From NCBI GenBank assembly GCA_041545745.1, contig CP168152.1, forward strand, positions 3,532,001 through 3,596,000: DNA of 64,000 nt. Direction: 5' to 3'. This DNA is from Stenotrophomonas indicatrix (GTDB lineage Bacteria; Pseudomonadota; Gammaproteobacteria; Xanthomonadales; Xanthomonadaceae). This document shows, piece by piece, positions 1-64,000 of this stretch (its first letter is position 1; each line of letters opens with the position of its first letter). The notes under the pieces are model-generated. The model was not told where the DNA came from. It worked only from the letters and a program-made list of their open reading frames with translations, and made no database searches. A program made the translations under genes and the position numbers.

Positions 1-1704
1 ATCCTCATGGGACTGGCGATAGGCATCCCACAGGCGCAGCACACCGACGAACTCGGAGCGGCCGTCAGCGAACTGCGCATGTGCGTTGTCGGCGGCGCCA
101 CGCGCTTCGGGCGGCCGTTCGCGCGGATCCTGGATACCCAGGAACGAGGCGATCACCAGCATCGGCCGCAGGCAACCGGCCGCCTGTGCGGCAACCAGCA
201 TGCGTGCCAGCTTCACGTCCACCGGCAGGCGCGCCATCTGCTTGCCGATCGCGGTCAGATGGCGCTCGCTGTCGATCGCCCCCAGCTCGGTCAGATGCTG
301 CCAACCATCAGCGACGGCCCGCTCATCCGGCGCCTCGAGGAACGGGAAGTCCTCGATGCGGCCCAGGCCAAGCTGCAGCATGCGCAGGATCACCCCGGCC
401 AGGCTGGAACGACGGATTTCCGGATCGGTGAACTCCGGCCGTGCCTGGAAATCGGCCTCGGCATAGAGGCGATAGCAGATGCCCTCGGCCACGCGACCAC
501 AGCGGCCCTTGCGCTGGTTGGCACTGGCCTGCGAGATCGGCTCGATGTGCAGGCGGTCAAGCTTGTTGCGCGGGCTGTAACGCTTGACGCGGGCGAAACC
601 GGGGTCGACCACATAGCGGATGCGCGGCACCGTCAGCGAGGTCTCGGCCACGTTGGTGGCCAGCACGATGCGCCGGTTCGGGCCAGGGTTGAACACCCGG
701 TCCTGGTCTTGGTTGGACAGCCGCGCGTATAGCGGCAGTACTTCGGTGTTGCGGTACTTGCGCCGCTCCAGCGATTGGTGCGCATCGCGGATCTCACGCT
801 CGCCCGGCAGGAAGATCAGCACGTCGCCACGGGAATCCAGGCGGGTGATTTCGTCGATGGCCGAGACGATGGCATCGTTGACCGTGCGTTCGCCCTGCTC
901 TTCGCCCTCGCCTTCCAGCGCGCGATAGCGCACCTCCACCGGATAGGTGCGGCCTTCGACGCTGATCACCGGCGCGCTGTCGAAATGCTGGGCGAAACGC
1001 TCGGTGTCGATGGTCGCTGACGTGACGATCAGCTTCAGGTCCGGGCGCTTGCGCAGCAGTTGCTTGAGATAGCCGAGCAGGAAGTCGATGTTGAGGCTGC
1101 GTTCGTGCGCTTCATCGACGATGATCGTGTCGTAGTTCGACAGCCAGCGATCACGGGCGATCTCGGCCAGCAGGATGCCGTCGGTCATGAACTTGATGCG
1201 GGTGTCTTCGCCGACCTTGTCGTTGAAGCGCACCTGGTAGCCGACCAATTGGCCCAGTTCGCTCTGCAGTTCCTGCGCGACACGGCTGGCCACCGCACGT
1301 GCGGCGATCCGTCGCGGCTGCGTGCAGCCGATCATCCCCGCTTGGCCACGGCCGGCGGCCAGGCACAGTTTCGGCAGCTGCGTGGTCTTGCCCGAGCCGG
1401 TTTCACCGGCGATCACCACCACCTGATGGTCGCGGATCAACTGGGTGATGGTCTCGGCTTCACGCGCAATCGGCAGCTGTGGGTCCAGAGTAATGGCCGG
1501 CTGTTGTTGCGCCCGCGCCTGCCGGCGCTGCACCGAAACCTGCAAGGCCTGCTCGAAGTTGGCGGCCAGCGCCGCATCCTGTGGCTTGGCCTGGCAACGC
1601 GAGAGCATTCCCAGCAATCGTCCACGGTCGCGGCTCATGGCGCCATCGATGGCGACACGCTGTTGGCGCTGGCGGGACTGCGGCATTTTGTCGATAGCGT
1701 TCAT
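1..1704 (-). CDS. hrpA: ATP-dependent RNA helicase HrpA, N-terminal part (cut by window start)
   Basis: The 568 visible residues form the N-terminal part of a DEAH-box RNA helicase. Reading from the start I see GETGSGKTTQLPK (Walker A), TQPRRIAA, DEAHERSLN (DEAH box), SATIDTERF (motif III), then a helicase C domain with ATNVAETSLT and the Q-rich RKGRCGRV motif VI. HrpA proteins are about 1300 residues, so more than half lies beyond base 1. It acts in the cytoplasm on mRNA and ribosomes. The ATG at 1704 was chosen; a TTG lies one codon upstream and an in-frame TAA comes shortly before that. It is divergent from dps with an 86-bp gap. Confidence 0.95.
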   Translation of the reverse strand, partial: MNAIDKMPQSRQRQQRVAIDGAMSRDRGRLLGMLSRCQAKPQDAALAANFEQALQVSVQRRQARAQQQPAITLDPQLPIAREAETITQLIRDHQVVVIAGETGSGKTTQLPKLCLAAGRGQAGMIGCTQPRRIAARAVASRVAQELQSELGQLVGYQVRFNDKVGEDTRIKFMTDGILLAEIARDRWLSNYDTIIVDEAHERSLNIDFLLGYLKQLLRKRPDLKLIVTSATIDTERFAQHFDSAPVISVEGRTYPVEVRYRALEGEGEEQGERTVNDAIVSAIDEITRLDSRGDVLIFLPGEREIRDAHQSLERRKYRNTEVLPLYARLSNQDQDRVFNPGPNRRIVLATNVAETSLTVPRIRYVVDPGFARVKRYSPRNKLDRLHIEPISQASANQRKGRCGRVAEGICYRLYAEADFQARPEFTDPEIRRSSLAGVILRMLQLGLGRIEDFPFLEAPDERAVADGWQHLTELGAIDSERHLTAIGKQMARLPVDVKLARMLVAAQAAGCLRPMLVIASFLGIQDPRERPPEARGAADNAHAQFADGRSEFVGVLRLWDAYRQSHED

Positions 1705-1790
1705 CAATCGGTTCGTTTAAAACTTTGAATGCGACCAGTCATCAAGACTGATTTATTGTGAAGGCCAACGATTCCACAAGGAGGAACCCC

Positions 1791-2339
1791 ATGGCGAAGA
1801 CCAAGAGCACGACCAAGCCCAAGACCGGCAAGCAGAAGCTTGCGGCTTCCGCGCCGTCGGCCCCCAACATCGATATCGGGATCACCCAGGGCGACCGCAA
1901 GAAGATCGCCGACGGTTTGGCGCGGTTCCAGGCCGATGCGTTCACGCTCTACCTGAAGACCCACAACTTCCACTGGAATGTCACCGGCTCGATGTTCAAC
2001 TCGCTGCACACCATGTTCGAGACCCAGTACACCGAACAATGGGCGGCACTGGACGATGTGGCCGAGCGCATCCGCGCACTGGGCTTCAATGCCCCGGGCT
2101 CCTACCGGGAATTTGCTGCGCTGACCTCGATTGTCGAGGAGCCGGGCCTGACCGACAGTGCGGACTGGCGTGAAATGGTACGCCAGTTGGTGGTCGCCAA
2201 CGAAGCGGTATGCCGTACGGCACGTGAAGTGCTGGATGTGGCGGCCAAGGGAGACGACGCTCCGACCGAGGATCTGATGACCCAGCGCCTGCAGACCCAC
2301 GAGAAGTACGCGTGGATGCTGCGTTCCCTGCTCCAGTAG
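1791..2339 (+). CDS. dps: Dps-family DNA-binding ferritin-like protein
   Basis: This 182-residue protein belongs to the Dps family, dodecameric ferritin-like proteins that oxidise and store iron and shield DNA in stationary phase. The ferroxidase signature is present: THNFHWNV followed by a DDVAERIRALG helix about 30 residues later. The first 25 residues are rich in Lys, Thr and Ala (MAKTKSTTKPKTGKQK), like the DNA-binding tails of E. coli Dps. The start at 1791 is chosen over an in-frame ATG-type start 11 codons earlier because AAGGAGG sits 6-7 bases upstream of it. Divergent from hrpA; followed by a repeat-filled gap. Confidence 0.95.
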   Translation: MAKTKSTTKPKTGKQKLAASAPSAPNIDIGITQGDRKKIADGLARFQADAFTLYLKTHNFHWNVTGSMFNSLHTMFETQYTEQWAALDDVAERIRALGFNAPGSYREFAALTSIVEEPGLTDSADWREMVRQLVVANEAVCRTAREVLDVAAKGDDAPTEDLMTQRLQTHEKYAWMLRSLLQ

Positions 2340-2916
2340 GAGTTTTGGGTGGTTCGGCAGGGCTGCGCCCTGCACCCGCAGAGGCCTTGAAGCCAAGGCC
2401 AGAGCCAGAGCAAAAGCTGGTTTCCTGTGGTTTGGCGGGGTGGGTCCGGTTGCGGGGGACGCTGCAAGTACGTCCCTGTAAGCTCGGTCGCGCCATCCAT
2501 GGCGCTCACGCCCCCGCAACCGGACCCACCCCGCCTTCGACAGATTTCCGCGATCTTCCGGAACAGCCATTGGGGTCGGATCCGTTTTCCGCAGGAAAAC
2601 GGATCCGACCCCATTTTGTTTGTCGATATCTGACAGATTTGATCCACGCATGGCGTGGATGGACCCACCGCCACCGGGAAACTGTCGAAGGCGGGGCGGT
2701 GTCGGATTGCGGGGTGTCCGCGGCATGGATGCCGCGGCCAAGCCTACAGGGACGTACTTGCGGCGTCCCCGCAATCCGACACCGCCCCGCCAAACCACGT
2801 ATCAGCCCAAAGCCGGCTGTTGCTGTTGCTGTTGCCAGAGTTGCCGGCCAGCGGCCGGCACTACAGCAGGTGCCGGGTGCAACCCGGCCGAACCCCCGCC
2901 GGGGTAAACTAGCCGG
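2340..2916. repeat. Repeat-filled intergenic region with two long inverted-repeat elements
   Basis: No gene is supported in this 577-bp gap between dps and recQ. It holds two copies of a long composite hairpin in opposite orientation. Copy 1 has perfect 25-bp arms at 2434-2458 and 2511-2535. Copy 2 has perfect 25-bp arms at 2690-2714 and 2767-2791 with a different arm sequence. Each copy also has a small hairpin module (2350-2375; 2873-2898) and a short CAACAG-like repeat module (2392-2415; 2818-2837). Between the copies lie a GGGGTC hairpin (2572-2612) and a GATCCACGC palindrome (2641-2661). Open reading frames here are translations of the repeats. Confidence 0.85.
2572..2612. terminator. 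Perfect 18-bp-stem hairpin of the GGGGTC family
   Basis: Arms of 18 bp (GGGGTCGGATCCGTTTTC and its complement) flank a 5-base loop and are followed by a T-rich run (ATTTTGTTT), so it could terminate dps transcription. Related hairpins occur at 30831-30871, 39402-39436 and 48130-48170. Confidence 0.6.
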
Positions 2917-4722
<1,806 letters not shown>

Positions 4723-4815
4723 GCGCGCCCCGGCCCCAGCCTGGTGCTGCTCCAACCTTGAACCGGCCATTCAGCCGGATGTGCATGTCCGCCCACTTGC
4801 CGCTAGATTAGCGCC

Positions 4816-5202
4816 ATGTCCCTCGCCTCGACCCTGCTCCGTGTCGTGCTCATGCTCAGCCTGTTGCTCAACGGGCTGAACGCGGCCATGGCCAGCGGAC
4901 ACGAGGAAATGGGCCGCATGGCCCACGCGATGACCTCGGCGATGACCGACGAGGGCGACGCGGACTGCCACCACCACGCCGGCATGACCGCCGACGAAGC
5001 GCCACAGGCCAAGGCCCCCGCCCATGACGCGCACTGCCAGATCAAGGACTGCGTGCGCAGCTGCGCGCAGCACCCGCTGCTGGCGGTGCAGGCACTGCCG
5101 TTCCTGGCCGGCCCCGGTCTTTCCCTGACTCCGCAACCGATGCCTGCCAACGGCCGCCCGGCACCACTGTTGCCGCCGATCTCACGCCCTCCCATCAACT
5201 GA
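4816..5202 (+). CDS. copL: CopL-like metal-binding regulatory protein
   Basis: A 128-residue protein with an N-terminal hydrophobic signal segment (LLRVVLMLSLLLNGLNAAMA) and a His/Cys/Met-rich body (DADCHHHAGM; HCQIKDCVRSCAQH), ending in a Pro-rich tail. It lies immediately upstream of copA and copB in the same direction, the arrangement of the xanthomonad copLAB locus. In Xanthomonas, CopL is needed for copper-induced expression of copAB; whether it acts as a protein or a leader peptide is debated. The assignment rests on position, size and Cys/His content. Start at 4816; no strong ribosome site is visible. Confidence 0.82.
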   Translation: MSLASTLLRVVLMLSLLLNGLNAAMASGHEEMGRMAHAMTSAMTDEGDADCHHHAGMTADEAPQAKAPAHDAHCQIKDCVRSCAQHPLLAVQALPFLAGPGLSLTPQPMPANGRPAPLLPPISRPPIN

Positions 5203-5277
5203 TCCAACACGCCTCGTGCGCGCTGCGCACTGAAGCCGGCCCTGTGCTGGCGTCCTTCCGTGTTTGGAGTCACCACC

Positions 5278-7092
5278 ATGAGTACCCGTATTCCTCCCGG
5301 CCCGGGCGCTGTGCCCATGCCGTCGCGCCGTCTGTTCGTGCAGGGCATCGCTGCTGGCGGCGTGGTCGCCGGCATCGCCGCGGCCAGCATCCCGCAGCGC
5401 GCGCTCGCTGCCGCCTCTGCCGCGCCACGCCTGGCCGGCGCGCCGGCGGTCATCAGCGATACCCGCGTCGAACTGGCCATCGGCGAGTCGCTGGCCAACT
5501 TCACCGGCCGCACCCGCCCGGCGATCACCGTCAACGGCTCGCTGCCGGCACCGATCCTGCGCTGGCGCGAAGGCCAGACCGTGGACCTGTTCGTGCGCAA
5601 CACGCTCGGCCAGCACCCCACCTCCATCCACTGGCACGGCATCCTGCTGCCGGCCAACATGGATGGCGTGCCCGGCCTGAGCTTCAACGGCATCGGCCCC
5701 GGCGAGACCTACCACTACCACTTCGATCTCAAGCAGTCCGGCACCTACTGGTATCACAGCCATTCGCTGTTCCAGGAACAGGCGGGGCTGTACGGCGCGC
5801 TGATCATCGACCCGGCCGAACCGGCGCCGTACCGGCATGACCGCGAGCACGTGATCATGCTGTCCGACTGGACCGACATGGATCCTGGCGCGCTGTTCCG
5901 GCGCATGAAGAAGCTCGCCGAGCACGACAACTACTACAAACGCACCCTGCCTGACTTCCTGCGCGACGCCCGTCGCGATGGCTGGTCGGCCGCGCTGTCC
6001 GACCGCGGCATGTGGGGCCGGATGCGGATGACGCCCAGCGACATCTCCGACATCAACGCGCACACCTACACCTACCTGATGAACGGGACTGCGCCGGCCG
6101 GCAACTGGACCGGGCTGTTCCGCAGTGGCGAAAAGGTGCTGCTGCGCTTCATCAACGGCGCGTCGATGACCTACTTCGACGTGCGCATTCCCGGCCTGAA
6201 GATGACCGTGGTCGCCGCCGATGGCCAGTACATCCATCCGGTCAGCATCGACGAGTTCCGCATCGCCCCGGCCGAAACCTACGACGTACTGGTTGAACCC
6301 AGCGGCCAGGATGCCTTCACCATCTTCTGCCAGGACATGGGCCGCACCGGTTATGCCGCCGGCACGCTGGCGGTGCGCCATGGCCTGCAGGCACCGATTC
6401 CGCAACGCGACCCGCGCCCGTTGCTGACCATGAGCGACATGGGCCACGACATGGGCGGCGGTGGCCATGGTGGCCACGACATGGCGGCAATGAAGGGCAT
6501 GGAAGGCGGCTGTGGTGCCAGCATGGGCCACGGTGCGCATGGCGGCGGCAGCGATGCCGCCAGCAAGGCACCAAAGCATCCGGCCAGCGAGCACAACAAC
6601 CCGCTGGTGGACATGCAGAGCTCGGCCACCGAGCCAAAGCTGGACGACCCCGGCATCGGCCTGCGCGACAACGGCCGCCAGGTGCTCACCTATGGTGCGA
6701 TGCGCAGCCTGTTTGACGACCCCGACGGCCGCGAGCCCGGCCGCGAGATCGAGCTGCACCTGACCGGCCACATGGAGAAGTTCTCCTGGTCGTTCGATGG
6801 CATTCCCTTCGCCGGTGCCGAACCGCTTCGGCTGAACTACGGCGAGCGCATGCGCATCGTGCTGGTCAACGACACCATGATGCAGCACCCGATCCATCTG
6901 CATGGCGTGTGGAGCGACCTGGAAAACGCACAGGGTGAATTCCAGCTGCGCAAGCACACCATCGACATGCCGCCCGGTACACGCCGCACCTATCGCGTAC
7001 GCGCCGATGCACTCGGTCGCTGGGCCTACCACTGCCATCTCCTGTACCACATGGAAGCCGGCATGATGCGCGAAGTGAGGATCGAAGAATGA
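5278..7092 (+). CDS. copA: Copper-resistance multicopper oxidase CopA
   Basis: A 604-residue periplasmic multicopper oxidase that probably oxidises Cu(I) and binds copper. The N-terminus carries a twin-arginine signal (SRRLFVQG, about residues 14-21). Copper ligand motifs are all present: HWHG and HSH in the first cupredoxin domain, and HPIHLHG and HCHLLYHMEAGM at the C-terminus. A Met/His-rich segment (about 380-420, MSDMGHDMGGGGHGGHDM) is typical of CopA. The start ATG at 5278 follows a TGGAG site; a GTG at 5260 is the alternative. It overlaps copB by 4 bases (ATGA), which indicates translational coupling. Confidence 0.95.
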   Translation: MSTRIPPGPGAVPMPSRRLFVQGIAAGGVVAGIAAASIPQRALAAASAAPRLAGAPAVISDTRVELAIGESLANFTGRTRPAITVNGSLPAPILRWREGQTVDLFVRNTLGQHPTSIHWHGILLPANMDGVPGLSFNGIGPGETYHYHFDLKQSGTYWYHSHSLFQEQAGLYGALIIDPAEPAPYRHDREHVIMLSDWTDMDPGALFRRMKKLAEHDNYYKRTLPDFLRDARRDGWSAALSDRGMWGRMRMTPSDISDINAHTYTYLMNGTAPAGNWTGLFRSGEKVLLRFINGASMTYFDVRIPGLKMTVVAADGQYIHPVSIDEFRIAPAETYDVLVEPSGQDAFTIFCQDMGRTGYAAGTLAVRHGLQAPIPQRDPRPLLTMSDMGHDMGGGGHGGHDMAAMKGMEGGCGASMGHGAHGGGSDAASKAPKHPASEHNNPLVDMQSSATEPKLDDPGIGLRDNGRQVLTYGAMRSLFDDPDGREPGREIELHLTGHMEKFSWSFDGIPFAGAEPLRLNYGERMRIVLVNDTMMQHPIHLHGVWSDLENAQGEFQLRKHTIDMPPGTRRTYRVRADALGRWAYHCHLLYHMEAGMMREVRIEE

Positions 7093-8039
7093 GCCGTTCC
7101 CTGCTTGCTCCGAGCCTGTTGACCCTCGGCTTGCTGGCCACGCTGCCTGCATTCGCACAGTCCCATGCCGGCCATGACATGACAGCGCCTTCGCCTCCTG
7201 CCGACGCCACACCAGCGGCAGCTGCCGACGTAGATCATTCGAAGATGGATCACGGTGCGATGGACCATTCAACGATGGATCATGGCGCGATGGATCACTC
7301 GACAATGGGCCACGGCACGCCCGCGCCGATGCAGCCGCGCGAACCGATACCTGTCCCCACCGATGCTGATCGTGCGGCCGCGTTCCCACCCATCGCGCAT
7401 GGTGCGATGGAGCACCCACCGGAAATCCACAGCCTGCTGCTGATCGATCGCCTGGAACACTGGGATGGAAAGAACGGCAACGGCCAGGCCTGGGAGGCCA
7501 GCGGCTGGATCGGCGGCAACATCAACCGCCTGTGGCTGCGTACAGATGGCGAACGCAGCGAAGGCCGCACGGAATCGTCGGGCGTGGAAGCACTCTACGG
7601 GCGTGCCATTTCGCCGTGGTGGGACGTGCTGGTCGGCGTACGCCAGGACTTCCGCCCCGCCGACTCACGCACCTGGGCGGCGATCGGCATCCAGGGGTTG
7701 GCACCGTACAAGTTCGAAAGCTCGGCCACGCTGTATGCCGGTTCCGGTGGCCAGCTGATGGCCAAGGCCGAAATCGAATACGACGTGTTGTTGACCAACC
7801 GGTTGATCCTGCAGCCCCTGCTGGAAGCGACCGTGGCCAGCAAGGATGAGCCGGAGTACGGCATCGGCCGCGGCCTCAACAAGGTCGAAGCCGGCCTGCG
7901 CCTGCGCTACGAGTTCAGCCGCCGCTTCGCGCCGTACATCGGCATCAGCCACGAACGCGCGTTCGGCGACACGGCGGACTATGCAGGCGACCATGCACGC
8001 GACACGCGCTGGGTCGCCGGCATCCGCATGTGGTTCTGA
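7089..8039 (+). CDS. copB: Copper-resistance outer-membrane protein CopB
   Basis: A 316-residue protein with a signal peptide (cut after AFAQ), a His/Met-rich region at about 45-80 containing repeated MDHS/GAMDH units, and a C-terminal beta-rich domain starting at SLLLIDRLEHWDG and ending in RWVAGIRMWF, an outer-membrane-type terminus with a final Phe. CopB proteins bind copper at the outer membrane. The start codon overlaps the copA stop. A GC hairpin at 8066-8086 in the gap after it may end the operon. Confidence 0.94.
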   Translation: MSRSLLAPSLLTLGLLATLPAFAQSHAGHDMTAPSPPADATPAAAADVDHSKMDHGAMDHSTMDHGAMDHSTMGHGTPAPMQPREPIPVPTDADRAAAFPPIAHGAMEHPPEIHSLLLIDRLEHWDGKNGNGQAWEASGWIGGNINRLWLRTDGERSEGRTESSGVEALYGRAISPWWDVLVGVRQDFRPADSRTWAAIGIQGLAPYKFESSATLYAGSGGQLMAKAEIEYDVLLTNRLILQPLLEATVASKDEPEYGIGRGLNKVEAGLRLRYEFSRRFAPYIGISHERAFGDTADYAGDHARDTRWVAGIRMWF

Positions 8040-8120
8040 GCAGCCGATCATGAGCACTCGCCAGCCCCGGCAACCACCGGGGCCGGCTACACTGCCGCAC
8101 GTTCCATTGCAGGCTGCACC

Positions 8121-8633
8121 ATGTCGTTGCATATCCGCCGCGCCACCCTGGCCGACGTCGACGCGCTGTCGGCGATCGCCATCGCCACCTATACCGAAAC
8201 CTGGGGCGATTCCTATCCGCCGCAGGACCTGCACACCTTCCTGCAGGATCACTACGGCACCACACCGCAACGGGTCGAACTGTCCGACCCGCGCAGCGCG
8301 GTGTGGCTGCTGCTGGAGGGCGAAACGGTGGTGGGCTATCTGGCCGCCGGCGCCAACACCCTGCCGCATGCGGACGCGCGCGACGGCGACGTCGAACTCA
8401 AGCGTCTGTACATCCTGTCCAGCCACCAGAACGGTGGCCACGGTGCGCGGCTGATGGATGCGTTCATGGCCTGGCTGGACCAGCCACAGCGCCGCACCCT
8501 GTGGGTGGGCGTGTGGGAAGAGAACTTCGGCGCGCAGCGCTTCTACGCGCGCTACGGCTGCAGCAAGGCCGGCGAGTATGACTTCATCGTCGGCGACAGC
8601 CGCGACCGCGAATTCATCCTGCGCCGACCCTGA
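8121..8633 (+). CDS. GNAT-family N-acetyltransferase
   Basis: A 170-residue single-domain acetyltransferase. The GNAT fold is visible from the start (LHIRRATLADVDALSAIA), through ELKRLYILSSHQNGGHGARLMDA, where the acetyl-CoA loop lies, to NFGAQRFYARYGCSKAGEYDF. Substrate unknown. It is clearly related to the GNAT protein at 35771-36292: both share YPPQDL, GELKRLY/VELKRLY and NFGAQRFYARYG. It ends 6 bases before the converging zinc-ribbon gene. Confidence 0.88.
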   Translation: MSLHIRRATLADVDALSAIAIATYTETWGDSYPPQDLHTFLQDHYGTTPQRVELSDPRSAVWLLLEGETVVGYLAAGANTLPHADARDGDVELKRLYILSSHQNGGHGARLMDAFMAWLDQPQRRTLWVGVWEENFGAQRFYARYGCSKAGEYDFIVGDSRDREFILRRP

Positions 8634-8639
8634 GCGGCG

Positions 8640-8963
8640 TCAGAAATCGAACAGTTCGGAGAGGAAGCTCTCCTTCTTCTTTTTCTTGTAGCCCTGGCTG
8701 TACTGGCCACGGTTGTCATCATGGCGCTGGCCGAGATGACGGGTGTCGCGGTGCATCACCGGCGGCGGCGCGGCCTGCGGTTGCACAGGCGCGGGCCCTG
8801 GCGATGGCATGGCGGCACCCGCACCGTCGGTGGCGCGCTCGATGATCTTGTCCAGCTCGCCACGATCCAGCCATACACCACGGCAGCTCGGGCAGTAGTC
8901 GATCTCGATGCCATGGCGCTCGGCCATCTGCAGGGTCTGGGTCTTGCACACGGGGCACAGCAT
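8640..8963 (-). CDS. Zinc-ribbon (TFIIB-type) protein
   Basis: A 107-residue protein. The N-terminal zinc ribbon uses two Cys pairs (CPVC and CPSC about 20 residues apart) followed by RGVWLDRGELDKIIE, the signature of the zinc-finger TFIIB-like family of unknown function. A Pro/Ala-rich linker follows, then a Lys-rich tail (YKKKKKESFLSELFDF). The ATG at 8963 is preferred over 8969 because AGGAG is 8 bases upstream of it and only 2 from the other. Convergent with the GNAT gene. Confidence 0.85.
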   Translation of the reverse strand: MLCPVCKTQTLQMAERHGIEIDYCPSCRGVWLDRGELDKIIERATDGAGAAMPSPGPAPVQPQAAPPPVMHRDTRHLGQRHDDNRGQYSQGYKKKKKESFLSELFDF

Positions 8964-9112
8964 TCGCATTGCTCCTGTCGGTCTGGCCTCGACTGTACAT
9001 GCGTGCGGATGACTGTGCGGCAACGCATGACCGATGGCACAGGGACTTCCGGCGCGTGCCGCCCCATCCCCCGCCCTGCAGACTGCCCGCTCCCCCGCTG
9101 CAAGGAATGCAG

Positions 9113-9880
9113 ATGACTGCCCGCGACTCGATTCCCACCGGCATGCGCCTGTTGCTGGTTCTGCTCGGCGTTGGCCTCGGCCTGAACGTGCGTGACATCA
9201 GTGCCGCGCTGGGAGCTCCGATTCCCGCCCTGCCCATGCCCTACGGTGGCAGCCTGCTGGACAACGCGCTGGCGGTGCTGGTCGCACTGCTGCTGGCCAC
9301 GCTGCTGCGCCCCCGCGGTGTGGGCGTGCTGGCCAGCCTCGGCCTGCGCAGAAACGGCATGGGTGGCCCGTTGTGGGTGCTGCTGGCCAGCCTGCTGTGC
9401 TGGCTGGGGCTGGCCCTGCTGGGAACGCCCAACACGGCGCTGACGGCGCTGGATGCCACGATGCTGGCGATGCTGTTCCCGCTGGCCGAGGAAGTGCTGT
9501 TCCGCGGCCTCGGCTTCGTGCTGTTTGTGAAGATCGTGCGCGGCCCGTGGCCCCTGCTTGCGCTACCGCAGGCGCTGCTGTTCGGCTTGGTGCATTGGCT
9601 CGGCTTCGGCGGCGTCGACGGCGGCGGCACCGCCCTGTTCGTCGGCGCGGTGATCGCCTTCGGTGGCTTCATCTTCGCCTGGCTGGACCATCTGGATGGC
9701 AACACCCTGTGGTGCGGTCTGGCCCTGCACATATCGATGAACCTGGCCTGGAATGTGTTCAGCCTCGATGACGCAGTTGCATTGGGCTGGCGGGCCACCG
9801 GCCTGCGCATCGGCACTGCACTGCTGGCGGTGGCAGCGCTGGCCTGGCATGTGCGCCGCCAACGCAACAACGCCCTGTAA
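9113..9880 (+). CDS. CPBP-family intramembrane metalloprotease
   Basis: A 255-residue multi-pass inner-membrane protein with about seven hydrophobic segments. The catalytic motifs of the CPBP (Abi/Rce1-like) family are present: AEEVLFRG, then LFGLVHW, then LHISMNLAWN. These enzymes cleave within membranes; some process prenyl proteins or bacteriocins, but this substrate is unknown. The start at 9113 has AAGGA 6 bases upstream; another in-frame ATG lies at 9107. Confidence 0.88.
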   Translation: MTARDSIPTGMRLLLVLLGVGLGLNVRDISAALGAPIPALPMPYGGSLLDNALAVLVALLLATLLRPRGVGVLASLGLRRNGMGGPLWVLLASLLCWLGLALLGTPNTALTALDATMLAMLFPLAEEVLFRGLGFVLFVKIVRGPWPLLALPQALLFGLVHWLGFGGVDGGGTALFVGAVIAFGGFIFAWLDHLDGNTLWCGLALHISMNLAWNVFSLDDAVALGWRATGLRIGTALLAVAALAWHVRRQRNNAL

Positions 9881-9972
9881 CGCCCACTTAGCCGATCCTG
9901 CACACGGGGCTCACTGGGGGCTTGCGCATACTTGCGCGCCTTTCATGCCCTGCCGTCCGGAGTTGTTGCGTC

Positions 9973-10395
9973 ATGCTGCTGTCCAAGCGCCACGTTGAAC
10001 CACGCGTCCTGCTGATCGAAGACGCCGAGGAAACCCGTGAACTGAGCCGGATGGCGCTGGAGAGCCAGGCCTGCCACGTGGTGGGCGTGAGCTCTGCCGA
10101 AGCGGCACTGGGCCTGCTGGCGGCCGGTGAACGTTTCGATCTGTTGTTCACCGACGTCAACCTGGGCCTGATCAGCGGCATTGAAGCGGCCAACCGCGTG
10201 CGCAGCCTGTATCCCGAGCTGCCGATCCTGGTGACCTCGGGCATGGACCAGCACGCTGTGCTGCCGCAGCTGCAGGACGGCATCCACTTCCTGCCCAAGC
10301 CCTACAACATGAGCGAGCTGCTGGATGCGATCCGGCTGTGCTTCCGGCATGCGGATGTCGGCGTGTTGACCGGGGCGGATGCACAGGCAGCGTGA
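9973..10395 (+). CDS. Single-domain response regulator (CheY-like receiver)
   Basis: A 140-residue receiver domain without an output domain. The acidic pocket (LIEDAEETRE), phospho-acceptor Asp (FTDVNLG), conserved Thr/Ser position (VTSGMD) and Lys (LPKPYN) are all present. Such proteins relay phosphoryl groups or bind partner kinases. No kinase gene is adjacent, so the partner is unknown. The start is uncertain: an in-frame start exists at 9922, but homology to receivers begins right after 9973. Confidence 0.87.
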   Translation: MLLSKRHVEPRVLLIEDAEETRELSRMALESQACHVVGVSSAEAALGLLAAGERFDLLFTDVNLGLISGIEAANRVRSLYPELPILVTSGMDQHAVLPQLQDGIHFLPKPYNMSELLDAIRLCFRHADVGVLTGADAQAA

Positions 10396-10401
10396 GACGT
10401 T

Positions 10402-10425
10402 CATCCACGCATGGCGTGGATCTAC
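10402..10425 (-). repeat. GTAG palindrome (SMAG-like), GATCCACGC type
   Basis: A short palindrome (CATCCACGCATGGCGTGGAT followed by CTAC) just downstream of the response regulator; GTAG is at its 5' end on the minus strand. The type recurs at 12419, 30799, 50226 and 50293. Confidence 0.75.
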
Positions 10426-10458
10426 TGGTACATCTGCATGCGTGGATGGAATTGGCCG

Positions 10459-11397
10459 TCAACCGCCGGTATACGGTCCTTCGCCCGGAAGCACCTGCAG
10501 CAGCGCACGGGTGATCACCCGCGGATACACAGTGAGATGGTCTTCGCCATCAATCACGATGTTCTCCACCTGCAGCTTGCGGCCACTGCGCTGCAGCTGG
10601 GCAGTAAAGTCGGCGGCCTGCCGTAGCATGTCGTTGCCGGTGGAGTAGCGCGGCCCTTCCTTGACCGTCTCGTAGCCGCCCACCGACAACAGCACGCGGG
10701 TCGGCTGCGCCGGGATGACGGCGGCGTCCTGCATGCGCGGCAGCAGGCCTTGGTCGAACCACAGCGACGGGCTGGACAGGATGTAGGTGCTGAACATGTC
10801 CGGCTGGGTCGTCAGCACGTAAGTACCAAACAGCGCGCCATAGGAATGCCCCGCGAACACGCGCCGGGCGGGATCGGTGCGGTAGCGCGCATCGATCATC
10901 GGCAACACCTGCGCAGCCACAAAGTCGCGATAGTGCGCGGCACCACCGTAGGTAACATCATCGCTGTAGTAGCCCGCTGGCGTACGCACCGGGTTGCTGG
11001 GTGTGTAATCGCGCGAGCGGCTCTGCTTGGACGTCAGGCCCTCCTGCGGCGGCAACCCGACCAGGATGAAATCCTCGATGTTGACGCCCTGCTGCCCCAC
11101 CAGGTTGCGCACACTGCGCACCAACGGAAAGCTGTACAGCGCATCGGTCACGTACAGCACCGGGTAGCGTTTTTCAGGATGCGCGGCATAGTCGGCCGGC
11201 AGCGCCACCCAGATCGGATAATCACGACCAACAGGATCGTGCACGCGCTGCGCTTCGGTATCCGGCAGCACCACGCCCGGCACAGCGGTGGCCGCGCTCT
11301 CCTTCGCTTCACCCTGCGCGGCCGGCGGCGCCACCGACATCGCACAACCACTTACGGCCAGGCAGACCGCCACACTCCATCCACGCACACGCTGCAT
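10459..11397 (-). CDS. Alpha/beta-hydrolase-fold esterase, putative lipoprotein
   Basis: A 312-residue protein with a lipoprotein signal (LAVSGCAM, Cys near residue 18), so it is probably anchored in the periplasm. The nucleophile elbow is GHSYGALFG, a late Asp/His pair is plausible in VIDGEDHLTVYP, and DYPIWVALPADYAAHPEKRYPVLYV is typical of the esterase D / IroE-like group of siderophore and related esterases. The substrate cannot be told from sequence. It is followed on the same strand by a gene order suggesting a pair with 11485-12330. Confidence 0.83.
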   Translation of the reverse strand: MQRVRGWSVAVCLAVSGCAMSVAPPAAQGEAKESAATAVPGVVLPDTEAQRVHDPVGRDYPIWVALPADYAAHPEKRYPVLYVTDALYSFPLVRSVRNLVGQQGVNIEDFILVGLPPQEGLTSKQSRSRDYTPSNPVRTPAGYYSDDVTYGGAAHYRDFVAAQVLPMIDARYRTDPARRVFAGHSYGALFGTYVLTTQPDMFSTYILSSPSLWFDQGLLPRMQDAAVIPAQPTRVLLSVGGYETVKEGPRYSTGNDMLRQAADFTAQLQRSGRKLQVENIVIDGEDHLTVYPRVITRALLQVLPGEGPYTGG

Positions 11398-11484
11398 CCG
11401 TTCGCTCTCCCGTTGCGGGCGGCGCGCGCAGATGGCGCCGCTACCGCATCCTCACACGCCGCGTTGCTGCACGCCAAGCCACTC

Positions 11485-12330
11485 TCAAGGCGAAGCCGGC
11501 GGCGGCGCCGGGAACAGCGTGCGTAGCGCCTGCAGCGCCGCTGGGTGGTAGATCGTTGCGTGGGTCTCTTCCGGCAGCGGCTGGTACTTCACCAGCGTTG
11601 CCGGTGATGCCTGCTGCAACACCGCCGCCAAGCGTGCGCTCGACGCGGCCAGTTCCGGCTGGCCACTGCTGGCCAGGAACAGCCGCGCACCGCTGCGGGC
11701 AACTGACGGCAACTGCTTGCCTGCGCCAGACAGCAAAGCGCCGCGGTTCCACCACAGGCTGGGGTCCAGCGCGATATAGCTGTTGAACAAGGTTGGCTCC
11801 TGCAGCAGCGTCTCGACCACGAACAGGCCCGCCAACGATTCGCCGATCAGCGCGCGCTCGTCGGTGGTCGGGTAGCGCTGGCGCACCTGCGGCATCAGTT
11901 CATCGCGCAGGAAATCGCGATATGCCGCCGAGCCACCAATACGTGGCGCGATCTTGCGATCCTCCGCCACGTTGGTGGGGCCGGTCATATCGCGGCGGGG
12001 CTCGGTGTTTTCGATGCCGACCAGCAGGAACGGGCGCATGCTGCCATTGCCGGTCAGTACCTGCACCAGCCCTGCCACGTGCAGGAAGTCCTCGCCGATG
12101 CCGCCGTCCGGCATGTAGATCACCGGCAGCGGCGTCTTCGGATCCAGCCCCCACGGCTGCGGGCGATAGACGTTGATGCGACGGGTTTCGCCCAGTGCCT
12201 TGGATTCGATGGTGAAGGTTTCGCCGATAGCCAGTGGCGAAGCGGCCGCCGGCTGCGCTGCCGGTTCGGCGGCCATCAGCGGCGCGGCGGAGACAGCGGA
12301 CAACAACAGCGACAGCACGATCAAACGCAT
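11485..12330 (-). CDS. Alpha/beta-hydrolase-fold esterase, secreted
   Basis: A 281-residue protein with a Sec signal peptide (MRLIVLSLLLSAVSAAPLMAA). The nucleophile motif is GESLAGLFV, preceded by INVYRPQPWGLDPKTPLPVIYMPDGG and followed by a His in PEETHATIYHP. It belongs to the same esterase group as the gene at 10459-11397 and lies 87 bp upstream of it on the same strand, so the two may be an old tandem duplication. The ATG at 12330 is chosen because the signal peptide starts there; 16 extra codons are possible upstream. Confidence 0.83.
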   Translation of the reverse strand: MRLIVLSLLLSAVSAAPLMAAEPAAQPAAASPLAIGETFTIESKALGETRRINVYRPQPWGLDPKTPLPVIYMPDGGIGEDFLHVAGLVQVLTGNGSMRPFLLVGIENTEPRRDMTGPTNVAEDRKIAPRIGGSAAYRDFLRDELMPQVRQRYPTTDERALIGESLAGLFVVETLLQEPTLFNSYIALDPSLWWNRGALLSGAGKQLPSVARSGARLFLASSGQPELAASSARLAAVLQQASPATLVKYQPLPEETHATIYHPAALQALRTLFPAPPPASP

Positions 12331-12860
12331 GGGGCGCCCCATCCTGGAAAAGACGCCGAGCATAACGTCCGGAGGCAAGCGTTGGCGGCTGCGACGTGCT
12401 TAACATCCCTGCCGGATGCGTAGATCCACGCCATGCGTGGATGATTCCCCGTGAATCGCACCCGGGCGCGGCCCGCCCATACCGCGCGCGTACCGCCACG
12501 TGTCGCGTTTGAACCGCCAAGGACGCCTCTACCGTCGCACCTGCACCGAAATGCGGTGGGTACACAGGAACGCGCAGAGGACATTGACGGCGAAAGTGAA
12601 GCCAGCTTTACACGCGCTGGTTCACGACAGATGCGCCGCCATGTGCGGTTTACGGCATTCTCCAACGTGATCGACCACATGCGTGAACGAATACGTCGCG
12701 CGTTGTCACTTGCTGCATTAGATGCGCCTGCGCAACCATCTTCGCGCGCCTGGAGTCCGCATTTCCCTTCGGAAAATTCTCATTGAACTCCAAGCGCGGG
12801 CGTAAACACCATGCTGCGCCACCGACAACGGGTGGCACCGGGCCTGCAAGCCCGTAATGA
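12331..12860. other. Intergenic region without a supported gene
   Basis: I find no convincing gene in these 530 bases. Reading frames on both strands lack family features and good ribosome sites. It contains one GTAG palindrome at 12419-12443 and a small GC hairpin at 12839-12854 (CGGGC/GCCCG) just before the structured leader described next. Confidence 0.6.
12419..12443 (+). repeat. GTAG palindrome (SMAG-like), GATCCACGC type
   Basis: GTAG followed by the palindrome ATCCACGCCATGCGTGGAT, upstream of the secreted esterase gene and on the opposite strand. Confidence 0.75.
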
Positions 12861-13036
12861 CTATCAAGCACGTTGTTTGCGCTCGCCCGTCGGCACCGTC
12901 CTGAATCGGTGCCGGCGGGCGATCCGTCGGCCTCTATGGCGGGCGGTGCGTGGGGGTCTTCGGGCCCGCCGGTCAATTGCTTGATGTCATTCCGGCTTGC
13001 AGCCACGCACCGTCCGCCACCCGTCTCAGACGGTGG
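12861..13036 (+). ncRNA. Structured leader RNA resembling the C4 antisense family
   Basis: Directly upstream of the 118-residue gene lies an elaborate fold. Hairpin 1 (12883-12922) has a 16-bp stem with one G-U pair. A 17-bp stem (12937-12953 with 13003-13019, one G-U pair) encloses a GGGTC-TTCG-GGCCC tetraloop hairpin (12954-12967). A small hairpin follows at 13021-13033. An 8-base segment of the enclosed region (12978-12985, TGCTTGAT) is complementary to 12863-12870 just upstream. The layout recalls C4 antisense RNA, which precedes icd/ant in phages P1 and P7. The family name is from memory; the structure is seen directly. Confidence 0.5.
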
Positions 13037-13066
13037 CAATCCCATCGCAGAGCCGAGGAAGCCGAG

Positions 13067-13423
13067 ATGACCGAACGTCCGCCCTATGCCTCATATGCCG
13101 CCAGCGTCAACGACGACGACGACAATCCCATACCCGAACTGAGCACCTTCCTGGGCTGCCTCGAACGCATCCGGGCGGGCGAAGGTGCAGACGGCCAGCC
13201 CTGGCCTGATGCAAGCCTTCCCGCAGGGCGCAGGGTGGCGCTGTCACGCCTGGAGCGGGCCGCCGTCGGCATGCTGACCGTGGCAGAGATGCTGCACGCC
13301 GCCGATCGCTGCCGATCGATGGCAACGCCGGACCGATATCTGGATGACGGCGTGGTCGAAGGGCTGTTCTTCGCCTGCCGCGGGCTGGCGGAACTGGTGT
13401 GCCGGGATATCCGGCCTGAGTAG
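13067..13423 (+). CDS. Hypothetical protein downstream of the structured leader
   Basis: A 118-residue acidic soluble protein I do not recognise. It has a run of four Asp near residue 16 and a helical C-terminal half (VALSRLERAAVGMLTVAEMLHAADRC, then GLFFACRGLAELV). No signal peptide or membrane segment. The start at 13067 follows a purine-rich GAGGAAG site about 9 bases upstream. Its position right after a C4-like RNA suggests post-transcriptional control, as for phage icd-type genes, but the protein does not resemble Icd. Confidence 0.7.
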   Translation: MTERPPYASYAASVNDDDDNPIPELSTFLGCLERIRAGEGADGQPWPDASLPAGRRVALSRLERAAVGMLTVAEMLHAADRCRSMATPDRYLDDGVVEGLFFACRGLAELVCRDIRPE

Positions 13424-13503
13424 GAACACCTGCACCACAATCCAGACCATACTCGGGCCGGGTTCGTCCCGAGTTCCATCGACACTGACACAAGGAGGTT
13501 CGC

Positions 13504-13812
13504 ATGTTGAATGCCATGATCATTGCCGCGCTGGCCGCAAGCCCGGCTGCTTCCGTGCCTTACGCCGACTGCCTGCTCGGCAACATCCAACCCGGCCTGT
13601 CCGACCGTGCCGTGCAATTGGTGCAGCAGGCGTGCGCCGCCAAGCACCCCGACAGCTTCATTGCTTCGCTGGAACTCGAGCGCAATTACAGCGCCCAGCG
13701 GCAGGCCCGGTTCGACGCAGAACGCGCTGCAGTGGAGCGTGCTGCGAATGCTGCCGCCAAGGTAGAGGCAGACCGCGAGACAGCCCGTTCCCAGGGCGCG
13801 AAGTCCAAGTAG
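13504..13812 (+). CDS. Small secreted hypothetical protein
   Basis: A 102-residue protein with a short hydrophobic N-terminus (MLNAMIIAALAASPAASV), probably a signal peptide, then YADCLLGNIQPGLSDRAVQLVQQACAAKHP with two Cys, then a charged Ala/Glu/Arg helix likely to form a coiled coil. The Cys-containing core resembles small Cys proteins of the VF_A0006 type, but only two Cys are present, so I leave it unnamed. Strong ribosome site AAGGAGG 6 bases before the ATG. An IS3-family element is inserted 13 bases after its stop, separating it from the hairpin terminator at 15174-15204. Confidence 0.72.
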   Translation: MLNAMIIAALAASPAASVPYADCLLGNIQPGLSDRAVQLVQQACAAKHPDSFIASLELERNYSAQRQARFDAERAAVERAANAAAKVEADRETARSQGAKSK

Positions 13813-13877
13813 GACTCCACGTTCCTGACCCGTCCTGCCATAGGTTGACACCTATGGGGTGGATGATCCGGCCGCCG

Positions 13878-14770
13878 TCAGGCGGCCAAGGACGCCCGGT
13901 GCATCGCATCGGGCGTCTGCATTTTAAGGGACAGGTGGGGGCGCTCGGCGTTGTAGATCTCCACTGCCTCAGCCACCATCTGCCGAGCCTGTCCCAGGTC
14001 CCGTGGGCGACGGAGCAGAAACTCGCATTTGAGGATCCCGTTGATCCGCTCTGCCAGAGCGTTCTGATAGCAATCGTAGCCCTCGGTCATGGAGCAGGTC
14101 AGGCCGTGCTTGGCATGGATCTTCTGATAGTTGTCCGAGCAGTACTGGATGCCCCGATCCGAATGGTGGATCAGCCGTTGCCTCGTTTTCCGGGTTTTCA
14201 GGGCCATCTCCAATGCCTGCGCGGTATGTTCGGTCTGCAGCGTCTCATTCACGCTCCAGCCTACGATCTTGCGTGACCACGCATCGGTAACAAGGCTCAG
14301 GTAAACGAACTTCCCATCTGTTGGTAGATAGGTGATGTCAGCCACCCACACCTGTTCGCAGCCACTGGGAACGATGCATCCTTCACCGGATTTGAGCAGA
14401 TTGGGATGCTTGCGGAAGCGATGATGGCTATCGGTCGTCTTGTGATACGCGCGGCGCTGCGGCACCAGCAAGCGCGCTTCTCGGAGCACGTCAAATAAAC
14501 GATCGCGCCCCAGAGCGATCCCCGCCGCCTGCAGCTTCGGCTCAATCAGATGGTGCAGCTTGCGCGTACCGACCCGAGGCTGGCGCGCGCGGCAGTCGCT
14601 CACCAGCGACAGTGCCGTAGCATCAGCAGCGTCTCGCCGCTGATGGCGGTGACCGGCCTGATAGAACGCCTGCCGACTGATGCCGAAATGGCGGCAAGCC
14701 CTTGCCACGCTTACGCCTTTGAGGCGCCCTTGCGTGAGGACTTGCCGGAAGGCTTTTTTACGATTTTTAC
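13878..14770 (-). CDS. IS3-family transposase OrfB (DDE integrase domain), made by -1 frameshift
   Basis: The rve-type catalytic subunit, produced as an OrfAB fusion of about 411 residues. After a short HTH_21 region (SVARACRHFGISRQAFYQ), the catalytic Asp residues are in VWVADITYLPTDG and HHSDRGIQY, and the Glu is in the NALAERINGILKCEF helix. The start given is approximate because the frame is entered by frameshifting, not from its own start codon. It ends close to the left end of the element. Confidence 0.9.
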
Positions 14771-15112
14771 CCCGTAATCCTCTTTGAGGACATCCACGAT
14801 GGCCTCGAACAACTGCGCCTTCTCGTTTGCCTCCCGCAACTGGACCTGCAGGGCCTTGATCTGTTGTTCCGGCGTCAGCGGCTTGGCCGCCCCGGCTTTG
14901 GGGACAGTGCTCATGGGAGGCAATGATGCCCCAGCTGACCAATCCTGCCGACCATGCCGACGAAGCCAGGAAAGCACCGTGCTGCGCCCTTGGATCCCAT
15001 AACGCTCCTGGGCCTTTTTGTAGGTCAGCTCCCCGCGCTCGACCTGGTCTACCACCGACAACTTGAAGGCCAGCGAGTAATCCCGTTGGCTGCGCCTGAT
15101 TGTTGATTTCAT
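14711..15112 (-). CDS. IS3-family transposase OrfA
   Basis: A 133-residue DNA-binding subunit. A helix-turn-helix occupies the first 60 residues (SLAFKLSVVDQVERGELTYK, then RYGIQGRSTVLSWLRRHG), followed by a leucine-zipper-like helix (EQQIKALQVQLREANEKAQLFEAIVDVL cut here by domain, residues about 85-113) used for multimerisation in this family. Alone it is expected to regulate transposition; the fused OrfAB is the transposase. The slippery heptamer lies near its 3' end. Confidence 0.92.
   Translation of the reverse strand: MKSTIRRSQRDYSLAFKLSVVDQVERGELTYKKAQERYGIQGRSTVLSWLRRHGRQDWSAGASLPPMSTVPKAGAAKPLTPEQQIKALQVQLREANEKAQLFEAIVDVLKEDYGVKIVKKPSGKSSRKGASKA
14753..14759 (-). other. Programmed -1 frameshift site A AAA AAG
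   Basis: On the coding (minus) strand the heptamer A-AAA-AAG occurs in the OrfA reading GTA-AAA-AAG. Slipping by -1 joins OrfA to the OrfB frame (CGT AAA AAA GCC). This is the standard slippery sequence of IS3-family elements. Confidence 0.85.
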
Positions 15113-15173
15113 TGAACATTCCTTTTCCAGAGGGAAAAGGTGTCAACCCAATTCAGGACGGGTCATCCGCAAC

Positions 15174-15204
15174 AAAAAAGGCACCGCTTCGCGGTGCCTT
15201 TTTC
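15174..15204. terminator. Bidirectional Rho-independent terminator
   Basis: An A-tract, stem GGCACCGC/GCGGTGCC with a TTC-type loop, and a T-tract, so it can act on both strands. It was probably the original terminator of the chromosomal tRNA-Lys (minus strand) before the island split that locus, and of the gene at 13504-13812 before the IS inserted. Confidence 0.85.
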
Positions 15205-15223
15205 TATGACCGAAGTCATTGCC

Positions 15224-15273
15224 TGCAATGGTGGGCCGTGATGGATTCGAACCATCGACCAAAAGATTAAAAG
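15224..15273. repeat. Left att repeat: 3' fragment of tRNA-Lys
   Basis: Fifty bases identical to 20873-20922. It contains the tRNA-Lys 3' part from the anticodon loop to CCA (15229-15273, minus strand) but then diverges (AATGCTAGC), so it is a tRNA fragment, not a functional gene. This is the original chromosomal tRNA 3' end, displaced by the island. Confidence 0.92.
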
Positions 15274-15490
15274 AATGCTAGCAAACACAATGGAATCAGT
15301 GCTTTACGCCACTTTTTCTTCCGGCCAGAAGGCATGAAACCCCTTCCACAGCTACCCTGAGCCGGGAATTTTTCCAGCCCACAGTGTAGATCGCAGACCC
15401 TGAGATCAGCTTCGGGCACCCTACGCTTACATAGACTTGCTGGCGATCTGCCGCTAATTTCAGACACTGGTGGAACACAGGAGGTGGTTC

Positions 15491-16024
15491 ATGCTTAGCC
15501 GGCTGGTGAGGTTGCTGCTGGCTCTTACGGCAATCGCGCCCATAAGCGTCTCAGTAGCTTACTCGTATGCGACGCGCGCTCATAACATCCAACTTGCGGT
15601 GATTGCAGCCCTTACCTGCGTTCTACTAGGCGCGCTTAGCCTTGCGATTATTCGCAGGTGCCAGCGCGATCTTGAGCGCGTGCCCGTCAAGATTGAAAAG
15701 GCGAAGAATGCAGACAAGGAAGTGATTGGCTTTTTCGTCGCGTACGCACTCCCACTAGTGTTTCGTGGGCAGGCGTCTGCCGAGCTCGGAGAGTGGATCT
15801 TGGCGGCCGGAATGCTTCTATTTGTGCTGTGGAGCACCAACTCGCTACAGGTGAATCCTGTACTCGGGCTCTTCGGCTACCATTTCTACGAGGTTGAGAC
15901 GCAGGACAAGATCACCTTCTTGCTGATCACTAGAACGAAGATCACAAAGGTTGGCGCCATCAAGGAGATCGTTCAACTTAGCGAGTATGGAATTCTCGAA
16001 GCATCACCCAGAAAAGGAATTTAG
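15491..16024 (+). CDS. kwaA: Kiwa anti-phage protein KwaA (membrane subunit)
   Basis: A 177-residue inner-membrane protein with four hydrophobic segments: LVRLLLALTAIAPISVSVAY, LAVIAALTCVLLGALSLAI, VIGFFVAYALPLVF and WILAAGMLLFVLWSTN. It then has the cytoplasmic tail NPVLGLFGYHFYEVE...FLLITRTKI, which fits the KwaA family. Kiwa is a two-gene phage-defence system in which KwaA and KwaB form a membrane complex that responds to phage infection and blocks phage DNA functions. The ATG at 15491 follows a strong AGGAGG; the frame is open 7 codons further upstream. kwaB starts 2 bases after its stop. Confidence 0.85.
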   Translation: MLSRLVRLLLALTAIAPISVSVAYSYATRAHNIQLAVIAALTCVLLGALSLAIIRRCQRDLERVPVKIEKAKNADKEVIGFFVAYALPLVFRGQASAELGEWILAAGMLLFVLWSTNSLQVNPVLGLFGYHFYEVETQDKITFLLITRTKITKVGAIKEIVQLSEYGILEASPRKGI

Positions 16025-16026
16025 AT

Positions 16027-16887
16027 ATGCTGAACTTGTTTGCACTTACATCAAACCCGAACGCACGAGTGCTTCGCCTGCCTTTGAGTGCACCGCTTCA
16101 ACAGACCATCACCGATGTATTCACGCAGCAGTACAACAACTTTAGTGCGGGCGTCACTGCCCACGTCCAGTTTGATGGGAGATACCGACCCGACAACGAT
16201 GAGCTCCTCGTCATCGACAACTACGTCGATATAGACAATTTGATCGGAGCCACCGTCAACCCGATGGCTGTGCCAACCTTCGATGAAAATGTGCACTCTC
16301 TTGACGACGTCAAAGCACTTTTCACCGGCTCGCCAGATGGGACGCCTCGGGCCCTCGTCCAGCTATTCGAGCGCAGAAGGTTGATCGCAAAAGGCCTTTC
16401 TCTATTCTTTACAGGCAACACATTCCAGAAAGTAGAAGCTGGCGGACTCACGCTGGACACTAGGCTGCTAGCGGTCCTGGAAGGCACGAGGCTCACGTTT
16501 CAGAGCTTTCACTTCCTGCGCAGAGTGTTCGCCGTCAGCGAATGTTACAAGGAGGCAACTGCCCAAGAGGTCGTCGAGTTCGCCAATCACCCCGTTCTTT
16601 ACTCGCCCGACCCGCAGGCATTTGAACGGTCAGCGAACTCGATAATCAGGTCAAAGATCGGCTTGATACTTCAGTCAGATGTCCTTAGCAAGCACACTCC
16701 CCAGGAGCTTGCAGCCGCTGCGTTGGTTTTTAAGCTGGACATACCTCTGACTCAGGACGGCCGCATCGAACTGCCGGAAGCGCCTGCTGACCTTCGCCGT
16801 CTCTTGCGGTTCTTAGATGAGGACTATTACGAGTCTCCTCTCTCGCGCACCCATTTCATCTCCAACTCGAAACGGGTAGCAGACTAG
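16027..16887 (+). CDS. kwaB: Kiwa anti-phage protein KwaB (DUF4868)
   Basis: A 286-residue soluble protein matching the DUF4868/KwaB pattern: an N-terminal half with YVDIDNLIGA, then LFERRRLIAKGLSLFFTGNTFQKVEAGGLT (read here as the family's conserved centre, about 120-150), FLRRVFAVSECYKEA, and a C-terminal LRFLDEDYYESPLS ending in NSKRVAD. In Kiwa the KwaB subunit is the DNA-binding effector partner of KwaA. The 2-base gap to kwaA and an AAGGAA site before the ATG indicate one operon. A GC hairpin at 16899-16918 may terminate it. Confidence 0.85.
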   Translation: MLNLFALTSNPNARVLRLPLSAPLQQTITDVFTQQYNNFSAGVTAHVQFDGRYRPDNDELLVIDNYVDIDNLIGATVNPMAVPTFDENVHSLDDVKALFTGSPDGTPRALVQLFERRRLIAKGLSLFFTGNTFQKVEAGGLTLDTRLLAVLEGTRLTFQSFHFLRRVFAVSECYKEATAQEVVEFANHPVLYSPDPQAFERSANSIIRSKIGLILQSDVLSKHTPQELAAAALVFKLDIPLTQDGRIELPEAPADLRRLLRFLDEDYYESPLSRTHFISNSKRVAD

Positions 16888-16898
16888 GGTAGCAACAT

Positions 16899-16922
16899 GG
16901 AGCCGGCACGATGCCGGCTCTC
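16899..16922 (+). terminator. Hairpin after kwaB
   Basis: Stem GAGCCGGC/GCCGGCTC with a short loop, 12 bases after the kwaB stop, followed by TCCTCGG rather than a long T-tract. Possible weak terminator separating kwaAB from the next gene. Confidence 0.5.
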
Positions 16923-17107
16923 CTCGGGCGCGAGAAGCGTCAACTAGGTCAGACTAGGGACCTATCGACGCAAGCCCGACTTCGCGGACAAAAGAATCTA
17001 TAACGCCACGTTGTAGATCAATGCGACTGGCGCCGACTCCCTCGCAGCACTGCCTTGTGCGCTCCATTGGTGGATACTAAGCCCACCAACCAGTCTCACC
17101 AGGTCCC

Positions 17108-17662
17108 ATGATCTATTTCCCGCACGATCAAAATAGCGCAAGCACCGTAGCCATCTACCGAGGCATGACATTGCATCAGTGGAATACTCGGCAGGGAATC
17201 GCGCGCAAGGGATCCGAACGTGAGGCACAACTCTACGCGGGAGACACAGACGTCGGCGCAGGTGATGCTGACGTGTATGTCTCAAGCTGCGTTCAGAATG
17301 CTCTAACGTTCACAGCAATGGATTCCTCGACCAATAGGCTTAGCTGGCTGAGCTTTAGCAGCGATAGGAACGTTGCAACATTCTTCGCTCTCAATCAGCT
17401 GGACGAGTCTGACTCCGAAGGCGGAGTAGTCATCGAGACGAGCTTGGCACACCTTTGTGGACTTGGCATTCCGTGCGCCGACAACGATCGCAGAATTCCT
17501 TGGGAGCAAGAGATAGGCGTTGATCTCTTCAATCATCCAAGCTTCCCGGAATCAGCCATTATCAAGGTGCATTCAGTACCCTACTCGGAGCTTTGGCGTG
17601 CGGCATCGGCGCTTCAGAGTAGGTGGGGCGCCGCGAAATACACCCGACACGCCTACTTCTGA
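17108..17662 (+). CDS. Unknown island protein with ADP-ribosyltransferase-like motifs
   Basis: A 184-residue protein, no signal peptide or membrane segment. I do not recognise it by overall similarity, but it holds, in order, the three elements of the R-S-E class of ADP-ribosyltransferases: VAIYRGM (Arg near residue 18), WLSFSSDRNVATFFA (S-x-S region near 83-86, followed by the usual VAxxFA helix) and IPWEQEIGVD (E-x-E near 134-136), followed by a terminal strand AIIKVHSVPYSEL. This is inference from motif order only. It lies 220 bp after kwaB, with an in-frame TAA 30 bases before the ATG, so the start is fixed close to 17108. Ribosome site weak. Confidence 0.5.
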   Translation: MIYFPHDQNSASTVAIYRGMTLHQWNTRQGIARKGSEREAQLYAGDTDVGAGDADVYVSSCVQNALTFTAMDSSTNRLSWLSFSSDRNVATFFALNQLDESDSEGGVVIETSLAHLCGLGIPCADNDRRIPWEQEIGVDLFNHPSFPESAIIKVHSVPYSELWRAASALQSRWGAAKYTRHAYF

Positions 17663-18320
17663 GCAGTTGGGGGCGCAGCTCGACCTCCAGCAACTCTGCA
17701 CCAGTCTCACGGCCAGTGCATGATGAAGAAGCCATGCCGATGCTGCTTGCGTCCGATGCACCGCCCATGTAGCGATGCCGTATAAGCCGAGCCGTGAACA
17801 CGGCTCGCAACAACGCAGAGCAGCAGCTGCATCAGTGGCCAACTTCGCCGTTAGGCGGCCTGGGTGGGGGCTGCAAAGGCCTGTTACCCGTAGGGTTCGC
17901 AGGGCCGACAAAGGGCTGCGGGAAGCCTGCGCAGCCATAGCGAGCGAGGGTTCGCCGTTTGCGCGGGGGACGCAGAAAAATCACCCCATGAAGTGCGCAG
18001 GCGTTGCCGGGAGACGAGGGCCCATCACGAGTGCTGGGCGCACTGTGATCCGTTGCCAGGTCCGGATCGGGGCTGGAGAGGTCTGCGAGTCCTGGGCCTT
18101 TGATCGGGGCAGCCTCAAGGGCGTCCTTCCCCGCGGAACCCTGTCTGCCGCCATGACCCACAGTTCATCGCTTTGCTCTTCCGCTGTTCCAATCGCGATA
18201 GCACGCGCCCTTGCTCTCCACCGGCAATGCTCAGCGGCAACCTCAGTCATTCGGATATGATTGAGCCCTGAGGTTTGACCAGAAGGATTGACCTCATACC
18301 GCCGCCATCAGGAGAAGGGA
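17663..18320. other. Unassigned GC-rich stretch inside the island
   Basis: No gene is convincingly supported over 658 bases. Base composition is clearly GC-richer than the AT-rich cargo genes on either side. The best reading frame is on the minus strand (17981-18250, 89 residues, starting MTEVAAEHCRWRARARAIAI). It has no family features I can name and may be the stump of a gene from an integrative element. A small inverted repeat GAGCCGTG-AA-CACGGCTC lies at 17789-17806. Confidence 0.45.
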
Positions 18321-19388
18321 ATGTCTCAAGGCAACGAGCTAGCGTACGAGCAGTTCAAGAATATAGATCTATCGGACTCGTTCTTTGACAGCCTTAAGGC
18401 TGACTACGCAGAGTTCCCCACTTGGTTCCAAAAAAAGGCCGAGGATCGCGCATACATATTTAAGCGTGATCAGGGAGGGATTGACGGATTTCTGTATCTA
18501 AAGATTGAAGAAGGCGCTCTCAACGACGTGTCGCCACCGCTGCCACCCGCGCGACGCATAAAGGTGGGCACTTTTAAGCTAAATGCGATAGGCACAAAGC
18601 TGGGAGAGCGCTTTCTGAAGAAGGTGTTTGACCATGCAATCCATCACGACATCGCATTGATTTATGTCACAGTCTTCGAGAAGCACGAGGCGCTACTTCG
18701 ACTCTTCGAACGCCACGGCTTCATCCGCATTGCCCGGAAGAAGTCTAAAAACGGCGAAGAGCTAGTACTCCAGAAGGATTTCAAGGCACCTTATGTAAAC
18801 CCAGTGGCGAGCTATCCGAGCATTCCAATGGGCAGAAATCGCTGCTACTTGATATCTCTCTATCCCGAGTGGCACACGAGGCTGCTGCCCGACTCGATCT
18901 TACGAACCGAGAGTCAAGATTTGGTGCAAGACGTATCTCATACAAACAGCATCCACAAAGTCTATTTGGCGGCAATGAAAGGGACGGAGAGCCTAAGGCC
19001 AAATGACGTTATTGTAATCTACAGGCCCGCCCCCAAAGGTGGACGACCTTGGTTCGAGTCCGTTGCGACGACCATAGGAGTAGTGGAAGAGTCGCGCCAC
19101 ATTGATAGCTTCCAGTCCGCAGAAGACTTCAAAGCGTACTGTAGCCCCTATAGCATTTTTACGATCAAAGAGCTGGACGAGTTTTGGAAGTACAAGAGGT
19201 ACCCGAACATCTTCAAGTTCACCTACAATGTCGCCCTGAAGAAGCGGCCAAACCGTGCTCGCCTTGTCGAAGATGTAGGACTTGCAAAGGATGCTTACTG
19301 GGGGTTCATGCCCCTCAGCTTCGACCAGCTACATCACATTGCCCAACTAGGCGAAATCGATGAAAGTCTTATTGTCAATCAAGCCTGA
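18321..19388 (+). CDS. GNAT acetyltransferase fused to a PUA/EVE-like domain
   Basis: A 355-residue two-domain protein. Residues about 40-160 look like a GNAT fold: RIKVGTFKLNAIGTKLGERF, where the acetyl-CoA loop region lies, then ALIYVTVFEKHEALLRLFERHGF and ELVLQKDF. Residues about 170-345 look like a PUA-superfamily (EVE/ASCH-like) domain with SLRPNDVIVIYRP and a following TTIGVVEE strand. The start at 18321 follows GAGAAGGGA; an upstream in-frame start exists at 18288. It overlaps the ASCH gene by 29 bases, so the two are co-translated. PUA-type domains bind RNA or modified bases, so an RNA- or base-directed enzyme is a reasonable guess. Confidence 0.68.
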   Translation: MSQGNELAYEQFKNIDLSDSFFDSLKADYAEFPTWFQKKAEDRAYIFKRDQGGIDGFLYLKIEEGALNDVSPPLPPARRIKVGTFKLNAIGTKLGERFLKKVFDHAIHHDIALIYVTVFEKHEALLRLFERHGFIRIARKKSKNGEELVLQKDFKAPYVNPVASYPSIPMGRNRCYLISLYPEWHTRLLPDSILRTESQDLVQDVSHTNSIHKVYLAAMKGTESLRPNDVIVIYRPAPKGGRPWFESVATTIGVVEESRHIDSFQSAEDFKAYCSPYSIFTIKELDEFWKYKRYPNIFKFTYNVALKKRPNRARLVEDVGLAKDAYWGFMPLSFDQLHHIAQLGEIDESLIVNQA

Positions 19389-19734
19389 ATATGCCGAGAA
19401 AATTCTCGACGGTCGTAAGCGGTTCGAGTTCCGCAAGGCACTGCCGAAAGCTCAAGGCATTACGACGGTTGTGATCTACGCGACTATGCCGGTCGGAAAA
19501 ATCATCGGCGAGTTCGAGGTCGACCGATGCATCTCCCATAAGCCGAAAGACTTGTGGGCCATGACACATGAATTCTCCGGCATTACAAAGTCGTTCTTTA
19601 ATTCTTACTTCAAGGGTCGAACAACGGCACACGCGTTCAAAGTGAAGTCAGCTAGACGTTACGACTCCCCTCTCAGCTTGACCGAGGTCATCGGCACGAC
19701 CTCGGCTCCTCAGTCTTTCCGATATCTATCGTGA
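19360..19734 (+). CDS. ASCH-domain protein
   Basis: A 124-residue protein with the ASCH (PUA superfamily) signature at its start, LLSIKPEYAEKILDGRKRFEFRK (Lys/Glu/Arg nucleic-acid-binding pattern), then VVIYATMPVGKIIGEFEV and a C-terminal helix. Its start lies inside the end of the GNAT/PUA gene (29-base overlap), so expression is coupled. ASCH proteins bind RNA or modified nucleosides, and some cleave acetylated cytidine. With the acetyltransferase next to it, a toxin-antitoxin or modification/recognition pair is possible but unproven. Confidence 0.75.
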   Translation: MKVLLSIKPEYAEKILDGRKRFEFRKALPKAQGITTVVIYATMPVGKIIGEFEVDRCISHKPKDLWAMTHEFSGITKSFFNSYFKGRTTAHAFKVKSARRYDSPLSLTEVIGTTSAPQSFRYLS

Positions 19735-19775
19735 TTCGGCTAGGGCCAGTTGCAGCCGCCCCTAGACCCCAAACG

Positions 19776-19803
19776 AAAGGCCACCCGATGGTGGCCTTTG
19801 CCA
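19776..19803 (+). terminator. Rho-independent terminator after the ASCH gene
   Basis: Perfect palindrome AAAGGCCACC-CGAT-GGTGGCCTTT, 41 bases after the ASCH stop. The A and T ends of the stem make it usable from both directions, so it may also receive transcription from the minus-strand phage remnants. Confidence 0.8.
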
Positions 19804-19842
19804 TGATGAACGTAGAGCTGATTGTTGGAAGGTGTCTGCCAA

Positions 19843-20195
19843 TCACTCAGCAGCCGCCTCGAAGTAATGCTGAGTCATCTCGATTTCGGTCCAGCCGTAG
19901 CCCATCTCGTGTGCAGCGACCAAGGTGGTGCCGCTGCCAGCGAACTGGTCAAGCACAAGGCCACCCTCCTCACATATTCTCACCAGCTGCCACATCGGGT
20001 CGGTGGGTTTGCCGGTCATGTGGTGCTTGTCGGCCTTGCGCACGTTCTCGCCGATCACACGCGGCAACACTGGAGCGCGGCGGCATGCACGCCACCGCTG
20101 GCGTACGGCGGATCAGTGATAAGGGCGTCGAAGCTCGCGGCCGGCAGGGTAGGCCGGGCGTTCAACGCATCGCCGTGGACCAGTTCGTTCTTCAT
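19843..20195 (-). pseudogene. Phage DNA methyltransferase remnant (internal deletion, frameshift)
   Basis: Two pieces of one N-6 adenine/N-4 cytosine methyltransferase lie on the minus strand. The first (from the ATG at 20195) reads MKNELVHGDALNARPTL and the catalytic ALITDPPYASGG, then stops near 20055. The second, in another frame (19843-20070), reads VIGENVRKADKHHMTGKP, then LDQFAGSGTTLVAAHEMGY, the SAM-binding motif. The middle of the enzyme is missing. Such genes are common in P2-like and other temperate phages of xanthomonads. Not functional as it stands. Confidence 0.85.
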
Positions 20196-20261
20196 GGGCA
20201 GAGCCTTCTTCGTGGCGTCGCTCGCGGCACGATCCGAAGCAGCGGCGGGGGCGTGCTTAGC

Positions 20262-20552
20262 GACGCGAGCATGTCGTCACGGGTAACGCCCTTGATGCCA
20301 GTGAATTCATCCTTGGCCGCCACTTCGCTGACCGGGATCAGCGTCAACCCAACTTTTCTGCCGCCCGCGAATGGACGAACAGATTACGGAAGTTGCCAGG
20401 GCCACGGGACTGCCGCAGCGCCTCGCGCAGATTGTCCACTTCACCGCCCTCGGACTGACTGTCGGTCAGGTGCAGGATAGAACCGGCGTGCGAGCCGTTG
20501 TTGCAATACTTGCGGCGGAACAGCGTCGCGGATTCGTGGAGCAGCGCGGACT
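20262..20552 (-). pseudogene. P2-like phage portal protein (gpQ) fragment with a frameshift
   Basis: The minus strand reads LLHESATLFRRKYCNNGSHA, then a stretch ending GPGNFRNLFVHS, then in another frame LTLIPVSEVAAKDEFTGIKG and VTRDDML. This order (ESATLFRR...NGSHAG...GPGNFRNLF...IPVSEVAAKDEF...RDD) is that of the portal protein of P2-like phages. A single base lost in a run of C/G (near 20366; TCGCGGGCGG where TCGCCGGGCGG is expected) explains the frame change. The N-terminus and C-terminus are gone. It joins the methyltransferase remnant near 20261 and the integrase tail near 20553. Confidence 0.82.
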
Positions 20553-20555
20553 AAG

Positions 20556-20811
20556 CCCCCGGCATCCATTCCGGCAGTCCGCACTCGACAGTGCCTGGCA
20601 GCGCTTCATTACCGAAGCGGTTCGCGTTGGGGTGATCTCCAAGGACGAACGCTTCGCACTTCATGGCTTGAAACACCGGGGCATCACAGATGGCGACAAC
20701 AAGGCTGCCGGCGGTCACGTTACCGAAACGATGCGGCAGCGCTACGACCATGAACTGCCAGTGGTTCAACCGCCCGGCAAGAGGAACGCACTTGAGCGTG
20801 GAACCACTTAA
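20556..20811 (+). pseudogene. C-terminal remnant of a tyrosine integrase
   Basis: The last ~85 codons encode SALDSAWQRFITEAVRVGVI, then FALHGLKHRGITDGD, GGHVTETM and RQRYDHELPVV. The order H-x-x-K/R, GH and a nucleophile Tyr matches the end of a phage tyrosine recombinase. The reading frame continues upstream to 20371 only because it crosses the antisense of the portal fragment. The catalytic N-terminal Arg is missing. Its position next to the tRNA-Lys att repeat is where the phage integrase would be expected. Confidence 0.75.
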
Positions 20812-20838
20812 TTTTTCCGGCAATTTTTCCGAAGACAC

Positions 20839-20862
20839 GAAAAAGGCGCCGCAAGGGCGCCT
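20839..20862 (-). terminator. Terminator of the reconstituted tRNA-Lys
   Basis: Read on the minus strand: stem AGGCGCC/GGCGCCT with a short loop, then TTTTT, 16 bases after the tRNA 3' end. It differs from the older terminator at 15174-15204, so it was probably brought in with the island. Confidence 0.8.
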
Positions 20863-20872
20863 AAGTCATTGA

Positions 20873-20922
20873 TGCAATGGTGGGCCGTGATGGATTCGAA
20901 CCATCGACCAAAAGATTAAAAG
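20873..20922. repeat. Right att repeat within tRNA-Lys
   Basis: Fifty bases identical to 15224-15273, covering the tRNA-Lys from the anticodon loop through CCA and 5 bases beyond. The island supplies this copy, restoring a full tRNA after integration. Confidence 0.92.
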
Positions 20923-20953
20923 TCTTCTGCTCTACCGACTGAGCTAACGGCCC
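20878..20953 (-). tRNA. tRNA-Lys (anticodon UUU)
   Basis: A 76-nt cloverleaf including an encoded CCA. The acceptor stem GGGCCGT pairs with ACGGCCC, the D-arm is GCTCAGTCGGTAGAGC, the anticodon loop is CTTTTAA (UUU), and the T-arm is GATGGTTCGAATCCATC. It is the integration target of the island, and its 3' part is repeated at 15229-15273. Confidence 0.97.
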
Positions 20954-21127
20954 ATGCAAGGCCCCGGCCTTTCGGCGGGGTGGGCATTCTACCGTACTTT
21001 TCGGGGCTGGGTGAAGCCGGAGATCCACGAGGTTGCCGACCAGCGGCCGCCACTACCCCGGCTGCGGGCCTCTAAACCATTCCGCCACGCGCCGCATCTC
21101 ACCTGCGCCCCTGCCCCGGAGCGATGG

Positions 21128-22087
21128 ATGCGCCTGCCACTGCCGCTGATGCTCGCCCTGCTGCTGCCGTTCGCCGCCTCTGCCGCAGCGCCCACACAGG
21201 TGCGGACCGACGATATCGACCGCTTCTGGGCTACCTACGATGCGGTGCTTGCCCAGCCCGATGCCGCGCAGCGGGTGGCCCTGATCCAGCAGCGCTACAT
21301 CGATCCAGGCAGTCCCGGCCTGCATGCGCTGATGAAGGTGCGCAACTACACCGCCGCCGAGTACGCCGACGCCATGCTCGCCTGGCCGCGCTTCTGGTCT
21401 TCGGTGCGGCCGCTGACCGCCAACGCACGGCAGGCCAGCGCCACGCTGGAGCGGGATCTGGCGGCGTTCCGCAGGCTCTACCCCGCCCTGCGCCCGGCCA
21501 GCATCACCTATGCGGTGGGCGTGCTGCGCACGGGCGGCACCACGCTGGGTAACCAGGTGCTGATCGGCGCGGAGATGGCACTGGGCGATGCAAGCGTGGA
21601 TGTCAGCGAACTGCCGGAGCCGTTGCGCAGTCGCCTGCGGGTCTTCTACGACAGCAATCCCGGTGCGAACAACGCACAGAACAACCTGCATGAGTACGTG
21701 CACACCCAGCAGCGCGAGACCACTGGTTCGCTCGCGCAGTACGCGGTGCGCGAGGGCGTGGCCGAGTACGTGGCCGAGCGGATCAGCGGCCGTCGACCGG
21801 CGCTGCCACTGTACATCTATGGGCCGTTACATGAATCGGAGATCCGCACTCGCTTCATCACCGAGATGGACGGCGATGACCTGGACAACTGGCTGTACAA
21901 CAGCGCCCGCAATGCGTTCGGGGTGAGCGATCTGGGCTACTACGCGGGGTATCGCATCGCGCAGGAGTACATGCGCCGGCAGCCGGATGAGCAGGCGGCG
22001 ATCGCACGGATGATCGAGCTGGATTACGAGGATCCTGCAGCGGTACGGGGGTTTATCGAGGCGTCGGGGTGGCTGCAGCAGCGGTAA
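21128..22087 (+). CDS. Putative secreted HExxH metalloprotease (DUF2268/GldB-like)
   Basis: A 319-residue protein with a Sec signal peptide (MRLPLPLMLALLLPFAASAAA). The zinc motif HEYVH (in NNLHEYVHTQQRE) is followed by a possible third ligand region in REGVAEYVAERISG, as in DUF2268/GldB-type zinc proteases. Length and the GYYAGYRIAQEYM segment fit that group. Substrate unknown. The ATG at 21128 is chosen because it starts the signal peptide and has GGAG upstream; the frame is open for 58 more codons with no sign of homology. Confidence 0.75.
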   Translation: MRLPLPLMLALLLPFAASAAAPTQVRTDDIDRFWATYDAVLAQPDAAQRVALIQQRYIDPGSPGLHALMKVRNYTAAEYADAMLAWPRFWSSVRPLTANARQASATLERDLAAFRRLYPALRPASITYAVGVLRTGGTTLGNQVLIGAEMALGDASVDVSELPEPLRSRLRVFYDSNPGANNAQNNLHEYVHTQQRETTGSLAQYAVREGVAEYVAERISGRRPALPLYIYGPLHESEIRTRFITEMDGDDLDNWLYNSARNAFGVSDLGYYAGYRIAQEYMRRQPDEQAAIARMIELDYEDPAAVRGFIEASGWLQQR

Positions 22088-22088
22088 C

Positions 22089-22178
22089 GCCGGGCCATGC
22101 CCGGCGCACAGTGCCAACCAAGGTTGGCACCTACCAGTATCAGACCACCCGGCGGTGCCGGGCCATGCCCGGCGGCCC
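22089..22178. repeat. Cluster of three short palindromes (SMAG-like)
   Basis: Three palindromes between convergent genes: CGCCGGGCCATGCCCGGCG (22090-22108), GTGCCAACCAAGGTTGGCAC followed by CTAC (22111-22136), and TGCCGGGCCATGCCCGGCGG (22155-22174). They probably act as a bidirectional transcription end for the protease gene and queC. Confidence 0.75.
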
Positions 22179-22183
22179 GCGTC

Positions 22184-22849
22184 TCAGGCGTACAGCGTCG
22201 GGTCGGCCACACCGGCTTCGGTGAAGCCCTGCGCGCGCAGACGGCAGGCATCGCAGTGGCCACAGGCCGCGCCGTTGGCATCGGCGTTGTAGCAGGACAC
22301 GGTCAGGCCGAAGTCCACGCCCAGGCGCACGCCTTCGCTGACGATCTGGCCCTTGCTGAGGAACTGCAGCGGCGCATGCACGGTGATGCCCGCGCCTTCC
22401 ACGCCCGACTTGGTCGCCAGGTTGGCCAGCGCCTGGAAAGCGGCGATGAACTCGGGGCGGCAATCGGGGTAACCGGAGTAGTCCACGGCGTTGACGCCGC
22501 AGAAGATGTCGTTGGCACCGAGCACTTCGGCCCAGCCCAGCGCCAGCGACAGCATGATGGTGTTGCGCGCCGGCACGTAGGTGACCGGGATGCCCTCGCC
22601 GCCCGCCTCGGGCACGTCGATGTCGTCGGTCAGCGCCGAGCCGCCGATGCTGCGCAGGTCCACGTCCACGGTCTTGTGCACGATCACGCCCTGGGCCTTG
22701 GCCACGCGCGCGGCCGCATCCAGTTCGGAGGTGTGGCGCTGGCCGTAGCGCACGCTCAGGGCATGCACGGCGAAGCCCTGTTCCTGGGCCATGGCGATGA
22801 CGGCGGCTGAATCCATGCCGCCGGAGAGAAGCACGACTGCCTTCTTCAT
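22184..22849 (-). CDS. queC: 7-cyano-7-deazaguanine synthase QueC
   Basis: A 221-residue enzyme that makes preQ0 from 7-carboxy-7-deazaguanine with ATP and ammonia, for queuosine in tRNA. The PP-loop ATPase motif [11 protein letters not shown] is at the start and a C-terminal zinc site (CYN..CGHCDAC) closes the protein; VPARNTIML and [18 protein letters not shown] are family signatures. It lies 77 bp downstream of queE on the same strand, so the two consecutive pathway steps are probably co-transcribed. Confidence 0.96.
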
Positions 22850-22926
22850 GGGTAAATCATCCGGTTTGGGGGAAAAGCCAGCACGCTGTCCCGCGCCGGA
22901 ACTACATCAAGGAACAACGGACGGGC

Positions 22927-23628
22927 TCAGCGGCCCGGTTCGTCATTCCAGAGAATCTTATGCAACTGCATCTGGAAGCGCACCGGCAGCCGGTCTTCCA
23001 CGATCCAGTCCGCCAGCTGGCGGGCAGTGATCTCGCCCTTGCTGGGCGAGAAGAACACCATCGTGCGCTGCACCAGCTGGTGCTCGACGACCATCGCCTT
23101 GGCCCAGTCGTAGTCCTCGCGGTTGCAGATCACGAACTTGATCTGGTCGCGCATGGTCAGCAGCGGCAGGTTCTCCAGCCGATTGCGCGCGACCTCGGCC
23201 GAGCCGGGGGTCTTGATGTCGACCACGCGCGATACACGCGGATCGACCGCGCTGACGTCCAGCGCACCGGACGTTTCCAGCGACACGTCGAGGCCGGCAT
23301 CGCACAGCTTCTGCAGCAGCACCAGGCAGCGCTTCTGTGCCAGCGGCTCGCCGCCGGTCACGCAGACGTGGCGCACGCCCTGCGCCTGCACATGAGCCAC
23401 GATGTCGTCGATGTCCCACCAGGTGCCGCCGTGGAAGGCGTAAGCGGTGTCGCAGTACTGGCAGCGCAGCGGGCAACCGGTCAGGCGCACGAACACGGTC
23501 GGCCAACCAGCGGTATCGGCTTCGCCCTGCAACGAGGTGAAGATCTCGGTGATCTTCAGGCGCGGCAAGGGTGATTGCACGATCTCGCTGGGCGTGGCAA
23601 CGGCGTTGGACGGAGTGACGGCGGTCAT
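22927..23628 (-). CDS. queE: 7-carboxy-7-deazaguanine synthase QueE
   Basis: A 233-residue radical SAM enzyme of the preQ0 pathway. The cluster-binding motif is CPLRCQYC (C-x3-C-x2-C), preceded by EIFTSLQGEADTAGWPTVFVR, and followed by VCVTGGEPL and VSLETSGALDV. The ATG at 23628 is chosen as the family start; 22 codons upstream are also open but overlap a short palindrome (23689-23708). Upstream on the same strand is ybgF, so the que genes end the long tol-pal cluster. Confidence 0.95.
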   Translation of the reverse strand: MTAVTPSNAVATPSEIVQSPLPRLKITEIFTSLQGEADTAGWPTVFVRLTGCPLRCQYCDTAYAFHGGTWWDIDDIVAHVQAQGVRHVCVTGGEPLAQKRCLVLLQKLCDAGLDVSLETSGALDVSAVDPRVSRVVDIKTPGSAEVARNRLENLPLLTMRDQIKFVICNREDYDWAKAMVVEHQLVQRTMVFFSPSKGEITARQLADWIVEDRLPVRFQMQLHKILWNDEPGR

Positions 23629-23688
23629 GGCAGACAATTCTTCATGGGGCGGGCGACGGATGTACCGACGCCGGAAACGAAAGCAGCC

Positions 23689-23708
23689 GAGCATGGGCTC
23701 GGCTCTAC
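23689..23708 (-). repeat. GTAG palindrome (SMAG-like) between ybgF and queE
   Basis: AGCCGAGCATGGGCTCGGCT followed by CTAC; GTAG is 5' on the minus strand. It sits in the only sizable gap of the tol-pal-que cluster and could reduce read-through or mark a processing site. Confidence 0.7.
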
Positions 23709-23767
23709 AGGAGGCTGCCGGGAGTCAACCCAGCGCCAGGGGGCGTATTGTACGCCCGGTCAGCGGA

Positions 23768-24586
23768 TCAGCGGATCTGATTGCCGAGGCGGATCGATTG
23801 CAGGCGGTCCTGCGCGGTTCGCGCGGCATCCGAGCCCGGGTATTGCGCCACGACGGTCTCCAGCGTCTGCTGGGCCTGGTCGACCTTACCCTCGCCATAC
23901 TGCGAGAGGCCGACCTTGAGCAGGCCACCTGCGGCCTTGTCGTGGGTGGGATAGCGCGAGAGCAGTTCGCGGAACTGGGACTCGGCCATCGGGAAATTGC
24001 GGGTGGCGTAATAGCTCTCGCCCAGCCAGTACAGCGCATTGGGGGCGTAGACGCCGTTCGGGTACAGCTCCAGGAAACTCAGGAACAGCTGCGCCGAATC
24101 ATCGTACTTGCCTGCCTTCAACGCATCGAAGGCCACGTTGTAGGACGTACGCTCGTCACCGGTGACGGCCAGGCTGCCCGGGTCACCATGGACGGAAGGC
24201 GGCCGCTCGGAAGTGGCCGCCGCTGCGGGTTTTGCCGGGGCTGCAGGAGCCTTCGGTGCGCTCGCCGGAACAGCAGGCAGGGCCGGGGCGGCAGAGCCCC
24301 CTTCCAACCGGTTCAGGCGGCTGTCCAGATCCAGGTACTGGTCCTGGGCGGACTGCTTGAGCTGGGCGTTGTCGTGCTGGAGTTGCTCGATCGAGGCCTG
24401 CAGGCTGGTGACCTGCTGCCGCAGCTGATTGATCTGGTTCAACAGGTCCTGGTTGGCACTGTTGTTGTACATCTGCTGCTCGAGCGAACCGACGCGGTCG
24501 GCCAGACTCTGACGTTGTGCATGCGCCGGTGCGGCAGCCACGAGGGCTGCCGCAACGACCAGCATCAGTTTGATGCCAAGGCGCAT
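23768..24586 (-). CDS. ybgF: Tol-Pal system protein YbgF/CpoB
   Basis: A 272-residue periplasmic protein that links cell-wall synthesis with outer-membrane constriction at division. It has a signal peptide (ending APAHAQ), an N-terminal coiled coil (about 25-95, LADRVGSLEQQMYNN and on), a Pro/Ala linker and a C-terminal TPR domain (YNVAFDALKAGKYDDSAQLF, then GESYYATRNFPMAESQFREL and so on). It starts 3 bases after the pal stop. Confidence 0.95.
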   Translation of the reverse strand: MRLGIKLMLVVAAALVAAAPAHAQRQSLADRVGSLEQQMYNNSANQDLLNQINQLRQQVTSLQASIEQLQHDNAQLKQSAQDQYLDLDSRLNRLEGGSAAPALPAVPASAPKAPAAPAKPAAAATSERPPSVHGDPGSLAVTGDERTSYNVAFDALKAGKYDDSAQLFLSFLELYPNGVYAPNALYWLGESYYATRNFPMAESQFRELLSRYPTHDKAAGGLLKVGLSQYGEGKVDQAQQTLETVVAQYPGSDAARTAQDRLQSIRLGNQIR

Positions 24587-24589
24587 GGA

Positions 24590-25108
24590 TTACTGCGCGG
24601 TGTAGACGATTTCGACGCGACGGTTCTGCGACCAGCAGGACTCGTTCGACTCGGTGCAGACCGGACGCTCTTCACCGTAGGACACGACGGTCAGCTGCGA
24701 AGCCGAGCCACCGTTGGCCTGCAGCGCCGAGTTGACGCCGTTGCCACGACGCTCGCCCAGAGCCTGGTTGTACGCGCGCGAACCGCGCTCGTCGGTGTGG
24801 CCCTGCAGGGTGATGCGCGAAGACGGACGGTCACGCAGGTACTTGGCGTGGCAAGCCATGATGGCCTGGAATTCCGGCTTCACTTCTTCCTTGTCCAGGT
24901 CGAAGTAAACAACGCGCTGACGCAGGCAGGCATCGGTGTCCAGATCGCCCGGGCCGTACAGGCCGGAGGTGGACGGACCGGTCGGGGTGGTGGTCGAGGT
25001 GCCGGTATCGACCGGAGCCGGGGCTTCTTCCTTGACCTTCTTCGAGCAACCGGCCAGGACGGCCACGGACAGCAGGGAAACAAGCAGAACGCGGGTGGAC
25101 TTGTTCAT
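24590..25108 (-). CDS. pal: Peptidoglycan-associated lipoprotein Pal
   Basis: A 172-residue lipoprotein with lipobox LAGC (Cys near 21), a Pro/Thr linker and an OmpA-like peptidoglycan-binding domain (VVYFDLDKEEVKPEF, LQGHTDERGSRAYNQALGERR, NRRVEIVY). It holds the outer membrane to the cell wall and binds TolB. Encoded between tolB and ybgF. Confidence 0.97.
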   Translation of the reverse strand: MNKSTRVLLVSLLSVAVLAGCSKKVKEEAPAPVDTGTSTTTPTGPSTSGLYGPGDLDTDACLRQRVVYFDLDKEEVKPEFQAIMACHAKYLRDRPSSRITLQGHTDERGSRAYNQALGERRGNGVNSALQANGGSASQLTVVSYGEERPVCTESNESCWSQNRRVEIVYTAQ

Positions 25109-25172
25109 GGCGATACCTTTGTGGCTCCTAAGCCGATGAGGGGTTCAATACAGAGAAAATATTAACACTCTT

Positions 25173-26492
25173 TTAGCGCTGGGTACGGTATGGGGACCAT
25201 GCCGGCTCGCGCACATCACCGTCTGCCAGGACCAGGCGCTGGCGCACGCGCGCGTCGGCCGAGACGGCGTACAGCACACCACGACCACCCTCACGGGCGG
25301 CATACAGCACCATGCTCGCGTTGGGCGCGAAGCTCGGCGATTCGTCCAGCGAACCCGGCGACAGCGTGCTCCAGCGGGGCGAACCCAGCGAGCTGTCCAT
25401 CAGGGCGATCTTGTAGCTGTTGCCAGAACCCTGGGCCACGGCGATCTTCTTTCCGTCGTAGGAGACCGAGGGCTTTGCGTTGTAGTTGCCCTGGAAGGTC
25501 ACGCGCTCGGCGCTGCCACCACCGGCACCGACCTTGTAGACCTGCGGACGGCCGCCGCGGTCGGAGGTGAAGTACACCGCGCTGCCGTCCGGGGCCCAGG
25601 TCGGCTCGGTATCGATGGCGAAGTGGTTGGTCAGCTGGGTCAGCTGCTTGCTGCCCAGATCCATCACGTAGATTTCCGGGTTGCCCGAACGCGACAGGGT
25701 CAGGGCCAGCTTGCGGCCGTCCGGCGAGAAGGCCGGGGCGCTGTTGATGCCGCGGAAGCTGGTGACCAGTTCACGGGCGCCGGTGGAGATGTTCTGGATG
25801 TAGATGGCCGAGTTGCCACGTTCGAAGCTGACGTAGGCCAGCTTGTTGCCATCCGGGCTCCACGACGGCGACAGCAGCGGCTCGGCCGAACGCACGATGG
25901 TCTGCGGGTTGAAGCCGTCCGAATCGGCCACCATCAGCGCATAGCGCATGGCGTCGCCCTTGCCACTGGCGGTCACGTAGGCGATGCGGGTCCAGAAGGC
26001 GCCTCGGACACCGGTGATCTTCTCGTAGATGGCGTCGGCCATCTGGTGGGCGACGTCACGCATGGCGTTGCCGCGCGCGGTCATCGCCAGGCCCAGCAGG
26101 CGCTCGCCCTTGGGCACGTCGAACAGTTCGTACTCGACGCGGTAGGCGCCGGCACCGGCGTCCATGACCCGGCCGACGACGATGTAGTTCTGCTTCAGCG
26201 CGCGCCAGGTGGCGAACTGGATGTCACCGCCACGGATCGGCTTTTCGACGATCTGCGCTTCGGGCAGCGTACGGAACTGGCCCGAACGTTCGAGGTCGGC
26301 ACGGACCACGCCGGCGACGTCGGTCTGCGGAGCGCCGGCCGCACCCTGGTAGGGCATCGGCACGATGGTGATCGGGAGGGCGGAGGCGTTGCCGCCGATG
26401 ATGTCGATATCCAGCCCCTTCTGCTGCGCGACGGCAGCAAAGGGCAGCAACAGGGCCGCAAACACGGCAAGCCAGCGAGGCATCTTCTTCAT
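25173..26492 (-). CDS. tolB: Tol-Pal system beta-propeller protein TolB
   Basis: A 439-residue periplasmic protein with a signal peptide (MKKMPRWLAVFAALLLPFAA), an N-terminal alpha/beta domain and a six-bladed C-terminal propeller marked by repeated SWSPDGNKLAYVS, AFSPDGRKLALTLS and TWAPDGSAVYFTSD. It binds Pal and TolA. The ATG at 26492 begins the signal peptide; 21 codons upstream are open but unlikely coding. Confidence 0.96.
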   Translation of the reverse strand: MKKMPRWLAVFAALLLPFAAVAQQKGLDIDIIGGNASALPITIVPMPYQGAAGAPQTDVAGVVRADLERSGQFRTLPEAQIVEKPIRGGDIQFATWRALKQNYIVVGRVMDAGAGAYRVEYELFDVPKGERLLGLAMTARGNAMRDVAHQMADAIYEKITGVRGAFWTRIAYVTASGKGDAMRYALMVADSDGFNPQTIVRSAEPLLSPSWSPDGNKLAYVSFERGNSAIYIQNISTGARELVTSFRGINSAPAFSPDGRKLALTLSRSGNPEIYVMDLGSKQLTQLTNHFAIDTEPTWAPDGSAVYFTSDRGGRPQVYKVGAGGGSAERVTFQGNYNAKPSVSYDGKKIAVAQGSGNSYKIALMDSSLGSPRWSTLSPGSLDESPSFAPNASMVLYAAREGGRGVLYAVSADARVRQRLVLADGDVREPAWSPYRTQR

Positions 26493-26741
26493 GGAGCGCT
26501 CAAATAGGGGGAACCGGAACGAGGGATAACAAAACGGCAGTGAACCGCTTCGCAATCATGAACCAAGGGTACGTGAATTCCGAGTCAGTGCCAGCCGGGC
26601 CTCTCACATGCCGTTAACGTCGCGGCCACCTTCGTGCCGGTGACTCGTCCCAAGCATGGCGTGGACAGGCCCGCACGATCCAGAACTAAAGGCGTCATTG
26701 GATGACGGGACAGCCCCAAAAGGGCTGCCCTGCCCCGCGCC
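26493..26741. other. Gap between tolA and tolB with a hairpin
   Basis: 249 bases with no gene. An imperfect hairpin (AGCCC-CAAAA-GGGCT, about 26708-26731) follows the tolA stop on the minus strand and may attenuate transcription, so tolB-pal-ybgF may have its own promoter here. Confidence 0.5.
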
Positions 26742-27797
26742 TCAGCGATCCTGGGCGGTGAACGTGAAGTTGATCGTGCGTGCGAATACCTGCTCGAAAC
26801 CGCGGTACGGCAGCGGCTGGGCGTTGAGCACGGCGGCCTCGATCGAGCGCTTGCCGGCTTCATCGAACGGGCAGCCGGCGCTGACCGTAGCGCTGCGGAC
26901 GGTACCGCCCGGCAACTGGTTGATGGTGATCTGGCAGCGTTGGCCCAGCGGCACGCTGTCCGGACGCACCCACTGCGCCAGCACCTTGGCCTGGATGGCC
27001 GCAGCGTACTTGGCAGACAGATCGTCACTGCTGCCACCACCACCGGCAGCCGGCTGTGCGGCACCACTGGCACCGGCAGCAGCCGTGCCTGCGGCATTGC
27101 GCGCGGCAGCGACCTGGCGCAGCTTCTGCTCGGCCAGCTTGGCTTCCTTCTCGGCCTGCTCGCGGCGGGCGCGGATGTCGGCGATCTTCTTCTGCTTCTC
27201 GGCCTCTGCCTTGTCAGCGGCCAGGCGCTCCTGCTCGGCCTGCTTCTTCTTGGCGTCCGCTTCCTGCTGCTTGGCCAGACGCAGCTTCTGCTCGGCCTCT
27301 TCCTGGCGCTTGCGCTCGGTCAGGTCGATCTGTTCCTGGCGGCGCTTGGCTTCCTGCTCCTGCTTGGCCTTTTCCTGCGAGATCGCCAACGCGCTGACCG
27401 CGTCCTGGTCCTTGGTGTCGGGCTGCGCCACGCGTTCCTGCGCCTGTTGCTGCTGCGGCGTCGGTGCGTCCTGCGGGCGCGGCTCTTCAATCGGCTGCGG
27501 CGGCGGGATGGTGTCTTCCGGCACCGGGATCGGTTCGGCCACCGGCGGCGGCAGGTCTTCCAGCTTTTCCGACTGGCGCAGGGCCTGGCGGGCGGCGGCG
27601 GCTTCGGACGCGGACAACGCCAGACTGGCCTCGACCGAGGGATCGCCTGCGGCGGCATCGGTATTGCGCTGCGGTGACCACAGCCAGGCGCCGATGAAGA
27701 TCAGCGCGACCAGCAGGTGCACCAGCACGGCCAGCAGCAGGGGCTGGCCCCAGCCGGGCTCCTGCTTGTGCGGTGGCGACAGGACGTCAGTTCGCAT
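26742..27797 (-). CDS. tolA: Tol-Pal system protein TolA
   Basis: A 351-residue protein anchored by one N-terminal membrane helix (LLLAVLVHLLVALIFIGAWL), with a Pro-rich stretch, a long Ala/Lys/Glu/Gln helical domain (about 140-230) and a C-terminal domain (KYAAAIQAKVLAQWVRPDSV onward) that contacts TolB and Pal. It spans the periplasm and uses proton-motive force through TolQR. Its start overlaps tolR by 11 bases. Confidence 0.95.
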   Translation of the reverse strand: MRTDVLSPPHKQEPGWGQPLLLAVLVHLLVALIFIGAWLWSPQRNTDAAAGDPSVEASLALSASEAAAARQALRQSEKLEDLPPPVAEPIPVPEDTIPPPQPIEEPRPQDAPTPQQQQAQERVAQPDTKDQDAVSALAISQEKAKQEQEAKRRQEQIDLTERKRQEEAEQKLRLAKQQEADAKKKQAEQERLAADKAEAEKQKKIADIRARREQAEKEAKLAEQKLRQVAAARNAAGTAAAGASGAAQPAAGGGGSSDDLSAKYAAAIQAKVLAQWVRPDSVPLGQRCQITINQLPGGTVRSATVSAGCPFDEAGKRSIEAAVLNAQPLPYRGFEQVFARTINFTFTAQDR

Positions 27798-28215
27798 CGG
27801 TGGCCAGGCTCACCTTGTCGACGTGGGCGCGCTTGATCACATCCATTGCCGCGATGACCTTTTCATAGGCCACGGCACGGTCGGCGGCGACGATCACGCG
27901 CACGTCCTTGTCCTGCGCGGCGATGCCGGACAGATGGCCCTGCAGTTCCTCGGCGGTGACTGCGGTGGGTTCCTTGGCGTCAGGCAGCTTGAGGCTGAGC
28001 TGGCCGTCCTGGCGCACCGAGACGATCAACGGATCCTGCTTGCTTTCCAGCGCCTTGGCGTTGGAATTGGGCAGGTCGACGTCGAAGGTCAGGGTGAGCA
28101 TGGGCGCGGTGACCATGAAGATGATCAACAGCACCAGCATGACGTCGATATAGGGAACGACGTTGATTTCCGATTTCAGCTTGCGGCGCTTGCGGCGACC
28201 GATGGCAGCGGACAT
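27787..28215 (-). CDS. tolR: Tol-Pal system protein TolR
   Basis: A 142-residue ExbD/TolR-family protein: one N-terminal membrane helix with the proton-pathway Asp (VVPYIDVMLVLLIIFMVTAP) and a periplasmic domain. It works with TolQ as the proton-driven motor. Located between tolQ and tolA. Confidence 0.96.
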   Translation of the reverse strand: MSAAIGRRKRRKLKSEINVVPYIDVMLVLLIIFMVTAPMLTLTFDVDLPNSNAKALESKQDPLIVSVRQDGQLSLKLPDAKEPTAVTAEELQGHLSGIAAQDKDVRVIVAADRAVAYEKVIAAMDVIKRAHVDKVSLATDAN

Positions 28216-28239
28216 GGCTTGGACTCCCGGGTCTGGCGC

Positions 28240-29019
28240 TTACTCGTCGCCAGCGCTCTGGCGCTGCAGGATCGAGCTGAACTCGTCGGCGAAGGTCTCG
28301 AAACGCACCGACATGCGCTCCACGCGGGTGGTGAAGCGGTTGTAGGCCCACACTGCCGGAATCGCCACGAACAGGCCGATGGCGGTGGCGAACAGCGCTT
28401 CGGAGATGCCCGGAGCGACGGCAGCGATACCGGCCTGGGCACCGCTGCTGATCATGTCGTGCATGGTCACCATGATGCCGAACACGGTACCGACCAGGCC
28501 CACGTACGGGGCGGTCGAGCCGATGTTGGCCAGCAGTTCCAGGTTGCGCTCGAGCTGGTCGACTTCGCGGGTATAGGTGGTGCGCATCGCGCGCTGGGCA
28601 CCTTCCAGCTGGGCGCGGCCATCCAGCCGGCGCTTGTCGCGCAGGCGGGTGTACTCGCGGAAACCGGCTTCGAAGATCGCTTCCAAGCCGCCGACGTTGC
28701 GGCTGCGGTCGGTGGCCGAGCTGTACAGCTTGCCCAGGTCGGCACCGGACCAGAAGCGGTTCTCGAACTCGTCGGCTTCGCGGGTGGCCTGCTTGAAGAT
28801 GCGGGCCTTGCGGAAAATGATCACCCAGCTGACGAACGAGCCGACCAGCAGCGCCAGCACGATGATCTTCACCGGCAGGCTGGCCTTGGCCATCAGTTCG
28901 AGGTAGTTGATGCCGCCGCCGGTGGTGGCCTGGGCAAGGGTCTGGGTCGCGGCATTGCTGACGTCAGCCGGCAAAGCCTCGGTGACCGTGGCCTGCAGGG
29001 CCAGGAGCGTTGCGATCAT
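28240..29019 (-). CDS. tolQ: Tol-Pal system protein TolQ
   Basis: A 259-residue MotA/ExbB/TolQ-family protein with three membrane segments (VKIIVLALLVGSFVSWVIIF; APYVGLVGTVFGIMVTM; ALFATAIGLFVAIPAVWAYN). It forms the stator with TolR. The ATG at 29019 gives the normal N-terminus; upstream codons overlap the ybgC stop region. Confidence 0.95.
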   Translation of the reverse strand: MIATLLALQATVTEALPADVSNAATQTLAQATTGGGINYLELMAKASLPVKIIVLALLVGSFVSWVIIFRKARIFKQATREADEFENRFWSGADLGKLYSSATDRSRNVGGLEAIFEAGFREYTRLRDKRRLDGRAQLEGAQRAMRTTYTREVDQLERNLELLANIGSTAPYVGLVGTVFGIMVTMHDMISSGAQAGIAAVAPGISEALFATAIGLFVAIPAVWAYNRFTTRVERMSVRFETFADEFSSILQRQSAGDE

Positions 29020-29029
29020 CCGTTGTTCC

Positions 29030-29479
29030 TCAAGAGTTCTGTTCGGATTCGGGGTGGAGGTGGGGTTGCAGCGCGGCAAGGACGGCATCGTCCATGCCAC
29101 GCGGGCGGAAACTGGCCGCGTCCAGTGCGGCGATGCGGACCTGCGCGGACAGCAGCAGCTGGCCGTCGCGCAGGACCTGCTGGTCGAAGACCATGCTGGC
29201 CTTCTTCAGCTGGACCAGGCTGGCGCTCACCTGCAGCTGGTCATCCAGCCGTGCCGGCTTGATGAAATCCATCTGCATGGAGCGCACCGCGAAGACCATG
29301 CCGTGCTCGGTACGCATGCGCTCCTGGCCGAAGCCCAGCGCACGCATCCATTCGGTCCGGGCCCGTTCCATGAAGGCCACGTAGCGGGCGTGGTAAACCA
29401 CTCCGCCAGCGTCGGTATCTTCCCAGTAAATGCGTGTCGGCCAACTGAATCGGGGTTCAACCGAAGGTTCAACCGACAT
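29030..29479 (-). CDS. ybgC: Tol-Pal-associated acyl-CoA thioesterase YbgC
   Basis: A 149-residue hot-dog-fold thioesterase. The family motif [27 protein letters not shown] (split here: the Asp-Thr-Asp and VVYH segment near residues 20-30) carries the catalytic Asp and the active-site Tyr/His. It is the first gene of the tol cluster, as in most proteobacteria. The ATG at 29479 follows GAGG and overlaps the ruvB end by 11 bases; a TTG at 29494 is the alternative start. Confidence 0.93.
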
Positions 29480-30509
29480 CGGGGACCTCGGCAAACAGGT
29501 CCTGCGGGGGGTTCTTCGGCTTCAGGCCCAGGTGCCGGTAGGCTTTGTGGGTGGCCATGCGGCCGCGCGCGGTGCGCACCAGGTAGCCCTGCTGGATCAG
29601 ATAGGGTTCGACCACGTCTTCCAGCGTGCCTCGCTCTTCAGACAGCGCCGCAGCCAGCGATTCAATGCCGACCGGGCCACCGTCGAAGTAGTCGACCATG
29701 GTCTTCAGCAGCCGACGATCGAGCTCATCGAAGCCTTCCGGGTCGACCTTGAGCATCTGCATCGCCGCTTGGGCCACGGTCTGGTCGATGTGGCCACCGG
29801 CCTTGACCTGGGCGTAATCGCGCACACGGCGCAGCAGGCGGTTGGCGATACGCGGGGTGCCACGCGCGCGGCGCGCGATCTCCCCTGCCCCGTCGGCGGT
29901 GCAGTCGATGGCCAGGATGGCGGCCGAGCGACGCACGATGCGGGTCAGTTCTTCGACGCTGTAGAACTCCAGGCGCTGGACGATGCCGAAGCGGTCGCGC
30001 AGCGGCGCGGTCAGCAGGCCGGCGCGGGTGGTGGCGCCGATCAGGGTGAACGGCGGCAGGTCGATCTTGATCGAGCGCGCCGCAGGGCCCTCGCCGATCA
30101 TGATGTCGATCTGGAAATCTTCCATCGCCGGATACAGCACTTCCTCCACCACCGGCGACAGGCGATGGATCTCGTCGATGAACAGCACATCGTGCGGCTG
30201 CAGGTTGGTCAGCAGCGCGGCCAGGTCCCCGGCCTTTTCGATCACCGGGCCGGAGGTCACGCGCAGGGCCACGCCCAGTTCGTTGGCGATGACGTGGCTG
30301 AGGGTGGTCTTGCCCAGGCCGGGCGGGCCGAAGATCAGCACGTGGTCCAGCGCATCGCCACGACCTTTGGCGGCCTGGATGTAGATCTCCATCTGCTCGC
30401 GCACCGGCACCTGGCCGAGGTAGTCGGCAAGTCGCTTGGGTCGGATGCTGGCGTCGGCGGCGTCATCCTCGCGGGTGGCGCCGGCGGCGATGATGCGGTC
30501 GTCGGTCAT
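29469..30509 (-). CDS. ruvB: Holliday junction branch-migration helicase RuvB
   Basis: A 346-residue AAA+ ATPase. Walker [16 protein letters not shown], Walker [12 protein letters not shown], sensor [18 protein letters not shown] and the C-terminal winged-helix domain (GLKPKNPP near the end) are all present. It drives branch migration on RuvA-bound junctions. The ATG at 30509 is chosen by family length; another lies at 30527. It is separated from ruvA by kup and a repeat locus, and overlaps ybgC. Confidence 0.96.
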
Positions 30510-30877
30510 GTGCTGATTATGCGGCATAAGCGGGGGGATTCGGCCGGGCTGCGCCCGGCACCCGCGGAGGCCAAAGCAACGGCAACAGCCGAAGCAAGCG
30601 CAGAAGCAGGTTTCCTGAGGGATGGCGGGGTGGGCCCGGTTGCGGGGGACGCCGCAAGTACGTCCCTGTAGGCTCGGTCGCGCCATCCATGGCGCTCACG
30701 CCCCCGCAACCGGACCCACCCCGCCTTCGACAGATCTCCGCGATCTGCCGGAATGGCATGGCCTGCCATTGGTGGGTGTCGACCTTGGTCGACACGGTAG
30801 ATCCATGCGTGGATGGCACGAACCGAACATGGGGTCAGAGCCCTTTTCCTGAGGAAAAGGGATCCGACCCCGTGCGG
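30510..30877. repeat. Repeat-filled gap between kup and ruvB
   Basis: No gene in 368 bases. It holds a long composite hairpin with 25-bp arms at 30624-30648 and 30701-30725 (one G-T mismatch), the small GC hairpin module (30541-30562), a CAACAG-like module (30577-30606), short palindromes at 30774-30816, and the GGGGTC hairpin at 30831-30871. The order of modules matches the loci at 2340, 49948 and 61114. Confidence 0.85.
30831..30871 (-). terminator. GGGGTC-family hairpin after kup
   Basis: 41-bp near-perfect hairpin (GGGGTC...CCTTTTC / GAAAAGGG...GACCCC) starting 7 bases after the kup stop on the minus strand. Likely terminator or mRNA 3'-end protector. Confidence 0.6.
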
Positions 30878-32797
30878 TCAGATCTCCACCTGCGCACCCA
30901 GCTCTACGAGGCGGTTGCCCGGAATCCGGAAGAAGCCCGTCGCCGGGGCGGCATTCCGGTGCATCAGCGCGAACAGCTTGTCGCGCCAGATCGGCATGCC
31001 ACGGTTGGCGGTGGCGACGATGGTTTCGCGGCTGGCGAAGAAGGTGGTGTCCATCGGGTCGAAGTAGATGCCGCCGTGGTCGCACGAGCGCATCAGCGCC
31101 AGCGGTACGTCGGGGGTCTCCATGAAGCCGAAACGCACGTAGACCCGGTAGAACTCATCGCCCACCGATTCGATCTTGAGGCGCTGCCCCTCCGCCGCGT
31201 ACGGCACCGGCAGGGTCACCACGTGCAGGAACACGTTGCGCTCGTGCAGCACCTTGTTGTGCTTGAGGTTGTGCATCAGCGCGTGCGGGGCCACGGTCGG
31301 GTCGGCGGTGAGGAACACCGCGGTACCGGGTACGCGTACCGGCGGCGCCAGCATCAGACCGGGCAGGAAGGTGTCGATGCGGATGCCGTCCTTGCGGATT
31401 TCATCGCGCAGCAGTTCGCGGCCACGGCGCCAGGTGCGCATCATGGTGAACAGGAAGATGCCCAGCACCACCGGGAACCAGGCGCCCTGCAGCAGCTTGG
31501 CACCGTTGGCGATGACAAAGCCCAGATCGATGATGAAGAACACCACGCACAAGGGCAGGATCCAGTTGCGTGCCTTGGGCCACAGCGAACGTGCGACCAG
31601 GGCCAGCAGCAGGGTATCGATCAGCATGGTGGCCGACACCGAGATGCCGTAGGCCACGGCCAGGTTGGACGAGCTGCGGAAGGCCAGCACCAGGCCGATC
31701 ACCATCACCGCGATGCCCCAGTTGATGCCGGGGATGTAGATCTGGCCGATGGTGTCGTGCGAGGTGTGCTTGATGCGCATGCGCGGGATGTAGCCCAACT
31801 GCATGGCCTGGCGCGAGACCGAGAACGCACCGGTGATCACCGACTGCGAGGCGATCACCGCGGCCATCGTGGCCAGGATGATCATCGGGTACAGCGCCCA
31901 CGACGGTACCGCTTCAAAGAACGGGTTCTTCACCGCCTCGGGATGGTTGAGCACCAGCGCGCCCTGCCCCAGGTAGTTCAGCACCAGGCACGGCAGCACG
32001 AAGAAGTACCAGGCGTGACGGATCGGCTTGGCACCGAAGTGGCCCATGTCGGCATACAACGCCTCGCCACCGGTCACCGCCAGCACCACCGCACCGAGGA
32101 TGAAGATGCTGTGCCAGCCGTGCTCCATGAAGAAGCGGATCGCCCACCACGGGTTGAACGCTTTCAGCACTTCCGGCGCGTCGACGATGTTGTAGATGCC
32201 GATCGCCGCCAGCGAGATGAACCAGATCGAGGTGATGGGGCCGAACAGCTTGCCGATCTTCTCGGTACCAAAGCGCTGTACCGCGAACACCGCCAGCAGT
32301 ACCACGACCGTGATCGGCACGATGAAGGCATGCAGCCCGGGGGCCGCCACCTCAAGGCCTTCGACCGCGCCCAGTACCGATATCGCCGGCGTGATCACGC
32401 CATCGCCGAAGAACAACGACGCGCCGAAGATGCCGAGGATGCCGACCACGTACGCCGAGCGTGACCCGTTGCGCAACGTGCGCTGGGTCAGCGCCATCAG
32501 CGCCATGATGCCGCCCTCACCGTCATTGTCGGCGCGCATGATGATGGTCACGTACTTCAGGGTGACCACGATGTTGAGCGCCCAGAACGCCAGCGACAGC
32601 ACGCCCAGCACGGTGTCGTGGTCGCTGGTGAGCCCGTAGTGGGGCGAGAACGCCTCCTTCAGGGTGTACAGCGGGCTGGTGCCGATATCGCCGAAGACCA
32701 CGCCGATCGCACCGATGATCAGCGCCAGCCCCCCGGCGGGGGGAGCGTGACCATGGCCGCCATGGGCGGCGGTGTGCGGGGTTTGACTGCTGGACAT
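30878..32797 (-). CDS. kup: Low-affinity potassium transporter Kup
   Basis: A 639-residue KUP/HAK/KT-family K+/H+ symporter of the inner membrane. About 12 membrane segments start at [22 protein letters not shown], a family signature; [20 protein letters not shown] and NPWWAIRFF also match. A cytoplasmic C-terminal domain follows. A His/Gly-rich N-terminal tail (residues 5-20) is longer than in E. coli. The start at 32797 has AGGAG upstream. It sits between ruvA and ruvB, splitting the usual ruvAB pair. Confidence 0.95.
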
Positions 32798-32846
32798 GGG
32801 ACTCCTGGCGAAGCTCAGGGTGTAATTGGAAAGGAAAAGGAGCGGC

Positions 32847-33440
32847 TCAGCGCAGCGCCGATTGCAGGGCCTTGCGGATGACCATGGCCACCTCGTCGCC
32901 CTCGTTGAAGGCTTCGCGCGCCATCCGCGCCGCCTCGGTGGGCTTGTAACCCAGCTGCTGCAGCGCCACGGTGGCATCGGACAGCGGATCGGCCGGGGCC
33001 GGGCCACTGCCGGTCGGCAGCGCGCCACCGGCGCCGAACTGCGCCGCGCGGTCACGCAGTTCCAGCACCATGCGCTCGGCGGTCTTCTTGCCGATGCCGG
33101 GAATGCGGGTCAGCGCGGTGATGTCGCCGGCCTGGACCATGCGAGCGAATTCTTCGACGGTGACCCCGGACAGCACGGCCAGCGCGATCTTCGCGCCGAT
33201 GCCGCTGACCCTCTGCACGTCGCGGAACAGGCGGCGTTCGCCTTCGCGCAGGAAGCCGTACAGCGAAACGCTGTCTTCCTTCTGCGAATAATGGGTGTAG
33301 AGGGTGACCTCACGGCCGAGCTCGGGCAGGTCGTAGAAGGTGCTCATCGGCGCCTCCAGCTCGTAACCCACCCCGTTGACGTCCACCACCAGCCACGGCG
33401 GCGCCTTGTAAGCGACGATTCCGCGCAGTCGACCGATCAT
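32847..33440 (-). CDS. ruvA: Holliday junction DNA-binding protein RuvA
   Basis: A 197-residue protein that binds four-way junctions and recruits RuvB. It has an N-terminal OB fold ([20 protein letters not shown]), two helix-hairpin-helix motifs ([24 protein letters not shown]) and a C-terminal RuvB-binding domain ([16 protein letters not shown]). It starts 13 bases after the ruvC stop, so the two are co-expressed. Confidence 0.97.
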
Positions 33441-33453
33441 TGCGTGCAGCTCC

Positions 33454-33975
33454 TCATTTGCGGCCCCAGGCCTGGCGGGCAGTCAGCCCCAGGCGGTTGG
33501 CCGTTGCCCTTACGTGGGCATGGGTGATGGCCACGGCCAACGCGTCGGCCGCGTCGGCCTGCAGCTTGGTTTTCAGGTTGAGCATGAGCCCGACCATGTG
33601 TTGAACCTGTTGCTTTTCGGCGCCACCACGACCGACCACCGCCAGCTTGATCTCGCTGGCGGCGTATTCGTGCACCGGCAGGTCGCGCAGCACCACCGCC
33701 GAAATCGCCGCGCCACGGGCCTGGCCCAGCTTCAGCGCCGAATCGGGGTTGCGTGCCATGAACACCTTTTCGATGGCCACTTCCTGCGGCTGGAACTCGT
33801 GGCACAGCTCGGCCAGGCCCAGCACCAGCAGCTTCATGCGCTGCGGGAAGTCATCGGCCCCGAGCAGCACCAACGGCTGGTGATGCACGTGGCTGACCCG
33901 GCCGCTGGCATCGACATCGATGATGCCGACTCCGGTCCGTTGCGAGCCCGGGTCGATGCCGAGAATACGGGTCAT
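33454..33975 (-). CDS. ruvC: Holliday junction endonuclease RuvC
   Basis: A 173-residue RNase H-fold resolvase. The catalytic acidic residues are in [19 protein letters not shown] and the C-terminal [12 protein letters not shown]. The ATG at 33975 gives the family N-terminus ([10 protein letters not shown]); the frame is open for three more codons. First of ruvC-ruvA-kup-ruvB. Confidence 0.97.
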
Positions 33976-34104
33976 GCGGCACACACGCAGGCGCCGCTGA
34001 TCCGGGAAGGACGCATGCGGCGGTGATGGCTGGAAACGTCTGGGGTCATCATGGTCCGCATTGTCCGCTCACCGGCCGCCAAAGGCGACCGGCGCAGCGT
34101 CCGT

Positions 34105-34836
34105 TCAGGCGTAGGCGTCCGCGCCGAGATCGGCGTTGGAGTACACGTCCTGCACGTCGTCGAGGTCTTCCAGCATGTCCAGCAGCTTCTTGACCTGCAG
34201 GACGGTGTCGCCTTCAACCTTGATGTCGTTGTCGGCGCGGAAGGTCAGCTCGGCATGATCCGGCGTGCGGCCAGCCGCCTGCATCGCATCCTTGACCGCG
34301 TGGAAGCTGTCCGCGGCGGTGAGCACGTCGATCGCGCCATCCTCCGGATAGACCACGATGTCATCCGCACCGGCCTCGATGGCCGCTTCGGAGATGGCGT
34401 CCTCATCGGCGCCGGCAGCGTAGTGCAGCACGCCCACGCGCTTGAACATGAAGCTGACCGAGCCTTCGGTGCCCATGTTGCCGCCGCACTTGCTGAACGC
34501 ATGGCGGACATCGGCCACGGTGCGCACGCGGTTGTCGGTCAGGCAATCGACGATGACGGCCACGCCACCGGGCGCGTAGCCCTCGTAGCGGATCTCTTCG
34601 TACTCGACGCCTTCCAGCTCGCCGGTGGCCTTCTTGATGGCGCGCTCGATCACGTCCTTGGACATGTTCGCGGTCAACGCCTTGTCCACGGCCACACGCA
34701 GGCGCGGGTTGTTGTTGGGGTCGCCTCCACCGCCGCGCGCGGCCACGCCGATCTCACGGATGATCTTGGTGAAAATCTTGCCGCGCTTCGCGTCAGACGC
34801 GTTTTTGCGGTTCTCGATGGAGGGGCCTCTACCCAT
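34105..34836 (-). CDS. yebC: YebC/PmpR-family translation/transcription regulator
   Basis: A 243-residue YebC-family protein, with [18 protein letters not shown] near the N-terminus, [19 protein letters not shown] and the [25 protein letters not shown] core (residues about 100-120). Family members act as DNA-binding regulators or, as shown more recently, as factors easing ribosome stalling at proline-rich sites. Commonly placed just before ruvC, as here. Confidence 0.94.
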
Positions 34837-34956
34837 GGGTCTTTCCGTACGTGCGTTGATGGATAAGGCCGCGGATTCTACCTGATCGGGCCCGGTGACC
34901 GTGTCGAGGGCGGACAGATGCCGCAGGGCATGGCCCGGCGAGAGCGTGCGAACCAA

Positions 34957-35028
34957 CGGTTCGCACCCACCAAGGAAGGACGGTTCGCACCCACCAAGGA
35001 AGGACGGTTCGCACCCACCAAGGAAGGA
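34957..35028. repeat. Tandem repeat, three identical 24-bp units
   Basis: Three perfect head-to-tail copies, each beginning CGGTTCGCACCCACC and ending AAGGAAGGA, upstream of yebC. The first unit also forms a palindrome with the preceding bases (GTGCGAACC-AAC-GGTTCGCAC, 34946-34966), a GTAG-repeat-like core, so the array may have grown from half of such an element. Unit number is likely to vary between strains. Confidence 0.9.
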
Positions 35029-35030
35029 CG

Positions 35031-35053
35031 GTAGCGCCGGGCCATGCCCGGCG
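35031..35053 (+). repeat. GTAG palindrome (SMAG), CGCCGGGC type
   Basis: GTAG followed by CGCCGGGCCATGCCCGGCG, directly after the tandem repeat and 7 bases before the stop of the converging lipase-like gene. Confidence 0.85.
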
Positions 35054-35060
35054 AACCGGC

Positions 35061-35699
35061 TTACGCTGCAGCGGCGTCCCGGCCATGGTCGAACTGGCCA
35101 TGGCGGAGGAAATGCGCGGTCTGCCGCGCGGCATCGGGCGACACCACCAGGCCGCTGTGGCTGGTGCGCACCACGCAGTGGTCGGCCAGGCCCGGCAGGC
35201 GGGTCTCGGCCAGCGCCACGGTACCGTCGGAATCGTCATCCAGCGCCCCGAGCAGGCTGCCCAGCCCATGCGGCACCGAGCCGGCGATCAGGCCGACCGC
35301 AGCCTTGCCCTGCCAGTCCGGCAGCCCATCCAGCAGCAGTTCGCTGCTGCGGCCCAGGGCCAGGCCCCAGCCATGTTCGGACAACGAGCGCGCGGTGCCG
35401 CTGCCACGCAGTGGCGAGCCCAGGCAGACCACGCGCTGCACGGGCAACTGCGGCTGCCGGCGCAGGGCTTCCAGCGCCAGCAGGCCGCCAAGGCTGTGCC
35501 CGACCAGCGATAGCGGGCCTGCGTCTGCCAGCCGCTCCAGCAACTGCGGGACGGCCACATCGGGGCCGCCAAATACGGAGGAGTAGCCAAAGGTATGGAC
35601 CTGGAAGCCACGCGCACGCAGGCGCCAGGCCAGCGGCCCGACCCAGGCACGGGCATTCCAGATGCCATGCAACAACAGAACGGGGGGAGTCATGTGCAA
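35061..35699 (-). CDS. Alpha/beta hydrolase, lipase/PGAP1-like
   Basis: A 212-residue alpha/beta hydrolase without signal peptide. It has [13 protein letters not shown] (oxyanion region), the nucleophile elbow [15 protein letters not shown], the [11 protein letters not shown] segment common in triacylglycerol-lipase-like hydrolases, and a late [18 protein letters not shown]is region. Substrate unknown. The start may be 35699 or 35693 (both ATG). Confidence 0.85.
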
Positions 35700-35770
35700 C
35701 AGCCTGGCGGTCAGCGGGGCGAAACTACGGTGATTGAACAGAAGCCAGGGGCAAGCGGCGGTGAACGACT

Positions 35771-36292
35771 TCAGGCCGGATGCGGCAGACGGCGCAGGAT
35801 GAACTCAAGATCGTTGGTGTCGCCCACCGGGAACAGGTACTCGCCGGCCTTTTCAAAACCATAGCGGGCGTAGAAGCGCTGGGCGCCGAAGTTTTCCGAC
35901 CACACGCCCAGCCACAACGTGCGCGGGCCGTCGCGTTCCAGCCAGGCCAGCGCGGTTTCCAGCAGGCGGCTGCCCCAGCCGCAGCTCTGCTGCGTCTTGA
36001 CCAGGTACAGGCGCTTGAGTTCGCCGTCACCGGGCTTAACGTCCGGGTGCGGCAACCCACAGGGGCCGGCGGCGGCATGGCCGACCGCCTCCCCATCCAG
36101 CTCCAGCAGCCACACCGCGTAATCGGGGTGGGCCAGGATCGTGCGCTGGCGCTCGACCGTGTAGGACTCGTCGATGAAGTCCTGGAGGTCCTGCGGCGGA
36201 TACAGATGGCCGAAGGTTTCGGTGAACGTGCGCGCGGCCAGCGCCGACAGGGTCGGCGCGTCGTCCACAGTGGCGCGGCGGATCGAATACAT
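35771..36292 (-). CDS. GNAT-family N-acetyltransferase
   Basis: A 173-residue GNAT enzyme (MYSIRRATVDDAPTLSALAA; GELKRLYLVKTQQSCGWGSRLLE; NFGAQRFYARYGFEKAGEYLF). It is a diverged relative of the protein at 8121-8633. The ATG at 36292 matches the family start. A TTG at 36328 overlaps the stop of the upstream acidic-protein gene (TTGA), so coupled translation is also possible. Confidence 0.86.
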   Translation of the reverse strand: MYSIRRATVDDAPTLSALAARTFTETFGHLYPPQDLQDFIDESYTVERQRTILAHPDYAVWLLELDGEAVGHAAAGPCGLPHPDVKPGDGELKRLYLVKTQQSCGWGSRLLETALAWLERDGPRTLWLGVWSENFGAQRFYARYGFEKAGEYLFPVGDTNDLEFILRRLPHPA

Positions 36293-36324
36293 GGGTCGAG
36301 TTGACGTCAGGACCACGGTTCGGG

Positions 36325-36678
36325 TCAAGCCCGCTCCGCCGGTTCCTTGTCGTCTTCTTCTTCTTCCTCTTCCTCTTCCTCTTCCTCTTCTTCGTATTCC
36401 TCGTCGTCCTCTTCTTCCTCGCCGTCTTCCTCTTCTTCGCCTTCCTCGTCCTCGTCGTACTCTTCCTCTTCGTCGTCTTCGTAATCCTCGACGCCGAAGT
36501 CTTCACCGTCCCAGCGGCCTTCGCCGTCGGCGACGAAGGTCAGGGCCATGGCCGACGGGTTGGTACCGACGCGGACCAGCCAACCACCGAAGACACGTGC
36601 ACGCTCGGTGACCAGGTTGGCCTCGGAGCCTTCATTGCCCAGCTTTTCCCACTCCAGCGAAAACGCAAACTCGGTCAT
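36325..36678 (-). CDS. Hypothetical protein with a polyacidic C-terminal tail
   Basis: A 117-residue protein. The first ~55 residues look folded (EFAFSLEWEKLGNEGSEANL; GGWLVRVGTNPSAMALTFVA). The last ~55 are almost all Glu, Asp, Tyr and Gly, with a run of more than ten Glu before DDKEPAERA. The coding strand shows GAA/GAG low-complexity repeats over about 36355-36480, prone to length change. I know no function; acidic tails often bind basic proteins or metals. It starts 16 bases after the aspS stop. Confidence 0.78.
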   Translation of the reverse strand: MTEFAFSLEWEKLGNEGSEANLVTERARVFGGWLVRVGTNPSAMALTFVADGEGRWDGEDFGVEDYEDDEEEEYDEDEEGEEEEDGEEEEDDEEYEEEEEEEEEEEEEDDKEPAERA

Positions 36679-36694
36679 TGCCTGGATCTCCTGA

Positions 36695-38446
36695 TCAGTT
36701 TTTCTTGGGGCGAACCTGGATGTGCACTTCGGCCAGCTGCTCGTCCACGATCGGCGACGGCGCGTCGGTCATCAGATCCTGTGCACCGGTGGTCTTCGGG
36801 AACGGGATGACGTCGCGGATCGACTCGGTGCCGGCCATCAGCGCGGCGATACGGTCGATGCCGAAGGCGATGCCACCGTGCGGCGGCGCGCCGTAGTTCA
36901 GCGCGTCGAGCAGGAAGCCGAACTTGGCGCGGGCCTCTTCGGCACCGATGCCGAGCAGCTCGAACACCGCGCTCTGCATGTCGGGGCGGTGGATACGGAT
37001 CGAGCCGCCGCCGATTTCATTGCCGTTGAGCACCATGTCGTAGCCGCGCGAAACGGCAGTCTTGGCGTGCGCGCGAAGATCGGCGATGTCGTCCACGGCC
37101 GGTGCGGTGAAGGGGTGATGCAGGGCGACGTAGCGCTGCGCTTCCTCGTCCCATTCGAACATCGGGAAGTCGGTGACCCACAGCGGCGCCCAGCTGTCGG
37201 CGACCAGACCGAAGTCCTTGCCGGCCTTCAGGCGCAGTGCGCCCATGAAGTCGGACACCTTGTTGTAGCCGCCGGCACCGAAGAACACGATGTCGCCGTT
37301 GCCGGCACCGACATGGGCGACCAGGGCGGCGAAGCCCTCTTCGCTGAAGAACTTCTGGATCGGCGAGCCGATTTCGCCGTTCTCGCCCACCTTGATGTAG
37401 GCCAGGCCCTTCGCACCGTACTTGGCGGCGTGCGCGGCGTACTCATCGATCTGCTTGCGCGACAGGCTGGCACCACCCGGAATGCGCAGCGCGGCGACGC
37501 GGCCATCGGCATCGTTGGCAGCAGCAGTGAACACCGGGAATTCGCTGGTCTTGACCAGCTCGGCCACGTCCACCAGTTCCAGCGCGATGCGCAGGTCCGG
37601 CTTGTCCGAACCATAGCGACGCATCGCCTCGGCCCAGGTCATGCGCGGGAAGCTGGCCTCCAGCTCGACGTCGACCACTTCCTTGAAAATGCTGCGGATC
37701 ATGTCTTCGACAAAGTCCTGCACGTCGCGCTCGCGGACGAAGGCGAACTCCATGTCGAGCTGGGTGAATTCCAGCTGGCGGTCGGCACGCAGGGCCTCGT
37801 CGCGGAAGCAGCGGGCGATCTGGTAGTAGCGGTCGAAGCCGGCCACCATCAGGATCTGCTTGAACAGCTGCGGGCTCTGCGGCAGGGCGTAGAACTCGCC
37901 CGGGTGCATGCGTGCCGGCACCAGGAAGTCGCGTGCGCCTTCCGGGGTGGCCTTGGTCAGGATCGGCGTTTCGATGTCCTGGAAGCCCTTCTCGTCCAGG
38001 TGGCGGCGCAGGGCCTGCACCAGCTTGATGCGGGTGCGCTGCATGCGCTGCATTTCCGGACGGCGCAGGTCCAGGTAACGGTACTTCAGCCGGGTTTCTT
38101 CACCCGGGTTCTCGTGCGCGTGGAACGGCAGCGGTGCCGCCTTGTTCAGCACGGTGATGGCGGTGGCGATCACTTCCACCTTGCCGGTGCGCAGCTTGTC
38201 GTTGACCGCGTGGCGGGCGCGGACCACGCCTTCCACCTGCAGCACGTCTTCATAGCCCAGGCTGGCGGCCACGGCAAACACTTCGGCGTTGTCGAGCTCC
38301 ACCGTCACCTGCACGATGCCTTCATGATCGCGGAGATCGATGAAGCAGACGCCGCCCTGGTTACGGGCCACGTCGGTCCAGCCGGCGAGGGTGACAGTCT
38401 GGCCAATCAGGGTCTCATCGACCAGGCCGCAGAAGTGGGTACGCAT
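36695..38446 (-). CDS. aspS: Aspartyl-tRNA synthetase
   Basis: A 583-residue class II synthetase of the bacterial type. An N-terminal OB anticodon-binding domain ([20 protein letters not shown]), motif 2 ([20 protein letters not shown], with FTQLDMEF), the inserted GAD domain (about 290-400) and motif 3 ([13 protein letters not shown]) are present. It attaches Asp to tRNA-Asp (tRNA-Asn charging specificity cannot be judged). Followed on the same strand by the acidic protein. Confidence 0.97.
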
Positions 38447-38606
38447 GGGGGGAAAGCTCCGCTGGAGAACGCCGACGCCTGATGGGGGCCGGAAAGCCTC
38501 TTATTCTGCGGCCGAGGCCCCGGCCGGGGCAAATGCGGACGGTCACACGGGCTTGATCGCCCCGGTCCTTATAGTCGCGCACCTACTCCCGTATGGGGAT
38601 GTCGCC

Positions 38607-39341
38607 ATGAAACCGCAGTCCTTGGCCAGCCTGGCCGTGATCCTCGGTACCTTTACCGCGCTCGCCCTGCCCTCCGCCCCTGCCGCCGCGCAGAACGGGG
38701 TGGTCCGCTGCGAAAGCCAGAACAACCGCGAACGTGTCTGCAACACCGGCTGGCGCGACGCGCAGCTGGTCCGCCAGCTGTCCGGCTCGGCCTGCGTGGA
38801 GGGCCGTACCTGGGGCACCCGCAATGGCAGCATCTGGGTCAACAACGGCTGCCGCGCCGAATTCACCCAGGGCCGCGGCGGCTGGGGTGGCGGCAACGGT
38901 GGCGGTTGGGGCGGCGGTAACGGCGGCACCGTACGCTGCGAAAGCCAGGACAACCGCGAACGCAGCTGCCCGGTCGGCTGGCGCAACGCGCGCGTGGTCC
39001 GGCAGATATCCGGTACCCAATGCGTGGAAGGCCAGAACTGGGGCGTGCGCAACGGCGCGATCTGGGTCAACCGCGGCTGCCGTGCCGAGTTCGCCGAAGC
39101 TCGTGGTGGCTGGGGCGGCGGCAATGGCGGCGGCTGGGGTGGCGGCAACAGCAACTACACCGTGACCTGCAGCAGCAACAACAACCGTCAGCAGAGCTGC
39201 AACTGGGACGAACGCCAGGGCCGGCCGGTGCTGCAGCAGCAGCTGTCCGGCAGTGCCTGCCAGGAAGGCCGGACCTGGGGCTACTCGCGCGGTAACGTGT
39301 GGGTCAGCAACGGCTGCCGGGCACGCTTCGGCACGCGTTGA
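38607..39341 (+). CDS. Secreted protein with three DUF3011 repeats
   Basis: A 244-residue protein with a signal peptide (cut after APAAAQ) and three similar ~55-residue repeats. Each has a Cys near the start (VRCESQNNRERVC; VRCESQDNRERSC; VTCSSNNNRQQSC), a QLSG/QISG-x-x-C motif, and a W-V-N/S-x-G-C-R-A end. The first two are joined to the next by Gly/Trp linkers (GGWGGGNGGGWGGGN). Four conserved Cys per repeat suggest disulphides in the periplasm or outside. Function of DUF3011 is unknown. The start at 38607 begins the signal peptide. Confidence 0.88.
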   Translation: MKPQSLASLAVILGTFTALALPSAPAAAQNGVVRCESQNNRERVCNTGWRDAQLVRQLSGSACVEGRTWGTRNGSIWVNNGCRAEFTQGRGGWGGGNGGGWGGGNGGTVRCESQDNRERSCPVGWRNARVVRQISGTQCVEGQNWGVRNGAIWVNRGCRAEFAEARGGWGGGNGGGWGGGNSNYTVTCSSNNNRQQSCNWDERQGRPVLQQQLSGSACQEGRTWGYSRGNVWVSNGCRARFGTR

Positions 39342-39401
39342 AGGCAGGGCCGGATCCCTGGCCGACGGCCAGCGCTCTGCTCCTTGGGTGCGTGCAATGC
39401 T

Positions 39402-39436
39402 GGGGTCGGAGCCCTCCGCAGGAGGGATCCGACCCC
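39402..39436. terminator. GGGGTC-family hairpin between convergent genes
   Basis: 35-bp hairpin (GGGGTCGGAGCCCTC / GAGGGATCCGACCCC) 60 bases after the DUF3011 gene and 5 bases from the stop of the converging lipoprotein gene, placed to end both transcripts. Confidence 0.6.
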
Positions 39437-39440
39437 GGAA

Positions 39441-40082
39441 TCAGGGGGCCGGCGAAGCCTCATCGCCCCAAGGCGCCGGCGGCAGTGCGACCGGCTTGCT
39501 GAGGTCGAACTGGACCCGAAATCGACGACCCTCCGGCCGGGTCAGCTCGTAGACGAAGCGCTGGTCCGGCTCGATCTCCATCGCCCACGTGTTGTGGGTC
39601 GAAGCCAGCATATCGGCGCGACGGAACATCGCCACCGACTCGCCATCGGCAGGGAACTGCTGGCGTTCGGCGGTACCTGGCGGCGTGCTGTCGCCCCCGT
39701 AGAGGGTGATCGCATCGGGGCTGCCATCGGCGTGGCGATGGTCGTGTTTGAGCCGCAGGCCGCTTTCGGTGCGGGTCAACACCCAGGTGCGCGAATGGTC
39801 ATCACCCACGTGGAACGGGATGCGCAGCTCATGCCCCGGGTCGGCACAACCACGCACATGCATCACCAGCTTCTGCCCGGCGAACGGGTCTTCACCAGTG
39901 GGTGCCGGTGTGTCCTCCACCACCTTGCCCTCGTAGGCCTGGCCGCAATGGGCAGCGATGGCGGCCATGAAAGCGTCGGCCGGCGCGGTCGCCAGATCGT
40001 GGTTGACCGTATGCGATGGCTGCGAGCAGGCGGCGAGGCCGAGCAGGGCGATGGCGGAAGCAACAGCGGCGATCAGTTTCAT
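39441..40082 (-). CDS. Hypothetical lipoprotein
   Basis: A 213-residue predicted lipoprotein (MKLIAAVASAIALLGLAAC, Cys near residue 19). The body has CGQAYEGKVVEDT, MHVRGCADPGHELRIPFHVG and DHRHADGSPDAITLYGGD, with two more Cys likely paired. It resembles secreted hypothetical proteins of xanthomonads, but I cannot assign a family or role. Confidence 0.78.
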   Translation of the reverse strand: MKLIAAVASAIALLGLAACSQPSHTVNHDLATAPADAFMAAIAAHCGQAYEGKVVEDTPAPTGEDPFAGQKLVMHVRGCADPGHELRIPFHVGDDHSRTWVLTRTESGLRLKHDHRHADGSPDAITLYGGDSTPPGTAERQQFPADGESVAMFRRADMLASTHNTWAMEIEPDQRFVYELTRPEGRRFRVQFDLSKPVALPPAPWGDEASPAP

Positions 40083-40138
40083 GCCCCAACCCTAACGGCC
40101 ATGGCCGATGCGCGCAAACCGCATTCGCTGGATCTGCC

Positions 40139-41353
40139 TCAGCGCTCGACTGCAGGGGCGGCGGCAACCACTTCCGTCGCCGCCACCGGCGCATCTTCGC
40201 CCTGCCCTGCCGGCTCCTGCTCGACCGGATCGACATCGAACGGCGTGCGGAACACCAGCGAGGGCAGCAGCGTGGTCAATGCGGCGTACAGCAGCAACGC
40301 GCCGAACAGCACCGCCGGAATCTGGAAGCGATCACGCATGATCGCGGCCAGCACCAGGGTGAAGATCAACGTCGGTGCCAGCGCCAGCGACACACGCAGG
40401 CTGCTGCGGAAGCTCTCGCCGAACATCACGCGGCGCTGCAGCCAGACCACCGCGATGCGCAGCGGCAGCACCACCAGGGTGATGACGATGCCCAGCCCCA
40501 GTGCTTCCCAGCTCAGCGCTTCGCTGGGCACCTTGGTGCCGGCGTTGAAGAAGTAGAACGGCACGAAGAACGAGGCGAACAGACGCAGCGCATGCAGGTT
40601 TTCGTGCGAGGCCAGCAGCGGCATGCGCTGGTGCAGCAGGCGCGCGACCAGGCCGGCAATGAAGGCACCAACCAAGTAGTACACGCCCAGCAGATAGGTG
40701 ATGTAGGCGGCCACCATGCCGACCATCACCAGCAGCGAGAACTCCGAACCCGGCGCATGCGGCGCAACCCAGCGACCGAGCGCTATGAACAGCAACGGCA
40801 GGCCGATCATCATCGCCAGCAGCGCCGTGCTGGACAGCGCCATGTGCGCCGGATCGCCGGCCTGCAGCACGATGAACAACGCCGCCAGGGCCAGCAGTTC
40901 ACCGGCGATGGCCTTGCTGGTGACCCAGAACCGTTCGTCCTCGCTCAGCCCCAGCCGCGACAGCGAATCCATGATGAAACCGGTGGATGGGGTCAGCAGC
41001 GCCAGCGCCAGCAGCCCCGCTGCCTGCCATGGCAGACCGGCATAACGCCAGGCCAGCCAGCCGACGCCGAACAGGGTCGCACTGCGGATCAGCAGATGCG
41101 CCAGCAGCGGCCACATGCCGCGCCGCAGGGCCTGCAGGTCAACCTCCAGGCCAGCGAACAGGAACAGTGAGGAGATACCCAGCGTGGCCAGCAGTGCGAT
41201 GACCGCGTCGTGCGCCTGGTCACCCAGCCAGAGCATGCCGATGATGCCGAACAGCAGGCAGGTCAGCGGCGCGGGCAGGCTGAAGCGCTGCAGTGCGCGC
41301 GGGATCACCAGCAGCGCGAAGATCAGCAGCAGGTAGACCAGTTCATGACTCAT
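40139..41353 (-). CDS. Cation:proton antiporter (CPA2-type)
   Basis: A 404-residue inner-membrane exchanger with about 12 membrane segments. Markers of the Na+(K+)/H+ exchanger superfamily are LFLFAGLEVDL, LLTPSTGFIMDSL and YLVGAFIAGLVARLL. It lacks a cytoplasmic TrkA domain, so it is not a full Kef protein. The last ~40 residues are a low-complexity Ala/Val/Glu tail. The ATG at 41353 starts the first helix; upstream codons are open but not coding-like. Confidence 0.87.
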   Translation of the reverse strand: MSHELVYLLLIFALLVIPRALQRFSLPAPLTCLLFGIIGMLWLGDQAHDAVIALLATLGISSLFLFAGLEVDLQALRRGMWPLLAHLLIRSATLFGVGWLAWRYAGLPWQAAGLLALALLTPSTGFIMDSLSRLGLSEDERFWVTSKAIAGELLALAALFIVLQAGDPAHMALSSTALLAMMIGLPLLFIALGRWVAPHAPGSEFSLLVMVGMVAAYITYLLGVYYLVGAFIAGLVARLLHQRMPLLASHENLHALRLFASFFVPFYFFNAGTKVPSEALSWEALGLGIVITLVVLPLRIAVVWLQRRVMFGESFRSSLRVSLALAPTLIFTLVLAAIMRDRFQIPAVLFGALLLYAALTTLLPSLVFRTPFDVDPVEQEPAGQGEDAPVAATEVVAAAPAVER

Positions 41354-41457
41354 GGGGGACTTCCGTGTGGATCGAACGCGCGCAGGATGCGGGTTCGATC
41401 CGGATCCGGCAAGCCGGACACGGCTGAAAATGTCCTCCCCTTTCGGCAGAGCGCCCT

Positions 41458-42369
41458 TCAGCGGATCAGCCCATCGGCGATGCGACCGACCCGCGCAAGC
41501 ACCGCCGCGCGCTGTTCGAAGCTGATCGCGCCCGCCTGCAGATAGGCGGTCAGGATCCATGGCGAGCCACCCTGCACTGGCCACAACACGGCGATGTCGT
41601 TGCGGGCGTCTTCACCATTGCTGCCGGTCTTGTCGCCCACCCGCCAGCGTTTGCCCAGGCCTGCACGAAGGCAGGCATCGCCGGTTTCGTTGTCGATGAG
41701 CCAGTCGGCCAGCTGCTGGCGCGAGGCCGGCTTGAGTGCATCGCCCAGCACCAGCCGCTGCAGCGTCGCAGCGATGGCCGCCGGGGTGGTGGTGTCGCGC
41801 GGGTCGTCGATGGCGAAGCTGTTCAGCTCCGGCTCCAGGCGATCACTGCGGGTGATCGTATCGCCGCTGTCGCGCAGGAACGCGGTCACCGCCGGCGGCC
41901 CACCGATCGCGGCGAACAACAGATTGGCGGCGGTGTTGTCGCTGGTGATCAGCGTGGCCCGGCATAGGTCGCGCACGGTCAGGTCCTTGCCGACGTGGCG
42001 GCGGGTGACTGGCGCGTGCTCGAGGATGTCCTGGGCCCGCACCGGCAGGCGCTGGTCCAGCAGTGCCGGATCGCGCTCGGCCTGTTTGAGCACCGTGGCG
42101 GTCAGCACGCTCTTGAAGGTGCTGCAGAGTGGGAAGCGCTCGTCCTGGCGATGACCGAGGCGACGACCACTGCCCGTGTCGAGCAGGGTCACGCCGAGTC
42201 GACCGCTGCACGCCTTTTCCAGCGCGGCGAAATCGCTGGCGGCGGCGATGGCGGCAGGGGTTGGCGCAGCGGCCATTGTTGTTGTGGCGACGCGGGCGAG
42301 CAGCGGTGCCGCGAGCGCGGAAGCGGCGGCAGCTCCACTGAACTGCAGGAATCGGCGACGAGCGAGCAT
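41458..42369 (-). CDS. blaL2: Class A beta-lactamase, L2 type
   Basis: A 303-residue serine beta-lactamase. The N-terminus has a twin-arginine-type signal (MLARRRFLQFSGAAAASALA). Catalytic motifs are STFK (Ser70), SDN (130 loop), EPELN (Glu166) and KTG (234). The sequence and its divergent ampR neighbour identify it as the inducible chromosomal L2 cephalosporinase of S. maltophilia. The ATG at 42369 has AGGAG upstream. AmpR with a muropeptide ligand is expected to activate it. Confidence 0.96.
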   Translation of the reverse strand: MLARRRFLQFSGAAAASALAAPLLARVATTTMAAAPTPAAIAAASDFAALEKACSGRLGVTLLDTGSGRRLGHRQDERFPLCSTFKSVLTATVLKQAERDPALLDQRLPVRAQDILEHAPVTRRHVGKDLTVRDLCRATLITSDNTAANLLFAAIGGPPAVTAFLRDSGDTITRSDRLEPELNSFAIDDPRDTTTPAAIAATLQRLVLGDALKPASRQQLADWLIDNETGDACLRAGLGKRWRVGDKTGSNGEDARNDIAVLWPVQGGSPWILTAYLQAGAISFEQRAAVLARVGRIADGLIR

Positions 42370-42545
42370 TCGGGGTTCTCCTGGGCGTGACCCGATTATT
42401 GGAGCCCATCGGCGACCACTACCAGCACGAATTTTCAGCACAAGTCATTAGATGAATTCATGCCTGTCGCAAATGGTCTGCCGCCATTCCAAAGCAACCC
42501 GCCAACCGGATACGATCAGCCATCATTCCGGCTCACGGCTCACGC
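42370..42545. promoter_or_regulatory. ampR-blaL2 divergent control region
   Basis: 176 bases between divergent starts. In this family AmpR binds here, repressing itself and activating the beta-lactamase gene when cell-wall fragments accumulate. An AT-rich segment (42430-42465) is the likely operator/promoter area. I could not fix an exact LysR site by eye. Confidence 0.7.
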
Positions 42546-43409
42546 ATGCTCCACCCCACCCTGCCGCTGAATGCGCTGCGCGCCTTCGAGGCCGCCGCCC
42601 GGCACCAGAACTTCACCCGGGCGGCTTTGGAACTGTGTGTCAGCCAGGCCGCGCTGAGTCACCAGATACGCGGGCTGGAGGACCGGCTGGGCGTCCGCCT
42701 GTTCCATCGCCTGCCGCGCGGCGTGGCGTTGACCGAGGAAGGAGCAGCCCTGTACCCGGTGCTGAATGAATCCTTCGAACGCATTTCAGCCAGCATCGCC
42801 CGCTACACCGGCGGCCCGGCACGGGAAGTGCTGACGATCGGCGTGGTCGGCACCTTCGCCACCGGCTGGCTGCTGCCACGGCTGGCCGCGTTCGACACCG
42901 CGCACCCGGATATCGAGTTGCGGCTGCAGACCCACAACAACCGCATCGACCTGGCCGGTGAAGGCCTGGACCTGGCGATCCGTTTCGGTGATGGCGACTG
43001 GCAGGGGCAGACCTGCACGGCGATCCTGGACGCGCCGTTCGCGCCGTTGTGTGCACCGGCATTGGCGCGGCGGCTGAAGCATCCGCGCGACCTGGCGACC
43101 TTGCCGCTGCTGCGTTCGTACCGCAGCGACGAATGGCCACGGTGGCTGCAGATAGCGGGAGTCAACGGCGTGGAAGCACGCGGACCGGTGTTCGATTCGT
43201 CGTTGACGCTGGCCGTGGCTGCCGCCGGTGGCGCAGGCGTGGCCTTGCTGCCGCTGCGTATGTTCGAGGCGGACCTGGCCGAGGGCCGGCTGCTGCAACC
43301 TTTTGCCACCACCCTGGAACTGGGCCGCTACTGGTTGACCCGGCTGCGCTCACGTGCCGAACGGGAACCGGCCAAGCGCTTCCGCGAATGGCTGCAGGCG
43401 CAGGGATGA
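42546..43409 (+). CDS. ampR: LysR-family beta-lactamase regulator AmpR
   Basis: A 287-residue LysR-type regulator. The N-terminal helix-turn-helix reads LPLNALRAFEAAARHQNFTR and ELCVSQAALSHQIRGLEDRL; the C-terminal effector domain follows (LTIGVVGTFATGWLLPRL). It is divergent from blaL2, the classic ampR-bla layout. Known AmpR ligands are UDP-MurNAc-pentapeptide (repressing) and anhydro-muropeptides (activating). Confidence 0.95.
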   Translation: MLHPTLPLNALRAFEAAARHQNFTRAALELCVSQAALSHQIRGLEDRLGVRLFHRLPRGVALTEEGAALYPVLNESFERISASIARYTGGPAREVLTIGVVGTFATGWLLPRLAAFDTAHPDIELRLQTHNNRIDLAGEGLDLAIRFGDGDWQGQTCTAILDAPFAPLCAPALARRLKHPRDLATLPLLRSYRSDEWPRWLQIAGVNGVEARGPVFDSSLTLAVAAAGGAGVALLPLRMFEADLAEGRLLQPFATTLELGRYWLTRLRSRAEREPAKRFREWLQAQG

Positions 43410-43425
43410 AACACGTGCGCCGCGG

Positions 43426-43492
43426 GTAGCGCCGGGCCATGCCCGGCGAGCGCAGCGGATGGGAAAAGCCGCCGGGCATGGCCCGGCGCTAC
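43426..43492. repeat. Inverted pair of GTAG palindromes (SMAG dimer)
   Basis: Two facing copies of GTAG-CGCCGGGCCATGCCCGGCG (43426-43449 and 43470-43492), separated by 20 bases, between the converging ampR and ABC-F genes. The pair can fold into a longer hairpin, a likely bidirectional terminator. Confidence 0.88.
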
Positions 43493-43500
43493 CGATGGAA

Positions 43501-45366
43501 TCAGGATTCCAGCAGTTCCATCCAGGCCGCTTCGGCCTTTTCCAGCTGCGCGGCGGTGGCTTCGCGGTCGCGGCCGAGCACGGCCATGCGCGTGGCATCG
43601 GCGTAGTTGCTCGAGTCGGCAAGCTGCCGGTCCAGTTCTGCCAGCACGCCCTCCAGCTCGGCGACCTTGGCTTCGGCATTGGCCAGCTTGTGCGGGTTGA
43701 CCGGCTTCTTCTGCACCATCTGCGCGACCGGTGCGGTCTTGACCACCACCGGTTCCTCCACCTGTTCCATGCGCACCTTGGTGCCCTGCGCCTGCGGGCG
43801 CGTACGCAGCCAGGCGGCATACGCGTCGAGGTCACCGTCGAACGGCTCGACCACGCCATCGGCCACACGCCAGAACGTGTCGCAGACCAGGCCGATCAGA
43901 TGGCGGTCATGCGAGACCATCACGATCGCGCCGTCGAAGTCGGCCAGTGCTTCGGCCAGCGCTTCGCGCATTTCCAGATCCAAGTGGTTGGTCGGTTCGT
44001 CGAGCAGCAGCACGTTTGGCTGCTGGTAGGCGATCAACGCCAGCGCCAGGCGCGCGCGCTCACCGCCGGAGAAGCCGTCCACCGGTTCGAAGGCGCGGTC
44101 GCCCGGGAAATTCCACTTGCCGAGGAAATCGCGGAACGACTGGTTCGGTGCATCCGGGGCCAGATCGCGGAAGTGCTCCATCGGCGACTGACCTTCATGC
44201 AGCGACTCCACCGTATGCTGGGCGAAGTAGCCGATGCGCAGGTCCGGGTGCGCGGCGCGCTCCCCGGCGATCGGTGCCAGTTCGCCCACCAGGGTCTTCA
44301 CCAGGGTGGTTTTACCTGCGCCGTTGGGGCCCAGCAGGCCGATGCGCTGGCCCGCTTCCAGGCCAAAGCCCACGTTGTGCAGGATCACCGAGTCGCTGCC
44401 GTAGCCGGCCTCGACGTGGTTCAGGCGGATCAGCGAGAACGGCAGTTTGGCCGGCGGCGCGAACTCGATGCGGAACTCGCGCTCGGCGCGCACCGCCTCG
44501 GTACCGGCAAGCTTGGCCAGACGCTTCATCCGGCTCTGTGCCTGCGCGGCCTTGCTGGCCTGGGCCTTGAAGCGGTCGATGAAGCTCTGCAGATGGGCGC
44601 GCTCGGCCTGTTCCTTTTCGTGTGCGATCTGCTGCTGGCGCAGCTGTTCGGCACGCTGCCGCTCGAAGTCGGTGTAGCCGCCCGGATACAGCTTGGCGCC
44701 GCCACCGTGCAGGTGCAGGGTGTGGGTGGCGACGTTGTCGAGGAACTCGCGGTCATGCGAGATCAGCAGCAGGGTGCCCGGGTACTTCAGCAGCCACTGT
44801 TCCAGCCAGTACACCGCGTCCAGATCCAGGTGGTTGGTCGGTTCGTCCAGCAACAGCAGGTCGCTGGGCATCATCAGCGCGCGGGCCAGGTTCAGGCGCA
44901 CGCGCCAGCCGCCGGAGAACGAGGACACCGCGCGGTGGTGGGTTTCGGCCGGGAAACCCAGGCCATGCAGCAGCTTGCCGGCGCGCGCTTCGGCGTCGTA
45001 GGCGTTCAGCTCGGCCATGCGCGTATGCGCCTCGGCCACCGCTTCCCAGTCCTCGCGGGCGGTGGCTTCGGCCTCGGCGGCCAGCACCGCTGCCACCTCG
45101 ACGTCACCGCCCAGCACGAAGCTCAGCGCCGGGTCCGGCAGCGACGGGGTTTCCTGGGCGACGCTGGCGATGCGGATCTTGCCGGGCAGGTCGACGTCAC
45201 CCTTGTCGGCCTCCAGCTCGCCCTTCACCGCCGCGAACAGGCTGGACTTGCCAGCACCGTTGCGGCCGACCACACCCACCCGGTAACCGGCGTGCAGCGT
45301 CAGGTCGACATTGGACAACAGCAGCCGCTCGCCGCGGCGCAAGGCGAAATTACGAAGCGAAATCAT
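43501..45366 (-). CDS. ABC-F family ATPase (YheS/Uup-like)
   Basis: A 621-residue protein with two ABC ATPase domains and no membrane segments. Walker A: GRNGAGKSSLF and GPNGAGKTTLV; signatures: FSGGWRVRLNLARAL and FSGGERARLALALI; Walker B: LLLLDEPTNHLDLD and VLLLDEPTNHLDLE. Between them is the ABC-F linker helix rich in Gln/Glu/Arg, and at the C-terminus a coiled coil (about 560-621). ABC-F proteins act on ribosomes. The layout is closest to YheS. The ATG at 45366 starts the first domain. Confidence 0.93.
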   Translation of the reverse strand: MISLRNFALRRGERLLLSNVDLTLHAGYRVGVVGRNGAGKSSLFAAVKGELEADKGDVDLPGKIRIASVAQETPSLPDPALSFVLGGDVEVAAVLAAEAEATAREDWEAVAEAHTRMAELNAYDAEARAGKLLHGLGFPAETHHRAVSSFSGGWRVRLNLARALMMPSDLLLLDEPTNHLDLDAVYWLEQWLLKYPGTLLLISHDREFLDNVATHTLHLHGGGAKLYPGGYTDFERQRAEQLRQQQIAHEKEQAERAHLQSFIDRFKAQASKAAQAQSRMKRLAKLAGTEAVRAEREFRIEFAPPAKLPFSLIRLNHVEAGYGSDSVILHNVGFGLEAGQRIGLLGPNGAGKTTLVKTLVGELAPIAGERAAHPDLRIGYFAQHTVESLHEGQSPMEHFRDLAPDAPNQSFRDFLGKWNFPGDRAFEPVDGFSGGERARLALALIAYQQPNVLLLDEPTNHLDLEMREALAEALADFDGAIVMVSHDRHLIGLVCDTFWRVADGVVEPFDGDLDAYAAWLRTRPQAQGTKVRMEQVEEPVVVKTAPVAQMVQKKPVNPHKLANAEAKVAELEGVLAELDRQLADSSNYADATRMAVLGRDREATAAQLEKAEAAWMELLES

Positions 45367-45700
45367 GGGGGGAGGCGTCCATATAACCGAATGGAATGTG
45401 CTGGTAAGCACTGTTCCTGCGACGCAATTCTAACGTTAACGAATACTTGACGCGCCCCCGGGATGCGCGGCGGGCGGCGTTCCTCTCTCCCACGTCCTGT
45501 CCGCGCGCCTCCCGGGCCCCTCCCCCGTCACTGCCTGTCGCAGCTAAATGGTTGCTACTGCAACGTTTTTTCTGATGACCGGCATTTGACAGGCACTGAA
45601 TATCCCGTTAATTCCTGTATTGCGCACCGCAACAACCGTCGTCCGCTCATCCCCGTGATGTCGATTCCGGTGCCATCCCGCCAACCGGAGCCCCCTCCCG
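45367..45700. other. Gap between ABC-F gene and TonB receptor gene
   Basis: 334 bases without a gene, holding divergent promoters. The only site I can place with some confidence is the receptor promoter at 45586-45614. No repeats of the kinds found elsewhere. Confidence 0.55.
45586..45614 (+). promoter_or_regulatory. Sigma-70-type promoter for the TonB-dependent receptor
   Basis: TTGACA (45586-45591), 17-base spacer, TAATTC (45609-45614), about 87 bases before the receptor start. The -35 box is perfect. Confidence 0.55.
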
Positions 45701-48088
45701 ATGACCCGCAAGACCAGCCTGATCGCCGCCGCCGTCGCTGTCGCACTCGGTGGCTCTCCGTTCGTTGCCGCCGCCCAGCAGGCCGGCACCGCCGCCAACA
45801 CCCTGGATACGGTGATCGTCACCGGCACCCGCGTGGCCGACCGGACGGTCGCCGAATCGCAGTCGCCGATCGACATCATCACCCCCGAGATCCTGCAGTC
45901 CACCGGTACCGGTGAGCTGGCCACCGCGCTGTCGCGCGCGCTGCCGTCGCTGAATTTCCCGCGCCCAGCACTGACCGACGGCACCAGCGGTGTGCGCCCG
46001 GCACAGCTGCGCGGCCTGTCGCCGGACCAGGTGCTGGTGCTGGTCAACGGCAAGCGCCGCCACACCTCGGCGATGATCAACGTCAACGGCAGCATCGGCC
46101 GTGGTTCGTCGGCGGTGGACATCAATGCGATTCCGATCGCCGCCATCGAGCGCGTCGAGGTGCTGCGTGACGGCGCCTCCGCACAGTACGGTTCGGATGC
46201 CATCGCCGGCGTCATCAACATCGTGCTGAAGGGCAGCGGCAGCGGTGGCAGCCTGGCCGTCGACTACGGCCAGTACTCGGCCGGCGACGGCAACAAGTAC
46301 CAGCTCTCTGGCGATACCGGCGTGGAATTCGGCAACGGCCGTGGCCGCGTGCACGTGGCCGGCCAGATCAGCCAGCAGGACGAGAGCGACCGCGCCGGTC
46401 CGTACCGCGGCACCACGCCCAACACCGGCAACTTCCCCAGCGTTGGCCAGACCACCTTCATCGTCGGCGACCCGAAGGTGGACGCCACCGCTGCCTCGGT
46501 CAATGCGAGCTTCGATTTCAGCGACCACGTGACCGGCTACGCCAGCGCGCTGCTCAGCAACCGCGACATCACCTCGTTCGCGTTCTACCGTTCGCGCAAC
46601 CACAGCGGGCAGACCGCGCTGCTGGCGCAGACCTATCCGGACGGCTACGTGCCGCAGATCAACCAGTACTCCAAGGACCGCTCGCTGGTGGCCGGCGTCA
46701 AAGGCAACACCGACAACGGCTGGACCTGGGACCTGAGCCTGAACCACGGCGAGAACACCCTGGATTTCCACACCCGCAACAGCATCAACTACAGCCTGGG
46801 CGCGACCAGCCCGCGTTCGTTCTACGACGGCACGCTGAAGTACCAGCAGGACATCTTCAACGCCGACCTGACCAAGTCGCTGGACTGGGGCTTGGCCTAT
46901 CCGGTCACCCTGTCCTTCGGCGGTGAGTACCGTCGTGAGAAGTGGGACCAGAACCCGGGTGAACTGAACTCCTACACCGGCACCGGCGCGCAGGGCTTCG
47001 CCGGCTTCACCCCGACCAATGAAGTGCACACCGACCGCCACAACTACGCGGTCTATGCGGGCCTGGAAGCGGACCTGACCGAGAAGTTCTCGGCCGGCAT
47101 CACCGGCCGCTACGAGGATTACTCGGACTTCGGCGACCGCTTCTCCGGCAAGCTGTCGGCGCGCTATGCGTTCACCGACAAGGTCGCGCTGCGGGCAACC
47201 GCCTCCAGCGGCTTCCGCGCGCCGTCGCTGCCGCAGCAGGGCTACCAGGCAGTGACCAGCCAGTTCCTCAACGGCGTGTTCGTCGAACGCGGCACCTTCC
47301 CCACCACCAGCCCGGCCGCGCAGGCATTGGGCGCGTCGCCGCTGAAGGCCGAGACCTCCACGTCCTACAGCCTGGGTCTGGTGCTGCAGCCGATCGACCG
47401 CCTGTACGTCACCGTCGACGCGTACCAGATCGACATCGATGACCGCATCGCGTTGTCGTCCAGCATCACCACCAATGCCGCCTCCAGTGCGCTGCTGGCC
47501 GGGCTGGGCCTGCCACAGGTAACGGCGTTCTCGTACTTCACCAACGGTCTGGACACCCGCACCCGCGGTGTTGACTTCGTATCCAGCTACACCGTGCCGT
47601 TCAGCGCCAGCAGCCTGGAATTGACCGCGGCGTACAGCTACAACGACACCGAAGTGCAGCGCGTGGGCGGCACGCCAGCGGTGTTCGGCACGCTGGGCCT
47701 GACCCAGTCGCTGATCGGTCGCGATGAGATCGGCCGCATCGAAGACAGCTACCCGCACGACAAGACCATCCTCAGCGGCACCTGGCGTTCGGACCACTGG
47801 GAACTGGGCCTGGCGGCGACCCGCTACGGCAAGTTCACGGTGCGCAATTCGGCCACCGCCGCGCGTGACCAGACCTACGGCGACAAGTGGGTGCTGGATG
47901 CTTCGGCCAGCTACAAGCCGAGCGCGAACTGGACGCTGACGGTGGGCGCCGACAACCTGCTGGACGAGTACCCGGACCGCACCGAAGATCTGCAGAACTC
48001 GACCTTCGGCATGCTGCCGTACAGCAACTACTCGCCGTTCGGCTTCAATGGCGCGTACGTGTACGGGCGGATCAAGTACAACTGGTAA
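45701..48088 (+). CDS. TonB-dependent outer-membrane receptor
   Basis: A 795-residue receptor with a signal peptide (cut after VAAAQQ), TonB box region (LDTVIVTGTR), plug domain (ILQSTGTGELATALSRALPS; PIAAIERVEVLRDGASAQYG; IAGVINIVLK) and a C-terminal barrel ending VYGRIKYNW with the final aromatic residue of outer-membrane proteins. The plug style with NGKRRHTSAMINVNG is common in xanthomonad receptors for plant or other organic substrates. The ligand cannot be told, and no transport genes are adjacent. Confidence 0.92.
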   Translation: MTRKTSLIAAAVAVALGGSPFVAAAQQAGTAANTLDTVIVTGTRVADRTVAESQSPIDIITPEILQSTGTGELATALSRALPSLNFPRPALTDGTSGVRPAQLRGLSPDQVLVLVNGKRRHTSAMINVNGSIGRGSSAVDINAIPIAAIERVEVLRDGASAQYGSDAIAGVINIVLKGSGSGGSLAVDYGQYSAGDGNKYQLSGDTGVEFGNGRGRVHVAGQISQQDESDRAGPYRGTTPNTGNFPSVGQTTFIVGDPKVDATAASVNASFDFSDHVTGYASALLSNRDITSFAFYRSRNHSGQTALLAQTYPDGYVPQINQYSKDRSLVAGVKGNTDNGWTWDLSLNHGENTLDFHTRNSINYSLGATSPRSFYDGTLKYQQDIFNADLTKSLDWGLAYPVTLSFGGEYRREKWDQNPGELNSYTGTGAQGFAGFTPTNEVHTDRHNYAVYAGLEADLTEKFSAGITGRYEDYSDFGDRFSGKLSARYAFTDKVALRATASSGFRAPSLPQQGYQAVTSQFLNGVFVERGTFPTTSPAAQALGASPLKAETSTSYSLGLVLQPIDRLYVTVDAYQIDIDDRIALSSSITTNAASSALLAGLGLPQVTAFSYFTNGLDTRTRGVDFVSSYTVPFSASSLELTAAYSYNDTEVQRVGGTPAVFGTLGLTQSLIGRDEIGRIEDSYPHDKTILSGTWRSDHWELGLAATRYGKFTVRNSATAARDQTYGDKWVLDASASYKPSANWTLTVGADNLLDEYPDRTEDLQNSTFGMLPYSNYSPFGFNGAYVYGRIKYNW

Positions 48089-48129
48089 GCGGTAACAGGC
48101 GTGCCGGGCCATGCCCGGCGGGTTCATCC

Positions 48130-48170
48130 GGGGTCAGATCCCTTTTCCTGCAGGAAAAGGGATCTGACCC
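48130..48170. terminator. GGGGTC-family hairpin after the TonB receptor gene
   Basis: 41-bp hairpin (GGGGTCAGATCCCTTTTC and complement) followed by TATTTG, 41 bases after the receptor stop and preceded by a CCGGGCCATGCCCGG palindrome (48103-48117). Confidence 0.6.
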
Positions 48171-48246
48171 TATTTGCTCTAAAGGTTTGCCGCATTTGGC
48201 TCATTAGGTGAAAATCGGGGCATCCCCCCGATTTCTGCGAGAGCCG

Positions 48247-49947
48247 ATGCACCATGACACCGACCTGATCAACATCGTTGCCGTTGGTCTCGGGCTCGCC
48301 TTCATCTTCGGCGCGCTGGCCAACAAGCTCCGCTTGTCTCCTCTGGTCGGTTACCTGGTTGCTGGCATCTGCGTTGGTCCCTTCACTCCGGGCTTTGTCG
48401 CCGACCAGGCACTGGCCAACCAGCTGGCCGAGCTGGGCGTGATGCTGCTGATGTTCGGCGTCGGTCTGCACTTCTCGCTGAAGGACCTGATGGCGGTCAA
48501 GGCCATCGCCATTCCCGGTGCCATCGGCCAGATCCTGGTCGCCACCCTGCTCGGCTGGGGCTTGGCGGCATTGATGGGCTGGCCGGTCATCCACGGCGTG
48601 GTGTTCGGTTTCGCGCTGGCCACGGCCAGTACCGTGGTGCTGCTGCGCGCGATGGAAGAGCGCCGCCTGCTGGAAACGCAGCGCGGCAAGATCGCAGTGG
48701 GCTGGCTGATCGTCGAAGACCTGGCCTGCGTGCTGGCACTGGTGATGATGCCGGTGATGGCCGGTGTGTTCGGGCCCGACGCGGCCAATGAACATCACAC
48801 CCTCGGCAGCGTACTGGCCAGCATCGGCTGGACGTTCGTGCAGCTGGGCCTGTTCGTGGCGGTGATGCTGGTGGTCGGCCGCCGGGTCATTCCGTGGATC
48901 CTGGAGCGCATCGCCGGTACCGGCTCGCGCGAACTGTTCACCCTGTCGGTGCTGGCGATCGCACTCGGCGTGGCATTCGGCTCAGCGATGCTGTTCGGCG
49001 TGTCGTTCGCGCTGGGCGCGTTCTTCGCCGGCATGCTGCTCAATGAATCCGAACTCAGCCACAAGGCGGCCAGCGATTCACTGCCGCTGCGCGATGCATT
49101 CGCGGTGCTGTTCTTTGTCTCGGTGGGCATGCTGTTCAACCCCAGCATCCTGATCGAACACCCGTGGCAGGTGCTGGCCACCGCCGGCATCATCATGTTC
49201 GGCAAATCGGCGGCGGCGTTCTTCATCGTGCGCGCATTCGGCCATCCCACAGGCACCGCGTTGACGATCTCGGCCAGCCTGGCGCAGATCGGCGAGTTCG
49301 CCTTCATCATCGCCGGCCTCGGCGTGACCCTGAAGATCCTGCCGCCCACCGGCCAGGCGCTGGTGCTGGCCGGTGCGCTGATCTCGATCATGCTCAATCC
49401 GCTGGTGTTCGGCCTGCTCGACCGCTGGCTGCTGAAGCACCAGGAAACCACGCCCACGGCGGTGGAGACCGAGCTGCCACCCGGGCCGTCGCTGGACCTG
49501 CATGACCATGCCATCGTCATCGGCTACGGCCGCGTCGGCAGTGCGCTGGCACAGGTGCTGCGCGACCGTGGTGTACCGGTGATGATCATCGACGACAACA
49601 AGGAACACGTGGCCGAGGCGCATGCGGCCGGCCTGCCCGGCATCCGCGGCAGCGCCGCTTCGGACAAGGTGCTGGCCGAAGCCCATCCCGAGCGCGCCAA
49701 GATCGCGGTGCTGGCGATCCCGCAGCCGCTGGAAGCCGGTGAGACACTGGCCAAGCTGCGTGCGATCAACCCCAACCTGACCCTGCTGGCGCGCGCGCAC
49801 AGCGATGCCGAAGTGAAGCATCTGCTTGAACACGGTGCCGACGGGACGGTGATGGCCGAGCGCGAGCTGGCTTACTCGCTGGCGGAAATGGTGATGGCGA
49901 CCCCGCCGTATCGCAGCCTTGGGCAGCACAGCATTCCGGTGGTGTGA
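48247..49947 (+). CDS. ybaL: Kef/YbaL-type cation:proton antiporter with TrkA-N domain
   Basis: A 566-residue protein. The N-terminal ~400 residues form a CPA2 exchanger with about 12 membrane segments (LGVMLLMFGVGLHFSL; FGFALATASTVVLLRAM). The C-terminal part is a TrkA-N Rossmann domain (HDHAIVIGYGRVGSALAQVL; VPVMIIDDNKEH), so activity is probably gated by NAD(H) or a related nucleotide. Closest in layout to YbaL/RosB. The ATG at 48247 starts the first helix; 13 codons upstream are open. Confidence 0.9.
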   Translation: MHHDTDLINIVAVGLGLAFIFGALANKLRLSPLVGYLVAGICVGPFTPGFVADQALANQLAELGVMLLMFGVGLHFSLKDLMAVKAIAIPGAIGQILVATLLGWGLAALMGWPVIHGVVFGFALATASTVVLLRAMEERRLLETQRGKIAVGWLIVEDLACVLALVMMPVMAGVFGPDAANEHHTLGSVLASIGWTFVQLGLFVAVMLVVGRRVIPWILERIAGTGSRELFTLSVLAIALGVAFGSAMLFGVSFALGAFFAGMLLNESELSHKAASDSLPLRDAFAVLFFVSVGMLFNPSILIEHPWQVLATAGIIMFGKSAAAFFIVRAFGHPTGTALTISASLAQIGEFAFIIAGLGVTLKILPPTGQALVLAGALISIMLNPLVFGLLDRWLLKHQETTPTAVETELPPGPSLDLHDHAIVIGYGRVGSALAQVLRDRGVPVMIIDDNKEHVAEAHAAGLPGIRGSAASDKVLAEAHPERAKIAVLAIPQPLEAGETLAKLRAINPNLTLLARAHSDAEVKHLLEHGADGTVMAERELAYSLAEMVMATPPYRSLGQHSIPVV

Positions 49948-50461
49948 GGGTTGTGCGGCAGGGCTGCGCCCTGCACCCGCGGTGGTGCCGGCCGCTGGCC
50001 GGCAACTTCAATGGCAACAGCAACAGCAAAAGCTGGCTTCCTGTGGGTTGGCGGGGTGGGTCCGGTTGCAGGGGACGCTGCAAGTACGTCCCTGTAAGCT
50101 CGGTCGCCGCATCCATGCGGCTCACGCCCCCGCAACCGGACCCACCCCGCCTTCGACGGATTTCAGCGAGCTGTCGGTACGGCGTTCGGTGCTGCTGTTG
50201 GTAGGTGTCGACCTTGGTCGACACAGTAGATCCACGCCATGAGTGGATGGATCTCCATCGGAATCGAATATTCCGACAGTGCATCGAAATTCATCCACGC
50301 ATGGCGTGGATCTACCGGGGTTGGTTGCGCCCAAAAAAATCCCCGGCCGACCCGCATCGGCCGGGGATGATATCGCCACGCCCTTGGAGAGCGTCTCTAC
50401 CGTAGCGCGTTCCTGCAGCGGTGGTGATCGCCTATGGCGATGACGACCAAGCCGCCAGCTA
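49948..50461. repeat. Repeat-rich gap between ybaL and metY
   Basis: 514 bases without a gene. Modules: GC hairpin (49955-49980), CAACAG-like repeat (50010-50035), long composite hairpin with perfect 25-bp arms except one G-A mismatch near the loop (50050-50074, 50127-50151), GTAG palindromes GGTGTCGACC type (50199-50223) and GATCCACGC type (50226-50246, and inverted 50293-50317), then the metY terminator. Beyond that, 50372-50461 is a candidate structured 3' region of metY. Confidence 0.85.
50333..50368 (-). terminator. Rho-independent terminator of metY
   Basis: Read on the minus strand: stem ATCCCCGGCCGA/TCGGCCGGGGAT, loop TGCGGG, then seven T. It lies about 94 bases after the metY stop, so the mRNA keeps a long 3' region. 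Confidence 0.9.
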
Positions 50462-51748
50462 TCAGGTGTCAGCCAACGCCTGCTCCAGGTCAGCGCGCAG
50501 GTCGCCGATGTGCTCGATGCCGATCGACAGCCGTACGGTGTCCTCGCTGACCCCGGCCCTGGCGAGCTCGGCCGCATCCAGCTGGCGATGGGTGGTGGAC
50601 GCTGGATGGGTGGCCAGCGACTTCGCATCCCCCAGGTTCACCAGCCGGGTGAACAGCTTCAGTGCATCAAGGAAACGCGCGCCGGCAACACGCCCGCCGG
50701 GCAGGCCGAAGGTCAGCACGCCGGAGCCGTGGCCGCCCAGATAGCGCTGCGCCGCCGCGTGTTCGGGGTCGTCGGGCAACCCGGCATAACGCACCCACGC
50801 CACCTTCGGATGCGCGCGCAGGTACTGCGCCACGGCCAGCGCATTGGCGTTGATCCGCTCCATGCGCAGGGCCAGGGTCTCGATGCCCTGCAGGATGAGA
50901 AAGGCATTGAACGGTGACAACGCTGCGCCGGTATTGCGCAGCGGCACCACCCGCGCACGGCCGATGTAGGCCGCCGCACCGAGTGCTTCGGTGTAGACCA
51001 CGCCGTGATAGCTCGGATCGGGCTGGCTCAAGCGGGCGAAGCGTTGCGGCTGTGCCGTCCAGTCGAAACGGCCCGAATCGACGATCGCCCCGCCCAGACT
51101 GGTGCCGTGGCCGCCGAGGTACTTGGTCAGCGAGTGCACCACGATGTCGGCACCATGTTCGAACGGGCGCAGCAGGAACGGCGTGGCCACGGTGTTGTCG
51201 ACGATCAGCGGCACGCCCGCCGCATGCGCGACCTCGGCGATGGCGGCGATGTCGGTGACGTTGCCGCGCGGGTTGCCGATCGACTCGACGAACACGGCCT
51301 TGGTGCGCTCATCGATCAGGGCTGCGAACGCAGACGGGTCGGCCGGATCGGCAAAACGCGTCTGGATGCCGTACTGCGGCAGCGTGTGCGCCAGCAGATT
51401 GAGGCTGCCGCCATACAGCGCGCTGGCGGCGACGATGTTGTCGCCGGCCTCGGCAATGGTCTGGATTGCATAGGTGATCGCCGCCTGCCCGGAGGCCAGC
51501 GCCAACGCGCCGATGCCCCCTTCCAGCGCCGCCACACGCTGCTCCAGCACGTCGGTGGTGGGATTCATGATGCGCGTATAGATGTTGCCCGGCACCTTCA
51601 GGTCGAACAGGTCCGCCCCGTGCTGGGTGTCATCGAATGCGTAGGCCACGGTCTGGTAGATCGGCACCGCCACCGCGCGGGTGGTCGGGTCGGGACGGTA
51701 GCCGCCGTGCACGGCCAGCGTTTCCAGTTGCCACTGCGGATCACTCAT
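50462..51748 (-). CDS. metY: O-acetylhomoserine aminocarboxypropyltransferase MetY
   Basis: A 428-residue PLP enzyme of the Cys/Met metabolism family that makes homocysteine from O-acetylhomoserine and sulfide. The PLP Lys is in VVHSLTKYLGGHG; other markers are YTRIMNPTTDVLEQRVAALEGG (near residue 65), ASGQAAITYAI and NPRGNVTDIAAIAEVAH. Length (over 420) favours MetY over the shorter MetB/MetZ group. The ATG at 51748 follows GGAG; an in-frame ATG lies 5 codons upstream. Confidence 0.9.
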   Translation of the reverse strand: MSDPQWQLETLAVHGGYRPDPTTRAVAVPIYQTVAYAFDDTQHGADLFDLKVPGNIYTRIMNPTTDVLEQRVAALEGGIGALALASGQAAITYAIQTIAEAGDNIVAASALYGGSLNLLAHTLPQYGIQTRFADPADPSAFAALIDERTKAVFVESIGNPRGNVTDIAAIAEVAHAAGVPLIVDNTVATPFLLRPFEHGADIVVHSLTKYLGGHGTSLGGAIVDSGRFDWTAQPQRFARLSQPDPSYHGVVYTEALGAAAYIGRARVVPLRNTGAALSPFNAFLILQGIETLALRMERINANALAVAQYLRAHPKVAWVRYAGLPDDPEHAAAQRYLGGHGSGVLTFGLPGGRVAGARFLDALKLFTRLVNLGDAKSLATHPASTTHRQLDAAELARAGVSEDTVRLSIGIEHIGDLRADLEQALADT

Positions 51749-51927
51749 TGCGCCAGGCTCCATCCGGGGAAACGCCCACCATAGGCCAGCCTTCGACCGC
51801 CACTGAGAGCCCCTGGCGATGACGCCAATACCGGCGGTTATCAGGTTGCCCGCGATTCAGGCAGACGTCATGGGCCGTTGCTAGGCTTCGCCGCCGGGCC
51901 TTCGCCCCGGACAAGGACGCCCCACCG

Positions 51928-52662
51928 ATGCAGCCCTCCCCGTGGACTCCCGCCGCCGGCACCCCGACCCAGGTGCTGCTGGTCGAGGACGACCGCCGCC
52001 TGGCCGAGCTGGTCAGCGACTATCTGCGCGAACATGGATTTGCCGTGCAGCACGTGCCGCGTGGCGACCTGGCCAGCGCGGCCTGTCGCCAGCACGCGCC
52101 GGAACTGGTGGTACTGGACCTGATGCTGCCTGGCCTCGGTGGCATCGATGTGTGCCGGCAGATCCGCAGTTTTTCCGACGTGCCGATCCTGATGCTGACG
52201 GCGTGCGAGGACGATATCGAACAGGTACTGGGCCTGGAGTCCGGCGCCGATGACTACGTGCACAAGCCGATCGAGCCACGCCTGCTGCTGGCGCGCCTGC
52301 GCGCGCTGCTGCGCCGTCGCCATGGCAGCGGCCCTGCCGGCGTGCCGTGCCGGCTGATGCATGGTGGGCTGCTGATCGACCGCGTGCAGCGTGAGGTCCA
52401 TCTGCATGGGCAGCCGGTGGAACTGGGTACCACCGAATTCGAGATCCTCTGGCTGCTGGCCAGCCAGCCCGGGCAGATCCTCTCACGCGACCAGATCCTG
52501 CAGGCGGCGCGCGGCATCGGTTTCGATGGCCTGGACCGCAGCGTGGATGTCTGCATCGGCAAGCTGCGCCGCAAGCTGGGCGACGACGCGCGCGAACCGC
52601 GCCGCATCAAGACTGTCTGGGGCCGTGGTTACCAGTTCAATCCGTCGGCCTGGGCCACGTGA
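51928..52662 (+). CDS. rstA: OmpR-family response regulator, RstA-like
   Basis: A 244-residue regulator. Receiver domain: LLVEDDRRLAELV (acidic pocket), VVLDLMLPGLGGIDVCRQIR (phospho-Asp), LTACEDD and HKPIEPRLLLARL (Lys). The C-terminal winged helix reads VELGTTEFEILWLLASQPGQ, ILSRDQIL, GLDRSVDVCIGKLRRKL and VWGRGYQF. It overlaps the kinase gene by 4 bases. The RstA name rests on kinase likeness and on the RstA-box-like site before the mipA-type gene just downstream. Confidence 0.88.
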   Translation: MQPSPWTPAAGTPTQVLLVEDDRRLAELVSDYLREHGFAVQHVPRGDLASAACRQHAPELVVLDLMLPGLGGIDVCRQIRSFSDVPILMLTACEDDIEQVLGLESGADDYVHKPIEPRLLLARLRALLRRRHGSGPAGVPCRLMHGGLLIDRVQREVHLHGQPVELGTTEFEILWLLASQPGQILSRDQILQAARGIGFDGLDRSVDVCIGKLRRKLGDDAREPRRIKTVWGRGYQFNPSAWAT

Positions 52663-53954
52663 AGCGCCTGTTCCTGTGGTTGTGGCTATTGGTCAGCCTC
52701 GGCTTCCTGGGCTCGGTGACCGTGCTCGATTTCACGCTTGAACGTGTCTATCGCCCGACCTCGCAGCGCGTGTTCGCCGACCAGGTGCGCGGCCAGCTGT
52801 ATGCGCTGCGGCAGGGCCTTGCCGGTTTGGATGCCGCGCAGCAGCGGCAGCAGCTGGCGCACTGGCAGCCCCACTACGGTATCGAACTGCGCCGCCTGGA
52901 TGCGCCGCCGCCGCTGGATGCCCAGGAGCGCGAGCAGCTGCAGCGGTTGGGCATGGTCACCCGCGGAAAATCCACCCTGCTGCTGGCGCCGCTGGACCCG
53001 GCCCATCGCGAGGGCGCGTGGCTGCACCTGCGCATGCCTGCCGACACACCGATGATCGGCTATCTGGTCACCGTGGCCTACATCATCATGCTGGCCGTGC
53101 TGGGGGTATGCGTGTACCTCTGGGTGAACCTGCTCTGGCGCGATCTGGAGGCGTTGCGCCAGCATGCCGACCAGATCGGCGCCGGTGACCTGCAGGCCCG
53201 CGCGCAGGTCTCGCCGCGCTCGCAGATCCGGGTCATCCTCGAACATTCCAACCGCATGGCCGCACGCGTGGCCGAACTGGTGCAGCGGCAGCGCGATCTT
53301 ACCCATGCCATTTCCCATGAACTGCGCACGCCGATCGCCCGCCTGGCCTTCGGCCTGGACCTGATGCAGGACAGCAACGACCCGGCGCGGCGGGCACACC
53401 TCGCCGCCGGCATGCATGGCGATCTGGCCGAGCTCAACCGGCTGGTCAGCGAATTGCTGGCCTACGAGCGCCTGGAGCATCCCAACGATGCCGAGCCCAT
53501 GCAGCGGATCGAAGCGAACGACTGGCTGCAGGCCTGCCTGGAGGACGCCCGGCGCGATGCCGAGCGCGCGGGCCTGGTGCTGCAGGTATGGCCCAGCGCG
53601 CTGCCGCGCGTGGACGCCGAGCCACGGCTGCTGCAGTTGGCCCTGAGCAATCTGGTCGGCAACGCGATGCGTTATGCACGCACCCGTGTGGAGGTGTCAC
53701 TGGTCAGCGTTGCCGGCAACGCCTGCCTGCGCGTGGACGACGATGGCCCCGGTATCGCCGAGGGCGATCGCGAGAAGGTGCTGCGCCCGTTCACCCGTCT
53801 GGATGACAGCCGCAGCCGCGACACGGGTGGCTTCGGCCTGGGCCTGGCCATCGCCGGGCGCATCGCGGTTCGTCACCACGGAGAGCTCCGCGTGGGACGC
53901 GCGACCCTCGGTGGCGCGCGCCTGGAAATGCACTGGCCACTGGCTGCCAGCTGA
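52659..53954 (+). CDS. rstB: Sensor histidine kinase, RstB-like
   Basis: A 431-residue membrane kinase. One N-terminal membrane helix (LFLWLWLLVSLGFLGSVTVL), a periplasmic sensor of ~110 residues, a second helix (LVTVAYIIMLAVLGVCVYLW), a HAMP linker, the H-box AISHELRTPIARLAF, the N-box LSNLVGNAMRYA, G1 VDDDGPGI and G2 GFGLGLAI. The sensor size and N-terminus recall E. coli RstB, which responds to Mg2+/acid through PhoQP. Co-transcribed with the regulator (ATGA overlap). Confidence 0.88.
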   Translation: MKRLFLWLWLLVSLGFLGSVTVLDFTLERVYRPTSQRVFADQVRGQLYALRQGLAGLDAAQQRQQLAHWQPHYGIELRRLDAPPPLDAQEREQLQRLGMVTRGKSTLLLAPLDPAHREGAWLHLRMPADTPMIGYLVTVAYIIMLAVLGVCVYLWVNLLWRDLEALRQHADQIGAGDLQARAQVSPRSQIRVILEHSNRMAARVAELVQRQRDLTHAISHELRTPIARLAFGLDLMQDSNDPARRAHLAAGMHGDLAELNRLVSELLAYERLEHPNDAEPMQRIEANDWLQACLEDARRDAERAGLVLQVWPSALPRVDAEPRLLQLALSNLVGNAMRYARTRVEVSLVSVAGNACLRVDDDGPGIAEGDREKVLRPFTRLDDSRSRDTGGFGLGLAIAGRIAVRHHGELRVGRATLGGARLEMHWPLAAS

Positions 53955-53971
53955 ACGGCGCAGGCCGCGCT

Positions 53972-53985
53972 TACAGTTGCTTACA
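53972..53985 (+). promoter_or_regulatory. RstA-box-like direct repeat upstream of the mipA-type gene
   Basis: TACAGTTGCTTACA: two TTACA half-sites in direct repeat with 11-base periodicity. It matches the published E. coli RstA box (TACATNTNGTTACA) at all but two fixed positions. It lies 111 bases before the MipA/OmpV gene and directly after the rstB-like gene. Confidence 0.5.
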
Positions 53986-54095
53986 ACTCCCGCACAACTG
54001 CGGACGGATTGGCCGCTGGCGTCCCGCCACGCTGGCGACCCTGCAGCACGCGCCGGATACGCGCGCTGCACTTCCTCCCTATGTAGAGAGTTGCC

Positions 54096-54896
54096 ATGTC
54101 CCACCTTCGCCGTTTCCCCACCCTGCTCGGCCTGGCCCTGCTGCCCTTGTTCGCAACGTCCGCAGCGCATGCCAAGGATGACCAGTGGACCTTCGAGCTT
54201 GCCGCCGGTGGCGGCGTTGCCCCGCGCTACAGCGGCAGCGAGGAATTCCAGGCCGCACCCACACTGTCCTTCGACGTGACCTCGCCGGGCGGCTGGTTTC
54301 TGGGTACCAGCGGTGCGGGCTGGGGCACGGCGATCGGCGAACACACCCGCGTGCGCGCCTACGTCGGCGGCAGCGGCAGTCGACGCGAGAAGAACTCGAT
54401 CCTCGGCGGCTCGGACTTCCTGCGTGGCATGGGCGATATCGATACCCGGCCCCTGGTCGGCCTGGCGGCTGGCTATACGCTTGGTGAGGCGGTGTTGAGT
54501 GGTTCCTGGCAATACACGATGAAAGACGATGACAAGGGCGACAACGGCCTTGCCACCCAGCAGATCCACCTGAACCTGGAGATGCCGCTGTTCGATCTGG
54601 CCGGTGGCGTGGTCAGCGGCAGCGTCTCCACCGACTACGGCAACCGCGGCTACCTGCAGACCTGGTACGGGGTCAGCCCCGACCAGGCCGCTCGCACCGG
54701 TTTCGCCCAGCACAAGCCCAAGGCCGGTCTGGTCAGCGCCGGCCTGGGCATGAAATGGAGCCATCGCGCCGGTCGCAACGGCAACTGGTACATCGCCGTG
54801 GAAGGCACCCGCCTGCTCGGCGATGCGGCAGACAGCCCGATCGTGCAGAAGGCCAATCAGTTCGGGGTAATGACCGGGTATACGCACCGGTTCTGA
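54096..54896 (+). CDS. MipA/OmpV-family outer-membrane protein
   Basis: A 266-residue outer-membrane barrel protein with a signal peptide (ending SAAHAK). Family traits are FELAAGGGVAPRYSGSEEFQ at the start, DIDTRPLVGLAAGYTLGEAV in the middle, and a C-terminal strand QFGVMTGYTHRF with terminal Phe. MipA/OmpV proteins act as scaffolds for murein enzymes or as stress-induced porins, and are often beside two-component systems, as here. Confidence 0.9.
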   Translation: MSHLRRFPTLLGLALLPLFATSAAHAKDDQWTFELAAGGGVAPRYSGSEEFQAAPTLSFDVTSPGGWFLGTSGAGWGTAIGEHTRVRAYVGGSGSRREKNSILGGSDFLRGMGDIDTRPLVGLAAGYTLGEAVLSGSWQYTMKDDDKGDNGLATQQIHLNLEMPLFDLAGGVVSGSVSTDYGNRGYLQTWYGVSPDQAARTGFAQHKPKAGLVSAGLGMKWSHRAGRNGNWYIAVEGTRLLGDAADSPIVQKANQFGVMTGYTHRF

Positions 54897-54942
54897 GCAT
54901 TGCCGGCATGCGCCGGATGCGGCCGAACGCTACAACGGAAAC

Positions 54943-54973
54943 GGGACGCTGCAATCATGCAGCGCCCCGTTCG
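54943..54973 (-). terminator. clpB terminator
   Basis: On the minus strand: stem ACGGGGCGCTGCA / TGCAGCGTCCCGT around TGAT, then TTCCGTT, starting 3 bases after the clpB stop. Confidence 0.7.
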
Positions 54974-54975
54974 GC

Positions 54976-57561
<2,586 letters not shown>

Positions 57562-57610
57562 TGTGAAACCTCATCGGTCATCTTGGCCGGCCGCGCCGGC
57601 GATGCTGGAA

Positions 57611-57638
57611 AGATGCGGTTGCCCCACCCGGTTTCAAG
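57611..57638 (-). promoter_or_regulatory. Sigma-32 heat-shock promoter of clpB
   Basis: Read on the minus strand: CTTGAAA, a 13-base spacer, then CCGCATCT. This fits the sigma-32 consensus CTTGAAA-N11-16-CCCCATNT at all but one position, and lies about 50 bases before the clpB start. Confidence 0.85.
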
Positions 57639-57741
57639 GGTGGCTGCGACTGCATTCGAAGGCCAGTCAGCCTGTGCCCAGCATGCCGGACGGGGTGTTG
57701 CCGGCGCGTTGATCCGGATCAGATCCGCACGATGGGAGGCT

Positions 57742-58563
57742 TCAACGCGTGATCGCGGCCCGGATCGCCCGCAGTTGCTGCTTGACCGCCCGTGTCTGCG
57801 CCGCGTCCATGCGCAGCAAGGCCTTCTGGCCGATCGAGCGTGACTGCAGGGTGGAGTCGACGAAGCGGTAGCGGCCGCGCTCATTGCGCTCCACCAGTGG
57901 CGCTTGAGCCAGCTCAGGGGTATCCAACAGGTGATCGATCACCGTCACCAGACGATCATTGAAGTAGCCGTCGGGCCTGCCAAGTTCCACGTAGGCCTGC
58001 TGGATCAACGGATAGAAGCGCTTGTACGCCAAGGCCGCCGCCGCCGGGTCCAGCGCAGTGAAAGCCTTCACATAGGGCGCATAGCGCGCTGCATTGGCCG
58101 CAGCGATGCGTTCGCCGCCCTCGCCCGGCTCCACCTGCAGGCTGCCCGGCAGCGGCCGAGCGGCCAGTGCGGTAGGCGGCACACTGGCCTTGTCCAGATT
58201 GTCGACCTGGGTAACCAGCCGCTGGATCAGGTGATCACGCAGCAGCGCAGTCAACGCACCCTCTCCCTTGAACAGTTCGCTCAATGTGCTCCAGGCAGCG
58301 GCATCGCTGTCAGCCAGCTTCGGTAGCGCCGGGTCGGCGGCGGCCTCGGAATCCAGAGGATGCCTGATCGCGGGCGGTGCTGGTGCGGGTTCTGCGGCCG
58401 CCTTCGGTTGTAGCGGTGCGCCGGTACTGGCAGGAGTCGATTGCACCGGCACTGAAACGCCGTCTGTCAGGCTCTTCAGCTGATCGCGGAACAACCATCC
58501 GCCTGCGCCGCCGATCACCACCACGCCCAGCACCCAGGGCCATACCGCCTTTCCGCTCTGCAT
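57742..58563 (-). CDS. DUF3014 membrane-anchored protein
   Basis: A 273-residue protein with one N-terminal membrane helix (WPWVLGVVVIGGAGGWLF), an Ala/Pro-rich linker and a C-terminal DUF3014 domain (LLRDHLIQRLVTQVDNLDKA; RYAPYVKAFTALDPAAAALAYKRFYPLIQQAY). Function unknown; probably periplasmic. Upstream of clpB on the same strand, but clpB has its own promoter in the gap. Confidence 0.87.
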   Translation of the reverse strand: MQSGKAVWPWVLGVVVIGGAGGWLFRDQLKSLTDGVSVPVQSTPASTGAPLQPKAAAEPAPAPPAIRHPLDSEAAADPALPKLADSDAAAWSTLSELFKGEGALTALLRDHLIQRLVTQVDNLDKASVPPTALAARPLPGSLQVEPGEGGERIAAANAARYAPYVKAFTALDPAAAALAYKRFYPLIQQAYVELGRPDGYFNDRLVTVIDHLLDTPELAQAPLVERNERGRYRFVDSTLQSRSIGQKALLRMDAAQTRAVKQQLRAIRAAITR

Positions 58564-58735
58564 GACGCAGTCCCTCGTTTTTTCACCCGCATGGACAGGG
58601 TGTGACCCCGCCGATTCCAGCGGGTTCCCCATCTGTTCCGCTGGCGTTTGGGTTGGGGCCAGCGCGCAGGAGTGCTCACACGTGCTTTGCGCGCACTGCG
58701 CGAGGCTATCGGTCCTGCCGTGTGGAGACGCTGCC

Positions 58736-59446
58736 ATGCAGTACGCGCTGTACTACTGGACCGGCATCCAGGGCCGTGGCGAATTCGTGCGCCTGGCTTT
58801 GGAAGACGCCGGCGCGGATTACATCGACATGGCGCGGGTGCATGGCGACGCTGTGATGCAACCGTTCCTCGACGGCCAAGGCGAAGGTGCGCAACCTTTC
58901 GCGCCACCGTTCCTGAAGGCAGGGCGACAGGTCATCGCACAGGTTGCAGCCATTCTCGATTTCCTCGGCCCGACGCTGGATCTGGTCCCACAGGCCGCCT
59001 CGCGGCGCATGCAGGCGCTGCAGTGGCAGCTGACCATCGCCGATCTGGTGGCCGAGGTGCACGACACCCACCACCCCATTGCCGCGTCGAAATACTACGA
59101 AGACCAGAAGACCGAAGCCAAGGCGCGCGCAGCAGCGATGCGCGATGAGCGCCTGCCGAAGTTCCTCGGCTACTTCGAGCAGGTGCTGAAGGCCAATGGC
59201 GGTCGCCACCCGCTGCGCGAGCATTCCTACGTCGATCTGTCACTGTTCCAGCTGCTGAGCGGGCTGGACTACATGTTTCCGCGCCGCATGCAGGCGTTGT
59301 GGCCCACGTTGCCATTGCTGCACGCGTTGAAGGATCGGGTGCAACAACGGCCCGGCATCGCCGCCTATCTCGCTTCGGAGCGGCGGCTTGCCTTCAACAC
59401 CAACGGCATCTTCCGGCATTACCCGGAACTGGATTCAGATCGGTAG
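58736..59446 (+). CDS. Glutathione S-transferase
   Basis: A 236-residue GST. The thioredoxin-like N-terminal domain reads YALYYWTGIQGRGEFVRLALEDAGADY, where the early Tyr is the likely catalytic residue, with APPFLKAG as the cis-Pro region. The helical C-terminal domain runs from about residue 90 (ADLVAEVHDTHHP; YVDLSLFQLLSGLDYMFP). It resembles the sigma/alpha-like GSTs used in detoxification. Its TAG stop is supplied by the GTAG of the palindrome dimer that follows. Confidence 0.88.
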   Translation: MQYALYYWTGIQGRGEFVRLALEDAGADYIDMARVHGDAVMQPFLDGQGEGAQPFAPPFLKAGRQVIAQVAAILDFLGPTLDLVPQAASRRMQALQWQLTIADLVAEVHDTHHPIAASKYYEDQKTEAKARAAAMRDERLPKFLGYFEQVLKANGGRHPLREHSYVDLSLFQLLSGLDYMFPRRMQALWPTLPLLHALKDRVQQRPGIAAYLASERRLAFNTNGIFRHYPELDSDR

Positions 59447-59502
59447 CGCCGGGCCATGCCCGGCGGCGACGCAACCCAACGCCGGGCATGGCCCGGCGCT
59501 AC
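59443..59502. repeat. Inverted pair of GTAG palindromes (SMAG dimer)
   Basis: Two facing CGCCGGGC-type elements with GTAG outside (59443-59446 and CTAC 59499-59502), between converging GST and permease genes, 3 bases from the permease stop. The first GTAG overlaps the GST stop codon. Confidence 0.9.
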
Positions 59503-59505
59503 CGG

Positions 59506-61113
59506 TCAATGGGCGTTTTCAGCCAGCGGCTTCACCGCCTGCTTCTGCAGCGACAGCAGCCCCAGCAGGATGGCCAGCGCCACATAGGCGCCGGCGAACT
59601 GCCAGCTGATGACGCGGGCCAGGCCCTGCAGATCCCACGGCAGGTAGATACCGCCGCGCGGATCCACCGAATGGATCAGGCCGAACAGGGTGAGCACCGC
59701 CGCCACCAGCAGGAAGCCGCAGGCGCGACGCAGGCGTCCATCGACCATCGCCGCGACGGTGGCGATCCACAGCATCGAGGTGATGATGAAGCCGTTGCCC
59801 AACGCGAAGATCACCGCCAGCTCCGGCAGGCCATGGCCATCGACGTGGGTCAGCAGCGCGCCCATCTGCTCGGCCGGAATCCAGCCCGGTGCCTTGATCG
59901 CCAGCAGGTAGGCTGCCGACGGCAGGAAGCCCAGCACCATCGCGCCGGCATGCTGGCGCGGCGTCGCCTGGAACGCCTGGGTGGTGATGTCGATCGACAC
60001 GTACACGATGATCGGCGCCAGCACCGCCAGCGGCAGCCACTGCACCAGCCCGGAAATGATGCCGAGCATGCCGCCGATGCCGACGAACAGGCCGGTCAGC
60101 AGCGTGTAGCCGCTGCGCGCGCCCATGTGCTTGTAGGCCGGCTGGCCGATGTACGGGGTGGTCTGCGCAACGCCGCCGCAGACGCCAGCCACCAGCGTGG
60201 CCACCGCTTCCACCAGCAGGATGTCGCGGGTGCGGTAGTCATCGCCGGCCGCGCGCGCGCTCTCGGATACGTTGATGCCACCGACCACCATCAGCAGGCC
60301 GAACGGCAGCAGCAGCGGCAGGTAGGTCATCGCGGTCGGCAGGCCCTCGATGAAGCCCAGCGTCGGCAGCGGCAGTACCACCTGCGGCGGCACCCAGGCC
60401 GGAATCTGGAAGCCGGGCACACCCAGCCCGGCCAGACCAAGGCCGTAGTACAGGACGGTGCCGAACACGAACGCCAGCAGCACACCCGGACCGCGCACCG
60501 GCAGCTTGCCCTTGGCGATCAGCACGTACAGCAGCAGGCCGAGCGTGGTGAAGCCGACCAGCGGCGAGCGCAGGGTTTCCAGCAGCGGCAGCAGGCCCAT
60601 CAGCACCAGTGCGATGCCAGCGATGGAGCCCAGCAGCGCGGCACGCGGCAGCGCGCGGGTCACCGCTTCACCGAAGAAGGACAGGATCAGCTTGAGCACG
60701 CCCATGATGACCAGCGAGGCCATGCCCAGCTGCCAGGTGGCGATGGCGGCGGCATGCGGGTCCAGACCCTGCTGCTTGAAGGCCAGGAAGGCCGGGCCCA
60801 GCACCAGCAGTGCCATGCCGATGCTGGTCGGCGCATCCAAGCCCAGCGGCATGGCGGTGACGTCGTCCCGCCCGGTACGCGCGGCCAGGCGCCGTGCCAT
60901 CAGGGTGTACAGCAGGTTGCCGACCAGCACGCCCAGGGCGGTGCCGGGGAACATGCGGCCGAAGACCACGTCGGCGGGGAACTGGAACATCCCGACCAGG
61001 GCCATGGCGATGAAGCCGAGGATGGAGAGATTGTCGACGACCAGGCCGAAGAAGCCATTGAAGTCGCCAGCGACGAACCAGCGGCGCGGCGCGGTGGAAG
61101 CGGGAGCGGACAT
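59506..61113 (-). CDS. Putative NCS2/SulP-superfamily permease
   Basis: A 535-residue inner-membrane protein with about 12-14 hydrophobic segments. It starts FVAGDFNGFFGLVVDNLSIL and carries GRDDVTAMPLGLDAPTSIGM, GLGVPGFQIPAW and CGGVAQTTPYIGQPAYKHMGARSGYT (about 330-355). The TTPYIGQPAY segment recalls the QTTP/NQ loop of purine permeases, so a purine or related anion is a possible substrate, but I would not name it. The ATG at 61113 is chosen; 30 upstream codons look non-coding. Confidence 0.78.
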   Translation of the reverse strand: MSAPASTAPRRWFVAGDFNGFFGLVVDNLSILGFIAMALVGMFQFPADVVFGRMFPGTALGVLVGNLLYTLMARRLAARTGRDDVTAMPLGLDAPTSIGMALLVLGPAFLAFKQQGLDPHAAAIATWQLGMASLVIMGVLKLILSFFGEAVTRALPRAALLGSIAGIALVLMGLLPLLETLRSPLVGFTTLGLLLYVLIAKGKLPVRGPGVLLAFVFGTVLYYGLGLAGLGVPGFQIPAWVPPQVVLPLPTLGFIEGLPTAMTYLPLLLPFGLLMVVGGINVSESARAAGDDYRTRDILLVEAVATLVAGVCGGVAQTTPYIGQPAYKHMGARSGYTLLTGLFVGIGGMLGIISGLVQWLPLAVLAPIIVYVSIDITTQAFQATPRQHAGAMVLGFLPSAAYLLAIKAPGWIPAEQMGALLTHVDGHGLPELAVIFALGNGFIITSMLWIATVAAMVDGRLRRACGFLLVAAVLTLFGLIHSVDPRGGIYLPWDLQGLARVISWQFAGAYVALAILLGLLSLQKQAVKPLAENAH

Positions 61114-61767
61114 GGAAGGGGCGGTGGGGGGTGGGGACCGCCGATGGTAGGCCCAGCGGGGCCGGCGCGCCAATTCCCGCGTGGAATGATGGGTTCCAGC
61201 CAACGGCGGAGCCCCTCGTGGTGGGTCGCCGAAAGCAGCCTATCGAGTGGCCCGTGCGGGGTGGGTTGCGCAGGACACGCCGTAAACCCGTCCATGGGGG
61301 CTCGATGGCGCCATCCATGGCGCCAACGGTCCTGCGCAACCCACCCCGCCCGGCCCATGACAGTTTCCTGCGCGTGCCAGCCACGGAAGAGAATCAGAAG
61401 ATCAAAAGCAGAAGCCGGACGCTTCGCTCGCGAGCCGGGCATGGCCCGGCTCTACAGAGATCACATCCGTCGATATGCCCAGAAATCCATCCACGCATCG
61501 CGTGGATGGACGTGGCGACCAAGGTCGACACCCACCAAGAGCAGGCCATGCCATTCCGACAGATCGCGGAAATCTGTCGAAGGCGGGGTGGGTCCGGTTG
61601 CGGGGGTGTCCGCGGCATGGATGCCGCGGCCAAGCCCCCATGGACGGGTTTACGGCGTCCCCCGCAACCGGACCCACCCCGCCATCCCACCGATACCCCG
61701 CTTTTGACGTTGACGTTGACGTTGCCTCTGCGGGTGCAGGGCGCAGCCCTGCATCACACCCAACCTT
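61114..61767. repeat. Repeat-filled gap between poxB and the permease gene
   Basis: 654 bases without a gene. Two long composite hairpins lie here: one with 21-bp arms (61256-61276, 61329-61349) and one with perfect 25-bp arms (61582-61606, 61659-61683). Also a CCGGGCATGGCCCGG palindrome with CTAC (61433-61456), a GATCCACGC-type palindrome (61486-61509), a GTCGACC palindrome (61515-61535), a repeated GACGTT module (61706-61725) and the GC hairpin module (61731-61755). Confidence 0.85.
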
Positions 61768-63486
61768 CTACTTCTTCAGGAGGTTGTCCACCAGCAGATG
61801 CTTCACGTCATCGATGCGACCGCTCAGCACCGCCTTCGCCGCGTACAGCGCCGTGCCCGCCACCTGCTTGGCCTCGATCTGCGGCGGCATCACCAGCTCC
61901 GCGCGACTGGTGTGTACATCCAGCAGCGCCGGCCCACGCTGGGCCAGGAAATCCTGCACCGCTTCTTCCAGGTCCTCGCTGCGGGTCACCGTGCGGCCAT
62001 GGAAGCCGATCACCTCGGCCAATCGCCCGAAGTCCGGATTCTTCAGGTCGGTGTAGTTGTCCAGCAGGCCTTCCACCTTCTGCTCCAGCTCGACGAAATT
62101 CAGCGAGCCGTTGTTGAACACCACCACCTTGATCGGAAGATTCTCCTGCACCGCGGTCAGCAGGTCGCCCAGCAACATCGCCAACCCACCATCGCCGGAC
62201 AACGAAATCACCTGCCTTCCCGGAAATGCCTTCTGCAGCCCCAGCGCCTGCGGCATCGCATTCGCCATCGTGCCATGCAGCAGGCTGGTCAGCGTGCGGC
62301 GCCTGCCGTTCACCCGGATGTGCCGCAGCACCCACACCATCGGCGAGCCACCGTCAGCGGTGAACAGCGCATCGTCGGTCGCGTACTTCGACAGCAGCGC
62401 GGTCAGGTGCTGCGGATGGATCAGCTCGCCTTCACCCGGCTGCTCCTCCTGCTCGCGCTTCTTCAGCGCCTTGTCGCGGTGCTCGATGCATTCGTCCAGG
62501 AAACTGCTGTCTTCGCGCGGGGGCAGCATCGGCAGCAGGGCATCCAGCGTCGGTGCGATATCGCCGACCACGCCCAGGTTCACCGGATGGCGTCGACCGA
62601 GGTGGCTGCCGTCGCAGTCGACCTGGATGATCGTGGCCTTGTCCGGATAGAACTGGCCCCAGGCGAAATCCGCGCCGAGCAGCAACAGCGTGTCGCACTC
62701 CATCAACGTGTGGAACCCGGATTCGACGCCGAAGACTCCGGTCATGCCCATGTTGTACGGGTTGTCCGGTTCGACGAAGTCCTTCGCACGCGATGTGTGC
62801 GCCACCGGGGCCTGCAGGCGCCGTGCCAGTTCCAGCAGCTGCGCATGTGCACCCTGGCAGCCGGCGCCGGCATAGATGCCGATGCGCTTGCCCTGCCCTA
62901 GCAGTTCGGCGATGTGCTGCAGCTCGGCCTCGGAGGGGCGCAGCACCGGCTGGGTGTAATGCACCGAGAACGGCACATCGTGCTTCACTTCCGCTTCGCT
63001 GATGTCGGCCGGCAGGATCACCACCGCCACGCCGCGACGGCTGATGGCCGCCTGGCAGGCCAGCGCCACCACGCGCCGTGCCTGGGCCGGGCTGTGCACC
63101 TGCTCGCAGAACACGGTGCAGCTGCCGTACACCGCCTTGAAATCCACTTCCTGCGGGAACTCCATGCCGAGTTCGCTGGTGACCACCTGGCTGGCGATCA
63201 ACACCATCGGTGCACGGTTGCGGTTGCTCTCGAAGATGCCGTTGATGAAGTGCAGGCCACCAGGCCCGCACGAGCCCGCGCAGGCGGTCAGCTGGCCGCT
63301 GATCAATGAATCGGCACCGGCCGCGAACGCCGCGACCTCTTCGTGGCGCACATGCACCCACGCGATTTCACTGCGATGCAGTGCGTCGGTGACATGGTTC
63401 AGGGTGTCGCCGACGATGCCATAACAACGGCGGACGCCCGCCTGCTGCAGGGTATCGACGACGATCTCGGCAACGCGCTTGCTCAT
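61768..63486 (-). CDS. poxB: Pyruvate dehydrogenase (quinone) PoxB
   Basis: A 572-residue ThDP/FAD enzyme that turns pyruvate into acetate and CO2 with quinone as electron acceptor, at the inner membrane in stationary phase. The ThDP Glu is in VRHEEVAAFAAGADS, the FAD domain in the middle (GQGKRIGIYAGAGCQGA), and the ThDP-Mg motif is LSGDGGLAMLLGD...NNGSLNF. A C-terminal lipid-binding-type end (DDVKHLLVDNLLKK) is present. The ATG at 63486 matches the family start. Confidence 0.92.
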   Translation of the reverse strand: MSKRVAEIVVDTLQQAGVRRCYGIVGDTLNHVTDALHRSEIAWVHVRHEEVAAFAAGADSLISGQLTACAGSCGPGGLHFINGIFESNRNRAPMVLIASQVVTSELGMEFPQEVDFKAVYGSCTVFCEQVHSPAQARRVVALACQAAISRRGVAVVILPADISEAEVKHDVPFSVHYTQPVLRPSEAELQHIAELLGQGKRIGIYAGAGCQGAHAQLLELARRLQAPVAHTSRAKDFVEPDNPYNMGMTGVFGVESGFHTLMECDTLLLLGADFAWGQFYPDKATIIQVDCDGSHLGRRHPVNLGVVGDIAPTLDALLPMLPPREDSSFLDECIEHRDKALKKREQEEQPGEGELIHPQHLTALLSKYATDDALFTADGGSPMVWVLRHIRVNGRRRTLTSLLHGTMANAMPQALGLQKAFPGRQVISLSGDGGLAMLLGDLLTAVQENLPIKVVVFNNGSLNFVELEQKVEGLLDNYTDLKNPDFGRLAEVIGFHGRTVTRSEDLEEAVQDFLAQRGPALLDVHTSRAELVMPPQIEAKQVAGTALYAAKAVLSGRIDDVKHLLVDNLLKK

Positions 63487-63596
63487 TGGGACTACAACCT
63501 TGCAAGGGGGAAACCCGAGGCTAGACCCGGTGAAGTGATGCTCCCGTGGGCAAGAGGCCGATCGCCTTGTCGTGCAAACTCCGGGCAGCGCTGCCG

Positions 63597-64000
63597 TCAA
63601 TCGTTGACGTTGATCCAGCCCTCGATCGCGCCCTGTTTCGGAGTGCGGTAACGCACCTTCACCCAGCCATCCTGCTCATCAAGCATCTCCACCTGATCGC
63701 CCTGTACCAGGTAGCGCTTGGTGCTTGATGCGCCGGGCCGGTCGAACAGGAACAGGCGCGCTGGCACCACGGTGGCTTCCTGGCCCCGCAACGGTGCGCC
63801 GCTGGGTGGTGCGCCCAATCCGTCACCAATGGCGCTTTCAAGCACCTTGCCGACAGGGTCATAGGTGCGCCACACCGCCAACGGGCCTTGGCTTTCGGTC
63901 TCTTTCCAGTGCAGCGCCTGGTTGAGCGTATCGCCCAGCATCAGCACATTTTCACCGCGATACAGATAGAGCTGCGGTCCGTTGAAGCGATACACGTCGG
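63597..64000 (-). CDS. Hypothetical protein with C-terminal SH3-like domain (5' end outside window)
   Basis: 134 visible residues; the frame is open to the window end, so the N-terminus is missing. The last ~60 residues look like a bacterial SH3 domain (STKRYLVQGDQVEMLDEQDG, then WVKVRYRTPKQGAIEGWINV). The part before has DVYRFNGPQLYLYRGENVLM. Function unknown; SH3-like domains often bind cell-wall peptides. Confidence 0.7.
   Translation of the reverse strand, partial: DVYRFNGPQLYLYRGENVLMLGDTLNQALHWKETESQGPLAVWRTYDPVGKVLESAIGDGLGAPPSGAPLRGQEATVVPARLFLFDRPGASSTKRYLVQGDQVEMLDEQDGWVKVRYRTPKQGAIEGWINVND

Follow-up and report, generated by a model that had tools for sequence, protein, structure and literature searches.

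Results

Within the 64,000-nt stretch of Stenotrophomonas indicatrix DNA that was analyzed (the window), a 5.65-kb island was found at an intact tRNA-Lys(UUU) gene. A search for direct repeats of at least 20 nt between positions 13000 and 24000 returned one 50-nt pair, 100% identical, at 15224-15273 (attL) and 20873-20922 (attR), with a spacing of 5649 nt. attR lies within the reconstituted tRNA-Lys gene (20878-20953, minus strand, anticodon TTT), which is the integration target, and attL is a copy of the 3′ part of the tRNA only; the bounding repeats and their relation to the tRNA are thus as the first-pass annotation described them. On its phage side, the tRNA is followed directly by a terminator-like hairpin (20844-20862, minus strand). 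Two arm-type repeats (AATTTTTCCG; 20810-20831, plus strand) are found also in the prophages of genomes G021, G048, and G059, and similar repeats have been reported after the end of the Smp131 integrase gene (PMC3931495). From left to right, the island consists of attL, kwaAB, a gene for a predicted ADP-ribosyltransferase (ART), a phage cos relic, GevT/GevA, broken methyltransferase and portal (Q) genes, an integrase remnant joined to Q at a deletion, and attR. A promoter scan of the region found none, against a mean of 2.7 in shuffled sequences.

Strong PADLOC matches bear out the earlier assignment of the first two cargo genes to the Kiwa defense system. kwaA, encoding the membrane component, occupies 15491-16024 of the plus strand (E = 6.4e-60); its longest ORF opens at 15470, and the start is probably the ATG at 15491, which is preceded by AGGAGG. 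kwaB (16027-16887, plus strand) encodes the DNA-binding component (DUF4868; E = 1.2e-88), with a Pfam KwaB score slightly under the cut-off (25.4 vs. 26.3 bits). Judged by their adjacency and profile matches, these genes form a predicted two-gene operon like that of Kiwa, in which KwaA is described as a membrane sensor and KwaB as a DNA-binding protein (PMC12904381). The island proteins are divergent, however: the kwaA product matched the solved KwaA structure 9mrg weakly (E = 0.026), and no solved structure was matched by the KwaB sequence. KwaB is present in one of 91 genomes of the genus, and its nearest relatives (58-60% identity) occur in Oxalobacteraceae and Aquabacterium genomes. A survey of defense systems in S. 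maltophilia does not use the word Kiwa in its main text (PMC11680222).

The remaining cargo, recorded as unknown by the first-pass annotation, comprises an ART-like ORF and a GevT/GevA pair (PDC-M11A/B). The ART-like ORF (17108-17662, plus strand), in cargo slot 1 between attL and cos, encodes a protein of predicted ADP-ribosyltransferase fold, for which 13 homologs were found; R18, S82, and W132-E135 are conserved. The best fold matches of its structure model, which is of low to moderate confidence (mean pLDDT 64.8), were NarE and Tpt1/KptA, none with E ≤ 0.001. A relative with 64% identity was found in a P2-like prophage contig, where it lies to the left of cos; the same contig encodes an integrase of 91% identity as well as head genes of P2-like type. 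A role for the ART-like gene as a third Kiwa component is disfavored, relatives being found in 0 of 19 KwaB loci. In slot 2, a GevT-like gene (18321-19388, plus strand; PDC-M11A, PADLOC E = 6.9e-136) has a product that shares 45.6% identity with the GevT stretch in Escherichia phage PhiR47_2; its first part has a weak GNAT match, below the Pfam cut-off, and no solved structure was matched by sequence. The adjacent GevA-like gene (19360-19734, plus strand; PDC-M11B, PADLOC E = 4.6e-48) encodes an ASCH domain (Pfam, 2e-8), and together the two constitute a predicted GevTA/PDC-M11 pair. It resembles that of PhiR47_2 (annotation of PV340567) in gene content, order, and overlap, whereas the region surrounding the latter is lambda-like. 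GevT-GevA is followed directly by the methyltransferase gene and Q in 4 of 6 IMG/VR loci; in SopEPhi, a P2-like phage, it stands two ORFs ahead of Q. No paper was found under the names GevA/GevT, and literature searches on GevA/GevT, PDC-M11, and P2-like remnants at tRNA-Lys in Stenotrophomonas returned no description of the island.

A full set of structural, replication, and integrase genes is absent. Since only fragments of phage genes are present, the island is a remnant rather than a prophage; all three recognized phage genes (methyltransferase, Q, and integrase) are broken, whereas all five cargo ORFs are open. The methyltransferase gene (19837-20195, minus strand) survives as two pieces with an internal loss (residues 1-42 and 153-234 of 236) and Q (20216-20580, minus strand; phrog_68, E = 9.5e-11) as residues 141-262 of 311, interrupted by a stop and a change of frame; the DNA of both matches Smp131. 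At the junction between Q and the integrase (20576-20581), six near-identical bases occur on either side. About the last 78 residues of the integrase remain (20576-20811, plus strand); in an alignment of 73 residues they share 97% identity with the C-terminus of the complete G021 integrase. The cos relic (18000-18018) agrees with Smp131 at 17 of its 19 bases. In addition, a 106-bp piece (17725-17830, plus strand) is all that the island retains of an SRAP gene. It is 71.7% identical to positions 5637-5742 of G021_b, which belong to the 3′ end of the G021 prophage's SRAP gene and lie within an ORF (5091-5756) that itself matches Smp131 SRAP. The methyltransferase, Q, cos, and integrase relics lie in P2-type order. 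Five pieces from 17725 to 20581 are collinear with the G021 prophage, in which the integrase resumes 30.7 kb later, a collinearity judged mainly against this one complete-looking prophage, itself without gevTA. Compared with a 36-kb P2-like prophage at the tRNA-Lys of another species, a single deletion of ~30.7 kb from Q to the integrase accounts for the loss of the phage body. The portal, methyltransferase, and integrase-tail fragments noted earlier are those of an Smp131-like P2 phage.

With Smp131 and its Xanthomonas relatives (Peduoviridae) the island shares the methyltransferase-Q order, the cos type, and the repeats after the integrase gene (PMC3931495). Integration at tRNA-Lys has been reported for the Xanthomonas relatives, whereas the integration site of Smp131 itself is tRNA-Thr and its cargo differs (PMC3931495); unlike Smp131, the island has lost everything from Q to the integrase tail. 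Two substitutions in the cos relic are absent from 12 phage/prophage cos sequences, and 4 of 5 remnants are changed at a position that does not vary within these 12. In a leave-one-out comparison, a private change was also seen in 3 of 6 distinct phage/prophage sequences (p = 0.18), and the cos comparison taken alone is weak.

Among 80 other species, the tRNA-Lys site was empty in 13, held other short att-bounded islands in 14, and held complete-looking P2-like prophages in 3. Empty sites and prophage alleles therefore both exist in relatives and, with the Smp131-like relics, support the first-pass claim of a decayed P2-like prophage in tRNA-Lys with defense cargo. As the KwaA and KwaB profiles match too, neither of the refuting conditions attached to that claim applies. 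One sister remnant, G019, carries ShosTA. An ancestral deletion common to G019 and the island was considered: because the junctions differ, G019 has no match to the methyltransferase pieces, and the island is at least as similar to other phage copies as to G019 (portal, 89.5% to contig L195 vs. 88.3% to G019; integrase, 94.4% to L170 vs. 91.9% to G019), independent deletions are more likely, although not proven.

Another island at tRNA-Lys, about 2 kb in length with a truncated integrase and NmrA-like and HxlR-like genes, was found in five species. It is 94.0-98.5% identical between species, as against 77.0-94.8% for the flanks, and its identity exceeds that of both flanks in 9 of 10 species pairs. 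Between G037 and G041 it is 99.5% identical over 1,722 bp, whereas flank identity is 66% over the 250 bp next to the tRNA on its right and only 43-50% over the first 1.5 kb to the left. However, in the G042-G041 pair the flanks match as closely as the island does, and the integrase end of the G041 copy is unlike the others (a 74% bin with gaps). In IMG/VR contigs L195 and L196 the NmrA/HxlR island directly adjoins P2-like prophage sequence on the left of the latter, with one att in common, but both contigs are partial, and among the flanks of four species none was matched by the left flank of L195. One of the two arm repeats is missing in all seven copies, so the island was probably damaged before it spread. 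Taken as a whole, these sequence comparisons suggest that it has moved horizontally between species. At tRNA-Lys generally, remnant integrases start at residues 317-351 in the eight lineages counted, a count that left out G041 (378, same family), G032 (weak match), and G028 (piece 1.3 kb off). Under a rough null of uniform endpoints, the probability of this clustering is 5e-7 when G084 (pieces from residues 91 and 238) is also left out and 4e-6 when it is included as 8 of 9.

Discussion

The att repeats at the tRNA, the profile matches, and the collinear relics make it highly probable that the island is a grounded remnant of an Smp131-like P2 prophage at tRNA-Lys(UUU), with its body lost in one Q-to-integrase deletion and its cargo left behind. 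In Smp131-like prophages, two cargo slots flank cos beside attL (attL, slot 1, cos, slot 2, methyltransferase, Q), and the lytic, replication, and immunity genes sit between Q and the integrase gene. Both slots thus lie outside the interval lost in one deletion, about 30 kb long, with its two ends within Q and the integrase gene and joined at about six near-identical bases, which probably removed the phage body and spared them. It would also have disabled the integrase, residues before about 320 being gone, and left a stacked defense island of KwaA/KwaB, a predicted ADP-ribosyltransferase, and GevT/GevA, a pair of toxin-antitoxin-like type. The boundaries, gene identities, deletion, and contrast between open cargo ORFs and broken phage ORFs can be read directly from the DNA; the cargo may still defend the cell and selection may have kept it. 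In P2, the replication gene and the portal gene border a slot that carries defense genes (PMC9519451), and the island is similar in slot position but is a decayed prophage in another genus (PMC9122126, PMC9519451).

As for the search for intact P2-like prophages with the same cargo, relatives of GevTA and of the ART-like gene were found in matching slots of P2-like phages, and none of Kiwa. We infer that Kiwa arrived on the phage rather than later into slot 1, an argument from position, since no P2-like phage carrying Kiwa was found in the searches made. The earlier claim that the phage brought Kiwa is not upheld by the other KwaB loci, 0 of 19 of which have P2-like structural genes within the fetched stretch, or by the single KwaB among the genus genomes. 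It is possible, if somewhat unlikely, that Kiwa was inserted into the prophage or the remnant after integration, the phage not being its deliverer. That history agrees with the same 0 of 19 loci, with the distant KwaB relatives, and with the occupation of slot 1 by other genes in G021, G048, and G059. On the other hand, slot 1 behaves as a variable cargo space in these relatives, including a TIR-domain candidate in G048, and no repeat of at least 20 nt bounds kwaAB within the island.

The first-pass annotation suggested that the island may be a fossil of Kiwa becoming fixed in a chromosome. Fixation is not proven, and the comparable NmrA/HxlR island appears to have spread with a truncated integrase, so integrase loss alone would not make such an island a fossil. 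An unlikely alternative is that the Kiwa island is a phage-derived, cis-mobilizable element: a related P2-like phage would integrate alongside and both would excise together, or an integrase would act in trans. The spread of the NmrA/HxlR island, its position beside P2-like prophage sequence, its probable early damage, and the clustered integrase starts all favor this, as does the retention of attL, attR, and both arm repeats at attR in the Kiwa island. Against it, the Kiwa island is known in a single copy among the 91 genus genomes, its genome has no second P2-like portal or G021-type integrase, and its cos carries the two substitutions described above; the exceptions noted for the NmrA/HxlR comparisons and the start-residue count weigh on the same side. 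Cis-mobilizable elements (CIMEs) are defined for ICE/IME (PMC5704250). Like them, the island retains attL and attR and has lost its recombinase, and tandem accretion is seen for the sister island; unlike them, its vehicle would be a P2-like phage. Signs of mobilization in cis are indirect for the NmrA/HxlR island and none were found for the Kiwa island. We therefore put forward only tentatively the broader idea that P2-like phages at tRNA-Lys leave integrase-dead, att-bounded islands as interspecies passengers, the Kiwa-GevTA-ART island being a defense-loaded member.

An intact phage satellite (P4-, PICI-, or PICMI-like) would fit the size, att repeats, and cos relic but is very improbable and was set aside, since a full-length integrase is absent, the cos is mutated, and general PADLOC, PHROG, and Pfam profile scans recognized no satellite gene among the ORFs scanned. 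A mention of Kiwa in PMC9122126 concerns P4-like satellites.

For the grounded remnant of an Smp131-like prophage, one readable junction shows how P2 prophage geometry allows a single deletion to convert a prophage into a defense island. The tRNA-Lys site is available in empty, complete-looking, and decayed states in related species and is open to comparison. With a sister island apparently crossing species borders beside P2-like phages, the choice between grounded remnant and passenger is directly testable. As judged from its sequence, the Kiwa island possesses the components of such a passenger, yet a single copy is known. If the passenger reading is true, defense systems can spread on dead-looking phage remnants.

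Island boundaries and phage relics

A single pair of 50-nt direct repeats was found in the window, at 15224-15273 and 20873-20922; the copies are identical, and the right one lies within an intact tRNA-Lys(UUU) gene (20878-20953, minus strand), as the first-pass annotation had described. The segment that they bound contains five open cargo ORFs along with several phage relics. The kwaAB pair called in the same annotation was confirmed by PADLOC profiles for both KwaA (E = 6.4e-60) and KwaB (E = 1.2e-88), and its P2-like relics were also recovered: in a search of 50,697 phage records, the best DNA match was Smp131, a P2-like phage of Stenotrophomonas, covering the methyltransferase (MTase) and portal (Q) genes. 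The MTase relic retains residues 1-42 and 153-234 of 236. The Q relic, which spans residues 141-262 of 311, is interrupted by a stop codon and a frame change, and only the last part of the integrase (int) remains. A 19-base cos relic at 18000-18018 differs from that of Smp131 at two bases. Neither a second P2-like portal nor an int of the type found in the prophage of G021, a genome of another species, was detected elsewhere in the genome. Approximately 58 bp outside the left repeat (attL) lies an insertion element (13826-15165), presumably IS3-like. Its 28-bp ends are 86% complementary, and a TCC triplet may represent a 3-bp target duplication; the element is missing from the empty site of G040, another genome of the genus.

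The G021 prophage occupies the same tRNA, with 36.3 kb separating its att copies. The window is collinear with it in five pieces (17725-20581) and then jumps to the int end at 20576, skipping 30.7 kb of the prophage. Six near-identical bases (20576-20581) are common to both sides of this Q/int junction, and MTase and Q show further, smaller internal losses. The deletion removed int residues before ~320, including the equivalents of R241 and K264 of the Smp131 integrase (positions from excerpts of PMC3931495). Both cargo slots, located beside attL on either side of cos, lie between attL and Q and were therefore spared.

The tRNA-Lys site in related genomes

A tRNA-queC flank query matched in 91/91 genomes of the genus, in some over part of the query only, and a left flank of up to 20 kb was fetched for 80 of the 90 other genomes. 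Both the empty sites and the prophage alleles anticipated at this locus were found. Thirteen of the 80 loci are empty, as they lack a second att copy and host sequence lies at 66-142 bp from the tRNA, and three (G021, G048, and G059) carry P2-like prophages that look complete as judged from protein matches, int and att copies: a full-length int adjoins the tRNA, a second att lies farther out, and 16, 14, and 16 of 18 Smp131 proteins tested are present, respectively. A second att copy occurs 1.9 to 8.7 kb away in 14/80. G074 and G020 have a related int (with one stop in G020) and a second att, and the other 17 Smp131 proteins gave no match there. These assignments cover 32 of the 80 loci and leave aside 48.

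The island of G019 also holds Q and int relics, joined differently from those of the window, and carries ShosA and ShosT; this remnant (locus L039, 12211-18902) encodes ShosTA along with an AAA-like ATPase and a DUF4365 protein. The cargo of the G064 island includes PDC-S33 and PDC-S67, and that of the complete-looking G048 prophage the TIR-domain PDC-S35; when ten proteins from these three elements were scanned, five matched a PADLOC family. Some islands at this tRNA do not seem defensive, for example a 2-kb island, bounded by att copies and ending in an int tail, present in five species (loci L054, L057, L060, L062, and L066), whose two genes we take from their translations to be NmrA-like and HxlR-like.

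Remnant int starts at residues 317-351 in the eight lineages counted. The window start was set at 317 from the junction, versus 305 in the analysis that gave the other starts; the five NmrA/HxlR islands were counted once, the G041 copy starting at 378; and the count leaves out G084, G032 with its weak match, and G028, whose piece is 1.3 kb off the tRNA. The G084 island has int pieces from residues 91 and 238, and with its inclusion the count is 8/9 lineages (4e-6 under a uniform endpoint, a rough null). Partial int genes with earlier starts were found at other sites. In other species (G021, G044, G031, G045, G049, G022, G075, and G055), short C-terminal fragments of this int family were also seen at sites other than this tRNA-Lys, a hint that other tRNAs may have remnant islands too.

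Cargo genes in other phages

Relatives of GevT (GevT/GevA, PADLOC PDC-M11A/B) occur in 14 phage records, and one pair bears a toxin-antitoxin annotation. As in the window, the GevT-GevA pair directly precedes MTase and Q in 4/6 IMG/VR loci, and no P2-like genes were found in the other two; in the P2-like phage SopEPhi, the pair lies two ORFs before Q. A second GevT/GevA pair of the genus, with a GevT 73% identical, is not at tRNA-Lys (L133 of G088, 5177-6590) and adjoins what appears from its translation to be a guaA-like gene. The conserved residues of the ORF at 17108-17662 recall the R-S-E pattern characteristic of ADP-ribosyltransferases (ART), and its best fold matches were NarE and Tpt1/KptA, with E never better than 7.4e-3. 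The single named homologue of this ORF agrees with Stenotrophomonas, as does the Smp131 match. A 64% relative sits on a viral contig, in the stretch from the contig end to cos; the opposite end of this contig has a 91% identical int, and attL itself is not on it.

KwaB was detected in 1/91 genomes of the genus and 2/297 of the family, the second being a weak partial match. No P2-like structural genes were found near KwaB, within the fetched stretch, at 19 loci (11 genome and 8 viral), three of which gave a weak SRAP match. Two phage records, a Pf inovirus and a tailed Klebsiella phage, contain KwaB. The rarity of KwaB, and the lack of P2-like structural genes in the stretches fetched around it, set Kiwa apart from the GevT and ART-like cargo.

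Grounded remnant or passenger

Compared across species along its whole length, the NmrA/HxlR island shows 94.0-98.5% identity, against 82.3-93.9% for the right flanks and 77.0-94.8% for the left flanks, of which 488-4,104 bp out of 5 kb could be aligned. Island identity exceeds that of both flanks in 9/10 species pairs, the exception being G042-G041 (94.8% vs. 94.8 and 93.6%). Between G037 and G041, the island is 99.5% identical over 1,722 bp, and its last part, near the int end, falls to a gapped 74%. To the right of the tRNA, the first 250 bp share 66% identity, and the left flank shares 43-50% over its first 1.5 kb. Homologous recombination may alternatively account for the likeness between species. 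In two partial viral contigs from IMG/VR (L195, 1402-3484; L196, 1-1823), the island lies directly left of P2-like prophage sequence with one att in common, and the L195 left flank had no match among the flanks of four species. The vehicle of the island would likely be a phage, and in this form the published model of cis-mobilisable elements (CIMEs) and tandem accretion, as set out in excerpts of PMC5704250, fits the NmrA/HxlR island. Because all seven copies are missing one of the two arm repeats, both of which are present in the G021, G048, and G059 prophages, the NmrA/HxlR island was probably already damaged when spreading.

In the Kiwa island the att copies are identical, both arm repeats are present and the int is dead; the island could be a passenger of P2-like phages, the bolder of two readings. 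Since it is known in one copy only and its cos is mutated, we retain as the main reading that the Kiwa island is a grounded remnant of a P2-like prophage.
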